Assembly: GCF_000003815.2 (NCBI RefSeq)
Contig: NC_049986.1
Location: 24,334,952 to 24,398,951, forward strand
Origin: Branchiostoma floridae
Taxonomy: Eukaryota; Chordata; Leptocardii; Amphioxiformes; Branchiostomatidae
Direction of reading: 5' to 3'
Length of the DNA stretch: 64,000 nucleotides
The notes beneath the pieces were generated by a model, which made no database searches, was not told the DNA's origin, and worked only from the letters and a program-made list of their open reading frames with translations. Shown in pieces: positions 1-64,000 of this stretch. Positions within the stretch are counted from its first letter, which is position 1, and the number at the start of each line of letters is the position of its first letter. The translations under genes were made by a program, and so were the position numbers.

Positions 1-35
1 GCATCTACTATGTGTATGTGTCCATTTGTGTGTCC

Positions 36-211
36 ATACCAGTTTGATGATGGATACGGAAGATGACACGTTTGATGTGTGTGCATGTGTGTATTTGTGT
101 ATGTGTGTGTGTGCACATGTGCAGGGTAACACATACCAATTTGTTTACAGCTACAGAAGACGTAGTGTACCGGTGGTGAGGCCAGTGCGGCACGGCAGGG
201 AGTGCCTCCAA
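36..211 (-). repeat. Two decayed partial copies of the 3' end of HSD17B8-like exon 2
   Basis: Bases about 138-211 repeat the end of the exon at 315-399 on the minus strand (LPAVPHWPHHRYTTSSVAVNKLV split by changes) and run up to a former donor position. Bases about 36-80 carry a shorter third copy. Both lie in the intron just downstream of the real donor. They are relics of tandem duplication of the exon-intron junction, separated by TG-rich repeats. Confidence 0.65.
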
Positions 212-213
212 CG

Positions 214-258
214 TCTGTGTGTGTGTGTGTGTATTAGAGTGTGTGTGTTTGTTAGTTT

Positions 259-302
<44 letters not shown>
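214..302. repeat. (TG)n microsatellite
   Basis: Nearly pure TG dinucleotide runs at about 214-232 and 260-302, directly after the donor of the HSD17B8-like exon 2 when read on the minus strand. Confidence 0.9.
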
Positions 303-306
<4 letters not shown>

Positions 307-314
307 GTCCTTAC

Positions 315-1026
315 CAGTTTGTTGACGGCTACAGAAGACGACACGTCCGTTGTGTACAGCTGGTGCGGCCCGTGCGGTACAGCAGGCAGCGACTCCAGCG
401 TCTCCTGCGCCGCCGGCTGGTTCACGTCCACCACGGCAACTGCCGCGCCCTCCCTGGCAAACGTCTGGCACACGGCGCGCCCGATACCGTTCCCGCCACC
501 TGGGGTAACCATAGTAACAATCACTATAGTAACACAACCATACACACGTCTGGCACACGTCTGCACATGTAGCCTTTCTTCGGACAATCCTCAAGGCCAT
601 TTTTAAGAAGTTATTTTGACCTAAATTCTACGGCATCCATCGGTCAGTGTTGAAGATCAATTCCAGTTGAAGACATGGAAGGCTATCTAGGTAAACATCA
701 ATGTACAGTACTAGTATATAACCAGATGGACCTATTGAAGAATACATATGGATCAAACTTTAGAAGACGAACGTTTTATACGGTGTAAGTTTATCGTTCG
801 AGACTGAAAACAAGAACCCGGAAGTATTCATTTCTACGTAACCAGCAAGCGTATATGACTTTGACAACGATGTTAACGAACCTGAAACGCTTTCTTGTCC
901 TGCTATCACTTTGCAAAGGTACCCAGGCAGCTCTTTAATTCTCATCTAACATACAAACTCACCTGTAACCAGAGCTATAGTCCCGGCAAGTCTCCCTCCC
1001 CCAGTTTTCGCCGCCGCGGCCGCCAT
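315..1026 (-). CDS. HSD17B8: HSD17B8-like short-chain dehydrogenase, first two exons (partial at window edge)
   Basis: Two exons on the minus strand join in phase 1: 1026-963 (start codon 1026-1024, donor GTGAGT) and 499-315 (acceptor CCCCAG, donor GTAAGG). The joined product starts MAAAAAKTGGG and runs through ALVTGGGNGIGRAV, the TGxxxGIG dinucleotide-binding motif of a Rossmann-fold short-chain dehydrogenase. It continues EGAAVAVVDVNQPAAQETL and ends at DVSSSVAVNKL, where DV is the adenine-ring motif. The EGAxVAxxDxxxxAAQET pattern resembles vertebrate HSD17B8, which pairs with CBR4 as the 3-ketoacyl-ACP reductase of mitochondrial fatty-acid synthesis. The catalytic NAG, Ser and YxxxK motifs would lie in later exons beyond base 1. 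Family membership is firm; the exact orthologue is an inference. Confidence 0.78.
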
Positions 1027-1304
1027 GTTGGTTTTGACCTTTCACACACAGGTCACCGAATTTTGCGACCTGATTACTACGTGCAGAACACAACGTAGCC
1101 AGTTCGCAGATTAAACCGAGGCGTCCCAAAAGGACACGTCTTGGACATTATGAACTGTATGTTGCGGATGGTTTTGTCATATTCTAAGATACGGAAAAGA
1201 GTCGGGACCATACTTGTCATAACATCCGATTTGCTGCTGTAACTTCCTTCGGTGTCGCTATGTGGCGCGCCTGTATACTTGCCCAGGTTTGCGACCAAGT
1301 CCTA

Positions 1305-1590
1305 CCCGGTGCAATGGCCTAGTGGGTAGAGTGTTCGCCTTGCATTCGGTAGGTCGTGAGTTCGAACCCCGGCCGGGTCATACCAAAGACTTTAAAAATT
1401 GGACATGCTGCTTTCTCTGCTTAGCACTCAGCACTAAAGAGAAAGAGTATGGAAGTTAAACACACATCACTACCAGCGGACCAGCCCCCTGCTGTAGTGG
1501 CTTGCACATGTGTGGCCCAAGGGCTACTCGAAATGGAGATGGGCGCCACCCCAAAAGCATCTGCACAGATGTAAGGGTTTTTCAGGTTTG
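1305..1590 (+). mobile_element. tRNA-derived SINE
   Basis: The left part (about 1308-1380) carries an RNA polymerase III A box (TGGCCTAGTGGGTAGAGTG) and a B box (GAGTTCGAACCCC) at tRNA spacing. It lacks a pairable acceptor stem and is followed by a non-tRNA body of about 200 bases with AAAGACTTTAAAAATT. This is the build of a SINE, not of a functional tRNA gene. The right boundary is estimated. Confidence 0.7.
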
Positions 1591-4184
1591 TATGTGATAT
1601 AGAGCACTTATTATAATTTTAAAACGTCGACGTCATTTCTTTTTCAGCCTAACGTCATATTTAAGTATCGGATGTGTGTGTTCCATGAACAAACTGAACC
1701 CTTCAAATCCAACCTCAGAGTCTATAAAATAATGCATCAGATTCTGTGCTTCCAAAAAAATGTGACCTATGAAATAAACTTTGTTTCCCTTTAAAGTTTT
1801 AAGCACCGAATTCGCCCGGGCGGACGTTGGATGTCAAACCAAACAACGCGAACTAGCCTGCCCTCAGGTTGCGTAATATGGTTGTGTCCAATGTTCAAGC
1901 CGCGATGATGTTTGTTTGACTGTTTGTTTTTATGGAGGTGATGAACTATAGACGTGTGTTTACGTGGGACGTAAACAAGTGGCACTTTATTTTCCTCGTG
2001 GTTGATAAGGACATATACTGGGGAGAAGAATAAAAATATACTAAAATATTTCGATGCACTGTGCTTGGAGATTATTTTCCTTTATATGCTTTGGGTACTT
2101 ATTGAATACTGTACTACATGTATGCATTTTCACAACTTCGAGGGTATCGTTAAGACATGAGCTATCACAATCTGATAAAGAAATATTTGGCGAATTCCAA
2201 ATCAATGCTCGAAAAGCCCTGCATACAACAACAAGCTTAATGATTTATCATTTATGTTAATTAATTATTAGCTAAGAAATTGTGATGATTCAATATGCTT
2301 GGCCTGCATATTATGTAACGTTACGGGTGTCGGCCAATGTCCAAAATCCATGTTGATTAGTGTGGGCGGCATGTCTGTGTGTGTTTGTGTATGGGAGGGG
2401 GTGGTTGTCAATGACAAATGAACTTACTCCTATTATTTATTATTTTAACTATTAATGCAAAAAAAAAAGAAATTGAAGAACTGGTGATGTCGAGTCCATG
2501 TTAAGCTAACACTTTAAAGAAATGACTGGCCTCGCTGGACAGGCATTATGACATATTCTTATTTCTGACCTGAATTTTAAGAGTCAGTACCTGTAATTTG
2601 AAACTTTTGCACAGTTTCCATGTTTCAAGCGAGGAAATCAATAATAGTCACATAGACCATACATACATTTATATATGTGTGTGTGTGTATGTGTGTGATG
2701 GACTTGTTAGACGTTGACTATTGTCATTGGTTGTTATTTTCTCCATGTCAAATCCTATGTGTGTAATGTCCTTATCTATCAGTAACAATAAATATATAGA
2801 TTGAAATATGCCACATATATAAAAAATTGAATAATCTGTCACACAGGTGACACTCTATATTAGCCAGGTCAAAGGGTATACTATCACCTGACCGCCATGG
2901 TCTATGCATCACGCATGCGTGAGTGACTGACTAGCCCGCTCAGCTGTTGTTGGAAAGGATGGAAACTTCTCGTCCAATCACTGAGCGCCATTTCGGACCT
3001 GCCCACTCTTTGCTAGGAGGTGAAATGTTCAAGGACACAAAGTGCTGTCGTCAGATGTTTCTTGATTAGATTTCCTGTAAATCGAGAAAAACAACAACAT
3101 AAGAGCAGACAAACAGATAGTGACGGATGTTTTCGCGCTCCTGAAGGTCACCTTTCTGTTATTTGTGCCATGGCCGAATCACTGACCGTTTGGTCAGATG
3201 ATAAAAATAACTTAAAAGCGTCAAGTAGTGTGACCCAAGATCCCCAAGGGCATTCACCTGTTATTTGTGTCATTACCGAATGACTAATCGTTTCGCTGAA
3301 GAGAAATGAATTCAGTGACCCTCCGATTCCCGAAAAGTTATACTTAGTATAATATATTTTGTGTTGGTCTTTTAACGTATGTTTCTGTGGCATTTTTTGT
3401 GTCTTTCTAGTGATGCGTGTTTTTCTCTAAATTAGTCCCAGCAAGAGGGACTAACAAAAGTAGCAATTAGTAAATATTCTACGTCTATTTGGGGTCTGAT
3501 GGAATCTTTTCTTTTTTAAGAAATATTTTACATCCGAATGGAACGAACTAGTACATCAGTTGCAAACATACACGATGTTTAAACAGAAGCTAATGAATCA
3601 CAACATATGGCACATGAGGTACTCGATAAGGCACGTGTTTTATGATATTTTGTATGATGATTGTTACGTAGTTAGTACTTGTAATTGTGGGAAGTTGTAA
3701 TATGCTGTGTATGTTATGCCCAGTGCCCATATTTTCTGTGTAGTTTTGTTACCCCTGGAAGAGTAGCTGCCATAGTTCATGCTACAGCTAATGGTTCTCC
3801 TGTCGTTTCGACAGATGAGCAGGCAGACAGGCATTTTTACCTGTTTTTTTGCCTGACCCGCACATGACTTTTTATGGTGAAGGAGGGGTGTGCAATTCCT
3901 TCTCCACTCTCTCGTCTACTGGAGCACTAAGTCTCACAGGGACACAACTGTATGACACGTGTGAGACGGCTTCAGCAGATGCAGCTTTGTTATTCGGAGT
4001 ATCCGTCTCCTAGGAGGACTTCCGACCAAGGATGTAAGGAGTTCCTCCTACCCCTGATCGCGCGACTCGTGTGTCATGGCGGGTGCGTCATGCCCGAACA
4101 TGCCCCTAAGCCTGTCTCGGCCAAGAAAGCCCCGCCAAGGCCACTAGCCGCAGCTAAGTACCATTTACACCTGAGTTAGGTGAG
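1591..4184. other. Gene-poor intergenic DNA
   Basis: No exon with convincing splice sites or family resemblance was found on either strand. The stretch is AT-rich with short simple repeats (TG run near 2676-2696, A run near 2460). A diverged repeat of about 40 bases with CTGTTATTTGTG occurs at about 3145-3185 and 3250-3290. Short open frames here have no recognisable domain. Confidence 0.5.
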
Positions 4185-4303
4185 GAAAGTCGTGTAAAGT
4201 GCTTTTCCCAAGGGCACAAGATCGGTGACACGGCAGGCGGATTCGAACCCGCAACCTCTCGGTCTCGAGCCGAATATGCTGCCACTGCGCCACGTGGTCC
4301 CAC
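4185..4303 (-). mobile_element. tRNA-derived SINE, minus strand
   Basis: Read on the minus strand it begins GACCACGTGGCGCAGTGG (A box) and has GCGGGTTCGAATCCGCC (B box) at tRNA distance, followed by a non-tRNA tail ending near TTTCCTCACC. The would-be acceptor stem ends do not pair, so a working tRNA is unlikely. The tail may extend left to about 4010. Confidence 0.6.
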
Positions 4304-4437
4304 TACTAAAGGTGTTGATAAAACAATAAATGATTAACATTCTTCTATCATATATATTAGATGGGCGTGACGGAACAATCTGGAAGATGTTTATCGATCG
4401 AAAACAGGTGAAAGTTCGTCACTATTATTGCATGGTA

Positions 4438-5015
4438 CGAGGGGCATTCAATAAGTAATGCCCCTGACCCACTTCCAGTTGTCTGATCTAAATGAAATTT
4501 TGCATGTGTAATGAGTCATATGTCTATGGCTTATGTTGCAAAAAACAGCTCTGAACTAACTGTGGTTACTGATTTACTGGTGTTTGAACTGAGTCAGGTG
4601 TGAAATGGACCAGGTGTGAAATGGAGCATGTTGAGTGTCGCGCAGTGATCCGGTTTTTGTATTTGAAAGGACGCACACCAAAGGGGACTTTTGATGAAAT
4701 GAAAAAAACTTATGGTGATGATGCCCCATCATATGACCTTGTAAAACGCTGGCATCCTGAATTCAAACAAGGTCGGAAGTCTGTGGAAACAGCTCCCAGA
4801 CCTGGTCGTCCCTCTTCTGCCATTGATGAGGCATCTGTCGGAGGACCAACCTGGGATGTCCTACAAGAACGGTGTCCAGAGCTACATCAAATGATGGGAG
4901 AAATGCAAAACTCTGGGTGTTTCCTATGAAGAGAAAGACTAATAACTGTGCCAAGTTTCATTAATATCCTGCTATGGGAAATGGGTCAGGGGCATTACTT
5001 ATTGAATGCCCCTCG
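4438..5015 (+). mobile_element. Internally deleted mariner-type element with perfect terminal inverted repeats
   Basis: The element is 578 bases long, bounded by the TA duplications at 4436-4437 and 5016-5017. Its ends are perfect inverted repeats of 34 bases starting CGAGGGGCATTCAATAAG. Only a fragment of the transposase, the N-terminal helix-turn-helix part, remains inside. TA target sites and the HTH type place it in the Tc1/mariner superfamily. Perfect TIRs suggest recent movement, presumably using transposase supplied in trans. Confidence 0.88.
4600..4929 (+). pseudogene. Truncated mariner transposase (HTH domain only)
   Basis: The open frame of 109 codons begins MKWTRCEMEHVECRAVIRF. 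Residues about 9-72 look like the HTH_48 DNA-binding domain of mariner transposases (RAVIRFLYLKGRTPKG, then SYDLVKRWHPEFKQGRKS and a GRPSS linker). The family usually reads W at the start of the second helix as VKRWxxxFKxGR, as here. After about residue 75 the frame loses resemblance, and the DDD catalytic domain of about 200 residues is absent. It could at most encode a DNA-binding protein; more likely it is a dead remnant. It lies wholly inside the TIR-bounded element at 4438-5015. Confidence 0.8.
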
Positions 5016-6299
5016 TAACAGCGTCATTTATAGCATATACACCTTTGATAACACGGCGTTTAAGCTGTGCTCAATCTTAGCCATTTCCATAGACATGGTG
5101 TAGTGCTACGTACCAGGAGGTACCGCATGCGTTATGTAATGAGAAGCAATAAAAATATAAATCAGAAAGTGTGTTTGTGCTTTGAGTGGTCCCATCAGCG
5201 GTGACATGAACCTCATCATGTACCGATCCTGTTTATCAGTTGAACCGCCGGCTGTCACGTCAAATCAACATTTACTCTGCGGCAGAAGTCAGATATCGCG
5301 CTTATTGATTTGCGTCAAAGTTTTAATTGAGCCCCAAACAAGCCTCTGACAACGTTCTTTATCATATACAGAGAATTTATTGAAAGTTCACTGTAACCCT
5401 TTAAAGCAGTACTTCTGAGTATTTTCATTACATATTTACGTAGTTCGTGTACATAAACAATTAGTAACTTTTGTAACAACTGGCCGTATTTAATTGTATC
5501 AGTGATGGTGTGAAATATCATCTTACATGCACCTATTTTCAGTTGTTGTGTGTTGATGTTTTCGTCTTACTAGGACTTGTCCATTACCCACAGGCGTATA
5601 TGGCAGCAAAAGGGGAACTCACCACGCTTTGAATGCGCAGTTTTAACATCAGTTACACCTCAGTGACAGACACGCATTCTAAGTCCCTCCCCACGTGATG
5701 GCATAGTCAGTTCCAAACGTTTACCTCTGACAATGAGACAAATTCTATCACGCGTACCGGATGACGGCTGTTCATGTTTGGGCAAACATACAGTCATGTT
5801 TGTCATATCATGTTTAACATGGAGTCAACAGTCTTGACTGACATGATTATTCGGCAGAGCCGAGGTCAATTTCCGATAAAGTTGTTGTAAACATTTCGAT
5901 GTTTTCGACTAAATGAGAAATGAAAAACGTCATGTGTAAGCAAAAATACATGTTTGAACGCGTAAGTGGGAACAAAGGAACAGTCAAGACATTGAAAACA
6001 CTTCAGAGATCATATCGCTGAGAAGTTGTGACATATTTGCTTGGGACTTGAACCAGTTTTGGCGACCGTTCATAATCACCTTACCCTGGTGGTCCAGAGT
6101 TCGAGGCCCGTGTGGCCCATATGGCTGCAAAGGGTACGAGTCATATGAGTACGAGTCTGGACTCTTTGGGGGCCTGTTTTCGTGACTCCATGAATTAAAG
6201 AATTCATATTGGGCATCATCGAAAATAAAAATGAAGAGAAAAAAGTAGGTGAGAGGGCGAGAGGTGGGATATCATAAATCACCTACTAAGTGTTTTTAA

Positions 6300-6445
6300 A
6301 CTTAACGCTTGTTTGATGAATACACACTTCACACATCAAGTGTTGTGCTTACACACTGAAAGCTTTGTTAAGGGTTTATAACCGATCTTGACAACAACCT
6401 GCTGCAACAGCAAGTTGTAAAAGGGTCAACAAGGTTTTACATAAA
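6300..6445 (+). repeat. Left arm of an imperfect long inverted repeat
   Basis: This arm is homologous, in inverted orientation, to 8350-8500. Shared blocks include CTTGTTGACC, TCAAGATCGG and ACAACACTTG (as read in the right-arm direction). Identity is moderate, roughly three quarters by eye. It could be one end of a transposon of about 2.2 kb or one of two independent solo copies. Confidence 0.5.
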
Positions 6446-8349
6446 TCAGCTTGACAGCAAGGGTACCTTATTGTTACCTGTGTCACTGTAACATCGTATT
6501 GGACTGGCTCATATCCAAGAGGGCGCAATGAGAGGAGTCGGCAATCTTATATTGCATCGTACTGGAAAGACTAGCGTGCCTCACCGGTGAAAGAAACCGG
6601 ATGCATGATGATGATGATATCACGTCTGGTAATGTCATGTTAAGGTGCGAAAGATCTATGTTGGGGTATGTTTGAAAGATGTTAAGCTCTCCAGAATACA
6701 TTGCTTAAGCGTAGCCGAAACCCCCGTACAGACCCTCAGGTTACCAAGTTTGCAAATCACAGCACCTTTACACACACGTAAATCATGGCGTTTGATGTCA
6801 GAAAATGCTGACTGCATTCCTCTTTTTCTTCAGCCACTCTGCAAACTATTCTGTTATGATCACGATTTTAGAACTAGACAGGCCGACATTTGCTTGAGAG
6901 CAAATACAGCATATTTCAGCCATCTCCCTCCCCATGCAACGTGCAATTGTGTGAGGTTAACGTTAACTTAATCTCTTTCCGAAATTTTCCAATTTCTTTG
7001 TTTGAGTGTTTCAGATGACAACCGGTGTGATCATTGCCTTGTACACCCCTGAAGCGTTGGAATGCTTAATCGCAACCAACAAATAAGAAACTGTGTAATG
7101 ACAGATAAAGATGTCTTCCTTCGCGGTCGTCATGGACATACGTACGTCAATAGGCATGCCATGATTCCGCGATAATTGCGCTCGTTGTCAAGCAGATCAT
7201 CCAAATTTAGCTCATCTGAAGCTTCAAGCTGATAACAATATTTGCACATCGGTGATTTCAATAAGATAGAAGATCAATATGAGCTGGTTCCTATCACCCC
7301 CTGTGTCTTAAGTACACCGCGGATTATTTATCCCTTAATCTTTTTTTATACCGTTGAGGTTTCACTGAACAGGACACCAGCTGATTTGTAATAATGTCCA
7401 AATGCTGCGGATGCAAACAGCTAGATTTTGAGGTCCCTTGAGGTAATAACAATGATCCATGTGATGAATATATATGACTTTGTTTGATACAGCAAAACTC
7501 ATAGCACTTATAGACACAGATACTGCAAAGGTTTGTAAACTTTTACATGTGTACCCCGGACAGATTGTTCTACAGGTATAAAGGAAACTCTAAAACACCG
7601 AAGGATAAGTTGATTCGGCTTGGAATATTCGGTTAATGAAAAAGTGTTCAGTGCTGAGATTGGGAATTTCAAACGACGGGTCGCCATTCAATAACACGTT
7701 ATTGGCTTTCATCCGTTTGCATAGTGTATGGACTTTGGTTCCATTACCGAGGGGGGGGGGGGTCCTGTGATTTATGCTCATGCAGAGCTACTGAGATTTC
7801 TGTGCTTAGTAACTAATGGGCTCTACATGGAGGTCTACACAACGCCTTTTAACGAATTTTGGAGTGCATATATTCATATTGTGGGCCTAATCACAGTACC
7901 ACATATGTAGATTGATTACGTTCTACGTTTTAAGACAAAATCAGTTTCATGTATAGAACGCTAAGCTGCCTGCTACAATTTTTAAAGCAGTCGCCTTACA
8001 ACTTTACAATGGCAAAACAGATCGTAGTGCCTCGCATTCAGAAGGGACCTTAGGGGGACTTTGAGATGACTATTCTCCCCTTTGCGTAGGAAAATAGGTG
8101 CTTCGTGGAAAACCGCATGTAGGCCACCTCTAATTGTTTTCTATTGTTCTAGTTATGTGCAAGCTCTTGCATTTTGGGGACAGTCGCGAATATATCGTAC
8201 AAAGTTCAGCTCGCCTGCGACGAGCAAAGGTCTCTTGTGGCAGGTCGATGGTGTCATTACCTCACAAAAACACAAAAACATGTACCATTGTACGCCCTAA
8301 AATAGCACATGTAACAGTGCTAGGTGCATAGGCTGTCCCATTGATCTAT

Positions 8350-8500
8350 GTACGACCCTTGTTGACCGGGTCGAATTTGCTGTCGCAGCAAGTTGTAGTC
8401 AAGATCGGCTGTAAATTCTTAGCAAATCTGTCACCGTGTCAAACACAACACTTGTGTATGAAGTGTTTGTTCAGTCAACAGGCGTTGTGTTCGAACGCAC
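8350..8500 (-). repeat. Right arm of an imperfect long inverted repeat
   Basis: Mate of 6300-6445. The DNA between the arms holds no recognisable transposase, so a non-autonomous element or two opposed solo repeats are equally possible. Confidence 0.5.
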
Positions 8501-9693
8501 GCAGTCGGTTGGGTGGCGTGTTGTACTTAAGAACAGCTGAGGGTGGAAAGACTAGTAGACTACCTACGCCGCCGATGTTAAGCGTTAAGAAAGGTGCAAG
8601 AGACAGGCGTTTGATATATAAAAAAAAGCAGAAAGAACTAACGACATTGATGTATACTTGTGATAGTAAATCAATTTACCTGTGAGAAACAGAACGGTGT
8701 GCACTGTATTTGCTTTGAACTTAGTTTGGACCTTGTTAGTCACTAAAGAGTGTTTGAAACAAACCCCTGTATTTTCCCCACTCATGACAAAGCCGTTTTA
8801 CCAATAGACATGTGGCCATGTGTAGTGGCCTTATGTACCTTGTACCCATAGAGCGGTATGTATCAGCCATTGTGTATCCCCGCCCTTCGGCGTAACGCAC
8901 CAGCTCCACAGGCATGTGGTGGGGGATAGTCGTATCGTATTATACAGTCTCAGCTATTCATGACATTTCGAATAGCCACTGGCTAGTCAGACATCCAAAC
9001 CAGGCAAATACATGGTATCAAATGACGTAGCATTTTTCAGACTATGTCATTAGAGGTAAAATCGTACTTGAGCAATACAAATGAAATCTAAGTTGCTGAT
9101 CATCTGAAAACCGACATTTCCCACGAATACGTACATCGCCAGTCTTAAAGTCTCCTTTCACTTGCCCCATTGTCAAGTTCAACCGCCTCAAAATCAGCCC
9201 ATGTCAGCATATTTTGTCATGTTGGACATGATATATGAAATACAAATATATCGAATACTGTACTTGACGCTGCAAAACACATTGACAAGTTTTGTTACAT
9301 GTTCTTCAACAGGCAAGTTACAGTCCCCAACACAATGTAGCTGTCAGTCAAACCTTGGCCCGATAAGAAATCTGCTGAACCAGGGTAACGTGCCCGGTGT
9401 GGCGGTATGGGTGCTGACTTGTTCTGGCAGGGGGGTCGTATCAACCAATGGGCACTCTGTTTGTTGAAGGGGCAGGTCACAATTCCTTTTGTCAGACGCA
9501 AAACGAAATCTATTGGCGGATCCCCATCGCAACACGATGCTATGATATACCTGGTCAAGGTTTTAACATGTTGAACTTGACTTTTGAGCGGTTGGTGGAT
9601 CTCGGGTACATTGTGGAAGTATAAAAAGCTGAATTCACATGTCTCACCGAATACTGTTTTCTTTTTAAAATTGCGATCTTACGCGAGTACAGA

Positions 9694-9835
9694 TGTTTTC
9701 ATTCGACTTGAACTTGGTCTCGTCACCTGATGTCAGTTGAGAAACTTTGGAGTATTGAGCGGTCATCCGTGCCTATAAAAGCCCGAGCGCGCCTCGAGTT
9801 GTTCTCACTGGTGGATGACACACAAGACTGAAACC
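9694..9835 (+). promoter_or_regulatory. Promoter cassette 1 of the yolk-protein-like gene
   Basis: A TATA box (TATAAAA, 9774-9780) lies 62 bases before the ATG at 9836. An upstream conserved block, CATTCGACTTGAACTTGG, starts near 9700 and is followed by a TCACCTGATG motif. The block from TATA to ATG, including TTGTTCTCACTGGTGGATGA, is nearly identical in cassettes 2 and 3. Confidence 0.8.
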
Positions 9836-9887
9836 ATGAAGCTGTTTCTTCTCCTTCTTTCCGTGGCTTATGCCAACGCTATCCTTG
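9836..9887 (+). CDS. Alternative first coding exon 1a (signal peptide)
   Basis: It encodes MKLFLLLLSVAYANAIL plus one base and ends at donor GTAAGT in phase 1, the phase needed by exon 2 at 14570. The peptide is a classic short secretion signal with Ala-Asn-Ala before cleavage. The 52-base length equals exons 1c and 1d. It can splice to the same body as 1d and would give the same mature protein. It could instead be a silent duplicate; transcript 5' ends would decide. Confidence 0.72.
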
Positions 9888-10478
9888 GTAAGTTCTGGTC
9901 TTTATGCTATCATTAACATGAGGTGCTAGTTGTTATAGGATCTTTCCCTCTTTCTCTCCCGATCCCAAATTGCTCTTAAACTTTATCTTTACCTAGTCAT
10001 GCCTCATACCTGAGAGTGGAACTATGGTACCAACCAGTACTGTATCAGTCTCTTCCGTGTTCCCCTGTTCCGTGTCTCTGTTTGAGCTTTGAGTTGTGAG
10101 AACACTCTGTCATTGACATACCCATCCAGTGTCGGACACCATCGCCTAACCTCTTTCGTGGTCTCCAACGGCTTCTCTTCTCACTGACGATCCCTTTTAA
10201 TGTGCCAGTGCTGTTGTTGGCCGCTCTAGTGACATGGCCAAAGTATTGTTGTTTTCGCCTTTATTTTATGTTAAGTAGCCTTCAATAGCTCTAAGGAAGG
10301 TCTTTAAGTCCGCAGCACACGTCATCATCGGGTGAGAGGAAACTTTGATGAACCTGCCCTAGTACAGAACTTCTCGTTGGGCTGTTTTGTCTACAACATG
10401 CTGAAGGCATATCAAGTGTAGCTCTTGATGACGGCTAAATTTTGTCCCGAGAATCATGTGTGGGGCGGTCCCTATGGT

Positions 10479-10621
10479 ATTTTCATTCGACTTGAACTTG
10501 GCCTTGTCACCTGATGTTGGTTGACTTTGATCCAAAACGTTTGAGCGGCCCTATGTGCCTATAAAAGCCCGAGCGCGCCGTAGTTTGTTCTCACTGGTGG
10601 ATGATACACAAGCCTGAAACC
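10479..10621 (+). promoter_or_regulatory. Promoter cassette 2 of the yolk-protein-like gene
   Basis: TATAAAA at 10560-10566, again 62 bases before the ATG (10622), with the same upstream block starting at about 10481. The cassette repeats cassette 1 at a spacing of about 786 bases. Confidence 0.8.
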
Positions 10622-10676
10622 ATGAAGCTGTTTCTTGTCCTACTTGCCGTGGCTTATGCCAGCGCTGCCCCTACAC
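10622..10676 (+). CDS. Alternative first coding exon 1b (signal peptide)
   Basis: It encodes MKLFLVLLAVAYASAAPT plus one base, then donor GTAAGT, phase 1. It is one codon longer than the other copies but keeps the splice phase, so it can join exon 2 at 14570. The hydrophobic core and small residues before the cleavage site are intact. Confidence 0.72.
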
Positions 10677-11244
10677 GTAAGTTTTGGTATTTATGCTTTC
10701 ATAAACCTGCCGTGTTAGTTGCGCAGATGTTATTGAAACTTTCCCTCTATCTCAAATTACTCTTGAACTTTATTTTTTTCCTTTATTTTCTCGTCATGCC
10801 TGAGGGTCGGGACTATGGTAGCATACAGTCCTCCTCTCCCTGGCTCTTTGAGAGCACCCTGCCATTGACATACACATCCAGTCTCAGACATCATCACCCC
10901 ATCTCTTTCGTGGTCTCCCATGCCTCTTCTTACCTTTGATGTTTCATTTTGATATGCCAGTGGTGATGTTGGCCGCTCTAGTGACATGGCAAAAGTATTA
11001 GAGTTTCCGCCTTTGAATGATGTTAAGTAGCGTTCAATAGCTCTAGAGAAGGTATTTAAGTCCGCAGCACACGTCATCACCGGGCGAGAGGAAACTTTGA
11101 TGAACCTGACCTCGTACAGAACTTGTCGTTGGGCTGTTTTATCTATAACATGCTGAAGGCAACTGCCATCAGGCATTTCAAGTGTAGCTCCTGATGACGA
11201 CTAAATTTTGTCCACGAGAGAATCATGCGGGGCGGACCCTATGG

Positions 11245-11382
11245 TGTTTTCATTCGACTTGAACTTGGCATCGTCACCTGATGTTGGTTGACGTTGATCC
11301 AAAGCGTAATGAGCGGTGCCTATAAAAGCCCGAGCGTACCGCGAGTTGTTCTCACTGGTGGATGATACACAAGCCTGAAACC
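11245..11382 (+). promoter_or_regulatory. Promoter cassette 3 of the yolk-protein-like gene
   Basis: TATAAAA at 11321-11327, 62 bases before the ATG (11383), with the same upstream block from about 11247. It lies about 761 bases after cassette 2. Confidence 0.8.
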
Positions 11383-11434
11383 ATGAAGCTGTTTCTTCTC
11401 CTACTTGTCGTGGCTTATGCCAACGCTGTCGCTG
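11383..11434 (+). CDS. Alternative first coding exon 1c (signal peptide)
   Basis: It encodes MKLFLLLLVVAYANAVA plus one base, then donor GTAAGT in phase 1. Open frame, signal-peptide character and donor are intact, so it is a functional candidate alternative first exon. Confidence 0.72.
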
Positions 11435-11994
11435 GTAAGTTAGGTCCTTGTCGAGCTAGTTGCTCAGATGTTATTGAATCTTTCCCTCCATCTCTGCCGA
11501 TCTCAAATTTCTCTTAAAATGTATATCTACTTAGTCCCTTCCTCGTGTCTGAGGTTTGGGGGACTATGGTGGAGTCAACTACCAGCCTCTTCCATGTCCT
11601 CCTGTCTCTGGCTCTGTGGGAACACTCTGTTATTGACAAGCCCATCCAGTGTAAGACATCATCAACCCATCTCTTTTATAGTCTCCCATGCCTCTTCTTA
11701 CCATGATGATGGTCTATTTTGATATTCCAGTGGTGATGTCAGCCGCTCTAGTGACATGGCCAAAGTATTAGAGTTTTCGCCTTTTTATGATGTTAAGTAG
11801 CGTTCAATAGCTCTAGAGAATGTCTTTTAGTCCGCAGCTCACGTTATCAGCGGTTGAGAAGAAACTTTGATGAACCTGCCCTCGTACAAAACCTCTTGTT
11901 GGCCTGTTTTGCCTATAACATGCTGAAGGCAACTGCCATTAGGCATATCAAGTGTAGCTCTTGATGACGACTAGATTTTGTCCAGGAGAGAACT

Positions 11995-12078
11995 CCGATC
12001 ATTGGGGCGGTCCCTATGCCCCTATAAAAGTCGAAACGCGCCGCGGTCTGCCTCACAGGACGACTGAAGACAGTAACC
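11995..12078 (+). promoter_or_regulatory. Promoter cassette 4, diverged, nearest the gene body
   Basis: TATAAAA at 12023-12029 lies 56 bases before the ATG at 12079. The CATTCGACTTGAACTTGG block of the other three cassettes is missing and the 5' leader differs, so this copy is truncated or diverged. Part of the shared spacer (GGGGCGGTCCCTATG) is still present just upstream. Confidence 0.75.
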
Positions 12079-15000
12079 ATGAAGCTGTTTCTTGTTCTCC
12101 TCGCTGTGGCTTTTGCCAACGCTGCCCAAGGTAAGACGTTATCTCTTTAAGACGAACCCACGGTTCTCTGTTCTTCCAAAGACGTCACGCGTCAGTTTTC
12201 GGCATTTTTTTAACAGTTACCAAATGTACTTCCTGTTCCAAAAGTGAGTTTAAGAGAAGGTTGTAATACTCGTGGCAACGAGTAGGCGCTTATTCAAGAA
12301 AGCTGCGGTGTGGTTTGCATGAAAGGAATTAGTAGAAAATTATGCGGGGTTCGCCATTGAAAAAAAGCCCAACTAAGTAAGGGCAAAATTGTCTCACGAC
12401 GGACTGCAGTTTTAAATGCCAGTTTATTTGTAGGTCCAGCATATCTTTAAGCAGTTTCAATGCCAATGGCAATGCGCGTTTGGGGGCGTAGGAGCGGTGA
12501 GCTTGATCCCACAAATCTACGTAAAATTGCAAATGAAAAGTCGCAGTTTTTTCAAGCTTGCTCGAATCGGATTTTTCTACTCTCCGCATGTTAAACCACT
12601 TGTTTAATCTTTGACATATACTCTTTAAATATTGTCGACCAATCAGAGCCATGGGTTTGGGAGGTGGGTCATTTTGCAGCTTCCCGATTCGTCAGGGCGG
12701 TCTATCGAATCAGCTGATATACGAACATAGATTAACAGTTTGGAGCAGTCAGCATCATAAAACGAGTTAGCGGCAGACGCCCCGGCACCATCAGTGTCGC
12801 CACAGCCGAATCTTGAATCAACTTCTGTCATTTCATACCGTTCAACTTCTGTTTTACTTATTTTTTCTTCTCTGTATCTGCGTTTGTATAACGGATACAA
12901 AGGCGGTTGTGTTTGTAGTACCCAACCACTGAAGTTTCCTTATCAGTTGCCTTCCTCCTTCCCTTCAGTCTTCACTTTCTTCCCATTTTGCTGCAGTACC
13001 ATTTTTCCATCATTAGCCCCTCCACCATCCATGCATATTGCTGGTCCAAAGATTGAAAGTTTATTATGACATGACTGACCTACCACCACTTACATGGTCG
13101 CGATTAACAGACTCCATGATTGTAAAATGGTCTTGTCGACATGTGGACAGAGGGTTTCTCCTTAAACCGACTCCTTTTTCTCTTCTAAAGTCTTGGACTT
13201 GCTCCCCTCTCTACCAAACTCCCCCTCCATGTCTCCTGACCACTGCAGTTCCAAAGATCAAGAGTTCAGCCTGACATGGCTGACTCGCCCCCTACATGGC
13301 CGCCGAAAAACAACTCTCTCGACCTTTGTCATTTGATCGCCGCTTAATGCACGGAGACACACAAATAGGCAGATAACCGCATTGTTCCAGGCGCTGTTCA
13401 TATTGATTGTTGACCGTTCGGCCGGTTGTTTTTACACGCAGTTTGCTACGTAGGCTAAGATAAGGCCCGTACTTTGGTCGGTCCGCACTGGGCAATAGTT
13501 CATCCCGCCCGCATTGGAGTAGCACAAGTCACGAGGTGATTATACACGCCCCAAACAGCTATAAAATGGTACATTCCATAGCCAAGAGCTCATGCTGGAA
13601 ATTTCCATTGGCAATGAATTGTGGGATTATTACTTCATTGCCGAGGTGCTACTTCTCAAAGACGCAGTTCTCATTTTGTATTTGCTATGCTCACATAACG
13701 GTTTGCCTTTATCACACAATCATTACATCAAGTGACTTATGCTTCGGTTTCAGGCTTCCCAATAGCTGTATGTGGTGTTTTAAGTCACAAGGGCATTTTA
13801 AAACACGTCAGCTTATACTTTACCATTGATAATCAGTCCTTTTGCCTCAAATACTGTATCCGAAGCATGTTTGCACAATAAAAAACTAAGGAGAATCTTC
13901 CGCATCTTGGTATCAGAGTATATCAGAACATCGATATCGTGTGGATTGAACACAGCGGAAATTTTATAGTGTCGCGTCCAAGTCCTGCTTATTTCTTGAA
14001 ACTTTCTCTATTTGATTAATTTGTTTGTCAATGTAATGACCTTTAGCTTATCGTATACTGTACAAATCCCATACTATTAGATACATAGATGTCTAACTGG
14101 TATATCCACAGGAGGTAGATGAACCAAGGCACATATGACATAACCCTGTTTCTGCACCAAATGTTGAAGGATCTAATTCCGGCCGTGTAGTTGCAAGCCT
14201 TGGGATGGAGTCACAGTTCACCCATTACACACCAGATAGAGATTAACGTTAACTCTCCTGTGCGTTGACGCTACGTATCCAAATTGCAAATACAGTAGAA
14301 GCCAGTTAATTGCACAACGGATTAACGCACACTTCTGTTAACTGCACGGATTCCCCAAATCCCAAACCAGTGCGGTCCAGCTAGATTACTTCGCATTATT
14401 GCACCAGCCGGATTATTGCACGACATTTACTGGACCATAGGCCGTGCAATTAAGCGGCTTCTACTGTAGCGTGTCCACAAAAAAATGATCACGGCCAAGG
14501 CACGCCAGGGAAAGGTTGTCGTCTGTAAGGTACTGAACTGAGATCCTTTCCCCCCTTTCCCGCCCGCAGACCCCGTCAGGTGGTGCGTGACCTCCGAGTG
14601 CGAGTTGCAGAAATGCGAGCGCATGGTGACGGAGTTCCGCTACAACATGGGCGAGCCGCACTGGGAGTGGACCTGTGTGCTGGCCTCCTCCAAGGAGCAG
14701 TGCATGAAGTGGTCAGTACAAATATGTCTGTGTGTCTGTCTGTTTGTCTGTCTGTTTGTCTGTCTGTGTGAGCGCATGGTTACGGAGTTCAGCTACAACA
14801 TGGGCGAGCCGCAATATGAGTAGACGTGTGGCTTGCCTTTTCCAAGGAGTAGTCAGTACAACTCTGTCTACCTGTGTGTCTCTCTTTGTGCGTGTGGTTT
14901 CCAAAATTTCTCCACGTATTCTTGACCTTTTAAAAACGACTTAGTGCATACTCAATTCTGGGGAGGGCACAACTACATTATACTATGCTATGGATACTTT

Positions 15001-15444
15001 GTCATTTTTACATTAATCTTAGATTTGTGATTATATGATCCTGATATTTTGTTATTCTGATGCAGGGTTGACCTCGGATACGCTGATGTCGTCATGACTA
15101 AGGGTGAGGACATCTACACCGGCATCCGCACCCACCACCTGAAGCCCATCCTGTACGAGCTGCCCGAGCTCAAGGTAGGTAGAAAGCGCCACCTAGCGAT
15201 TTCAATCAGTGTGCCATACAACAGCAGTCTTTTTTTGTATACGCTTTGTTAACTTGTTGTTCTACAACGTTCTACGGACATCTCCATTCATGTAATCTCT
15301 AAACTTAAGTTCTCCTCCCCATTTTGCTTGAGTCTTTGTCAGTTTTGATGCTAATTCCCTGTTGCTAACATTGGCAGTTGGGAGAGTCCAAACAAATGTC
15401 AAGTCGTTGGATTCCACCGGTGGTGGACATGGTCACGACTTCTC

Positions 15445-15488
<44 letters not shown>

Positions 15489-18400
15489 CTTCTTTTATAT
15501 CGACATATCTATTTCTACCCACAAATTCTGGGAGTGTCCAAGCACGTGAAATGATGGGAGTCCTTCAGCCTTGCTGTGGTGCCCAATTCCTCTCCCATCT
15601 TTCTTGTCTATTTGTTTGTTTACTTGTTTGTTTGTTTACTGTTTACTGATCTACCCACAGACTCTGGGTGTGTCCAAGCACATGAAGTCCTGGGAGTCCA
15701 TCAGCCTGGCTGTTGTGCCCAAGTCCTCCCCCTTCTTTCCTGTCTGTCTCTTTGTTTGTTTGTTTGTTTACTAACACATATTTCTCCAACCACAGACTCT
15801 GGGTGTGCCCAAGCATATGATATATTGGGGGTCTATCAACCTGGCTGTTGTGCCAAAGTCCTCCCCCATCTTTCTTGTCTGTTTGTTTGTTTACTGACAT
15901 ATCTATCTCCACCCACAGACTCTGGGTGTGTCCAAGCACATGAAGTCCCGGGAGTCCATCAGCCTGGCTGTGGTGCCCAAGTCCTCTCCCATCCTTCTTT
16001 TCTACAAGTTTCTTTGTTTGTTTGCTTGTTGTTTGTTTACTAACATATCTTTCTCCACCCACAGACTCTGGGTGTGTCCAAGCACATGAAGTCCTGGGAG
16101 TCCATCAGCCTTGCTGTTGTGCCCAAGTCCTCCCCCATCTCCACCTGGCGCGACCTGGAGGGTGTGACCACCTGCCACGCCTCCGTGTACGAGCCCACCA
16201 GCTTCAAGCTGCCGGTGTGCCACATGATCCACCACGACATCATCCCCCACAAGGGCAACATGATGGAGAGCTTCGTCCACTTCTTCGAGAAGAGCTGCGT
16301 CCCCGGTAAGACCCTCTCCTGGCTTCAGGACGTTTTTCAAGAACGCCTGTTTAGTTAATTTTTGAAAAGCATGCCGTATCGCCTGTAGTAGCAGCAACAG
16401 CTGTTTCTCGCCTTTTCGTTGCCGTGTTGCCGTGTTGGCGTGTTTACGCTCTTGCGGTCATGATAAGCATAAATACAGGGAGAAAAAGATCCACATCCAA
16501 ATGAAGTGACATGCTTAGTTAAGAGCCGTTCCATTCGGTGGTACACGCTTCATACTAATGTGTCGTCCGGAACTGCTTCTATGACATATGCTCGTTGCCT
16601 GGGTCAACAATGTTCCTTTGCTAACCACCCAACGCTCTGTTTCCTTAGGAATCCTGAAGAGCTACCTGAACTACAACCGTACCATCCCCAGCACCCTGTG
16701 CGAGCTGTGCGGCTCTGAGGACCGCGAGTACTGCCACGAGTAAGGGCCCTGCTCTTATCCATCATGTAGTATACATACATACATACACGCACAGCATAAC
16801 TTCATCCACAGCACATTAATGTCATCCACAGCATAACTTCATGCACAGCATAACTTCATCCACAGCATAACTTCATGCACAGCATAACTTCATCCACAGC
16901 ATAACTTCATGCACAGCATAACTTCATCCACAGCATAACTTCATGCACAGCATAACTTCATATACAGCATAACTCCATACACAGCATAACTTCATACACA
17001 CGCAAAGCACAGTTTATGTACAACATAATGTAAGTTTATCCATACAAACTTAAAGCATAACTTATCTTACGTAACGTCTGAGATTGAGCTCAGACACGTC
17101 TATCTAGAATTTTGAATGGAAAAAAGGCTTGCCGCAGATAAAACCAAAATGTCCTGTAGTAAAAGTGCATTTAAATTTTCTGCTAAAAGTTGAATCATGA
17201 GCATGTTGAATCACGAACATTGAAGCACGTCGAATGATGATGATGATGAACATCTACCCACTTCCAACCTTCCAAATCTAAGATGAGACAACGTCTAAAA
17301 CAGCAACGACATTCACCTATCGTCCTAACATTGTACTTGTCTTCCTTCACATCTATCCAGGTACCTTGACAAGTACTCCGGTCTGGAGGGCGCCTCCCGC
17401 TGTCTGACCGAGGGCAAGGGTCAGGTCACCTTCCTGCCCCACCACTACATCGAGACCTTCATCGAGAAGTTCGGTACGTTCTCTGAACTATTCAGACAGT
17501 TTTTATACGGTCAGACCTCTTGTAAAATTGACAATAATAAATTACAACTGAACCGTTTCATTCTAGACCAGATTGGATCACAGCAGAATAGGAAAACCCG
17601 ATTTGGGGCGATCCTTAAGACTTCTTATAGATGCATGGCCAGCGTTGAGAATGTGGCGTTAGGAATACGTAACCTTTCACAGTTTTATTATCGCCGTATG
17701 GTGTTTTGATATTTATTGTTGTTTTTGTTCCTGCTCTGTATTGGAGGGTTTCTTAAGGGCCGATAGTAGACCAATATGAGTCTTACAAGAAGTACACGTT
17801 GCACATACTATTTGTATATGGTGATATGTTCAAATAGTTACTGTTTTTCTTCAGGCCGCGACTACAAGCTGGTGTGCCGTGACAACACCGAGGAGCTGGA
17901 CAGCTGGAAGGTGAAGAGCTGCCACATGGGCTACCTGCCCCGCCCCACCCTGCTCTGCTCCCACAAGGCATCTGAGGAGTACATCAACACTCTGCAGACT
18001 CTTCTCATCAACGCTGTCAAGGTACGGACCCAAAAATTACACTTAATTTTCAGGTTAAGATCTTAAACACTGCACTTAACGTGCACTTAAATGTACTACT
18101 TTAAACATTACACATAACCAATACATCAACACTCTGCAAACCCTGCTCATCAACGCTGTCAAGGTAGGATATCGATCTTAAGCATTACACATAGCTAATA
18201 CATCAACACTCATCAACGCTGTTAAGGGAGGAAGCCACATCTCTTCTATGCAGGCATATACATGTATTAGTAATATTCAGCTGCTGTATTGTTCGCAGTC
18301 AGTCTTTCTTCAACTCTCTCCACTTCATCCTGTTCATTACGAGCTTCCTTAGCTCCCGTATTTTTCTTTCAGACCGCGAATGTAGCCATACATGCCGTGA

Positions 18401-21400
18401 TATAGTTAGGCAGATCCAATGTAGATCCGACACTCTCAACAATCTTATCGTAACTTTCATATGTTGCCTGACGTAGTCCTATCCTCATGCCTGAGGGTCG
18501 GGGACTATGGTGGCATCCAGAAGATTAAGTTAAAGTCGATTTGGTAAGCATTTGCTACATCTTGAAGTGACGGTTGTTACTTTGTCCCCCAGACCTTCTC
18601 CAGCAAGGTGCGCACCTTCGATATGTTCAGCTCCGATGAGGAGTCTTACGCCTGCAAGTCTCACCTGAAGAAGGACCTCATCTTCCAGGTAAGACTCGTT
18701 AATCCTTCCTTATCGTAACCCTAATAAATCAGGAAAAAAACAGACTGATGTACATGGCAAGAAAAGCATATCCTGCGAAAAGAACTCTGCAACCGAGTCA
18801 GCTTACAGATGTGCCCTATGTGGCAGAGACTGCCATTCTCGTACAGGACTGTATAGCCATTGCCGACGCTGTAGGGCTGATATCAATTAGGATTTTACCA
18901 TGGTCAATCTTGACCGAAGGAGGCCATAACAGTAAATCGTATCCCTAGACGTGAGAATGGGCAGTCTGCTGAGACAGTGCAGGTTGTTGCAAGAATAACC
19001 CATTGACATTCCAAGACCTATTGTCTTAGGTTAAAGGTGGTGTTAGTCCGCCAATTGATGATGAACACTTTGGCATCCATCCTACAGCTGGGTGGGTTGT
19101 GTTGTATGGGTTCTCAGGTGTCTTTACAGACCAACCATGCTCGGAATTGTCCGCACAATGAGGAAAGAAAACTAGAGCGATGTCCTATGAAGGGTTGACT
19201 GCACGCTCCCTTCTAGCTAGACTTTTCTGTTTGGCGTTAGTCCTCTTACATAGGCAGTGGCGCCCTCTTGGACTGCGAGCGGCACTGCGTTCGGTCACAA
19301 GGTACTGCACACAATGCCTGTAGAAATCTTCACCCTCTTTATGATTTCTTTTCTTTTCCTCCAGGACAACTGCCGCGACCTTGTCCGCATTGACTCCGAG
19401 AAGCAGTTCGCCAACGACTTCTTCCAGACCTACGACACCTGCCACGCCCTGAAGCCCAAGCCCACCGCCCGCTTCTGCGTCTACAACAAGGAGTCCTACC
19501 ACAAGTGCCTGGATATGCAGAAGTACTTCATGAAGACCGAGAAGGTAGGAAGCTGCTTGTTGGCTCCAAATAATCATAGGTTTGGAAACAGTGTTTGAGT
19601 GACTGATCTGTCCATTACATGTATACGTATACGATTCTGGATTTAGCTTAAAATGCTGGTTTGGTGACAGCATGAGGCACACAGATGTGCTAATGGTAGA
19701 TTGTTCACGCCTAAAACCTAATCTAAGCGCTGTTCCAGAAAGGCCCTGTTTTGTGAAGTGGTGAAATATATCTTGTACTTTGACGTTTGTCAAGTGTTAT
19801 TCTTGTTTACGTTTGGAAGCAGATAAAGCGCCTGACGATGAAGTTCTGAAATATTTGGCAGGGGGCGCGTCATACACGGTACATTTTCCGCAGGTGCATG
19901 ATGATGGTGAAGAACATGCACTTCTGTACAGAATTGATAGATGGCGCTAACGCACGGTGAACCGTTTCCACAGGTGAACGAGATCAGCTGGGGCTGCGTG
20001 CTGGCCACCTCCCAGCTGGAGAGCATGAACATGCACTTCTGAACAGAATTGATAGGTGGCGCTAACGTACGGTGAACCGTTTCCACAGGTGAACGAGATC
20101 AGCTGGGGCTGCGTGCTGGCCACCTCCCTGCTGGAGTGCATGAACATGCACTTCTGAACAGAACTGATAGGTGGCGCTAACGTACGGTGAACCGTTTCCA
20201 CAGGTGAACGAGATCAGCTGGGGCTGCGTGCTGGCCACCTCCCAGCTGGAGTGCATGAAGATGCACTTCTGTACAGAATTGATAGGTGGCGCTAACGCAC
20301 GGTGAACCATTTCCACAGGTGAACGAGATCAGCTGGGGATGCGTGCTGGCCACCTCCCAGCTGGAGTGCATGAAGATGGTGCACAACGGCACCTGCGACA
20401 TCGTCTCCACCGACGCCATGCAGACCTTCATCGGCGGCAAGGAGTTCCTCCTGCAGCCCTTCATGTCCCAGTACTTCGACGTCTTCGAGACCGTAAGTAT
20501 CTTGGAAATTATATTGCCTTTAAACACGTAAGGCATAGTAAGACATCTACAGTACGTCCCCCAGTACTACGACGTTTTCGAGTCCGTGAGTAACTTAACG
20601 TTACCCTTTCTTCAAGCTAGAACAATAAGAAGAGCAATACCCAGTTAAATAATTTACTTCCTTTTCAAAACATTCCAACTATTATTTGTAAAATTTGATA
20701 ACGTCCCTACTGTATAATAGATACTTACTTGTTGTCGACTATAGCTAGTAATCACAACGTCATGGTTAGGGCAAACAACGTGTGCGTCCAAGATTTAAAC
20801 ACTTAGCAATGGATCGCTGAGACATATCTGTTTGTTTTTCTCAGTGTATTCACTTTCACGACACCACAGTTACCAGAAAGTATTTATCAGCAAGCTACAT
20901 AGAGCTTCTGTTCTACTAATTTGACATAATCTCTCTTCTCTTCCCATAGCCCATTGATGGCAAGAAGGTCTACGACCACAACATCTACACCTACACCGTG
21001 GGTGTCATGCTGAAGGACACCGTCAGGAGGCGCTTCGGCCACCACGAGACGTACGTGAACCTGAAGGATCTGAACACCTGCCACGCCGGCGTGTCCCACC
21101 CCAGCTCCTTCCACTACCCCATCGGCTGGCTGCTGGCCAACGGAACCATCCCCCGCATCGGGTCCATCTTCGAGTCCGTGGACAAGTGAGTGAGAAACTT
21201 GTTCGGTCAAACCAACACTAGCTCTGCATCACGACCACCTCGGCCTGGTCATTGATGTACAGTTAAACTCGTGCCTGTAGCCACCTTTTGCGTGAAGATC
21301 AGCTAGCCATAGAGGTCGCTTTTATGAGTAAATTTTACATAGCCGCCTGGCTACATCGGTCACCTGTGCATTCATTTTCCAAACAAATTTATTGATTAAC

Positions 21401-24400
21401 GCTGACTGTGTAATTAACGATTTTGACTTTTTGTTGGATCCATCTTCGAGTCCGTCGACAAGACATATAAATCCACATGTTTTATAAAGGCGTATACATA
21501 TAGATGTCCGTCCAATAGCTCAGACCAGCATTTCGTTAACATGTCACCGACTAACTAAAACATAGCCCAGTAAAACATTACCAACTGATCCATCTTCCAA
21601 GCGGACAAAAGGTCCAAAATCTCTATTCTTCACCGTGGCATAATCATCTGAAATTGAATTTACTCTAGACTTAACCTACAGTCTTTTTGACAATGTCAGT
21701 CCTTGCGTAAAACCGTTTGGTTGGTGAAGTTTTCTTACCGTACTTTCTTTCGCATCATTACATGCTCTTCTGTACGTCGTTCCCAGCGTTCCTCAAAGCT
21801 AACCGTTTGCATCTCGTCCCCAGGTACTTCAAGCACAGCTGCCTGCCCGGCTCCAAGCACTGGAACATGACCAAGGACCTGATCCTCGGCTACGAGTACA
21901 ACTACGGCTACAACCACACCTTCTTCGCCAACTTCACCGACTGGTACATGTGGAACATCCCCTCCACCTGGACTTGGTTCACCTACCAGAACGTCACCCC
22001 CAGGTCAGAATGGAACCTTCTGGCCTTACGACATTCCAAAATGATTCTGTAGTTCCTTCGACAAATTCGGAAGGACTTATCAAAAACGCAGTGCAACATT
22101 TGACAGCAAATTCCTGAAGATTTCAAAAATACTGTGCATTAGTCTGTCGATTGCCTTAGGCGTCGATAAAAGTATAGGGACGATAAAGGCCTGCCCAAGT
22201 TACATTGGCGATGTTCCTTTAACTAAGAAGGCCGAAAGTCCATCCGTGATGTTAGACAACATGATCCAAATTACTAGCTTTTCTCCCCAACCGAGAAAGC
22301 CTTTAACCTTCTTCAGAACAGCACTTGATCTTACTCACACGTTACTCCAGTAGTGGGTCAAAAATGTTAGAATCCAAAGTGTTTACTTATTTTCTTTTCT
22401 CCTCCTCAGCTTCATGCGCCACTTCTACCCCATCGAGAAGGAGATCGAGCACTACACCGAGCACACCACCCTGCCCTACTTCAAGGACATGCCCGTCGAG
22501 CTCATCACCAAGCTCAAGTCTCACGTCCCTGTCTCCTTCTTCAAGCAGTTCATCCACCCTCTGACCCAGCACCTCAAGTACTACAACTTCCACGATAAGG
22601 AGTAAGTCTTCTTGACTACGAGAAAAACTAACAAGAAGTCTAAACCTGTGATACGTCTGATGACGACATTTTACCTACCTAGTTCTGTGACCCTCAGGTC
22701 GTTGGGAGAGCAAGTTCGACATAAAGCTAAAGGGTCGTCTCCGTTCTTGTTTTTCCCTTGCACAGCTTAATCAGAACATAGCAGTGCACACACTCGATGA
22801 CTTATGCGTAGAAGATACCGACTTATGCTCATGGGCTTCTGCCTTTAAAAAAATCTTGGGAACCCTTCTTCCGATGAACTTTACTCCTGAGTTTACCAAG
22901 GATCTTAAACCGTATTACCAAAGCCTGAATCTAAATGCTATTATTTATCATAAGATGTCATCAAATCATCACTCTTTCATTTATGAAAACCATGCTATAT
23001 CTTTCATCAGTATCTTCATCATTATTAACTCTTGCCCGCTGTCCCTGCCCCCAGGACCCCTGTCTTCACTCCTGAGTACATCAAGGAGATGCTGACCCCT
23101 GAGCTGATGAAGAACATGATCACCCCCGAGTTCCTCAAGACCATCTTCCCTCCTTAGATTTTCATGCAGCTGGACATCCCCAAGCACCTCATCGGGATGC
23201 CTACCTCCACCGTAAGTACCACTATCAAGCACCTAATCAGCATGCCTACCTCCACCGTAAGTACCACTATCAAGCACCTAATCAGCATGCCTACCTCCAC
23301 CGTAAGTACCCCTACCTGTACCTTACCAAGCACCTCATCAGCATGCCTACCTCCACCGTAAGTACCCCTACCTGTACCTTACCAAGCACCTCATCAGCAT
23401 GCCTACCTCCACCGTAAGTACCACTACTAAGCACCTCATCAGCATGCCTACCTCCACCGTAAGTACCCCCTACCTCCACCGTAAGTACCCCTACCTGTAC
23501 CCTTACCAACACCTCATGAGCATCCCTACCTCCACTGTAAGTACCCCTTACCTGTACCTCCACCGTAAGTACCCCTACCTGTACCCTCACCAAGCACCTC
23601 ATCATGAGCATCCCTACCTCCACTGTAAGTACCCCTACCCGTACCCTTACCAAGCACCTCATCAGCATGCCTACCTCCACCGTAAGTACCATTTACCAAG
23701 CACCTCATCAGCATGCCTACCTCCACCGTAAGTACCATTTACCAAGCACCTCATCAGCATGCCTACCTCCACCGTAAGTACCCCTACCTGTACCTTACTA
23801 AGCACCTCATCAGCATGCCTACCTCCACCGTAAGTACCCCTACCTCCACCGTAAGTACCCCTACCTCCACCGTAAGTACCCCTACCTCCACCGTAAGTAC
23901 CCCTACCTCCACCGTAAGTACCCCTACCTCCACCGTAAGTACCCCTACCTCCACCGTAAGTACCCCTACCTCCACCGTAAGTACCCCTACCTCCACCGTA
24001 AGTACCCCTACCTCCACCGTAAGACTTATGTTCTCACTACCTACCAAATATCCCTTCATCCTGACATCCATTTCGTTAGGAGGACTCGTCTTTGCTACAG
24101 TCAGAATTTATGGTCAGACACTCTTGGGAATCTTTTAGACATCCATCATCGAAAGAACTTTGTCTTTGGAGAATAGGAAAATAACACTTTAGATGGTCTC
24201 TGATATATTTTGTCCAAACCTTACCTCTTTCCTCATCACCTCAATGGAAGCGGCCTGCCGGTCGACTTGGGCTCCTACAGGTTCCAATAAGCAACATCTA
24301 TAGTGTCCAGGGTTGTCTGTCCAAAGACCTGTCCATTGAGAGACATGACTACTTGTAACAACAGCCTACGCAGACGAAAGACTGTCTGAAGAAGTATTTG

Positions 24401-27400
24401 TAAATTGTACGAGATACACATATCTTACAGTGGGATACTGCCTGGGTGCTTGGTCAAACTACAACTTTTAGCCTACGTTGTAAGTTCTCCTGTACAAGCC
24501 TACATTACAGTCCGCATCACAGCACAGCATAAATGGTTATAACGGATGCGCCAAATGCCAATTAACTCAGACAACTGGATAGGATTTGGGAAAGGGTCAG
24601 ACGTTTCAGACAGCATCCATTATCTCTCGTCAGTAACTTTCTGACCGTTTCCAAAGTCATATCCACTGTTGCTTGAGTACGTGCTGTTTTTGGCGTATCT
24701 TACTACCTGGATGTCTAACCTTCTTCCACCACTATAACGGATGGTTCTGTTCCCCACAGATGTACAACGAGAAGCCCCTGCCCCACACCGTGGTGCCCTA
24801 CATGCTGACCCACATCTTCCCCACCACCATCTTGCCCAAGGTCATGACCCAGGTCCTGTACCAGACCATCCTGCCCTACGTCACCTTCACCCCTCAGGTC
24901 TACGAGCAGGTCATGCCTCTGGTAAGTACTGCTTTAACCTTGGAACCTTGGAACCCTGAACTCTAACCTCTCACCTTCTGTCACCTTCACCCCTCAGGTC
25001 TACGAGCAGGTCATGCCTCTGGTAAGTACTGCTTTAACCTTGAGACCCTGAACCCTAACCTTTCAACTTACCTCACCTTCACTACTTACATCTACGAGCA
25101 ATGACCAAGACCACTTACCTTCAACCTCACCTCTGATAAACTTAGATATAGCTTTGACTTCTTCCCCTAACCTCCAACCGTACCCCAACTCCATGGCCAC
25201 CATGATCTTTGATCATTAATAATACCTCCAGTAGTCATTACCTTAACCTTGAACCCTAGCCTGTCTCTGCATAGCATATCTTTTATATTTCATTGTTTAC
25301 AACAGCTTATACCCAAACCGTCATTCGTATCATTACAATGATAAAGGTAAAATCAAGGTATTATTACAATGGAAAATATCTTGTTAAGTGATTTCGAGTC
25401 ACCCATGCTTGTTGCAGTTGCATTAACCCCATATGTTTAATCCCCCAGCTGCAGAGCCACATGTACTTCCAGTTCCAGACCTACCTGCCCGAGCTGCTGC
25501 CTAAGATCCTCATCGACACCATGCCCATCGTGAGTACACAGATATATGCTCATATGATAAACATTTTCAAAATGCGTTTTGACCAATCATGGAAAAGCCT
25601 CATCTGTAACTACACAGGCAATCGCGTCTATAATCCTATAGTGTGTATGTTTGCAAATGCGTTAACATTTTGGTTGCTGTTAGCAAGACCTGTACACAAA
25701 TGGGTCAGTAAACTACAAACAGTTTTACACTTGTTTGTTTGTTTGTTTGTTTGTTTACCCGAGCTGAAGGAGCAGATGACCTCTACACGACTAAATGGGT
25801 CAGTAAACTAGAGGCAATTTTACACTTCACTTACATATTTGCTTGTTTGTTTGTTTGTTTGTTTACCTTAGCTGGAGGAGCAGCTGACCGTCGAGCCCTG
25901 GAAGAGCCCCCTGATCAACATCCTGCCCGTCATGACCCAGTACCTGACCATGATGGAGACTCCCATCTTCAAGAACTTCGTCAACCGCTACACCAACCCC
26001 ATCTGGAAGCAGCCCTACTACGAGACCTTCCTGCAGAGGATGTTTGTAAGTTTTTTCCCTGTTTCTCTATGGTAAAACTACATTGCAGCGTTAAGGCGTC
26101 TAGCACTCATCAGTAGGTTCCACATCAAAAGACCATTGGGATCGAAAGTAACAGCTAGTGCTATTACAATATCACAATGTTCATCCCTAGAACTAATTAA
26201 CATTGTCAACAAGCGGAAAGTCTACATATTGCTTTTCCGTATCTTTTCTCACTTAGCCTTCGTGAAACATCATAGTCCTAATCTTTGGCCCACTGTTTAT
26301 TTTACGTCTTCCTTGCTAGCTTCGATCTATGAACATTTTCTGAAGGAAGATAGTATCGGATCTTAAGCTCTCTGTTCCCCCCTCAGGAGCACCGTGAGAA
26401 CCTGTGCGAGTCCTGCTCCGGCTACAAGGACCACCGCTGCACCGAGACCGTGTCCGAGCCCTTCTACCACTACAAGGGCAGCATGCACTGCCTGAAGGAC
26501 CTGCGTGGGGACATCACCTTCCTGGAGTCTCACCTCATCGAGGATCTGATCAACGACGTCGAGATCCGCAAGAGGGACCTCATGCTCGTCTGCCCCAGCG
26601 GTAAGACACCAGAGAACACTGAAGACAACATAGAACGTCTTAACGAAATGATTTAATATCAACATTACAATATATGTAACACTGTCCACGCATATGTATA
26701 ATAGTCTCAGTCTATGGATTTAGTGACAAGATCGTTACAGTTTAGATTTGATAGATAAGATCGATCCAGAAGGACATCATGCTCGTCCGCCGTTAATACC
26801 GATGCGACAACTATGATCCAGAGTTGGGCCACAATAACATTTCAAGTTAAATAAAACATCTAACATTGGCCACTTTGGACACACAATCGTCCCCTCTATA
26901 ACACCTCCATCCCGCTTATGGTATTTTCCAGGCAAGACCATCCAGTACGTGAACCACGAGTCCATCCTCAAGTGCAACTTCGGATCCGTGCCCATGCCCG
27001 TCATGATGACCTCTCACCTCAAGGACGGCAAGTAGCCCTTCATCACATTCCTTAAGGGATCTGTTATGATTTCAAGACCTCGCTAAGGAAAACAGTATTT
27101 GGGGAGAAGCAAAACATTGTAAATGGGCTCACCGTATTGTCATCTAGAAAGCTGATGGCACTCTAAAAGCTCAATATGGACTTTTTTACTTGGCAGAGTT
27201 AACAATATACATCGTGACCTACTGACGAAAAAAATACTCAAGAGCTTGCGTTGCACCTACAGCATTGCAAAGATGATGTCTCTTACTAGGTTCTTGTTTA
27301 ACTACCTGCCCAAGGCTGTATTTGAAGCTTTGTTAGTTTCGAACACCTGTATTTGAAGCTTTGTTAGTTTCGAACACCTGGAGTCTTAGCCATTTCTAAG

Positions 27401-30400
27401 ATTCTAACCACGTTTCTTCCTTTGTGCAGGCATCTGGCGCTGGAAGGTGACCAAGGCTCTGCTGGAGGCCCAGAAGATCTTCAGCACCAGCAGCCAGAAC
27501 GAGTGGGGCTTCCACATGTTCGGCGAGCACTCCTGCTTCCACCACAAGTGCATCCAGCTCAGCCCCATCAGCCTGGTCAACCAGACCTACGAGATCACCC
27601 TGGGCTCCATGCTCGTGCACTCCATGGAGGCGCTCATCCTGCCATCTACCTGTAAGTCCTGCAATTCTCAAGCTTAGACTAATCTAGCTCAGCTAGCCTA
27701 ATCCAGATTAAAGTTCAACCAGACCTACGAGATCACCCTGGGCCCCATGCTCATGCACTCTCTGGAGGCTCTCATCCTGCCATCTACCTGTAAGTCCAGC
27801 AATCTTCTATCTAGCACAGCTTAGCTTAATCCGGATTAAAGATAATCCAGACCTACGAGATCACCCTGGGCCCCATGCTCACGCACTCTCTGGAGGCTCT
27901 CATCCTGCCATCTACCTGTAAGTCCAGCAATCTTCTACCTAGCACAGCTTAGCTTAATCCGGATTAAAGATAATCCAGACCTACGAGATCACCCTGGGCC
28001 CCATGCTCATGCACTCCCTGGAGGCACTCATCCTGCCATCTACCTGTAAGTCCTGCAATCCTCAAGCTTAGACTAGTATAGCTCAGCATAGCTTAATCCG
28101 GATTGAGGTTCAACCAGACCTACGAGATCACCCTGGGCCCCATGCTCATGCACTCCATGGAGGCTCTCATCCTGCCATGTACCTGTAAGTCCAGCAATCT
28201 TCTATCTAGCACAGCTTAGCTTAATCCGGATTAAAGATAATCCAGACCTACGAGATCACCCTGGGCCCCATGCTCATGCACTCCCTGGAGGCTCTCATCC
28301 TGCCATCTACCTGTAAGTCCTGCAAACCTCAAGCTTAGACTAATCTAGCCTAATCCAGATCAAAGTTAANNNNNNNNNNNNNNNNNNNNNNNNNNNNNNN
28401 NNNNNNNNNNNNNNNNNNNNNNNNNNNNNNNNNNNNNNNNNNNNNNNNNNNNNNNNNNNNNNNNNNNNNNNNNNNNNNNNNNNNNNNNNNNNNNNNNNNN
28501 NNNNNNNNNNNNNNNNNNNNNNNNNNNNNNNNNNNNNNNNNNNNNNNNNNNNNNNNNNNNNNNNNNNNNNNNNNNNNNNNNNNNNNNNNNNNNNNNNNNN
28601 NNNNNNNNNNNNNNNNNNNNNNNNNNNNNNNNNNNNNNNNNNNNNNNNNNNNNNNNNNNNNNNNNNNNNNNNNNNNNNNNNNNNNNNNNNNNNNNNNNNN
28701 NNNNNNNNNNNNNNNNNNNNNNNNNNNNNNNNNNNNNNNNNNNNNNNNNNNNNNNNNNNNNNNNNNNNNNNNNNNNNNNNNNNNNNNNNNNNNNNNNNNN
28801 NNNNNNNNNNNNNNNNNNNNNNNNNNNNNNNNNNNNNNNNNNNNNNNNNNNNNNNNNNNNNNNNNNNNNNNNNNNNNNNNNNNNNNNNNNNNNNNNNNNN
28901 NNNNNNNNNNNNNNNNNNNNNNNNNNNNNNNNNNNNNNNNNNNNNNNNNNNNNNNNNNNNNNNNNNNNNNNNNNNNNNNNNNNNNNNNNNNNNNNNNNNN
29001 NNNNNNNNNNNNNNNNNNNNNNNNNNNNNNNNNNNNNNNNNNNNNNNNNNNNNNNNNNNNNNNNNNNNNNNNNNNNNNNNNNNNNNNNNNNNNNNNNNNN
29101 NNNNNNNNNNNNNNNNNNNNNNNNNNNNNNNNNNNNNNNNNNNNNNNNNNNNNNNNNNNNNNNNNNNNNNNNNNNNNNNNNNNNNNNNNNNNNNNNNNNN
29201 NNNNNNNNNNNNNNNNNNNNNNNNNNNNNNNNNNNNNNNNNNNNNNNNNNNTCAGATCACAATGGGCCCATGCATGCTCATGCCCTGAATGCCATCTAAC
29301 TGTAAGTCCTACAACTTTTCAAGATTAGGGTAAATCTAACCTTATATCTGGGTTAGAGGTTAACCAGGCCTATGAAATTACAAAGGGTCAAAACTTCATA
29401 TAGAACCTCACCGACTTTTGTGCTTGTGACTCCTGTCACAAGCACACAACCCCCAAGCCAACACCGAATCAAAACGCAATATTTCTATAATGACAAACTT
29501 GTTTCTGTTCTTAAAATCCTGCTGTCCTTTCCACAGTCGAGTACCACCCCAGGCCATTCATCTCAGATAAGCTTACAATAGACGTCGACAATAGGCGTAG
29601 ACAGGATAGAAACACTTTTGGTCTTCACGAACCCTATTATATAAAATAATGTTCTCGTCCTTTTCCACAGTCGAGTACCACCCGTACATCAACAAGTACA
29701 CCGCCCACGGCCAGACCTTCACCAACGTGGTGTTCCAGCGCGACTACACCTGCAACGCCATCGTTCAGGACCTGACCTGCTACGGCGAGTCCATCAACCG
29801 CACCGTCTTCATCAACCGCGTCGGCAAGAAGATCCCCTACAACATGCGTATGTGCAGGTATGGTACACCCCTACTTACCTATAGCTAGCCTTAACCCTTG
29901 TCCTAAGCCTTCTGAGCTCAAGCCTTAACAACCGCACGTACAGTCGCCAACAAGTATACGTGGGCAAGAAGATCCTTTATCTTGTCGACAATACTTCTCA
30001 CCTAAATCGCAACATTCACATGTGAAGGAAAATATCACTTCCATCTACTCATATGGCCATACCCCCGCTGCTCTTTTTAAAATGCGATGACACTGACGTC
30101 ATCCAGGGACGATGTAGATTCTGTAGCCTTCATTTTGTGATGCATGCCAACTGTAATACATTTTGTAATGTACCTTAACGGAAGGGAGGCATAGTTTAAT
30201 CAGCAAGATACGATATGAAGGTAAACATTGTTTGCTTGCAAATGTTACCTCTCTAGTTTAACGCTGAATGTTTTGTCCCCTGCAGCCGCCCCACCACCTT
30301 CGTGCGCAAGTACGTTGAGTTCACCTGCGAGACCGGTCTGGGCTACATCAAGTCCGTGATGATGCCCACCGCCTGCGAGTACGTGCCCTGCGACGAGACC

Positions 30401-32076
30401 ATCTACGTGCCCACCTGGTCCGTGGACGAGTACTGGAAGCTTCCCGAGCACAGCTACGAGCCTGAGCAGTGGGAGAGGGACATGTGGAGCCACCACCTCT
30501 GGGGTAATTGGATTTGCATTTTTTGTAGTCTTATATTATACTGCATTTTAGATCTGTCTTTAATGTGTATGGTGCACGACAGCAGCATTCCAAAATGTAC
30601 ATGGTGCACAACAGCAGCATTCCACTGTCTGTTGTATCATATTGGTTTATTGCAATTCAAATAAGGAGAAAGGTGAGCACAGGTTTCTTAGTAATAACAC
30701 GGTCCACGGTTTGCAATGTGCATACAGATGGTCAATATCTGACTTGCAAACAGTTTTTATCTAGACCAATTGCTAATACATGTCTAGTGGTACGGCCACG
30801 AATCATGGCCATCTACTGTCCAGGGAGGAAAAGTTAAAGAGACTGGGACAGGCATGAAACTAACTAAAAGCGAGACAATAAACCATCAGCTTTCATAATC
30901 TTTGATACCTCAATGTCCATTTATTAATCAGTGATTGATCAATATGTTATTGACAGGTTATTGATTGTTTATTGGTCCTTTCACAGTAACGAGCAGTTCT
31001 GGATGCGCACGAGCTGTCCACAACTGGTTCGAGGACATCCAGGTTCCCGAGTCCCAGATCACCGTGACTCCCTTCGGCACCTGCACCAAGCTGCACAAGT
31101 CCTACCTGGACGTGTTCGGCGTCGTGCCCAAGCACACCTCCGCTCTCACCTCCATCCTCAAGCAGAAGACCATCATCAAGAAGCCATTCACTGATGTGAG
31201 TAGATCTCTCTGACATCTTGCACGTCTTTCCAGAGAAAGAGAAAGAACTAGAGCTCTAGCAGCAAAGTAGGGAAACCTTCAGCTTTGACAGTATCTGATG
31301 TCTTCAATGTCGATTTATCAGCAATAGATCGATAGGTTATTGATTGTACCATCATCAAGAAGCCATTCACTGATGTGAGTAGAACAAAGCCAGATATCCA
31401 AGATATCTGACCCTTACATCCCTCATGACCTCAATGAAAAGCGGCCTGCAGGCCGATTCAAGCTTCTTATGAATAAATTAAGTTCAAAGGAGTATCCAAG
31501 ATATCAGATTTTTTTCTTTGAAATCTTCTCTGCCTTTCTCAAGGAGGGGAAGAAAACAAAAAAAACTCCCAACATCAATAGAAAGACGTAGAAGTTGCCA
31601 TCATAAGGAAAAAAAAAATACAAGTAGAATTGCTCCCTATCTCCTAGTGTTTCTTAATATACATCTGCTAAATGTATTTCTTGTGATAAGTGTTTCTTTG
31701 AGAAAAATGGTGAAGAAAAATACTTCAAGTTCTCAAAATGTCAAATTTTGCAATGTAAAATTTGTTAGCCCTAGGCCTAATTCTGCAACTTTAAGATGCT
31801 GTAAAACATAATGCATTCGTATCTCCAGGCTCTGTATTTTTTTCGACTACTAGTATATCTCCGCGACTCGACCTCTGCTTGGAGAGTAATGCATTCGTAC
31901 ATTGAACAGAAATATATTATTTATTCTTCCTACATGATCAGCTCCTTAAATCTCTTGTTCTTAACCTTGTTCCTTCTCCTCCCGTTCTCCAGGTGTGCGA
32001 GTACAGGTGGGAGGGCGTCTACTGGCACCCCGAGTGGCTGCACATGCACATGCCCATGTGTGAGATCCATCATTAG
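12079..32076 (+). CDS. Transferrin-superfamily secreted protein resembling echinoderm major yolk protein (toposome), 24 exons
   Basis: Exons: 12079-12130, 14570-14711, 15066-15174, 16065-16305, 16649-16739, 17361-17473, 17855-18021, 18593-18688, 19365-19544, 20319-20492, 20950-21185, 21824-22003, 22410-22601, 23055-23211, 24760-24921, 25449-25529, 25872-26045, 26387-26600, 26932-27027, 27430-27651, 29671-29857, 30286-30503, 30987-31195, 31993-32076. All phases agree and the sum is 3777 bases (1259 codons with stop). Exon codons end almost always in G or C, as in very highly expressed genes. The product is a signal peptide, two diverged transferrin lobes, a cysteine-free insertion in lobe 2, and a Cys-containing C-terminal extension. 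This order matches sea-urchin major yolk protein, except that no WAP domain precedes lobe 1. Oddities are an in-frame TAG at 23155 and a GC donor at 27028. A role as abundant secreted egg or coelomic protein is inferred from family. Confidence 0.85.
12131..14569 (+). other. Intron 1 of the yolk-protein-like gene
   Basis: Contains the pogo-like MITE (14293-14466) and a diverged repeat (about 13017-13100 and 13218-13302, both with CCCCTCCA and TGACATG). No further exon with matching phase was found. Confidence 0.6.
14293..14466. mobile_element. Short pogo/Tigger-like MITE
   Basis: The ends are inverted repeats beginning CAGTAGAAGCC and including TTAATTGCAC, flanked by TA at 14291-14292 and 14467-14468. 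CAGT...ACTG ends with TA duplications are typical of pogo-type transposons. At 174 bases it has no coding capacity. Confidence 0.78.
14570..19544 (+). CDS. Transferrin lobe 1 and start of lobe 2 (exons 2-9)
   Basis: The lobe opens DPVRWCVTSECELQKCERM, then WTCVLASSKEQCMKW and YADVVMTKGEDIYTG, copying the cysteine spacing and the ADAVTLDxG region of transferrins. Exon 4 gives LAVVPKSS, TWRDLEGVTTCH and SCVPG; exons 5-7 give LCELCGSED, ASRCLTEGKGQVTFL, YKLVCRDNTEELDSW and SCHMGYLPRPTLL, all in transferrin order. By hand alignment the iron ligands Asp63 and Tyr95 and the anion-binding Arg124 are replaced (Lys, Ser/Ile and Pro), so canonical Fe-carbonate binding is unlikely. Exon 9 carries RFCVYNKESYHKC, the start of lobe 2. 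Confidence 0.8.
14712..14860 (+). repeat. TCTG repeat and decayed copy of exon 2 with its donor
   Basis: A (TCTG/TTTG)n run at about 14722-14768 is followed at 14769-14852 by a degraded copy of the second half of exon 2 (GAGCGCATGGTTACGGAGTT) ending in the same GTCAGTAC donor. The copy contains TAG and deletions, so it is not coding. Confidence 0.8.
15515..16064 (+). repeat. Four tandem partial copies of the start of exon 4
   Basis: Copies of the acceptor plus the first 60-90 exon bases (ACTCTGGGTGTGTCCAAGCA) begin at 15525 (acceptor mutated to CAA), 15661, 15796 and 15919, before the real exon at 16065. Each is followed by TTTG/TCTG-rich spacer. The coding parts stay recognisable but all break off after CCCAAGTCCTC. 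Confidence 0.85.
16787..17010 (+). repeat. 17-base minisatellite in intron 5
   Basis: About a dozen tandem units of CACAGCATAACTTCATC/G, with slight variation at both ends. Confidence 0.9.
18121..18230 (+). repeat. Two partial copies of the 3' end of exon 7
   Basis: 18121-18162 repeats the last 42 bases of exon 7 (ACATCAACACTCTGCA...) and keeps a GTAGGA donor. 18198-18227 is a shorter third copy with a lost donor. Confidence 0.8.
18735..18960 (+). mobile_element. LINE 3' coding fragment in intron 8
   Basis: One frame reads YRCALCGRDCHSRTGLYSH followed by CRRCRAD, the zinc-finger-like C-terminus typical of some non-LTR retrotransposon reverse transcriptases. It is preceded by KRTLQPSQ. It is a 5'-truncated fragment in the same orientation as the host gene. 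A related fragment occurs at about 62040-62155 on the minus strand. Confidence 0.65.
19855..20318 (+). repeat. 115-base tandem array of the start of exon 10
   Basis: Acceptor plus the first 55-60 exon bases (GTGAACGAGATCAGCTGGG) recur at 19974, 20089 and 20204 before the real exon at 20319, with an exact 115-base period. A decayed unit lies at about 19860-19973. Each copy has an intact CCACAG acceptor but reaches TGA soon after ATGCACTTC. Confidence 0.9.
20319..22003 (+). CDS. Transferrin lobe 2, first part (exons 10-12)
   Basis: WGCVLATSQLECMKM and CDIVSTDAMQTFIGG correspond to the second-lobe motifs with an Asp at the first iron-ligand position. YTVGVMLKDT, LNTCHAGVSHPSSFHYPIG and HSCLPGSKHW follow in transferrin order. 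The Arg of the anion site is again replaced by Pro and the Tyr ligand is shifted. N-glycosylation sequons cluster here (NGT twice, NMT, NHT, NFT, NVT). Exon 12 passes straight into the cysteine-free insertion after SCLPG. Confidence 0.75.
21435..21463 (+). repeat. Relic of the 3' end of exon 11
   Basis: GGATCCATCTTCGAGTCCGT then CGACAAG repeats the end of exon 11, about 270 bases downstream of it. A fainter relic lies near 21585. Confidence 0.65.
22410..26045 (+). CDS. Cysteine-free insertion in lobe 2 (exons 13-17)
   Basis: From residue about 541 (late exon 12) to 855 (start of exon 18) there is no cysteine, in a protein otherwise rich in them. The segment is built of loosely repeated amphipathic pieces with Pro, Thr, Tyr and Leu (FTPEYIKEML, TPELMKNMI, TPEFLKTIF, FTPQVYEQVM, LPELLPKIL). 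Sea-urchin toposome is described as having a cysteine-less insertion of roughly this length at this place. Exon 14 contains the in-frame TAG (codon 692); the same frame stays open on both sides. Confidence 0.75.
22766..22960 (+). other. Possible exon relic in intron 13
   Basis: After a good acceptor (TTTTTCCCTTGCACAG) an open frame contains NFTPEFTKDLKPYYQSL, similar in style to VFTPEYIKEML of exon 14. The phase required by exon 13 meets TAG at once, and no matching donor follows. It is perhaps a decayed duplicate of an insertion-domain exon. Confidence 0.3.
23212..24026 (+). repeat. Tandem array of about 23 copies of the exon 14 splice donor
   Basis: The last bases of exon 14 with its donor (CCTACCTCCACCGTAAGTAC) are repeated about 23 times. 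The first units are 45 bases (with AAGCACCTCATCAGCATG), then mixed units of about 50-75 bases; the last nine or so are short units of 18-19 bases. Almost every unit has a consensus GTAAGT; the last has GTAAGA. Confidence 0.92.
24228..24300 (+). mobile_element. Short interspersed repeat fragment
   Basis: CCTCAATGGAAGCGGCCTGC and following bases resemble 31428-31482, which ends in TATGAATAAATTAA. Probably 3' remnants of one LINE family. Confidence 0.4.
24975..25110 (+). repeat. Copies of the 3' end of exon 15 with donor
   Basis: 24978-25021 repeats TCACCTTCACCCCTCAGGTC and the rest of the exon end, with GTAAGT at 25022. A weaker third copy sits at about 25074-25100. Confidence 0.82.
25735..25871 (+). 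repeat. TTTG repeat and decayed copy of the start of exon 17
   Basis: At about 25757-25785 an AG acceptor followed by CTGAAGGAGCAGATGACC repeats the exon 17 start (CTGGAGGAGCAGCTGACC) with its TTTG-rich upstream tract, about 107 bases before the real exon. Confidence 0.75.
26387..27651 (+). CDS. Transferrin lobe 2, second part (exons 18-20)
   Basis: Transferrin signatures resume with NLCESCSGYKDHRC, GSMHCLKDLRGDITFL, DLMLVCPSGK and the CxxxxCxxL pattern at GEHSCFHHKCIQL. TYEITLGSMLVHSMEAL matches the TYEKYLGxxYVxAV end of transferrin lobes. Exon 19 must splice from a GC donor (27028, GCAAGT) to 27430; the phase fits only there, and reading through the donor meets TAG after Lys. Confidence 0.75.
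26764..26797 (+). repeat. Decayed copy of the 3' end of exon 18
   Basis: GAAGGACATCATGCTCGTCC followed by GCCGTTAATA resembles the exon 18 end and donor; the donor is lost. Confidence 0.6.
27317..27383 (+). repeat. 34-base tandem duplication in intron 19
   Basis: CTGTATTTGAAGCTTTGTTA and following bases occur twice in direct succession. Confidence 0.8.
27715..28369 (+). repeat. Tandem array of the 3' end of exon 20 with donor
   Basis: Five copies of the last 75 or so bases of exon 20 (ACCTACGAGATCACCCTGGG ... CATCTACCT/GTAAGTCC), period about 130 bases, with donors near 27790, 27918, 28046, 28184 and 28313. The array enters the N gap; a more decayed copy emerges after it at about 29252-29302. 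Confidence 0.9.
28370..29251. other. Assembly gap (882 N)
   Basis: Unknown bases inside the exon 20 duplicate array, probably an unresolved stretch of the same tandem repeat. Phases of exons 20 and 21 match across it, so a missing exon is possible but not required. Confidence 0.97.
29521..29565 (+). repeat. Relic of the start of exon 21
   Basis: TTTCCACAGTCGAGTACCAC at 29528-29547 repeats the acceptor and first bases of exon 21, 136 bases upstream of it. Another relic of the exon 21 end (GTGGGCAAGAAGATCC) lies at about 29959-29975. Confidence 0.75.
29671..32076 (+). CDS. C-terminal extension with cystine-knot-like cysteines (exons 21-24)
   Basis: About 232 residues follow the transferrin part and contain ten cysteines, including YTCNAIVQDLTCYGES, MRMC, FTCETGLGY and TACEYVPC. 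The CYGES piece resembles the CxGxC of C-terminal cystine knots with the second Cys replaced, in line with the modified cystine knot reported for sea-urchin toposome. The stop is TAG at 32074-32076 after EIHH. I do not recognise a domain in exons 23-24 beyond this. Confidence 0.65.
31348..31383 (+). repeat. Copy of the 3' end of exon 23 with donor
   Basis: ACCATCATCAAGAAGCCATT CACTGAT then GTGAGTAGA repeats exon 23 and its donor 181 bases downstream. Confidence 0.85.
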
Positions 32077-32194
32077 GACCTTACCTTAGCGTCGTCGTGT
32101 AGAAATTAGGACTTCCAACTTTTACTACCTTTCTACCTTGTTTCGTACTTTCTTTTCGTAGGTTTAAGACTTTCCATGTCTTTTGTCTGCAGAA

Positions 32195-32200
32195 AATAAA
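32195..32200 (+). terminator. Polyadenylation signal of the yolk-protein-like gene
   Basis: AATAAA lies 119 bases after the stop codon, followed by TGTG-rich sequence suitable for 3' end processing. Confidence 0.75.
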
Positions 32201-33557
32201 ATATGTGTATACCAAGCATATTTGGAGTTGTCTTTACTGAGTTCTGAATAAGGTGTGGGAACATAGAAGCACCAGCGAGAACAATATTAGGCAAGACATG
32301 TGTGGGGAATGGTAGGAAGAGTCCGTAGGCTCAAATATAAGACAATCTACATTATGAACAAGACCAGAACACATCCAGAACGAAAGAACGAAATCCAGAA
32401 CTTCTGCTTAAGTACAAAAGGTTGCAAAGAAGGGAGGTGGGGGGTGGACGAAATTGAGGTTGACCTGAAATGGCTGTCCAACAAGCTTAAGGGGGACCAA
32501 ACATACCAAGTAGCATCACAATCAACCCAGAGGTTGATTTTTTTTTAAAGCTGACAAACATCCAGAATCACACAGACACAAACATGCAAATACCTCCATT
32601 TTCATGAACATAATAACTTGAAGGCAATCAAAGATGACAAACTCCATTCCATCCTTTAATCTACTGTTTTGTAAACCTTTCTCACAAATTATTCAGCAAA
32701 TGCATGGCAGTACTAAGTTTGCATTGTGTATTTTGGGAATCGTATTTGAAGTAAAAGAAAAGCTTGAAACCTCTCATCTCAAGATTTCACGCTTCATATA
32801 TTGATAAAGAATCATAATTAATGTAATATCATTAACACTTTTGCATTTAGCAATGGACCATTCAGGATAATAATTTTTGACAAGCACAAATGAAGTCAAT
32901 GACAGTTTCAGCAACAGGATTCTATGACAAGAATTAGTCATATCATTTATTCATCTTAATTTTCAATTTAGTATTACAGAAATTCTACCAACTCTAAATC
33001 TAATCCTCTGACCTGTAATCATCACTAGTACATACATGGATACGTGGGGAGTGCGGAGTCTTTTAACTTTTAAAAGTTCTGTTTGGGCAAGTTTACGGCC
33101 ACCAATACGAATAATTGCAAACAAACTTTGGGTCATATAAATTCAATTTCATGATTTTTAGTTCCATAAAAACTGCATATTAACTGGAAGATCATCAACA
33201 ACATGAAAACATTATCTGAGGGATGTCTGTACTTTGGTACACATAGTTTGATCAGTCAGAAGGTTTCACCTGCATGTTGCTACCCCAGTATACTTACTTA
33301 CTTTACTTTGGTCAAGCTTCCGCTCGAGCCAAGCTTGAAAGTTGTCTCCACTCCTCCCTATCTTTCATCAAGGACTGGATTTCGCTCACATCAAATAGGT
33401 ATACTGCCCCAGTATAGTATGACAAAAACTCACAAGGAAATGCTATATATATATATCATACAGGACTTGGTGTTAGCAGAAATGGATGTCATTTGAACAG
33501 AACTGAACTGAACTGTTCTGAAAGTTGAACTGGAACCGACCATCACACAGATGTTAC
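32201..33557. other. Intergenic region between convergent genes
   Basis: The 3' ends of the yolk-protein-like gene and CWC27 face each other across this AT-rich stretch. Part of it must be the CWC27 3' UTR. A repeat-like segment with TCAAGCTTCCGCTCGAGCC lies at about 33295-33400. No exon was recognised. Confidence 0.55.
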
Positions 33558-36500
33558 CTATAGACTACTTGTCTTCCTGCCCCTCTCCTTCATGGCCTGT
33601 TTGCTGGCCTCCATACGCCGCTTGTTCATCGGGTTCCGAGGGTCATAGATGTCGTAGCTGTCAGCTGTCACCACATTAGCGTCCTTCGCCTGGACCTGGA
33701 ATTCGATACCATCACATGTCATTTGATACAGGAGTAACAGGACTTTGATTGATTATCCAGAACACAGGATATGAAAACTAGAACTTCTGCTGCAGTACCT
33801 TGGGAAGCGACTAGCAGGTCCACAATGAAACTTATTACTAGTATCCTTCTTTTTTACCTACTCCTATACCATACTAATGCATCCAAAACTTCTAAAATTA
33901 TAAATGCTATCTACCAAAACAGGATTAAAGACATCAAATTCAAGGTATATGTATTGAAAGATGAACAACTAGTACACAAAATAAGTCAATAGATCAGACA
34001 TCCAGGTATTTTTAAGACAAATAGCAATTTCAATTAATCTGGATATGATATGATTTTGTAAACGGACAGATGTTTCTGCTAGCATCCACTACCCCTCATC
34101 AGTGACAGTGCGTTGGATCCACCACCCCTTGTCAGGTTGTGGATGCTACCTGAAATGTCTCTTTCCAAAATCATATCCAGTTGCTTGTGAGTATCTGTTA
34201 TTATGTGAAACTCACCTGTGCTGCCTCGAAGTGCAGTCTGTGAGCCATCCAACTGTCTCCCAGAGGCTGATCATCCTCCTCTGTCTCCTCCTCCTCTGCC
34301 TCCTCCTCCTCCTCATCTTCTCCTGTCGACTCCTTCCTCACAGAGAAAAGCTTGTTCTGAAACTTTGACAGCAGAGCCAGAGTCTGCTCTTCTCTTGATC
34401 CTCCTTTCTTCTTCTCTTTCTGTTTCTTCTCCAGGTATTTCTGTCGCTCGGAATGGAAATCTGCCAGGGCATCTTCCTCTTTTTCCTCCTTCTCTTCTTC
34501 CTTCATTCTTTCCTTCTCTTCCTCTTCTTCTTGCTTTGCCTTCTGTCTTCTCTGAAGTTCTCTCTTCAGAGCTCTGGTTTCTTCCCGCAGGGCTTCGATC
34601 CTGCTCTTCGTGTCTTGATCAGTCTCTACTTTCTCCTCACTCGCAGGAGTCTCGACATTGGCGCCAGTCTTCAGCTTTTTTCGGATCTTCTCTTTCATGG
34701 CTTCCTTGTCTTCGCCGGGAGAATCTGAATCTTGGTCAGACTCAGAACTGTCGTCTGAGTCTTGCTTCTTTCTCTTCTGATTATCTGTACAGATGGAAGA
34801 AAAAGACAGGCAATGCACATGAGCTGGCAGAAGACAATGGACAGAGATCTCGCCATTACATAACAGAGTGGCAGTCAGGGAGCAGTGCCCCTGCCCACCA
34901 GCAAGCCAGTCACAACTCCTCAACAAAATGAGGTTTGGCACTTACAAGAAGAAGAAGAAGAAGAAGAAGAAGAAGAAGAAGAAGAAGAAACTAAAGGAGA
35001 TCTTCAAACAGTAACAGGAGATGGAAAGATGCAATGAGAATGGCTGTAGACATAACGCTGGATTTCTCTAAATGCTGTAAGAAATGTACCTGGAAAACCT
35101 ATCTTGGCAATATCAAGGACTGCATATTAATTACCCTCCTAGAAAGGCAGATTGCAGCAGCACAAATACGAGTCCGGCAGTAAACATAAACATGGCTACC
35201 TTGTCCCCATCCAACCACCAGGTCACATTACGGGACTAGGTACTAGGTAATGTAAGTATGGGACCTGCCAAGACCCATCGAACACCTGTAAAGTAAAGAG
35301 GTCCCACCTGCATCAGAGGGTGAAGTTGGGACGGCGGGGACAGAGCTGAGTCGTGGGTCGTCCTTCAGAAGGTCGTGGCTGCTCTTACCCTTGGGACGGA
35401 GTTCCTCTGTCACTGCATTCACCTGGGGGAGGGGGGCGCCGCAATTATTATACATGATGTTTGCGAGGGGGGAGGGGGGCACAGCAATTATTGTACATGA
35501 TGTTTGCAAGGGGGGAGGGGGGCACAGCGATTATTGTACATGATGTTTGCGAGGGGACGGGCACAGCATATATTAGCCATGTACATGTAGGTTCATGTGG
35601 GGAAGGGAGCACTGCATTTATTTATACAAGTGTTAAGCCATAAGATAATAAAAAAAGCTAGAGCATAAGACTGGGGACATGGAAGAACATGACAAAGAGG
35701 AGCAAGGGGCCAGTCATTGGCCTAAGCACTTAGGCAGGCAGCAGCATTTACTACACAATTGGAGGTTAATGTGAGGTAGTGTCGTAGCATTTACTACACA
35801 GTTATGTAGGTTCATGTTGGGGCGGGGGTGTGGGGTGCGGGGAAGCATCATTTAGAACACATGTATAATTATGTAGGCCAGGTATCTCATTTAATATACA
35901 AGGGGGTAAATGCTGAACATTGGTAGGTCTGGAATTTTACAGTGGCAAACAATTTTCTAAGTACATGTACAAAAAATACTGATAGCCTCTGCCCCTGAGG
36001 CATTGCCAAAACAGCACATCACATCCCTACCTCCTCCTCATCCTCCTCAGCCTCATCCCCAAACGACAGGAGTTTGAAATTCTTGGTGGCTCGCGCCGTG
36101 CTCTTTGCTTCTTCCTTCTTTTCCTTCTTATCTTCTCGGATTATCTCTCGAGGAACGATGTCATCAAACGGATTGAAGAGGACCTGAACATGTAACAAGG
36201 TATGGTGGATTGGTGGTATTGTATTTATACAAATCATAGGACTTGGCTGCATATAAGCTTTCATTCCATGTTTGTTGCATTGTAGAAAGAACAATAAACA
36301 AGTCTGCTTCAACATTTGATTTTGTAATACTTATTTACAACCCTTTGCTGTAAACTAGCAAATTCAATTGAACATTTAACTCTTGCACCCTGATGTAGAT
36401 GGGCTGCTTGATGTCAGGAAGTACATTACCAACACAGATGTCAGAAAACTTTATGCTAACTTGTTAAATTGCACACTTGCCAAGTCTTGACACATTTCAA

Positions 36501-38813
36501 TACATAAAAGAAACCCACCTCAGTGGCCTTGATCTTGTGCGGGTGCAGCGGCCGGTCCTCTCCGTCCACCTCCACCTCCGCTAGCTTCAGCATGTTGTAC
36601 ACAGTCTTCCCTGTAACCTGCGCAGGGAGAAGGGGGAATGTCACAACAACTATGTTTTATCATCTTTCTCAATGAGAGATTGTTTCAAGTAGTCTGGTTA
36701 TTGATATGATTTTGTTGCCTTGCTCTCCACAGCAGTTTGACAAGTAATGGTGGATGCCACTCAAAAGCTTCTCAAAGCTTATGACCCCATTCATTTTGTA
36801 TCAGTTTAATTTCCTTACTCTAAAATCATTTCAAAGCCTTGCATTATTAAACAATCAATGTCATAACATTATCATCAATGACTCGTAGCAGATCAACAAT
36901 GGTAGGGGACATGAACCACAGACTATAGAAAATCTGTCAGTTATCAGTTATTTATGTAGTAAGTGGCTATTGTTTTGAATTATGGTTGTTGAAAAGAGCT
37001 AGTCTACATAATGTAGCAAAAACTTTTATGTGTTGCAATAGCTACCTTAATGTTATTCACAGTGTGAATTGCATTTGTCAACTGTTCGTTTATTCATTCA
37101 TCCATCATCCATTTGTTACTTTGTTCATCCATCCATCCATCTATCCATTTATTCATTCCTTCACTCATTCTCACCTTAGCAAAGATGGTGTGTTTCCCAT
37201 GAAGATGGTCCGCTCTGTCCAGTGTGAAGAAGAACTGGCTGCCGTTATCGTTTGGTCCGGAGTTTGCCATGGCAACGAGGCCTCGTCTGACGAAACGTAA
37301 TCTGGGGGAAGAAGCAAGCATGAAATATTTCTAATGAATAGTAGTTTCCAGGGTTACTAAGTCTTTACACCATGCTTCCCATGCAGCTCTGTCCAGCAGG
37401 CTCACTGTAGTTAGACAGCATATTTGACCATAATGATCAAAGGCTAAAGCTACTTTCCTGTCTACCACACCCACTCGCACCCTTGTTTTTGTATTGTATA
37501 CAAATTTACGACAAAACCAAAGTTGTTTTGTCAAAAGCATGTTGTAGTATGATGAAAACAATAAAATACATAACACTTAACTTTATCATTCATATTTCAC
37601 AACTCAACTACTAGTACTGAAGTGGGATTCATTGAGGTTACGTTTCAAGACTGTTGCAATGTCATTTGTCTGTTGACAAATGATCACATCCACAAATCAC
37701 TGACCTCTGGTGGAACTCGTCCTTGAAGGGTTTGCCGTAGACAGACTCGCCCCCCTCCCCCGTCCCGGTGGGGTCTCCCCCCTGCACACACAGGCCTCGC
37801 ACCACTCTGAAATAGGAGATCAACAGTTATATAGAGCATCCGTAAATAACTTCATCAGGTTGGCAATTATTCATATAGTAAGGTTCTTTAAGCACAACCA
37901 GGGGGTAATTTACGTCCAACGTTTTGATGTAGCTTCCAGTCATTCTACCCTGATGATGGTGTCTGATAGACTTCAGACTTGAGGCTTAATTTGAGACTTT
38001 ATTTTATTTAGACATTGAAACGTTGGACGTAAATACCGCCTGGTTGTGCTAAAAGAAGCTTACTATATGAACAGTTATATAGAATTTAAGATTTATTCCA
38101 TCATACCTACAGTAGGCCGCAGCAAGGTGGTCTTAATTTCATGGATAGGGTTGTTGACTCACATTCTGGTTCTGTAACCCCAGGCCCCAATGGTGTGCTC
38201 TTGCCTTGGAAAATGCACTTTATTAACTACACATAACATGTATTCCATCCTTTTACTCGGGTTAAAGCATTAAAATGAGTACATAGCTTTGGTTAGGGTA
38301 GAGTTTGAGGAAAGCCACACCTCGAGCACATTACAGAACCTCACTAACTTAACGTTACACACATCCCAGAGTGAGGGGATCAAAGTTTACAGAAGGGTTT
38401 TGGGACCACTGGTATATATGCATTATTCTGCGTACACGTATGTGTATTTGCAACCACATTAAGTTTTGTAACAGCCTACTACTTGTATCTTAAAATACAG
38501 CAGCCCTACTTGACTAAAAAAAAACAGTGGACTAGCATTCGCTGAGACATCAACTCACAGATGTAGAAAAGGACATTTTCTCAAAGCCCTTTTCATTTTG
38601 ACAATAACTCTAAGACATCCTGTCATTGACACAGATAACTACTCACCTGTGGAAGACGGTCCCATTGTAGTAACCCTCCAGACACAGCTGTACGAAGTTC
38701 CTACAGGCCAGAGGAGCCTCCTTAGACCACAGCTCAAGATCTATGTCTCCTACAGTCGTCTTCAGAAGCACTTTCCCTTTCGATGGGGGCTCCTGGATGT
38801 AGATGTTGCTCAT
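33558..38813 (-). CDS. CWC27: CWC27 spliceosome-associated cyclophilin
   Basis: Eight exons on the minus strand: 38813-38647, 37806-37705, 37301-37175, 36617-36519, 36183-36031, 35422-35308, 34784-34216, 33695-33558. They total 1470 bases (489 residues; human CWC27 has 472). The start [20 protein letters not shown] is nearly that of human CWC27. The N-terminal cyclophilin fold includes [11 protein letters not shown] and [15 protein letters not shown]. It is followed by [45 protein letters not shown], a Glu/Lys coiled-coil region and [14 protein letters not shown] near the end. The family acts in the spliceosome (Bact complex, with CWC22 and eIF4A3). The PGF of the usual RVVPGFxVQGGD segment reads RGL here. 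It lies head-to-head with URM1. Confidence 0.95.
34945..34989. repeat. (GAA)n microsatellite
   Basis: About 14 GAA units in CWC27 intron 6 on the plus strand. Confidence 0.92.
35437..35575. repeat. Minisatellite of about 45 bases in a CWC27 intron
   Basis: Three units with TGTACATGATGTTTGC followed by GAGGGG-type G-rich sequence and GCACAGC. Confidence 0.8.
37871..38070. mobile_element. Fold-back MITE-like element in CWC27 intron 1
   Basis: Arms of about 60 bases pair across a loop of about 85: the left arm starts TCATATAGTAAGGTTCTTTA and contains TTTACGTCCAACGTTT; the right arm is its imperfect reverse complement. It is preceded by GTAAATAACTTCATCAGGTT, also found beside the fold-back at 41291. 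Confidence 0.75.
38118..38225 (+). mobile_element. Decayed tRNA-derived SINE-like fragment
   Basis: AGCAAGGTGGTCTTAATTTC, GGGTTGTTGACTCA and CTTGCCTTGG have the same layout as the fragment at 40775-40865. Box sequences are degraded. Confidence 0.35.
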
Positions 38814-39153
38814 CTTGGAAGTCTATCAGATCCTTCGCTTGGGTAAGACTTCTTAGTAGTGTTGAATAGCGGCGAGTTCGGTGGATAAATTGAGGGAAAA
38901 CACGAAACGAGTTTCACTTTTTCGATCTGGGCGCCATCTTGGGGTTAAATCAGGTCATCAGTGCAACCAAACGTGTTCAAAATAATCACGATTGCCAGAA
39001 AGTGATGTAACAATTACTTAAAACATCAGTATTATTGAATAAAACTTCTTTTTCAACCATAAAATCGGTTTTTAAATCATTTTTACATTTTCTTGCTTTT
39101 ACTTTGATGGGTGACTCGTTGCGATGCTATCCAAGTCAAAGGTCACAGTCAGC
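38814..39153. promoter_or_regulatory. Bidirectional promoter of CWC27 and URM1
   Basis: Only 340 bases separate the two start codons, on opposite strands. There is no TATA box in a sensible position for either; GGGCGCCATCTTGG (38930-38943) contains a YY1-like CCATCTT core. This layout is common for housekeeping pairs. Confidence 0.6.
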
Positions 39154-42100
39154 ATGGCGAACTCTGTGAACATTTGTTTAGAATTCAGGTAAGATTTCAC
39201 CGTTTTGGCAGACTTCTGTAGTTTGGGCTGGTTGTAATTTCTTATCAGAGGCATCAGAGGTACATGTAGGTAACTAGGCGTCATTTTTCAACCTTAGAAA
39301 CGTTCATTTGCAGACGAACCCTGTCGTTTCGCGAGTTGGATATCTGCCCCCCTCCCCCATCACAACATGTTTTGGAGCTGACAGTAACTTAGTAACTAGC
39401 TAGGTAATGTTTCTGGCGTGCTGCTTATGTATGCAACACAGACAAAATATCGAAATATTTAAATGATATTCATATGATTTTGGTTTTCGTTTTTTAAAGA
39501 CATACAAGTATTTCAATTTTGATATCGAATTATAAGTTTGCTATGGCAGTCTTTCTTGCATACAATTACAATTATGTAGATACATGTGACTTACAGTACA
39601 ATTGCACACTTTCCCAGCATATCTGAAATGTTCCCCTTAGCATTTTGCATGTGATAGATGTTAAACAGCTTTCTTCAGTCATCATTTCTTTCCAGTAGTA
39701 GCAAATAACTACTACTAGTAGTACTAGTGCTTATAAAAATCTAAAAGTGTACAGAATCGAGCCCAAATGCCTCAGAACTATACAAAAGAAGAACTTTAGA
39801 AGAAGAAGAAGAACTTTATTGCGCAACAATTGTAACAGTTACAATGTATGGCAATGTGAACAACTATATACTAATACAAATAACTAACAACTAATGTAAT
39901 ATAATATAATATAACAGTATAAACAATCTAGTGAGTATCATAAAGCATTATCTCCTTTTTGCAATGAGTTGTGAATGAATTGGCCTACGTAGGCAGATAT
40001 ATATGAACAGGACATGATAATATCAAATGGAATACCTCTGACCTAACATGTGGCAGTACAATTTCGGACTTACATACAATATTTTGAAATAACTTTTGAC
40101 GGTCTTCTTCATAAGTCGGACAATCCATTACAAAATTAAATTCATTTTCTATGTCATTATGGCATGTGGGACAAAGTCTCTCATTGGCTGGTATGTTGTA
40201 GTGTCGGCCCTTTTCAATTTGTAAGGTGTGTGCACTAATCCTTAGTCTCGTTAGGTCATTTCTAAACAATTTGTTTTGAACAGATGAAAGATATTTTTCG
40301 AAACAGAATTCTTTTTTGATTTTACAGTACTGAGTTTGTTAAAACTTCTTAATTCTTGTCTAGGAAAGTAGGATGATGATGTTTTGTTTCCTCTCCTGAC
40401 AGCGGAGGTGCCGAGCTGCTGTTTGACATGGTGAAGAAACATGACGTCAGCCTGCCGGGAAACAGCCAGCCTTGTGAGTTTAGTTTACTTATAAGTTATA
40501 TGTAATAAGCTCTTTGACACTTCTGAGTATGCATGTGAAACAACAGGAATTGTGGTAATAAGTCATGGTGACGGCCCCTGACTTGCAAGCAGTTCTTGTC
40601 TCAACCATTGTCTCTATTGACAGTGTTGGGTTCTTTAAAGTACTCAAGATGTTGCTCTCCTCAAATATGGAATCTTCGGCTGTATATCCCTATAGAGAAA
40701 AGCTAATTCCACATTTTCACCTAACTAGAGTGAGGATATACATGTACATGTAGGTGCGAGGTGAATCTCCCAAGGGTACAACATTGTGGTCTTGCTAGGA
40801 TTCAAACTAAGAACCTTTATATTCTGAGTCAACAAGCCTAACCACAATACCACCTTGCTACCATCATGATTGTTTCACTTATCCAGGAGTTGTCTAGTTT
40901 GAGACTTTTTCTTGCTGATTATTTCAATGCATCTTTTTTTTCTTTCCAGGGACCATCAAGTCCCTTCTGGTGTGGATTAAGGAGAACCTGCTGAAGGAGA
41001 GGCCAGAACTGTTTGTACAGGGAGACACTGTGTAAGGAGTTCTGTAGACATGTCAGCAAACATGCACGTAAAATAGAACATATGGTACCAGAACATATCG
41101 GTTTACCAAAGATTTACAGACAGGGTGTTGAAAAATTGGGGAGGGGGATCTCTTAGATACATGTCTGAACCAAAGTCTTTTTCTGAATGGCCCTAACACC
41201 TTGCAGGTTAATTTCACACAATGCATTTTCATGAAAAAAAAATAACTGTTGTATATCTCCGTAAATAGTTTCATCAGGTTGGTAGATCAATCGAACAGTC
41301 TTCTTCGTTTCACAACCTTCTTCTTATTCTTCTGCAAACGTTTCGGTGACTGTCTGTCACCTTCATCAGTGCAAAATGAACAGCATCCTTGCCACTACGT
41401 CACAAAGTGGCAAGGATGATTAACGTATCACGTTCGAGAACATTTCATGTCAAGTAATTACGTCACAATAGGTTTAGTTCGATTTGCACTGTATAGTTCA
41501 TATCGCACCAAGTAACGTTAGTATATTTCATTTTGCACTGATGAAGGTGACAGACAGTCACCAAAACGTTTGCAGAAGAATAAAAAGAGGTTGTGAAACG
41601 AAGAAGACTGTTCGAGTGTTGTATATCTCAATTGCCTGAAGCCTCTAGCTAGTTTGGTGGCAATGTGCTTCTTGTTAGTAATAAGATTAATGTATGATTT
41701 GTTTTCTGCAGGAGACCAGGGATCTTGGTGCTTATCAACGATGTGGACTGGGAACTCATGGTAAGTGTTGATTAGACATACTGTTATAGTCTGATTAAGA
41801 GATTATCTGTACTTTGATGGTTGGCAACATTTTATGTTTCCACATATCTTGCACATAAGGAATAGTCATACTAGGAAAGTACAAAGTGCATGAAATGTTT
41901 AAAGAGACATGTACAACTTAAAGATGTTATGGGTTCTTTATCTTTAAGGTACCCAATTCAATACACCATGGTGTGTAACTTTCAGCCAGTAGGTACCCAA
42001 TGTTTGAGTAATGAGACTAAATTGCGTGCTGGAGGCCCCCCTCAAACATCGGACCCCCGTTTTAGGTCCCTTCTGAAAGATGATCCAAAATACTGACCGG

Positions 42101-42383
42101 ACTGCACGTTGTTTAATTCCATGATTGAGTGATAGTTTGTTATTACTTTCTCAAAGTAAGTTTTATGTAACAATGTTGAGTCTGCTTTCTACAAATGTTA
42201 TTTGCCACTACAGGTATCATTAATGATGAAAATGGCAGAGAACAGTTTTTACAACAAACTTGCTTTTTTTGCTAATACAACAAACAAAATATAGTTTGTT
42301 TCATTGATTTTCAGGGAGAGTTGGAGTATCAGCTGGAAGAAAACGACAGAATAGTTTTCATTTCAACATTACACGGAGGCTGA
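39154..42383 (+). CDS. URM1: Ubiquitin-related modifier 1
   Basis: Five exons: 39154-39188, 40403-40473, 40950-41031, 41712-41760, 42315-42383, total 306 bases, 101 residues, the length of human URM1. The product starts [19 protein letters not shown] and contains [35 protein letters not shown] and the terminal STLHGG. The C-terminal Gly-Gly is the site of thiocarboxylation by MOCS3/Uba4. URM1 then donates sulfur for 2-thiouridine in tRNA and can be conjugated to proteins under oxidative stress. An in-frame ATG at 39124 would add ten residues; the start at 39154 is chosen because its length matches other URM1 proteins. Cytosolic. Confidence 0.95.
39800..40400 (-). mobile_element. Truncated LINE 3' end in URM1 intron 1
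   Basis: On the minus strand a frame reads [20 protein letters not shown], then [19 protein letters not shown], the C-terminal zinc-knuckle type region after reverse transcriptase in non-LTR elements. Its 3' end (plus strand TTTATTGCGCAACAATTGTA) recurs at 50770. A frame slip precedes the coding part, so it is dead. Confidence 0.75.
40775..40865 (-). mobile_element. tRNA-derived SINE fragment in URM1 intron 2
   Basis: The minus strand shows GGTGGTATTGTGGTTAGG (A box-like) and AGTTTGAATCC (B box-like) at tRNA spacing, then a CAAGAC...CCCTTGGGAG tail. Confidence 0.5.
41291..41614. mobile_element. Fold-back element with arms of about 95 bases in URM1 intron 3
   Basis: The left arm starts TCGAACAGTCTTCTTCGTTT and runs through CTGCAAACGTTT and GTGACTGTCTGTCACCTTCA to TTGCACT-like sequence. 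The right arm is its near-perfect reverse complement ending at 41614. The loop holds no coding sequence. Beside the left arm is TTTCATCAGGTTGG, as at 37850. Confidence 0.82.
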
Positions 42384-42852
42384 CACTTATTTACCAAAAA
42401 CTTGTTCAACAAGATGTAAGAAAATATCTTGTAGTAGAATATTTTAAAGGATTGTACATGTAATGTGTTCTAATTTGATATGTTATAAGTCTTAATAAGG
42501 ACATAACTAAGGATTTTTTAATTTTATTTTTTACCTAAGCGCATTGAAAGCTTGTTTACAGTAAGCACAATCTTGTAAATTTCAGGAGTGAGCAAAGAGG
42601 TTTAGTTATGCCCCATTGATGATCGAGTGTGATTCAATGAGCCAGAAGATTTGAAAATCCACGAATGTTGTTTATGTAACTACAATGATAAATGTTACTG
42701 AATGAGGTTCATTTCCATATTTCAAATAGGAATGTATGAGATGACAATACTTTGTTGCTTATAATCATTAACATTTGCATCAAAATGCACATTTGTTGGT
42801 CCGATTTGGACCTGGACATTAAACAACACTCGTCATAACAGCTCACGATGCT
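42384..42852. other. Convergent intergenic interval after URM1
   Basis: URM1 3' UTR on the plus strand and, on the minus strand, sequence after the lectin exon. An ATTAAA at about 42816 could serve URM1. No further gene seen. Confidence 0.45.
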
Positions 42853-43286
42853 TCAACTTGGGACTTGACAGATGAAATTCAGAGATGCGTTAGAACACAA
42901 CAAATCGTTCCAACTGTTCATAGGCCTGATGGTAGATTGTATATTTTCATTACCTGGCCAATAATGTGCACAGTGCTCATTGCCGCCATACGCATTGTTG
43001 GGTTCTCCTGGAGCCCACTGCTCAAAATGTCCAAGAGGAACACCGTCTGCCCACACAAATTTACCCTCTTGGACGCGGTCAGTCAGTCCAAACCAGAACC
43101 AGGCGTTTTTATCCACAGCGTTCTTCAGATCGATGAGGAACGCGTTGATGCCCGCATCCCAGGGCATGGCGAGAGTTCCGCCATCAGAAGAACAGGTCGC
43201 AACTGCATGGTCGTAGTTACCCTGTTGGTTGAAGGCCTTGAAGCACAGTTGGTTGGGATGGTAGTATTTGTACCCGTCTGGGCAAC
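42853..43286 (-). CDS. C-type lectin domain terminal exon
   Basis: The exon opens after acceptor CTTGAAACAG in phase 1 and reads GCPDGYKYYHPNQLCFKAF, ATCSSDGGTLAMP, FWFGLTDRVQEGKFVW, EPNNAYGGNEHCAHY and WNDLLCSNASLNFICQVPS, then stop. This is one complete long-form C-type lectin domain of 143 residues. EPN is the motif of mannose-type Ca2+ binding, and WND is the second Ca2+ motif. No signal-peptide exon was found in the 1.4 kb before it on the same strand. Its phase equals that of the last exon of the upstream CCP receptor, so it may be an alternative last exon of that gene. It could also be the end of a separate gene with an exon I missed. Confidence 0.75.
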
Positions 43287-44696
43287 CTGTTTCAAGAACA
43301 GGATGGATCAGAAGAGCAACTTCTACATTCATGTTCAGGGCTCGAAATACCGTCCTGCATATGCAGGTTTGCGCAGGTAAAGTTAGATCTGTGCGGGTAT
43401 TTCGAGCAAAAAGTATTTCGAGCCCTGACGCTGTATGACATTGCATGGTGTAGCTAATATGCGTTCCTGGGACCTGTGATCCGTGCCCTACACTGCGTGC
43501 CAAAGTATAACGTTTATTATCTATAGTATGTAATGCATGAGTACATTACATGCATATAATGGAGTCAATTAATGACATCATCCAGGGGTTTATGTATGGT
43601 ATCGATGACAACAGCATAAGGTGCAATCAAACTGGAATGCACCATGGCCTTGGACGATGATTCATATGCTGATGGTGATAATGCTATAGGATGCACTAAA
43701 AACTAGGATTTTTTACTGCAATTAAACCAAAGCATTATAATGAATGTTTCTTTTCTTGTGATTGTGGCATACAGACTTTTGAATAATGAAGGGTAACCCA
43801 TTATTTTAAAAATATTTTTTGTTGTTAACTTGCTGCAAGGCTTGCTGTTATATTTATGCACAAAACCTATTCTATGCCATGTCATGTTTTGTATTTTACA
43901 AATTAAGAAGCATTCATTTGAATCCATTTGGATTGGAAATTTATTTCAGCTCAGCAATCAAAACACAACAATGGAGCAACCGATACATACAATGCCCCAT
44001 CTGTACAATCAGCCACACTAAACAGCAAAGATCAGCAAAGCTATCTGTAAATATTGCTTATGAGGAAAATATATTAAATTTTAGTTTTTACATTTTATCC
44101 AAAGTTTAAAAAAAACACTCCTGTTAATTGCTTCACTCAAATGTAGCACATTTTCATCAAATGGATAACACAAAGCAAACAGCTTTGCAACATAACAGTA
44201 ATGCAAACTGAATAATTATAAGTCACTGATTAAAGAATATTCCATTAATTTAAGACTATGATTAGTATTAAATATACCATTAATACGGTTATTACCTTCA
44301 TCAAATACTTTCGCAGCCAGTAACCACACGTCAAAACATATTGTACTAGTATTCACACATCACAAATGGGAACTATTGTACTTGCCACTTGACTTACAGC
44401 ACATACAACTGGTAGTACCTGTTTTATCTGTATGCATGCTTTTTTGTGTCTGAATAAAGTTTTTACTAAAAAAAAGATATAGGTCATGAGTCAGAGGTAG
44501 TAAACATAAAGTCATTGTCCGTAACAGATTTTTTTCTGGTCGTCTCCAGGTTGGTTGTACTGTTTTTTAGTAACCTGGGCTTTTTGTGGTTATATGTCAC
44601 TGGTCAGCTATAACATTACCCTAAATACCTGGGGCGGATAGCCTACGTTGTGCATTCTGTGTTCAACTCATTATCGACTTCTTGTTATTCGATGAT
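43287..44696. other. AT-rich interval between the lectin exon and the IgGFc-binding exon
   Basis: No exon was recognised on either strand. TTTATT at about 43937 could be a minus-strand AATAAA signal for the upstream receptor gene. Confidence 0.4.
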
Positions 44697-46048
44697 CTAG
44701 GGATTTACAGAGATCTGTTCAAAACGCATGCCTCCGGGAAACCCAACTGAGTCGTAGGAGGAGTAGCCGTAGTAGAAGACAGAGAAGGTGACAACAGCGG
44801 AGTTGTGTTTGATCTTGTGAGTGCCTGTGCTTGTGATGTGCAGCTGCGCAGCGGACAGGTCAGTGCCAGGAATCTGCACCCAAGATGTGGAGGATGGAAG
44901 AGCGCGTCCGTCATAGAGAAGGCCGGACCTCTCAGTGGTTTTTATGATGATATTGATGTAGCTGTCATATACTGAGCCCGCAGCATCAACTGTGGCGAAT
45001 GTGTAGTCTGCTGCGAAGTGTTCAGTCGGTGGAATGTACATCATGAAAGGGTCCCCAGTAGTATAATCAGACTCAAACCCCTTGCTGTACTGCAGAACCA
45101 TGATCGGTTTGGAAGATGCGATTACCTGGTAGGCGCTGGACGGAACATCATCCAAATCCCAGAATTCACCGGAATGAAGCCATTGAGATCTACTTGTATG
45201 CCCCGTGACTCTGACTGTGGTACCGTCCCTGGCGGCAACGATGCGGAAGATATCGCCCCCAGTTCGACCAGCAAGAGGGACTGTAACAAACCTTTTCCCC
45301 CAAGTGTCCACTGGGGGAATTTGCTCTACTAGGTGGTCGCAAGAGTGGATTCCTACAGGGACATTGGCACATTGAACGCCAGACATCAGGGTAACAGGCT
45401 TGTTTGAGGTGACGCGTGTGCCTGTAAGGTCAGATCTTTGACCTTGGAACTGAACAGCTTCAAATTTGTTCAGAACCAACCTGATGACACTTCCGGTGGA
45501 GTAGGTCAACCCTTGGTAGTGCGTAGTTCCCCGTAACGTGATCACAATGTATGTGTTATCTTCAGTACCAAAAATGCCAAATTCTGATGGTCCAGCTGGG
45601 TGTGGTTCAGTAGAGATGTAAGAAGCTACAAAGTATTCATTTCCAAGGCTGTCTAAAGGGAGGCCAAGGAACCCGTCTGTTGTGGCCGGCCTTTTGTTTA
45701 CGCCATACACAATGATTTCTTTATCTGATGTAATTGAGATGCCTTTCTGTGCCTTCTCATTACCGATGAGCGCGAGGGAAGGGGGAAGGCTCACGACCTG
45801 CACTGCTGCATCTGTGACCGTGAGGCGTCTGGTGAAGCCGGCTCCGGGTGCAGAGATGGTGACTGAGGCGGGATCAGAACTTGCGCTGGTGATGAACAGC
45901 TCAAGTATGAGTTCCCATTGCCATGGTGTTAGGTTCTGAAGAAACCCGACCATGAACTCGGTGCCTCTGTTGTCCGGAGCTGCAAATTGGAAAACGCTTC
46001 TGTATAAGGCCTTTTTACTTGATGTGGACCATCTCATCATCATCAATT
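44697..46048 (-). CDS. IgGFc-binding domain, last exon
   Basis: One exon of 450 codons contains the N-terminal type domain of IgGFc-binding protein (FCGBP): TEFMVGFLQNLTPWQWELIL, SVTISAPGAGFTRRLTV, EIIVYGVNKR, DGFLGLPLDSLGNEYFVASY, PVTLMSGVQCANVP, CDHLVEQIPPVDTWGKRFVT, then PFMMYIPPTEHFAADYTF. In vertebrate FCGBP this domain precedes vWD repeats; here none follows and the exon stops at 44697. Invertebrate deuterostomes have many such domains joined to other modules. Binding to antibody Fc cannot be the ancestral role. Confidence 0.85.
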
Positions 46049-46109
46049 CTACAAAATGAGGAATAGTTGGCTAGGAGATCTAAAGTCAGTCCGCGGAAAG
46101 GACACACAG

Positions 46110-46145
<36 letters not shown>

Positions 46146-49100
46146 ACACACCCTACGATCTTCAGCTGGCCGGCTGACTCCTCTCCATTAAGGGTCCAGG
46201 CGACTCTTGTACTGTCAAAACTTTTCATATATGATCATATCGATAGAGATATTTACCGATACACGTGACGTTTCTCCCAGACCAGGTGCCATCAGCTTGG
46301 CAGGTCCGCCTGCCGTTGCCGCTCACGTGTAGTTCATAGCCTGGGTCACAGGTGAAGCTGCAGTTCTCAGGAAACCGGAAGGTGGAGCCGTTGTCACAGG
46401 TCATTCTCCCGTTGGTGGGACTGCGCAGGACCGGGCATCGTACACCTGGAGTAATATAGACGTGCTCTGCAGTTATGTGTTGAATCGCAACTTATTTCTT
46501 GGAGAATGGTACCTTTAAACTCTAAGACGTCATTGATCTTGACCTTGGAACTTTTAGTGACAATGTTTTTCCATGTCTTTGACATTGACATTTGCTCCAC
46601 GTGCACTAGCTGAATGCTTCCACTTTTGTTATAGTATATACTACTGGGCCCTCTTGGACATCACATTAAAGTTGAAGGTGCGACTCAGAAATCTTGCAAT
46701 AAAATAAAGAGATAAATATTAGACATTATTTAAGAGGTCATCACAAGACACTTGATACATACCGATACACCCTGCGTCGTTACCAGACCAGGTAGCGTCA
46801 GCCTGACAGCGCCTCACACTGCTGCTTGTGGGAGTCAGCTCGTAGCCCGGTTGGACGTCGCAGGCGAAGCTGCAGGCCTCGGGATAGCGGAAGTTGTAGC
46901 CGCCATTACACGTCATCCTGCCATGCTGGGGACTGGACAGGTCCGGGCATTTCACAGCTGAAATACAAACGGGCTTTGATAAGCACTGTATCATGAAAAA
47001 GTGGGTATACTGTAACTAAATGATATATACATATATATGATTCTACTGCAAAATGCTCCAGGCTCTATCAACATAAGAGGCATTGAAAAATCGATGTTGT
47101 GAAAGTATCGACAGCTATGACCTAAAGAAAATTGAGTCCCGAACTTTTGATTGCATATGATGATCACATATCTAAATTTGCTGGCTTTCTCAATTGTCAA
47201 GTAGGCGGACTACCCCAATTGACTGTCCCAAACCCGATTACAAAGGAGAAGTAAGACGCCATAAAGTCTCAAGTCTCATATGTACCTAGACAATGTGTAG
47301 TCCCAGTGCTGTTAATGTCAACAGGAATGGTCCAGTTTCCGTCATGTCCACAGGAGTACTCGGCATAGATCAGCCTGTCGTAACCATGGTTACAGTGGAG
47401 CACGCAGACGACTTCGTACTCCGGCTCTGTGCTGGTAGCTGATTGGCAGGTGTCGGCTGCGGAGGATGTCGGGATAGAACACGAGAAGAACCCGTTCTCC
47501 GGTTCAGCGACCTGTGGAGATGCGGCAGTGAGAGACAAACATTTATGTCATACCCGTGACGCGAAAACGTTCGATACGGGTGTTCCGGACCGTGTCATAA
47601 CTTCCGTATCGTATCACACAGGTTCGACGTTTGTATTACACAGGCTTCCTTCGAATAAATCGACCTTTTTCGAACGGACCGAATACGGCACGGTTAAAAA
47701 TTCGAATACCGGATTCGGACGTTAGAATTGCTGTTGTTACAATCTTTTGTTCGAGGACACAACATTTTCTCAACTACTGGTGCATTTCGCATCGAAATAT
47801 GTGTTTTCTCAGGTGGACATGACATAGATAAAATACAATACGGTGTATTCCGCATCACCCTCGGTCGCAGCCCTCCCGCAGGTCGGATCGGCCTTCGGTC
47901 GTCGGGCGATCCTTCCCGCGGTCGGACTGGAACCTCGGGTGATACGGAATACACCTTGTTGTATTCTATATGTATAGCGCGTTTACGTCATAGTGACATT
48001 ATAGCTTACAAACAGATTTAGCCTCCTTGATTGTGGAGTGAATAGATCCAAGATGGCTGCCTGTCATTCCTCTTCATCTAAAACATATTTTCCTTTGAAT
48101 GGCAGATGTCACTCCAAAGCTAGTCAAGTTTCCGTTTGTGGTCGAGGGTACCAGTCTAATTTCCTTGCTCGAGTCGTTGGAAACAACTTCGAATCATTAG
48201 CTTTTTTCGGGACGTGTGGGGCGGGGTTTGCTACTAACCGGAAAATCCGGACAGGCGGTCCGCTCACAGTGTCTCCCGTCCCCGACCGTCCCGACCCGGC
48301 AGCGGCAGCTGAAGGCCTGGTGGCCCGTCAGGCTGCAGACCCCGTGCTCAGGGTGGCAGTCGTGCAGCCCGAGCTGGCAGTAGTCAGACGGGACACAGCT
48401 AAAGAACGGGTTTCATATTCTCAGTCAAAATGTTCTACAAGCAACTGAAACCACTATACTGAGGCATGACATCTGTTCTAAATTTGACTAGATTTACACT
48501 CAAGATCCGGCTGACTTTTCAGGATAAAATATAGCAAAAAAAACGTAATAAGAATGCTGTACCAGTGCCGGTTTTCGTTGACCACCCGAATGGATTCGGC
48601 CCGAAAAGGCAATGGTGTTTAATGTCGTATCAGGGATCGTTGTGTAGGAAGTACCTTGAGGGAAACACATTAGGTATCAAGTAAGATCGCCTTTATAATA
48701 TGTGAAAATAATACTTATTTACCTCGGCTTGTTCCATTCTCCACTTGCCATGCACCTGAAGTTGAAGAGACGGTGGAGCAGGTGGCCGCTCTCGTCGGCA
48801 ACTTTGTAGCCCGGCTCACACGTCAGGCGGCAGGAGTCCTGGTACCTGGTGCCGCTGCACGTCAGGCGGCCATGGGCCGGGGTCTGTGTGTTATAAAAAT
48901 ATTTATTTCATTGTCCTATGTGACATTATTGAACACTTCAAAAAGCATCAAAGCTACAGTCAATGATAGCCTTTGGCTGCTATATTGCCTCAACTTGTTT
49001 GCTTGTTGTGCGTGAGGATACGTACAGAAAGATTGCCGCAGTCCTTCTTCTGACAGAGCAGATCTGGTCCTCCAACAACAGACTGGAGCGCTAGAATCAT

Positions 49101-52100
49101 AAAGGATTATAGTTAGCCATTTTTCAAATGTCGTTAGCAAAGCAAAAGAGGTCTGCTACAATCATGTGTTTTAAAAGATTGTATTAACTATGCACATCGG
49201 TTTAATGTTATGAAATGTACTTGATCAGAAATGGTCGCTGGAAAAGCAGCGGCAAACCCTACCTTCCGCCTGTAGGCTCCAATTGCCGGTAATGTGACAA
49301 GTCACGTTCTGGAGGTTCGTTCCTTCGTACCCGTCCGCACAGGTGACTCCGCAGGTGTTCCCGTAGGTGTGTCCGCTGGTGCACCGGATGGAGGTGTGTG
49401 GGAACTCGGGAGGGGATCCGCAACTCACTGGTGGAAATAGATGACAGCCTAGTTAGAATCTTCAAAACGTAACCCGCATAATTTGCAATCAAACTTAGAT
49501 TCTTATCATAGTGCCATCATATCGGAGTAACTCCTTTACATTTGATCATGCTGCATAATACGTAGTGAAAGGGTAAACAGGGCTATTTTCATTCAAAGCT
49601 AGGTATGAGCATGATGTATGTACCACCCAAGGAAATTATATCCTGTTACCTGGGATGCACTCTGGTTCTCCACTCCAGGTGGGTTTGTCTCCGTGAACCT
49701 GGCAGGTGAAGTTGTCCTGAATCAGCCGTTCGTACCCGTCATGACAGGTGAGATGGCACGTCTCACCGTACGTCGTACCTGTACAGCTGACGTCACCGTG
49801 TTCAGGCGTCTGTGAGCAGAGGAGGTGAGTGAAACATTTTCTACAGGGATTTCTACTTATAGATTGTAACAACAGATTGATGGATAACTGACTCAAATTG
49901 AATTCATTAGATCAATATATTGATTATTAAGTATACACTTCTTTCAAATTGATAAAAATGTAGCGATGAGATATTCACCAGATACCAGAAGATAAGGATA
50001 CATAAGATGCTCACCGAAATACTTCCACAGTCAGCGATGACACAAACCAGAGTTTGTGGGATAACGTTGTCTGCAAAAGGGAAAAGTACGATGCTCACAT
50101 AGTCTGTATCTGTATCTGTATATACACTTCACTGTCAAATCAACGTTCCAAACCCCAGTCTATAATCATATATGTTATGAGACTATCTTGACAAAGATCA
50201 AACGCCCGATGCAAAATAGAAAGAAAAAATCATTCATAAGGTATATGTTTTGATGCAGAATAGTGTATTATTTCCCAAACCTGCTGATAACGCATTTTCC
50301 ATCTCCGTCGTGTTTTCTCCGCGAAAGGTTATCCAGTTTCCGGTCCAGCTGCAGCCCAGGGTGTCGTTTGTTTCCGGTACGTACCGCATGTCACAGATGA
50401 CGTCACAGCGGTCCGAGAACACGTGACCCTGGCACAGGTACGAGCCGTGCGGGGGGTCCTCAGGTAGGCTGCAGTTTACTAAATGCAAAATATATTGGAA
50501 ACATCATAAGGAACATTGACTTGACATTGAGATCAAATGATCTACTTGAAAAGCTTTGGAAGTGATCATCTATAGCGACTGACAAAACTTGATGTTTGCT
50601 TGACCGGTACTTGCATTGTAATGGGCGTGATCGTTGTGATGAATATATATAATTTTCTTCGAGTTCTAGAAGAGCTGACCGTTGGACAGTGTCAATCAGT
50701 AACCGTAGACATAGTTGCGAGCCTAATGATAATAGTCTCAATGTCCTGAAGCCATGCACGTTAGTCAAGTCAAGTTTATTGCACAACGATTGTAACAGGT
50801 ACAATGTTTGGCAAATAACGTATACCTAACAACTACAAATACAGTACAGGGTGCGTGCCGGGGCAGGTAGCCTCGCTCACAAACCACTCTGGCTTCTAAC
50901 ATTTAATCACATAAATAACGCCCTACCTGGGTCGCACAGTGCGGGTTTGTCCCATTGTCCTGAAGCCGTGCACGTCAGTACAGGGTACCGGGGCAAGTAG
51001 CCTCGCTCACAAACCACTCTGGCTTCTAACATTTAATCACATAAATAACGCCCTACCTGGGTCGCACAGTGCGGGTTTGTCCCATTGTCCTGAAGCCGTG
51101 CACGTCAGTACAGGGTACCGGGGCAAGTAGCCTCGCTCACAAACCACTCTGGCTTCTGACATGTACGTGGTTGTGCTGCTGTTCACTTGACCATGAGCTA
51201 AATTCTTGGAATAGGAGAAAGACTTGTTAGTCGTTTTTCCTTCAAAGATTCTGTTTATTTTTTTTTTTTTTCATTTAACCAGGCTGGAAGCATATCGCCT
51301 GACGGCATTGATATCTGTTAATTACAAAGTAATGTACATGTACGTCTGTAAAAACCAGATAAAAGATTAGATATATGTACCTCATAGTCTTCACTACAAA
51401 CCACGGTTCTGCAAACGGGATGTCTGGTGGCCCCAAATGTCTCTGCAAACAGGAAGACAGAAGCTGTCAAATTACACAAATGTCTACAAGATATCCGTTA
51501 GAGAACATTATCTATGGGCACCTTTAGAAGATTACGTATACATTAATTCATCTAATGCAACAGAAGCTTAATGGTGCATCCAAAATATACTAGGTTTTTT
51601 GTACTAGACTATTATATGCTCTCTTGGGCAGATGATAAATCCTCTCCTAGGCCGATGATAAATCCTAAAGCCGATGATAAATCCTCTCTAAGGCAAAGGA
51701 TATATTCTATCTCAGCCAGAGGATATATCCTCCTAAGGCAGATGATATATCCTCTCTAAGGTACAGGATATATCCACTCTAAGGCCGATGATATATCCTC
51801 TCTAAGGCAGAGGATATATCATCTCTAAGGCAGAGGATATATCCCCTCTCAGGTATGTAATATATCCTCCCTCAGGCTGAGGATATATCCTCCCCAAGGC
51901 CGATGATATATCCTCTCTAAGGCAGAGGATATACCCTCTCTAAGGCCGATGATATATCCTCTGTAAAGCAGATGAAATATTCTCCGTAAGGCAGAGGATA
52001 TATCCAACAATGTGTATTTCAAAACAATAAATTTTCTGACTTACCTAGTCGAGACAGAACGTCCAGGAAGTCCAGGTTGGCGACGATATGCTCGATATTT

Positions 52101-55100
52101 GGACCGACCCAGATCAGCAACTGTCGCATCATGTCAAAGTCGATGATATTGTTCTCCGAGATCATGTCTAGATATGTATCCACAATAGAAAGGTTAGGGA
52201 CGTAGTCAAGCTTCACTAAAATGTTTAAAGCAACGTCCGCGTAAATTTCGTCGGGGATGCCAAGGTACTCTAACGCCCGAGGGTCGGTGTTCGGCATCGT
52301 GTCGGCAGCCCGACCGACGCCGACGAGCGTCAACACGACTTCGGGCTGGATCGGTGCCCATCGGCCGCGGTTGCAGAACAGCAGGCCTGCGTCATCGGTC
52401 TGATAACCCACGTGACATTTAGCGATGCACATGCGCACGTAGATGTTGTAGTGAGCGATTTTGGCGCAGCTGAAGTTGCCGTGACGTAGGTCTGGGAGGG
52501 ACTCGGGGAGGGACGTGCTGCCGCAAACTGGAAAGAAGTAAAGGACACTCAATTCAATAGTATCTCTTCTGCCATACTGGTCTCTGCCTGGAACACTCAT
52601 ACTCAGAAATGACTTAAGCTAACGTAGAACAGCTGATGTTTAACTCTTCTTTGGCTCATCATCATCATTATTACTAGTATCACGGGCGGGTTGTCCGGAC
52701 GGGTCTACTCTCTCCTTGTCAGAAATAAGTGGTCGAAAGACTTACGTTCTTCCACAGAAGGCGGCAGGGCCGGCTGCTGCACGGTGCCGGGAGGCTGTAT
52801 CTCTGACGCGTTCCGCCCTCCGGCCAGCGCCAACCGGTACCACCTCTGCATCTCCGGGGAAAACTGCTCAACCCACGCGGGTAGGGGCTCTGGAGGCGTG
52901 TACACTGTCGAAAAAAAATCAGAAAAAACAAACAACGTTCTTGGCCTGAGAGTGGAATACTACAAGACATGCAGAAGGTATAGAAATAGAAAAAAGAGTA
53001 GCTATTGCTTTAATAAAAGAAGCCTTATGGTCTTTTCAGAGATCTTTCGGAAAACGGCTTCCAAGCAGACAGAAAAAAATAACATTCCTCCTGTAATTTT
53101 CTATAAAAAAACACACGGGGTTTCATTTGTAGCAGGGGTGATAAGATAGCATCTAAAGAAAATAAGAGATCGAAGAAGCAGCTCTCTGGCACTACTTTCG
53201 TCAGGAGCCGTTCTTTGAATACCGCATCTGCCATAGCTTCAACGGTAATAAAGTAGCAGATGATGGTAAAAGCTAGAGTTAGCTACGATACTCACATGAT
53301 AGGACGTTGGTCTTGAAAAGAACAGCGAGCACCACAGCCGTCAGGGCGGCCAGGCAGTAGAAGATGGCGGCGAGGATGACCAGCGTGTCCGGCCCTTTCC
53401 TGCGCGGCGGGTTCAGGGCGGAGCCGTACCCGTACAGCGGCGGGCCGTACGGCCTCCAGACGCCGGCGGGCTTCAGGTGTTTCCTGGTGAAGAGGGAGTC
53501 ACAGCTCGGCTGCCTTCTGAGAGGTACCTGCGATAGAAACAAAGTATCAGAAAAAAACAAAAACACAGGATATGGAAACGTCATTTATCTACATCGCTGG
53601 GGACTTAAAATCAAGATAAAGAACAGAAATTCTAAAGACAACTTGATAACAGAGAAGAAACAGACAGCACTTATTACTTGCCTTTTCTACCTTTGGCTTT
53701 GACGCCACTGATGTTTTGTCGTCGGATTCATCGTACTGAAGTTCCATTGTTTTTTCCTCAACGGCAACACACCTTGGAACAGATTATGTATCATTTAGCC
53801 CGTGTTGGAACTGTTCTACATGCTTATATAATTATAATCTCTAATTAAAGTTAATAAAGCGTCACCATTGAAAAAAAACATGCTGGGGAAGCCTATGACG
53901 TACCGATCATCTGGGAGGTCCTCAAGCGGTGTAGGGTATGTGGGGATGTCTTCGTCGTCACTTTCACTGTTGGATTTTGGTGTTTCTTTCGTCTAAGACA
54001 TCGAAAAAGTGTCAGGTATATAAAGCTAGACACGACACATTACATTGTAAGGCATGGTGTTTTATGAGCTAATGCTTTTGCAGACTCTATACACAGATGC
54101 GCATAATCGCAGGACAAGGGGACAAGGGAAGCATTCTGGCTGACTGTGTAGATATTATACCTTGAACAACAGAGAAGATGGCTGCAATGAATATAGCAAT
54201 TATAGCATCAATTCCAACGACCGGTATTCAAATTTTTGACGGCGGCCTGTGTGTATATCAATTATTCCATCCGGGAAGGCTTCACGTGTGTGATAACTGT
54301 AGAAGCCCGTGTAATAACCCAAGTTATCACCCAGACCAGGACGCCTGTATCGAACTTATCGTGGCCCAAGTATGATATAAAAGCCAAAACTTGAAAACTT
54401 CCTACCTTGGGTTCCTGGTGGTCCTCCCGTACGGAAATGTTTGCCCATGTGAAGGAACTTTTAGGCCGTGTAGACGAGGGCGGGCGCGCAGGCTAGGGAT
54501 GGACATAATGAAACTGACGTTTAGATAGGATAAAAAAAAACAATTGGTCTCTATCAAACAATCGTATTGGATATTTAAAAGTACACTCCTTGGGGGGGAG
54601 GGGGGCAAAAAGTGACCTAGGACGTAACATGCATTGGCATAATACCGGTCATAAGCCTTATACCGGTCGATTAAAAATAGTGGAACTTAAAGAGATCTAC
54701 ACATGCAACAATAGTTATTTCTGAGGTATGCACACTTCAGACATCTAGGTGTCCAATACATCATTTACAAAGCATCGATAACAATGCATTCGAAGACAAC
54801 AAGGCCAAAAGTTTTCAGGTCATTTTCGGGGCAGGCGAGCTCGTCGTGGGACAAACACACTGTCACGTTCATCGCCAGATTTGTAGATAATAATCACATG
54901 TGCTCACGGCACAAGACGAGCATGATTCAACAGCAATCTTGAATTTCTTTTGGTGACCTACAACTCGTGTAAAAGTGTGAGGAACCGTTGCATTATCGCC
55001 CGGATCTACGGCTGAATGGGTCAAATTGAACGTACGCCGCCATTTTCCCGCCATTTTTAATGCTACGGCCAGCAGTAAAGTTTTACGTCATAGCGGTTGT

Positions 55101-56016
55101 GACGGATCAAAATTAAATGAAAATTCTTGTCAGTATACGCCCATTTTCTCATGACTTTTTGTATGCTCATGCAGATTTTTGTTTTGTGCAACTACTAACA
55201 GGAAAGAAAGGAACAACAGAGGATGTATAAAGGTACATAGCGGCAGTTAATTGTGCCGTGTTTCGTTCGACCGGTATAGTGCACCCCCTTCCAACCACGC
55301 GCCCGTTCTCCGTGCAATTCCGCGGTGTGTTCCAATTACGATATTATGTTTTTAGCAGGACCAGAGAGACAAAATAATTTACACAGAAGAAGTGGCAAAG
55401 GTAAGCTGTAACAGCAACATGTAACTGGAGAAAATGATGCGTTGATCATTTGCCAAATTAGCATTGCTTGAGAAATTGCAGTAAACCGACCGGTATTATG
55501 CCAATGGATGTTATTTATGAGTATGGCAAAATGAACACTATCAATTATCATCAATGAGTCGTAGCAATTTTTGATTGACGTATATATTTCAGGAACAAGA
55601 ATTTTCCAAAAGTCTGTGAAAGAATAGTTTAATGTATGGGAATAAAACATACTTGTTGTCAAAGCAAATTCAATTATTCAAACATGACGGCGAGAAGTAG
55701 ATTATGAAATGCAATAACAAATGTAAACAGGGCAGAATTTGTGATACAAGACAACGTAGAAATAGGGGGTATTTTGCTGGCAAAGTAAATAGAACCGCAT
55801 AAAGCTTACATTTCTTACCGGTATATTCCCCATGTCCCTTGTCGCCAATGTTGTCCCCGGCTTGTGTCTAGCCTTATGCCGTCTGCTTCGACTCCGTCCA
55901 GCCGAGTCACCCCGAGGCAGCAGGTGATCGCACCGGGTGGTCCAGGCTGTTTTAGTCGGGCCCTGAGTCGACCTGCCCCGAGGGAGCAGCTTGCTGCGGC
56001 CCAGTGACAACGACAT
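44697..56016 (-). CDS. Type II membrane protein with CCP modules, EGF and IgGFc-binding domain
   Basis: Twenty coding exons on the minus strand: 56016-55819, 54492-54406, 53992-53904, 53772-53691, 53527-53296, 52904-52746, 52527-52045, 51442-51381, 51204-51057, 50478-50281, 50070-50015, 49809-49650, 49427-49263, 49090-49026, 48883-48723, 48398-48239, 47511-47286, 46957-46763, 46445-46257, 46048-44697. All phases agree; the sum is 4467 bases, 1488 residues. Order: cytoplasmic tail (1-199), one membrane helix (about 200-223), stalk, about nine CCP-like modules with one EGF module (782-835) among them, and an IgGFc-binding domain (1039-1488). There is no N-terminal signal peptide; the internal helix with Arg-Arg-Lys before it suggests type II orientation. 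The ligand is unknown. By domain content it is a cell-surface recognition molecule, perhaps of innate immunity or mucosal surfaces. Confidence 0.85.
46107..46150. repeat. (CA)n microsatellite
   Basis: Nearly pure CA repeat in the last intron of the CCP receptor. Confidence 0.92.
46257..52904 (-). CDS. CCP/EGF ectodomain of the receptor (exons 6-19)
   Basis: Complement-control-protein modules with four Cys, a late Trp and HG(D/R/Q) turns lie in 52527-52045 (first part), 51442-51057, 50478-50281, 50070-49650, 49427-49263, 49090-48723, 47511-47286, 46957-46763 and 46445-46257. Three of them are split by a phase 0 intron after the first Cys pair (exons 8/9, 11/12, 14/15). Exon 16 (48398-48239) is an EGF module with the six-Cys pattern ending RCRVGTVGDGRHCE. 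After its CCP part, exon 7 encodes about 100 residues rich in Leu, Ile and Asp (YLGIPDEIYADVALNILVKL onward) that I do not recognise. Confidence 0.8.
47815..47975. mobile_element. Fold-back MITE-like element
   Basis: ATACAATACGGTGTATTCCG at about 47835 and its imperfect reverse complement (CGGAATACACCTTGTTGTAT) at about 47945 form arms of about 35 bases. They flank a GC-rich centre with CCTTCGGTCG repeats. No TSD was established. Confidence 0.6.
50763..50845 (-). mobile_element. LINE 3' end fragment
   Basis: GTTTATTGCACAACGATTGT and neighbouring bases repeat the 3' end of the LINE fragment at about 39815 in URM1 intron 1, in the same orientation. Confidence 0.7.
50846..51056 (-). repeat. Tandem duplication of the 3' half of CCP exon 9 with donor
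   Basis: The second half of exon 51204-51057 and its donor (CGACCCAG/GTAGGG) is repeated with a 130-base period. A nearly perfect copy has its donor at 50926-50921, and a truncated third copy lies at about 50846-50900. The copies lie in the downstream intron. Confidence 0.88.
51630..52010. repeat. AT-rich minisatellite with GATATATCC core
   Basis: About 17 units of about 22-23 bases (AGGATATATCCTCTCTAAGG with variants) fill most of the intron between exons 7 and 8. The core GGATATATCC is itself palindromic. Confidence 0.9.
53296..56016 (-). CDS. Cytoplasmic tail and membrane helix of the CCP receptor (exons 1-5)
   Basis: The start MSLSLGRSKLLPRGRSTQGP follows an acceptor four bases upstream, so a 5' UTR exon precedes it. 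The tail has two LLPRG motifs, a basic stretch (SRSRRHKARHKPG), acidic Ser-rich pieces (SNSESDDEDIPTYP, LQYDESDDKTS) of casein-kinase type, and a Pro/Tyr-Gly segment (YGPPLYGYGSALNPP). The membrane helix starts after RRKGPD and ends before KTNVLS. No signalling domain was recognised. Confidence 0.7.
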
Positions 56017-56364
56017 TGCTCTGAAGGAAATGTAAAATGGGTCGTAAATATGTACATGGCAAATGCTTTCTTTAAACATATAGTCCCTGAGTACAAGTCA
56101 ACCATGGGCATATATACACAGGCAATTGTAGTATTTGTAAACTAACACAATGTTTGCACCCGTTCGTCTTGCGACAATGCACTACAGTAAAGCCAGGCCA
56201 ATATTTTATTAGAACATCAACAGTATGAGGAAAAAGTCCGAACCTAGACACACAGTTTCAGGGAGTGAAAAGTCAGTTTTAATTTTTCTTCCCAGCCTTT
56301 TGTTTTCATGATGTCGGCTTGCTAAAATTTTCCATAACCAACAAATCGAATTATCCTGTCGTAT

Positions 56365-56440
56365 ACAAAACATTTTAGGACAGGGAATCGAACCACGAAA
56401 TTTTGAATTCTACGTCAGCACCACAAGGCCACTTTTTATT
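56365..56440 (-). mobile_element. tRNA-derived SINE fragment
   Basis: The minus strand shows GTGGCCTTGTGGTGCTGACG (A box) and GTGGTTCGATTCCCTG (B box) at tRNA spacing. It lies in the proposed first intron of the CCP receptor. Confidence 0.6.
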
Positions 56441-56575
56441 CCTATTGACTGTGCCATTCTTACGTCTTGCGTCGGACTCAAATTTAGATACGAGGATCGA
56501 CAATGGCTGTGTGTTTCACACGTATTTCTGACAGGCTCCAGCTCAAGCATCTTAACTAGAGAAAGACGCACTCAC

Positions 56576-56660
56576 CTGTGCTGTACCAGTGTTTCACACC
56601 TGTCCACACCTGGAAATGCCCTCCGTATGTGTTGTTGTCAGCTTATAAGGCACGCACACG
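56576..56660 (-). promoter_or_regulatory. Probable promoter and 5' UTR exon of the CCP receptor
   Basis: On the minus strand a donor GTGAGT follows GGTACAGCACAG (exon end 56576), and a TATA-like CTTATAAG lies at 56649-56642. Splicing from here to the acceptor just before 56020 would supply the missing 5' UTR. Confidence 0.45.
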
Positions 56661-57155
56661 GCTTTGATCAAAGCACTACAGCGTTTTGTATTTCCTAGTT
56701 AAAGTTTAACCAACACATTGTTGCGTCGGTCGGCAGGCGTTTGGATAATGACGTGGAAACCACAGAAGGACAGACTGGGTTATTCCCCCTTCACCTGCAC
56801 CAGTCGTGGTCTAAAATTAGAACACGACGTTTACGCTTCTCGGCTAAAGAGAGATTGGTGATTATTGATTATAGCTATAATTGTTATTTGCGGGGCCAAC
56901 TACTATAGGCTGTTTATCATTGATTGTTACCATTCTTATTGGGTGGGTCGACGGACCTTTTCTTGCAGCCAAGGGCTGAAACGCAGCTGCCATTCGGTGC
57001 TAACCCAGGTGACCACACGAACATGGGTTTTGTCCCAGACGCAACCATGGAACTGCAATGTTTTGAACCAATCGTACGAGGAAGGACCCGTAGTCCTATC
57101 AAAGGGCTTGGGTTCCTTTAACACACACACACACTGCACACATATACACTGATAC

Positions 57156-57189
<34 letters not shown>

Positions 57190-58751
57190 GCAATAATGAC
57201 ACGTGAATACGCTTTTTACGATTGCATTTTACCTTCACAGCACTTAGCGTTTCCTATTTAAAACAAGGCCTAGCTGTATGATGTCAATACCTCAATACTA
57301 AACCTATTTTACATTCTTTAAGAATGGTTTCTTAACATTAAGGTTACAATAAGCAATATTTGTCATCAAGTAGAGTCATTGTGAAGCATAAACAAGTCTT
57401 GTAAGCCCACATGTAATACATTTCTGTACGATGCTACCCTGTACACACTACAGGTGTATGTTTTTTTTTCTATTCTAAATCTTGGAAATCATATCGCCTT
57501 TGATAACTACTTATCTTGCCTCATAGAAAACGTAATCAGTCATCAGCGTCACGAAACTTTATTTGAATACACATCATACATTGTTTTTATATTTTGGTAA
57601 CTTTTAACTTCTAAAAATAAACAATAATGAGTGATTTGAATAGTAATGCATGCTAACTGCTTGTTAGATTTTGAAATCTAACTTTATACTTGTAATGTCT
57701 TTTTTAATGTACAGCAAGCAAAAATTTCATTTTCTGATAGATTATTTACATTTAGATTGGCTGACAAAGTACCTTATACTGTGTTGACAAATGCAAACTA
57801 AACCAATTTTCGTCACAATATAAAAGCGCAAAATAAAATAAAAATCTAATTCATCAATTACTGAACTCACAATCAAAGGCATCTGTACAATGTGGTATTT
57901 TGTCAACTTCAACAAGTCACGTCTGTTACAGGATTTGTTATATATTTCAGTCTCCAAGCAGATTAGCCAATCTCATTAGTCAGTATCAAAATCCAGTGGC
58001 GGTTTTACACTGCTTGGACGGCTACTAATCTCTAATGCCACCTGAATTTTTTTTTTCCACTTTGTGAGATCAAGAATTACCTCTATACTGAATTTTGCTT
58101 GACTCTCTGCTCATTCTATGAAAAAAAATGCCTCCCATGCTGTCTCACTGATGCTACCAGAAGGTTCAGTGTTCTAAGTTGGTCCGCTTCTAGCATCGTG
58201 TCGAAAACGGTAAGTTTTCTATACAGAAGTCGAATGATCAATTTCACTTGGCTTCTACAAATGTCTACAAGTAAGATCACCCCTGCTCGCAGGCAGGCAT
58301 GAACTCTTCCTGACAGGTTCCAGACATTTAGTCTGTTTATCCTATTTTTTGTGAACTCTGCTACCTTTAAACATGCTATGAGATAACTCGTTAACCAGGC
58401 TAACGCACTAGCTTAACCAAGCAATTAGCCACGGTAGCCTGTTTACCAAATTAACTGACTTAACTAAACTGTAAGCCAAGGTTAGCCAAGGTCGGCTCCA
58501 GTCACTCAGAATTCTTGCTTAAGTGATTCTGAGTCTTTTTAATTAGTCACCCTGCTCTTGACCATCACGGTAATTTGCACACATCCCGTTAGGTCCATTG
58601 ACAATTCAAAGATCTGTCAGATGTTCTAACCTGGCTAAAGTTTAATGATCTTATCACATCTCTCAATCAAGATAGATATCTACTACTACATTAAAACTTT
58701 TCAATTATTCCACATTCCCTGGCAACATCTCCTCCCTTTCTTGGTTATCAC
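56661..58751. other. Intergenic and 3' UTR DNA between the two receptor genes
   Basis: It has a (CA)n tract at 57122-57185 and is AT-rich. On the minus strand an AATAAA (57563-57558) lies about 1.2 kb after the TIR stop and could end that transcript; another AATAAA cluster is near 57840. No additional exon found. Confidence 0.5.
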
Positions 58752-59196
58752 TTACAGCACATGCCTCATCTGATACACCTGGTTTCCAAGCGATTCGTGC
58801 AACTTTTCCCAAATTTTTCCCTGCCTTTTTGTTTCGTCCAGTCCAGATACGTAAGCTTAGCTAACTCTCTTGGTATCTTACAGTTATCATATTTGACGAC
58901 AACAACACACTTATCTTGTAGGTCAAGTTTACGTGTCCAAGCAACGTTCAGTTCATGCCTGCACCAACCACTCTTGATAAAGTTTTTGGACATGACCAAT
59001 ATTACCTTGCGGCTTTGGTATATTGCGTCCGCTATATTGGTAAGTATTGGTTTGCCACCAACAAAGTCACGCTCATCCAAACACACTCTGTAACCAATTT
59101 TTTCAAGATCAGCTAGCAGACTATCGTTTACCCAAGGCGACTCCTTACTGCTGTACGAGATGAACACGTCGTATTTGGGGCTTCCTTCGGTGGGTC
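58752..59196 (-). CDS. TIR domain exon with an apparent frame slip near its end
   Basis: Box 1 is KYDVFISYSSKESPWV, box 2 region is YRVCLDERDFVGGKPI, and VILVMSKNFIKSGWCRHEL is typical of TIR domains. In the frame as given the end reads GREKFGKSCTNRLETRC and stops at 58766. In the frame reached by one base slip in the A run around 58810-58816 it reads IWEKLHESLG, a normal box 3 with its Trp, and stops at 58752. A homopolymer sequencing error or a true mutant allele are both possible. Confidence 0.85.
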
Positions 59197-62100
59197 CTGC
59201 ATCAGACATAGATCATTAAAATTGCACTACTTTTGAATTACAAAGCAGTAGAATTAATCATCTCTTTGAACGCTGCTAGGCGTGAGCAGTATAGCATATT
59301 GTAAAAAAAAACGTCATCGCTTTTTATAGTTTGGTACCGTTAGGCATCCATTTAATTAATATAGAACACTAACGAAAGATAGCTGATGCTATCTGAAAGA
59401 TCAGACACTTTTTTAATATCATATAATAAAGTTGCTTGGATAATTGCTATGTTTGTATCATTTTCATAGTTTGGTTTCAGTCATTCCTGTATACCTACCT
59501 TCTCCGCGTCATTCAATATGATATACAAATCTGTTTCCGTTAGTTTTCGTTTGATGAACAAGTTAAGTTGTAAAAAGTATGAAATTCTTATCTGAAGATA
59601 TCAAAATTTATTCTAGCATTTCGTCAATTATGCAAATGTGAAAATGATTAGCATAGCTTATGGTTGATATGTTCAATTTTGATAAACTTACAAATGCTAC
59701 AAGTGTACAGTAAATATCATTTACTAGTACTACTATGGCATTATTGCATTTGCTAGCCAATTATACAATTAGCGTCTGTTTTGCATTATTGCAATAATAC
59801 ACTAGTACATACCGTATAACTTAAGCTAGCATAATCATGACACCCATCCGCTCCTATTTTAGTTCTTTTACAATCAACAGCTACATGACACTGATCTTTT
59901 GACTGACCTACTTTACAAACCAGCCAATCCCATAAGACAGCTAGTGTCCCTGAATAGAGGTCGACTACTAACTTACAATGGATTTCTAGGTTCTCCTCAT
60001 AAATTATGTAAATGAGCCCTACTTTGCATAAATAAACATCTCATTATTTTGACCATCATATTATCAACCAATCCTTATTAATCCTTAATTCATCAATCCT
60101 TACTCGAATAATTGGATTCCAAAGATAACAACAAAAAGGCCATGAGTTATATTGTAAATAAACATACAAAATACACAGCCCGTTGGTGAACCATTTTCAA
60201 AATGAGTTATAAGCAATTGCTGAAAATACTTTCTAAGCAATTGTCGAAATTTACTTTCATTGCCCTCACAGTAAACGTTGATCAAACGAAATACTGATTT
60301 GAAACCTACTCTTCTTAAGGAAAAAAAGAAATCTCACTCACTTTCTCCATCATCTGGCGGAAAGTCGACCATGTAGTTTTCTTCTTCTGTCCTGCATTTT
60401 CTAACAAAGTAGACAACTGCCACGATCACGATCGCGATCATCATGACGATACCGGTAATGATGCCAACGATGATTGCTGCAGATACTGTAGATGCTGTAA
60501 TAACACATTCTCGGTTAGTTTCCTGGCAAAATAATGGCAATATAGACAGTGATGCCAGTGATGAGGGTTTCTAGCCCCAACCCCCCTCCCCGAAACTTGA
60601 AGGCGATTCCCCCAGGCTTAGAAATACCTTGATTCAAATCATTGATTAGCAAATGTAACAGAACGTCTTGGAGGCTTCTGGACGTTTGCCGTGATCAGCT
60701 GAGTCGTAAAAAAATAACTATCGCAGACATAGGCAGTCGATGAACCAAACTACACACATATGCAGAAAATGGATCTTGAGATACAGCTGCGAACAGCATA
60801 ACAACCCTTACTACAATACAGGTGACCCTCCTTCTCAGAGTAAAGAAAAATAACCTGACGGAAGGATCAGCATACATGTACAACAGCTCCCTGTCCACAA
60901 GAGATTGTGTACTTTTTGCTCAATGAATGCAGTGGAAAATGAAACACATTTCATCTGTCAGTTTCACTATGAAACCGAATGAAACAGATTATTTCAAACA
61001 GTTGCCACAATTTCACCAAGCTTTTACCACCTAAGAGATCACAAAAAGACTATATTTCTACTAAAAGCACAAAATCCCATCATCATACAGAACGTGGGAC
61101 ATTTCATGGAAGAAGTGAAAACCGACAATAGTATTCATTGTATCATATAGTTGATTAGACACTAGTTTTATGTACCACACTGATGACTTCTCTTAGTCCT
61201 TGTGCAATTAGTCTTCGGGCATGATTTTGCAAATAAACATTGTATTTGTTACCATATTATTATCACCGATACTTACAGTACCAACCATGGCTGGTACTTT
61301 TTCCTCTTATGATATGAAACAGAAAAGTGCTAAGAATTTGAATAAAAAAGGAACAACAATTTCCTCAACTCACGTTGGCAAGTTGGGATCTCTCGTTCCC
61401 AATAGTTGTCCCGGCAGACAGTAGAAGAACTGCCAACAAGCTCATATCCGGTGTCACAGGAGAACTGGATACTGTTCCCAGAGCAGAAGCCGTTACTAGC
61501 GGTGATCTGGCCGTTCGTTATGCTGATTGTATTGTTACAGCAGATCCCTGGAATACACAATGGGTAATATCACACTTGTTAGAATCACGCATCTTGAATG
61601 TGATTTAAGGGTTACCCGCCCGAGGCGTATATGGTATCATAACACCTTTGCTATAACCACCGAATGAAACTACTCAAAAACTTTGAACTTGGCACCTGAG
61701 AAACTCTTTAACTCCAACTTTGAACCTCCGCTGCAGTACCATAACTCGCCGCTAGGAGGCCCATTATCGAACTTGACCCTTCTTTTCCCAATCCCTACCT
61801 CTCCACAAAATATTATGCAAACCCACTCGCAACGTCTCGAGTTATGTTGTCCGAAAACACACGAACACACACACTCAGTCCGCCGCAATGCCTACGGAAA
61901 GTGCTACGCCAACCATTTTTGAACTGAACCTTCCATTTCGCAACCGCTACTCAAATACCATCATCATCATCATCATTAGCCTCCTTCCGTCAAATATCAT
62001 GAAAATCCATACTCAGCTTCTCGAGCTGTAGACCTACATACATGTATCATTGGCCTCCGTCCATCTAAAGAGACGATGGGTTTTGGTCATGGTCGACATC

Positions 62101-64000
62101 TTCTTTCGTGGCTGAACAAGCCAATTCTGGAATGACATACAAGTATAGAGACACAACATCTTGCCATAACTGAAAATATAACCTTCTTGTCGAAGGTAAA
62201 AACGGAGCCTTTACCTGTAGCATAGACCTCGACCTCGCACAGTGTCAAGTCCGTTGTGTTCATGCCCTCCGGTGGTATTGCCTGTATCGACACATAATGG
62301 CCGTACATCGGCGGGGCGCAGGACGCTATGATGGCCAGCGTGTTCAAAAGTTCAGTCGTGTAATTTTGTCCGCATTGGTCATTCTGCGTGAAATCTTCGT
62401 TCGGGCCAACCCGCACTGTCAGAGTGGTTCCAGCAGTATCTGTAAAAATACGTCAACAAATGTAGTAAGTGAAAATTAGGAATTGTACCGTGTAAAGTGA
62501 GTCAGAAGAATGCTTAACGTCACCTTCAGTACTACAGTAAAGATACCAGACGACGTTACGCAGCGGTGGAGGCGTACGTGTGAGAGACATATGATTACGC
62601 AGATGGAAAAGAAATCGTGCTTGGTCACAAAATGCTTTGTTGTTTTTCTTCATTCTATTCACGCTCTTTTACAAGTAGCCCATAGAATATAGTCAATATA
62701 CTATTTGTACTTCTAGGAGGCGATTTGTCTTATCAATCTAAACAATCATATGTCTCGTATCGCAACTTTTAGACTGTGTCTTCTGACTTGAGTTAGCAAC
62801 AGATGATTATTAATGCAGGTGCATGTACCAGTAACTGTGCATAAACAACTTACCCAACTGGAGGAGGGGAACCCTAATGCTGACCCGGCTGACTGAGTGG
62901 TAACCTGCCAGGTCCAGCTTCCACCATGGCTCATATTCTAGGTCTGTTTGAGAGCAGTTACTGGAACCATCCACAGCCTTTTCCGCTCCCGTACCATTAG
63001 CAAATGTGGAACTCTGCGATGCTTTCTGTCCGAGGGCTAAGTTATCTTCTGCAATAGAGCAGGAAGCCATCATTATAAAAAATAGGGCTGTAATGACAGG
63101 AGATTCTGAAGTTATTTTTGCTATAGAAGTAAACAAGAGTAAGCGTTTGGCCTTTTCTGTGTTTGTTTCTTTCTACCTATAAATCAAGACCCCCTAAGTT
63201 GGTAAGTCTGACTATTTAGTATGTTGGTAGTTAAAGAAGGTATCAAACACCCACGACATACCTCAAAGCGCAATTATCGCAGCGCGGAGGATTGTGCCCT
63301 ACTTACTGACAGTGGTTTCTTTTATCCGAGTTTGATGGGGGTTCTTGACACCGTCTTCAGAATGTAAACAGACATCTTACCTTTGTCACAGAATGGGCCA
63401 GTCCAGCCGACGTTGCAAGCACAGGTGCCGTCAGCACTTCCCGTGGTGCAGTCCCCGCGGCTCTGACAAACGTTTTCTGCCGCAATTTCTTTCAACGCAT
63501 CGCCTTTCATGTGGGAAGGGGAGTTGCAGGTAGGGTCATGTATATCGTCAATTAAATCGCGCAGACGTGCCGAAGTCAATAGATCATATAAACTACAGTC
63601 ACACCTCCATGGGTTTCTAGCTATGTAAAGGGCCTGAAGACTGGTCAGATTTGAGAATGCCGATGGCAGACTCGAAATGTTATTGTTGTCCAGGTGAAGT
63701 TCATCCAAACTGGTCAGATGTGAGAACACTTCGTCCGGGAGGTCAGTTATTTGATTTTGAGATAGCCGTAGCTCTTTCAGCTGGGTAAGGTCTGAGAACA
63801 TCCCATCCGGGAGGTCAGGTATATGATTATCAGATAACCACAGCTTCTCCAGACTGGTGAGATGTGAGAAAATTTTAGAGGGCAGACTCGAGATGTTATT
63901 GTTGTCCAGGTAAAGCCTTTCCAAATGGGTTTGCAGATTTAAGAATATTTCATCCGGGAGGTTTGATATATAATTACCAGATAGAGTCAATTCATACATA
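58752..64000 (-). CDS. TIR receptor with LRR, EGF, fucolectin-like and CCP domains (5' end outside window)
   Basis: Six exons on the minus strand: 63999-63381 (continues beyond the window), 63048-62854, 62439-62215, 61547-61374, 60494-60342, 59196-58766 (or 58752). Every junction is phase 1. The visible part is about 598 residues: LRRs and LRR C-cap, one EGF-like module, a fucolectin/F5-8C domain split over two exons, one CCP module, one membrane helix, a short linker and a TIR domain. It is a type I receptor, expected to recognise glycans or other microbial ligands outside and signal through TIR adaptors such as MyD88. Ordinary Toll-like receptors have only LRRs outside; the fucolectin-CCP part is unusual. 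A frame slip near 58810 affects the end of the TIR domain. Confidence 0.83.
59197..60341. other. Intron between membrane and TIR exons
   Basis: AT-rich DNA without recognisable coding sequence or repeat structure. Confidence 0.5.
60342..60494 (-). CDS. Membrane helix exon of the TIR receptor
   Basis: STVSAA is followed by about 24 hydrophobic residues (IIVGIITGIVMMIAIVIVAV and on to YFV), then the stop-transfer RKCRTEEE. This gives a type I orientation with the TIR inside. Confidence 0.82.
61374..61547 (-). CDS. CCP (sushi) exon of the TIR receptor
   Basis: GICCNNTISITNGQITAS, FCSGNSIQFSCDTGYELVG and VCRDNYWEREIPTC give one CCP module of about 57 residues, with a late Trp and phase 1 introns on both sides. 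Confidence 0.82.
61950..62155 (-). mobile_element. LINE 3' fragment in the TIR receptor gene
   Basis: The minus strand reads CHSRIGLFSHERRC, then P and stop, followed by GATGGACGGAGGCCAATGAT and a (TGATGA)n-like tail. It is the same C-terminal type as the fragment at 18735. Confidence 0.6.
62215..63048 (-). CDS. Fucolectin/F5-8C (FTP) domain, two exons
   Basis: Exon 63048-62854 reads EDNLALGQKASQSSTFANGT, AEKAVDGSSNCSQTD, EPWWKLDLAGYHSVSRVSIR. Exon 62439-62215 reads TLTVRVGPNEDFTQNDQCGQ, MYGHYVSIQAIPPEGMNTTD and LTLCEVEVYATG. This is the fucolectin-tachylectin-4-pentraxin type of F5/8C fold, which binds fucose with a Ca2+ nearby. Whether the His and Arg residues that hold fucose are present was not established. 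Confidence 0.82.
63381..64000 (-). CDS. LRR, LRR C-cap and EGF exon
   Basis: At least five LRRs of 23-24 residues of the LxxLxLxxNxIxxLPxxIF kind are visible (for example LEKLWLSDNHIPDLPDGMF). They are followed by the C-cap NPWRCDCSLYDLL ... TCNSP ... NVC. The exon ends with CTTGSADGTCACNVGWTGPF, an EGF/laminin-like Cys pattern, and splices in phase 1. The N-terminal cap, signal peptide and further repeats must lie beyond base 64000. Confidence 0.85.

Follow-up and report, generated by a model that had tools for sequence, protein, structure and literature searches.

A lancelet gene coding for an LRR-EGF-FTP-CCP ectodomain with a TIR tail, in a gene family with mostly tyrosine kinase tails

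The window considered here is a 64,000-nt stretch of the Branchiostoma floridae genome (C8:24334952-24398951; C8 is contig NC_049986.1), and its contents were compared with a searched genome of 513,431,437 bases in 431 contigs. At the high-numbered end of the window is a gene on the minus strand, referred to below as the focal gene, with six exons at 58766-64749 (window positions). Spliced from genomic DNA, these form a single frame of 848 codons with the module order SP-LRRNT-LRRs-LRRCT-EGF-FTP-CCP-TM-TIR. All five introns are GT-AG, and all five are in phase 1. The ATG is at 64749, with the initial 749 nt of the LRR exon lying outside the window (past 64000); the stop codon is at 58766-58768, and there is no earlier stop in the frame. 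A sequence-only reading of the window had described LRR, EGF, FTP, CCP, TM, and TIR segments joined in frame by phase 1 exons, which is confirmed. It had the modules in place, but ended the gene at 58752 rather than at the stop codon, and had its 5′ end at 64000, short of the true one. The features are as follows, all on the minus strand.

Exon 1, 63381-64749 (63381..64000 inside the window), minus strand: SP, LRRNT, LRRs, LRRCT, and EGF; donor GTAAG.
Exon 2, 62854..63048, minus strand: first half of the FTP domain, with cation motif AVDGS and the fucose-motif His changed to Gln.
Exon 3, 62215..62439, minus strand: second half of the FTP domain, ending LCEVEVY.
Exon 4, 61374..61547, minus strand: a single CCP/Sushi module (Sushi, 5.4e-7).
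Exon 5, 60342..60494, minus strand: TM helix and an acidic juxtamembrane stretch; an alternative in-frame acceptor would move its start to 60485.
Intron 5, 59197..60341, minus strand: phase 1, separating the TM exon from the TIR exon.
Exon 6, 58766..59196, minus strand: TIR and stop, with the final ~14 codons in a different frame from the aligned relatives.

Pfam matches to the spliced protein are strongest for LRR_8 (2e-66), TIR_2 (3.4e-25), and TIR (8.8e-20), followed by F5_F8_type_C_2 (4e-7) and the Sushi match of exon 4 (5.4e-7). A Teneurin-like EGF match (3.4e-5) is right at the cut-off, and the LRRNT match falls under its own. No Ig family appears in the Pfam table for this protein, which therefore does not have the Ig ectodomain of an IL-1 receptor. 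The N-terminus is signal-peptide-like as judged by eye, and the TM segment has a best 19-residue hydropathy of 3.1.

Two paralogs were identified by tblastn with the focal domains against 20 genomic stretches. P1 (C8:24929426-24934018, stretch L013) codes for 787 residues and is 0.53 Mb from the focal gene; P2 (stretches L033 and L014) codes for 797 residues and is on the same contig. Both repeat the order LRR-EGF-FTP-FTP-CCP-TM-TIR. Over the three genes, 16/16 introns are GT-AG and in phase 1, a count that excludes a degenerate additional copy of the CCP in P2; this gene has two intact CCP exons plus the degenerate third, an 844-base N gap between FTP and CCP, and a second FTP exon whose acceptor is shifted 3 bases inward. 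The LRR exon is 1369 bases long in the focal gene, 1144 in P1, and 1000 in P2, and alignment shows that the number of LRRs differs. The earlier proposal, a single membrane receptor whose ectodomain is LRR-EGF-FTP-CCP and whose inner part is the TIR, is thus supported by three genes of the same order, strand, and phase.

Pairwise dN/dS values among the three genes (NG86, without a significance test) are 0.19-0.45 for the TIR core, 0.26-0.69 for CCP, 0.43-0.72 for LRRCT+EGF, 0.45-0.69 for the LRRs, 0.58-0.85 for TM, 0.62-0.76 for FTP, and 0.89-1.36 for SP+LRRNT. The TIR core values, set beside those of FTP, fit a constrained tail beneath a freer ectodomain.

The end of the focal TIR is unusual. 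Close to its 3′ end, length differences of a single base put the final ~14 residues out of frame with P1, P2, and one of the C16 genes described below, and the box-3 region is lost. The frames of P1 and P2 read through at this point. TIR structure models place a last helix at residues 121-135 in P1 and none in the focal protein, at low confidence in both cases (mean pLDDT 53 for the focal protein and 57 for P1). The focal copy may accordingly signal poorly, be in decay, or contain an assembly error; it may also be one allele. That it is a decaying or decoy member of the family, its TIR no longer signaling, with P1 and P2 as the working genes, is a possibility to be held tentatively. The frame shift and the missing helix both point this way, but the focal TIR core has a dN/dS of 0.34-0.45 relative to the paralogs, the frame is otherwise uninterrupted, and an assembly error or an allele could produce the same picture. 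Such a fate for one copy would be compatible with the origin proposed below for the group as a whole.

Genome-wide searches for the wider family used the FTP, CCP, LRRCT-EGF, and TIR exons, and then the kinase exons of one of its members, G2. From at least 142 FTP matches, 15 loci were drawn where the two FTP half-exons occur together with one or more CCP exons of the subfamily (at least 55% identity); weaker FTP pairs were excluded. LRRCT-EGF exons were counted up to 7 kb upstream, and other modules up to 22 kb downstream, before the next locus. The tally was built from better-scoring matches, with only the best candidates scored, so that all counts are lower bounds. On this basis the family has at least 15 loci, nine of them inside C8:24.39-25.29 Mb: 14 have LRRCT-EGF, 15 have CCP (by construction), 11 have a kinase, three have a TIR (the focal gene, P1, and P2), and one has neither. 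The exception for LRRCT-EGF is G3, with no detectable exon of this kind within 7 kb upstream. The locus with neither tail is G5, which has a TM exon followed by no recognizable tail.

The kinase-tailed loci are G2, G3, G4, G6, and G7, one at C8:1.5 Mb, and one each on C4, C5, C6, C15, and C183; the sequence-only reading had made no mention of relatives with such tails. In G2, the only one read as sequence, the exons after TM code for a tyrosine kinase (Pfam PK_Tyr_Ser-Thr, 3.7e-19), with Tie2 as the nearest solved structure (4e-13); the other ten were assigned by match positions. The two tails were not found together: a best-candidate genome search with the G2 kinase exons found none in the focal, P1, or P2 loci, so that hidden kinase exons there were rejected, and a best-candidate genome TIR search found no TIR in the 11 kinase loci. 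Internal stops are present in two of the 22 counted kinase matches (C8:1522795 and C15:1489885) and in one FTP match (C5:16402260), and may represent either introns or decay.

The FTP part of the focal protein has the F-lectin FBP32 (3cqo) as its best solved match, at E 3.7e-15, with eel agglutinin 1k12 at 0.0016. The cation motif (h2DGx) is present, as AVDGS, in the focal protein, P1, and P2; across 14 subfamily FTP domains, 11 have AVDGS, those of G6 and C183 have GVDGS, and that of C5 has AVDGY. The fucose motif of F-type lectins is given as HX24RXDX4(R/K), and deviation from it may mean either another specificity or a loss (PMC5712786, available text). In the two-exon FTP domains of the focal subfamily (14 of the 15 loci, C6 being left out), the His of this motif is replaced in 14/14, by Q in the focal gene and by A and V in the other two TIR genes. 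RxD is kept in 4/14 (G3, G6, C15, and C183), and all three TIR genes lack it. As a control, three single-exon FTP domains were taken from the stronger single-exon FTP matches in the same genome; all three keep both His and RxD, showing that the motif test is able to succeed.

Fucose sensing was rejected on the missing HX24RXDX4(R/K) motif: the lectin domain of the focal protein is unlikely to read fucose. The sequence-only reading had gone further, with a Toll-like receptor (TLR) that reads fucosylated or similar glycans directly through a built-in lectin. The FTP domain is indeed a true relative of the F-type lectins with its cation motif retained, and LRR, TM, and TIR are all there. However, with the His gone throughout the subfamily and RxD gone from all three TIR genes, direct reading of fucosylated glycans is unsupported, and the LRRs and TIR have their closest matches elsewhere (LRRC15/IGFALS/LRIG and Ig-type TIR genes, respectively, as detailed below). 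As an account of the whole receptor it is very improbable. A lectin-type domain in a receptor is not by itself proof of sugar sensing.

Whether the focal gene should be called a TLR at all depends on the rule applied. It conforms to a loose one, of at least one LRR, one TM, and one TIR (PMC6224433, available text), and to this extent the earlier designation stands, although as a label it is weak. It does not have an LRR-only ectodomain, since EGF, FTP, and CCP lie between LRR and TM. With the P1 exon as query, the best solved matches to the LRR block are LRRC15, IGFALS, LRIG1, LRRTM, and LGR4, with VLRB 23rd and TLR13 only 25th among the 60 matches listed, although such structure matching is a weak family test, LRRs being repetitive. 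One entry in the match list, 8suf, is itself named as a TIR domain-containing protein.

For the focal TIR, the nearest solved structures in the PDB are TLR15, TLR2, and TLR1. Within the genome, the closest TIRs are those of P1 (79%) and P2 (78%), followed by four genes on C16 (66-68%) and one on C18 (64%); the remaining matches are at 46% or less, save three fragments (38-46 residues, 47-52%). The ectodomain was examined for one of the C16 genes: one of three pieces made by joining half-exons yields an Ig V-set match above cut-off (4.3e-6), with weaker Ig matches in addition, and the half-Ig exons singly give weak Ig matches. By motif count, three of the four stretches from C16 have Ig-like motifs, and the fourth (L017) has none. 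From at least 90 TIR matches in the genome, a tree was made with 27 genome rows plus human TLR1 and TLR2 (29 rows). The eight close TIRs (focal, P1, P2, four on C16, and one on C18) form one group with moderate support (84/85, not starred), separate from one that contains the amphioxus TLRs together with human TLR1 and TLR2; long branches drew a warning from the program. In AU tests of groupings picked post hoc, after the tree had been viewed, a tree uniting the TIRs of the three lectin receptors with TLRs and leaving out C16/C18 was rejected (p-AU 0.0001), and one uniting all eight with TLRs was not (p-AU 0.075).

Where human TLR2 has its BB-loop Pro, the focal protein has Gly and P1 and P2 have Ala; some TLR-like rows of the genome also lack this Pro. 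For one amphioxus TLR, inactivity in human cells has been linked to loss of the residue, but bbtTLR1, also without it, is said to act with MyD88 (PMC6224433, available text).

Judged by these sequence relationships, the focal gene does not appear to be simply a TLR with extra modules: its closest genome TIRs are not TLRs, and its LRRs best match those of other LRR receptors. It might still be a true TLR by descent, with a rebuilt ectodomain that the kinase genes then borrowed. The best PDB matches of its TIR, and the AU result for the TIR clade taken whole, would agree with this. Against it, the kinase form is found at 11/15 loci, on C8, C4, C5, C6, C15, and C183, and the TIR form at three loci, on C8 only; and the nearest TIRs outside the family are of Ig type. 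This course of events appears very unlikely.

The point where the two kinds of gene diverge can be located at the DNA level. Alignments of G2 to P1 and P2 take in parts of the CCP-TM intron and the TM exon, run into the following intron for ~210 and ~259 bp, and end before the TIR exon. The C16 and C18 TIR genes align with P1 and P2 starting at about the TIR acceptor. In the same DNA comparison, intron 5 of the focal gene has no match to G2 beyond roughly where the TM exon ends. Homology therefore breaks inside a phase 1 intron, as expected if an exon was exchanged there, and the best reading, taken with the family tally, is of a receptor kinase whose kinase exons gave way to a TIR exon. The direction, from kinase to TIR, would follow from the kinase tail having come first, because it is found at 11/15 loci and on six contigs, and the TIR form at three loci on one contig. 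A tree of FTP exons, with 0/11 inner branches starred, is too short to settle the number or direction of swaps.

Faulty gene predictions are said to be frequent among lancelet domain combinations (PMC4967905, available text; also cited in PMC6224433), and an in-frame ATG is found directly upstream of the TIR acceptor in the focal gene, P1, and P2, but a chimera, in which gene prediction had fused an LRR-lectin gene with a separate and merely adjacent TIR gene, was rejected as very unlikely indeed, because both paralogs keep the same exon set, order, and strand, with the phases of all 16 introns, and the TM exon before the TIR in P1/P2 is homologous to the one before the kinase in G2.

The focal gene is thus likely to code for a single-pass surface receptor assembled by exon shuffling: its ectodomain and TM exon would come from a family mostly ending in a Tie-like tyrosine kinase, and in three members a phase 1 TIR exon, related to the TIRs of Ig-ectodomain receptors on C16, would have taken the place of the kinase exons. 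If it is expressed, ligand would be bound mainly by the LRR solenoid; in amphioxus, a VLR-like protein with LRRs uses its concave face to bind bacteria (PMC4731796, available text). The FTP and CCP modules could serve as non-fucose binding surfaces, or as spacers. Ligand binding would bring receptors together, and the paired TIRs might then recruit a TIR adaptor; in the kinase-tailed relatives, the same or similar ligands would lead instead to tyrosine phosphorylation.

One type of sensor appears, then, to have been wired to two signaling systems. At close to even odds, though somewhat short of them, the family may be a paired-receptor system: a largely clustered set of genes with varying LRR number, sharing one kind of LRR-EGF-FTP-CCP ectodomain and a TM exon, and bearing interchangeable tails (tyrosine kinase, TIR, or none), by which one class of ligand could feed into both growth-factor-type and Toll-type signaling.

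Novel domain combinations in lancelets have been challenged as artefacts of prediction; in the present case, three genes with 16/16 matching introns support a TIR hybrid whose join can be located within a single intron. With the same kind of ectodomain carried on both TIR and kinase, this makes a clean and testable case of a signaling tail exchanged beneath a retained sensor. A search of openly readable papers turned up nothing on an LRR-EGF-FTP-CCP-TIR protein or on exchange of kinase and TIR tails, either of which may already be in print.

Parts of this arrangement have counterparts in known systems. As in TLRs, LRRs are outside, a single TM crosses the membrane, and a TIR is inside, with the TIRs of TLR15, TLR2, and TLR1 the nearest among solved structures; unlike them, the focal receptor has EGF, FTP, and CCP between LRR and TM, is coded by six exons, has LRRs of a type best matched by LRRC15/IGFALS/LRIG, and, together with P1 and P2, differs from human TLR2 at the BB-loop Pro. 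With the F-type lectins (fucolectins) it shares sequence relationship, a neighboring CCP, and the cation motif, but it is without the fucose motif, and LRR, EGF, and TIR have been added. FTP, CCP, and TM are also joined in Drosophila CG9095 and furrowed, and B. floridae is credited with more than 70 FTP clusters (both PMC5712786, available text).

Among amphioxus TIR genes, 20 of 28 TIR combinations are listed as amphioxus-specific (PMC2575513, available text), and the TIR domain is over-represented among the dispensable genes of two lancelets (PMC12373286, available text). The focal gene resembles the hybrid TIR genes of the former study in having a lineage-specific TIR combination; it differs in that this combination is not named in the available text of PMC2575513, and in having both paralogs and a kinase alternative. 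The Ig-TIR genes on C16, which are IL-1R-like, have the closest TIRs outside the family, at 66-68%, on an Ig ectodomain (in the one gene examined). Closest in overall design are the Tie-like kinase sisters, which share the ectodomain exons by position and have kinase exons where the focal gene has its TIR; for G2, sequence comparison extends the likeness to the TM exon and the beginning of the intron after it.

The two arms of an inverted duplication flank the focal receptor gene, which occupies the spacer between them, since DNA comparison along the window joined to two further stretches of the genome (L009 and L010) finds pieces on the gene's two sides (50842-55104 and 72354-83489, numbered along the joined stretch) repeated in inverted order:

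54624-55104 vs 72834-72354, opposite orientation, 99.4%
52042-52537 vs 82689-82194, opposite orientation, 90.5%
50842-51246 vs 83489-83089, opposite orientation, 92.3%

Also in the window are adjoining minus-strand open frames:

42856-46070 and 51040-51270, minus strand, open frames with domain matches

Between them they code for a C-type lectin (2.3e-14), together with an IgGFc-binding domain (1.1e-79) and a Sushi module (6.4e-6), and are perhaps a second mosaic receptor.

Directly ahead of the TIR exon of the focal gene is an in-frame ATG (MSDAG; window 59197-59209), found at the equivalent place in its two paralogs, P1 and P2; with all three TIR genes carrying it, a TIR-only product from this inner start is conceivable in each. 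A TIR relative is found on another contig:

L035 8836-9405 (C18), 189-codon open frame, 64% to the focal TIR

This may be an intracellular TIR protein, as no FTP, CCP or LRRCT-EGF match is nearby among the genome-wide matches listed.

One locus has the ectodomain and TM of the LRR-EGF-FTP-CCP family, and neither a TIR nor a kinase exon was found there among the genome-wide matches listed for these exons; it is a possible decoy receptor:

G5, L034 (C8:24981000-24989999), family member by ectodomain and TM

The Tie-like kinase family, judging from exon matches, extends past the genes with this ectodomain, since same-family exons also occur behind other or weaker ectodomain matches:

C18:1533885-1536847, kinase exons
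C14:20615980-20619834, kinase exons
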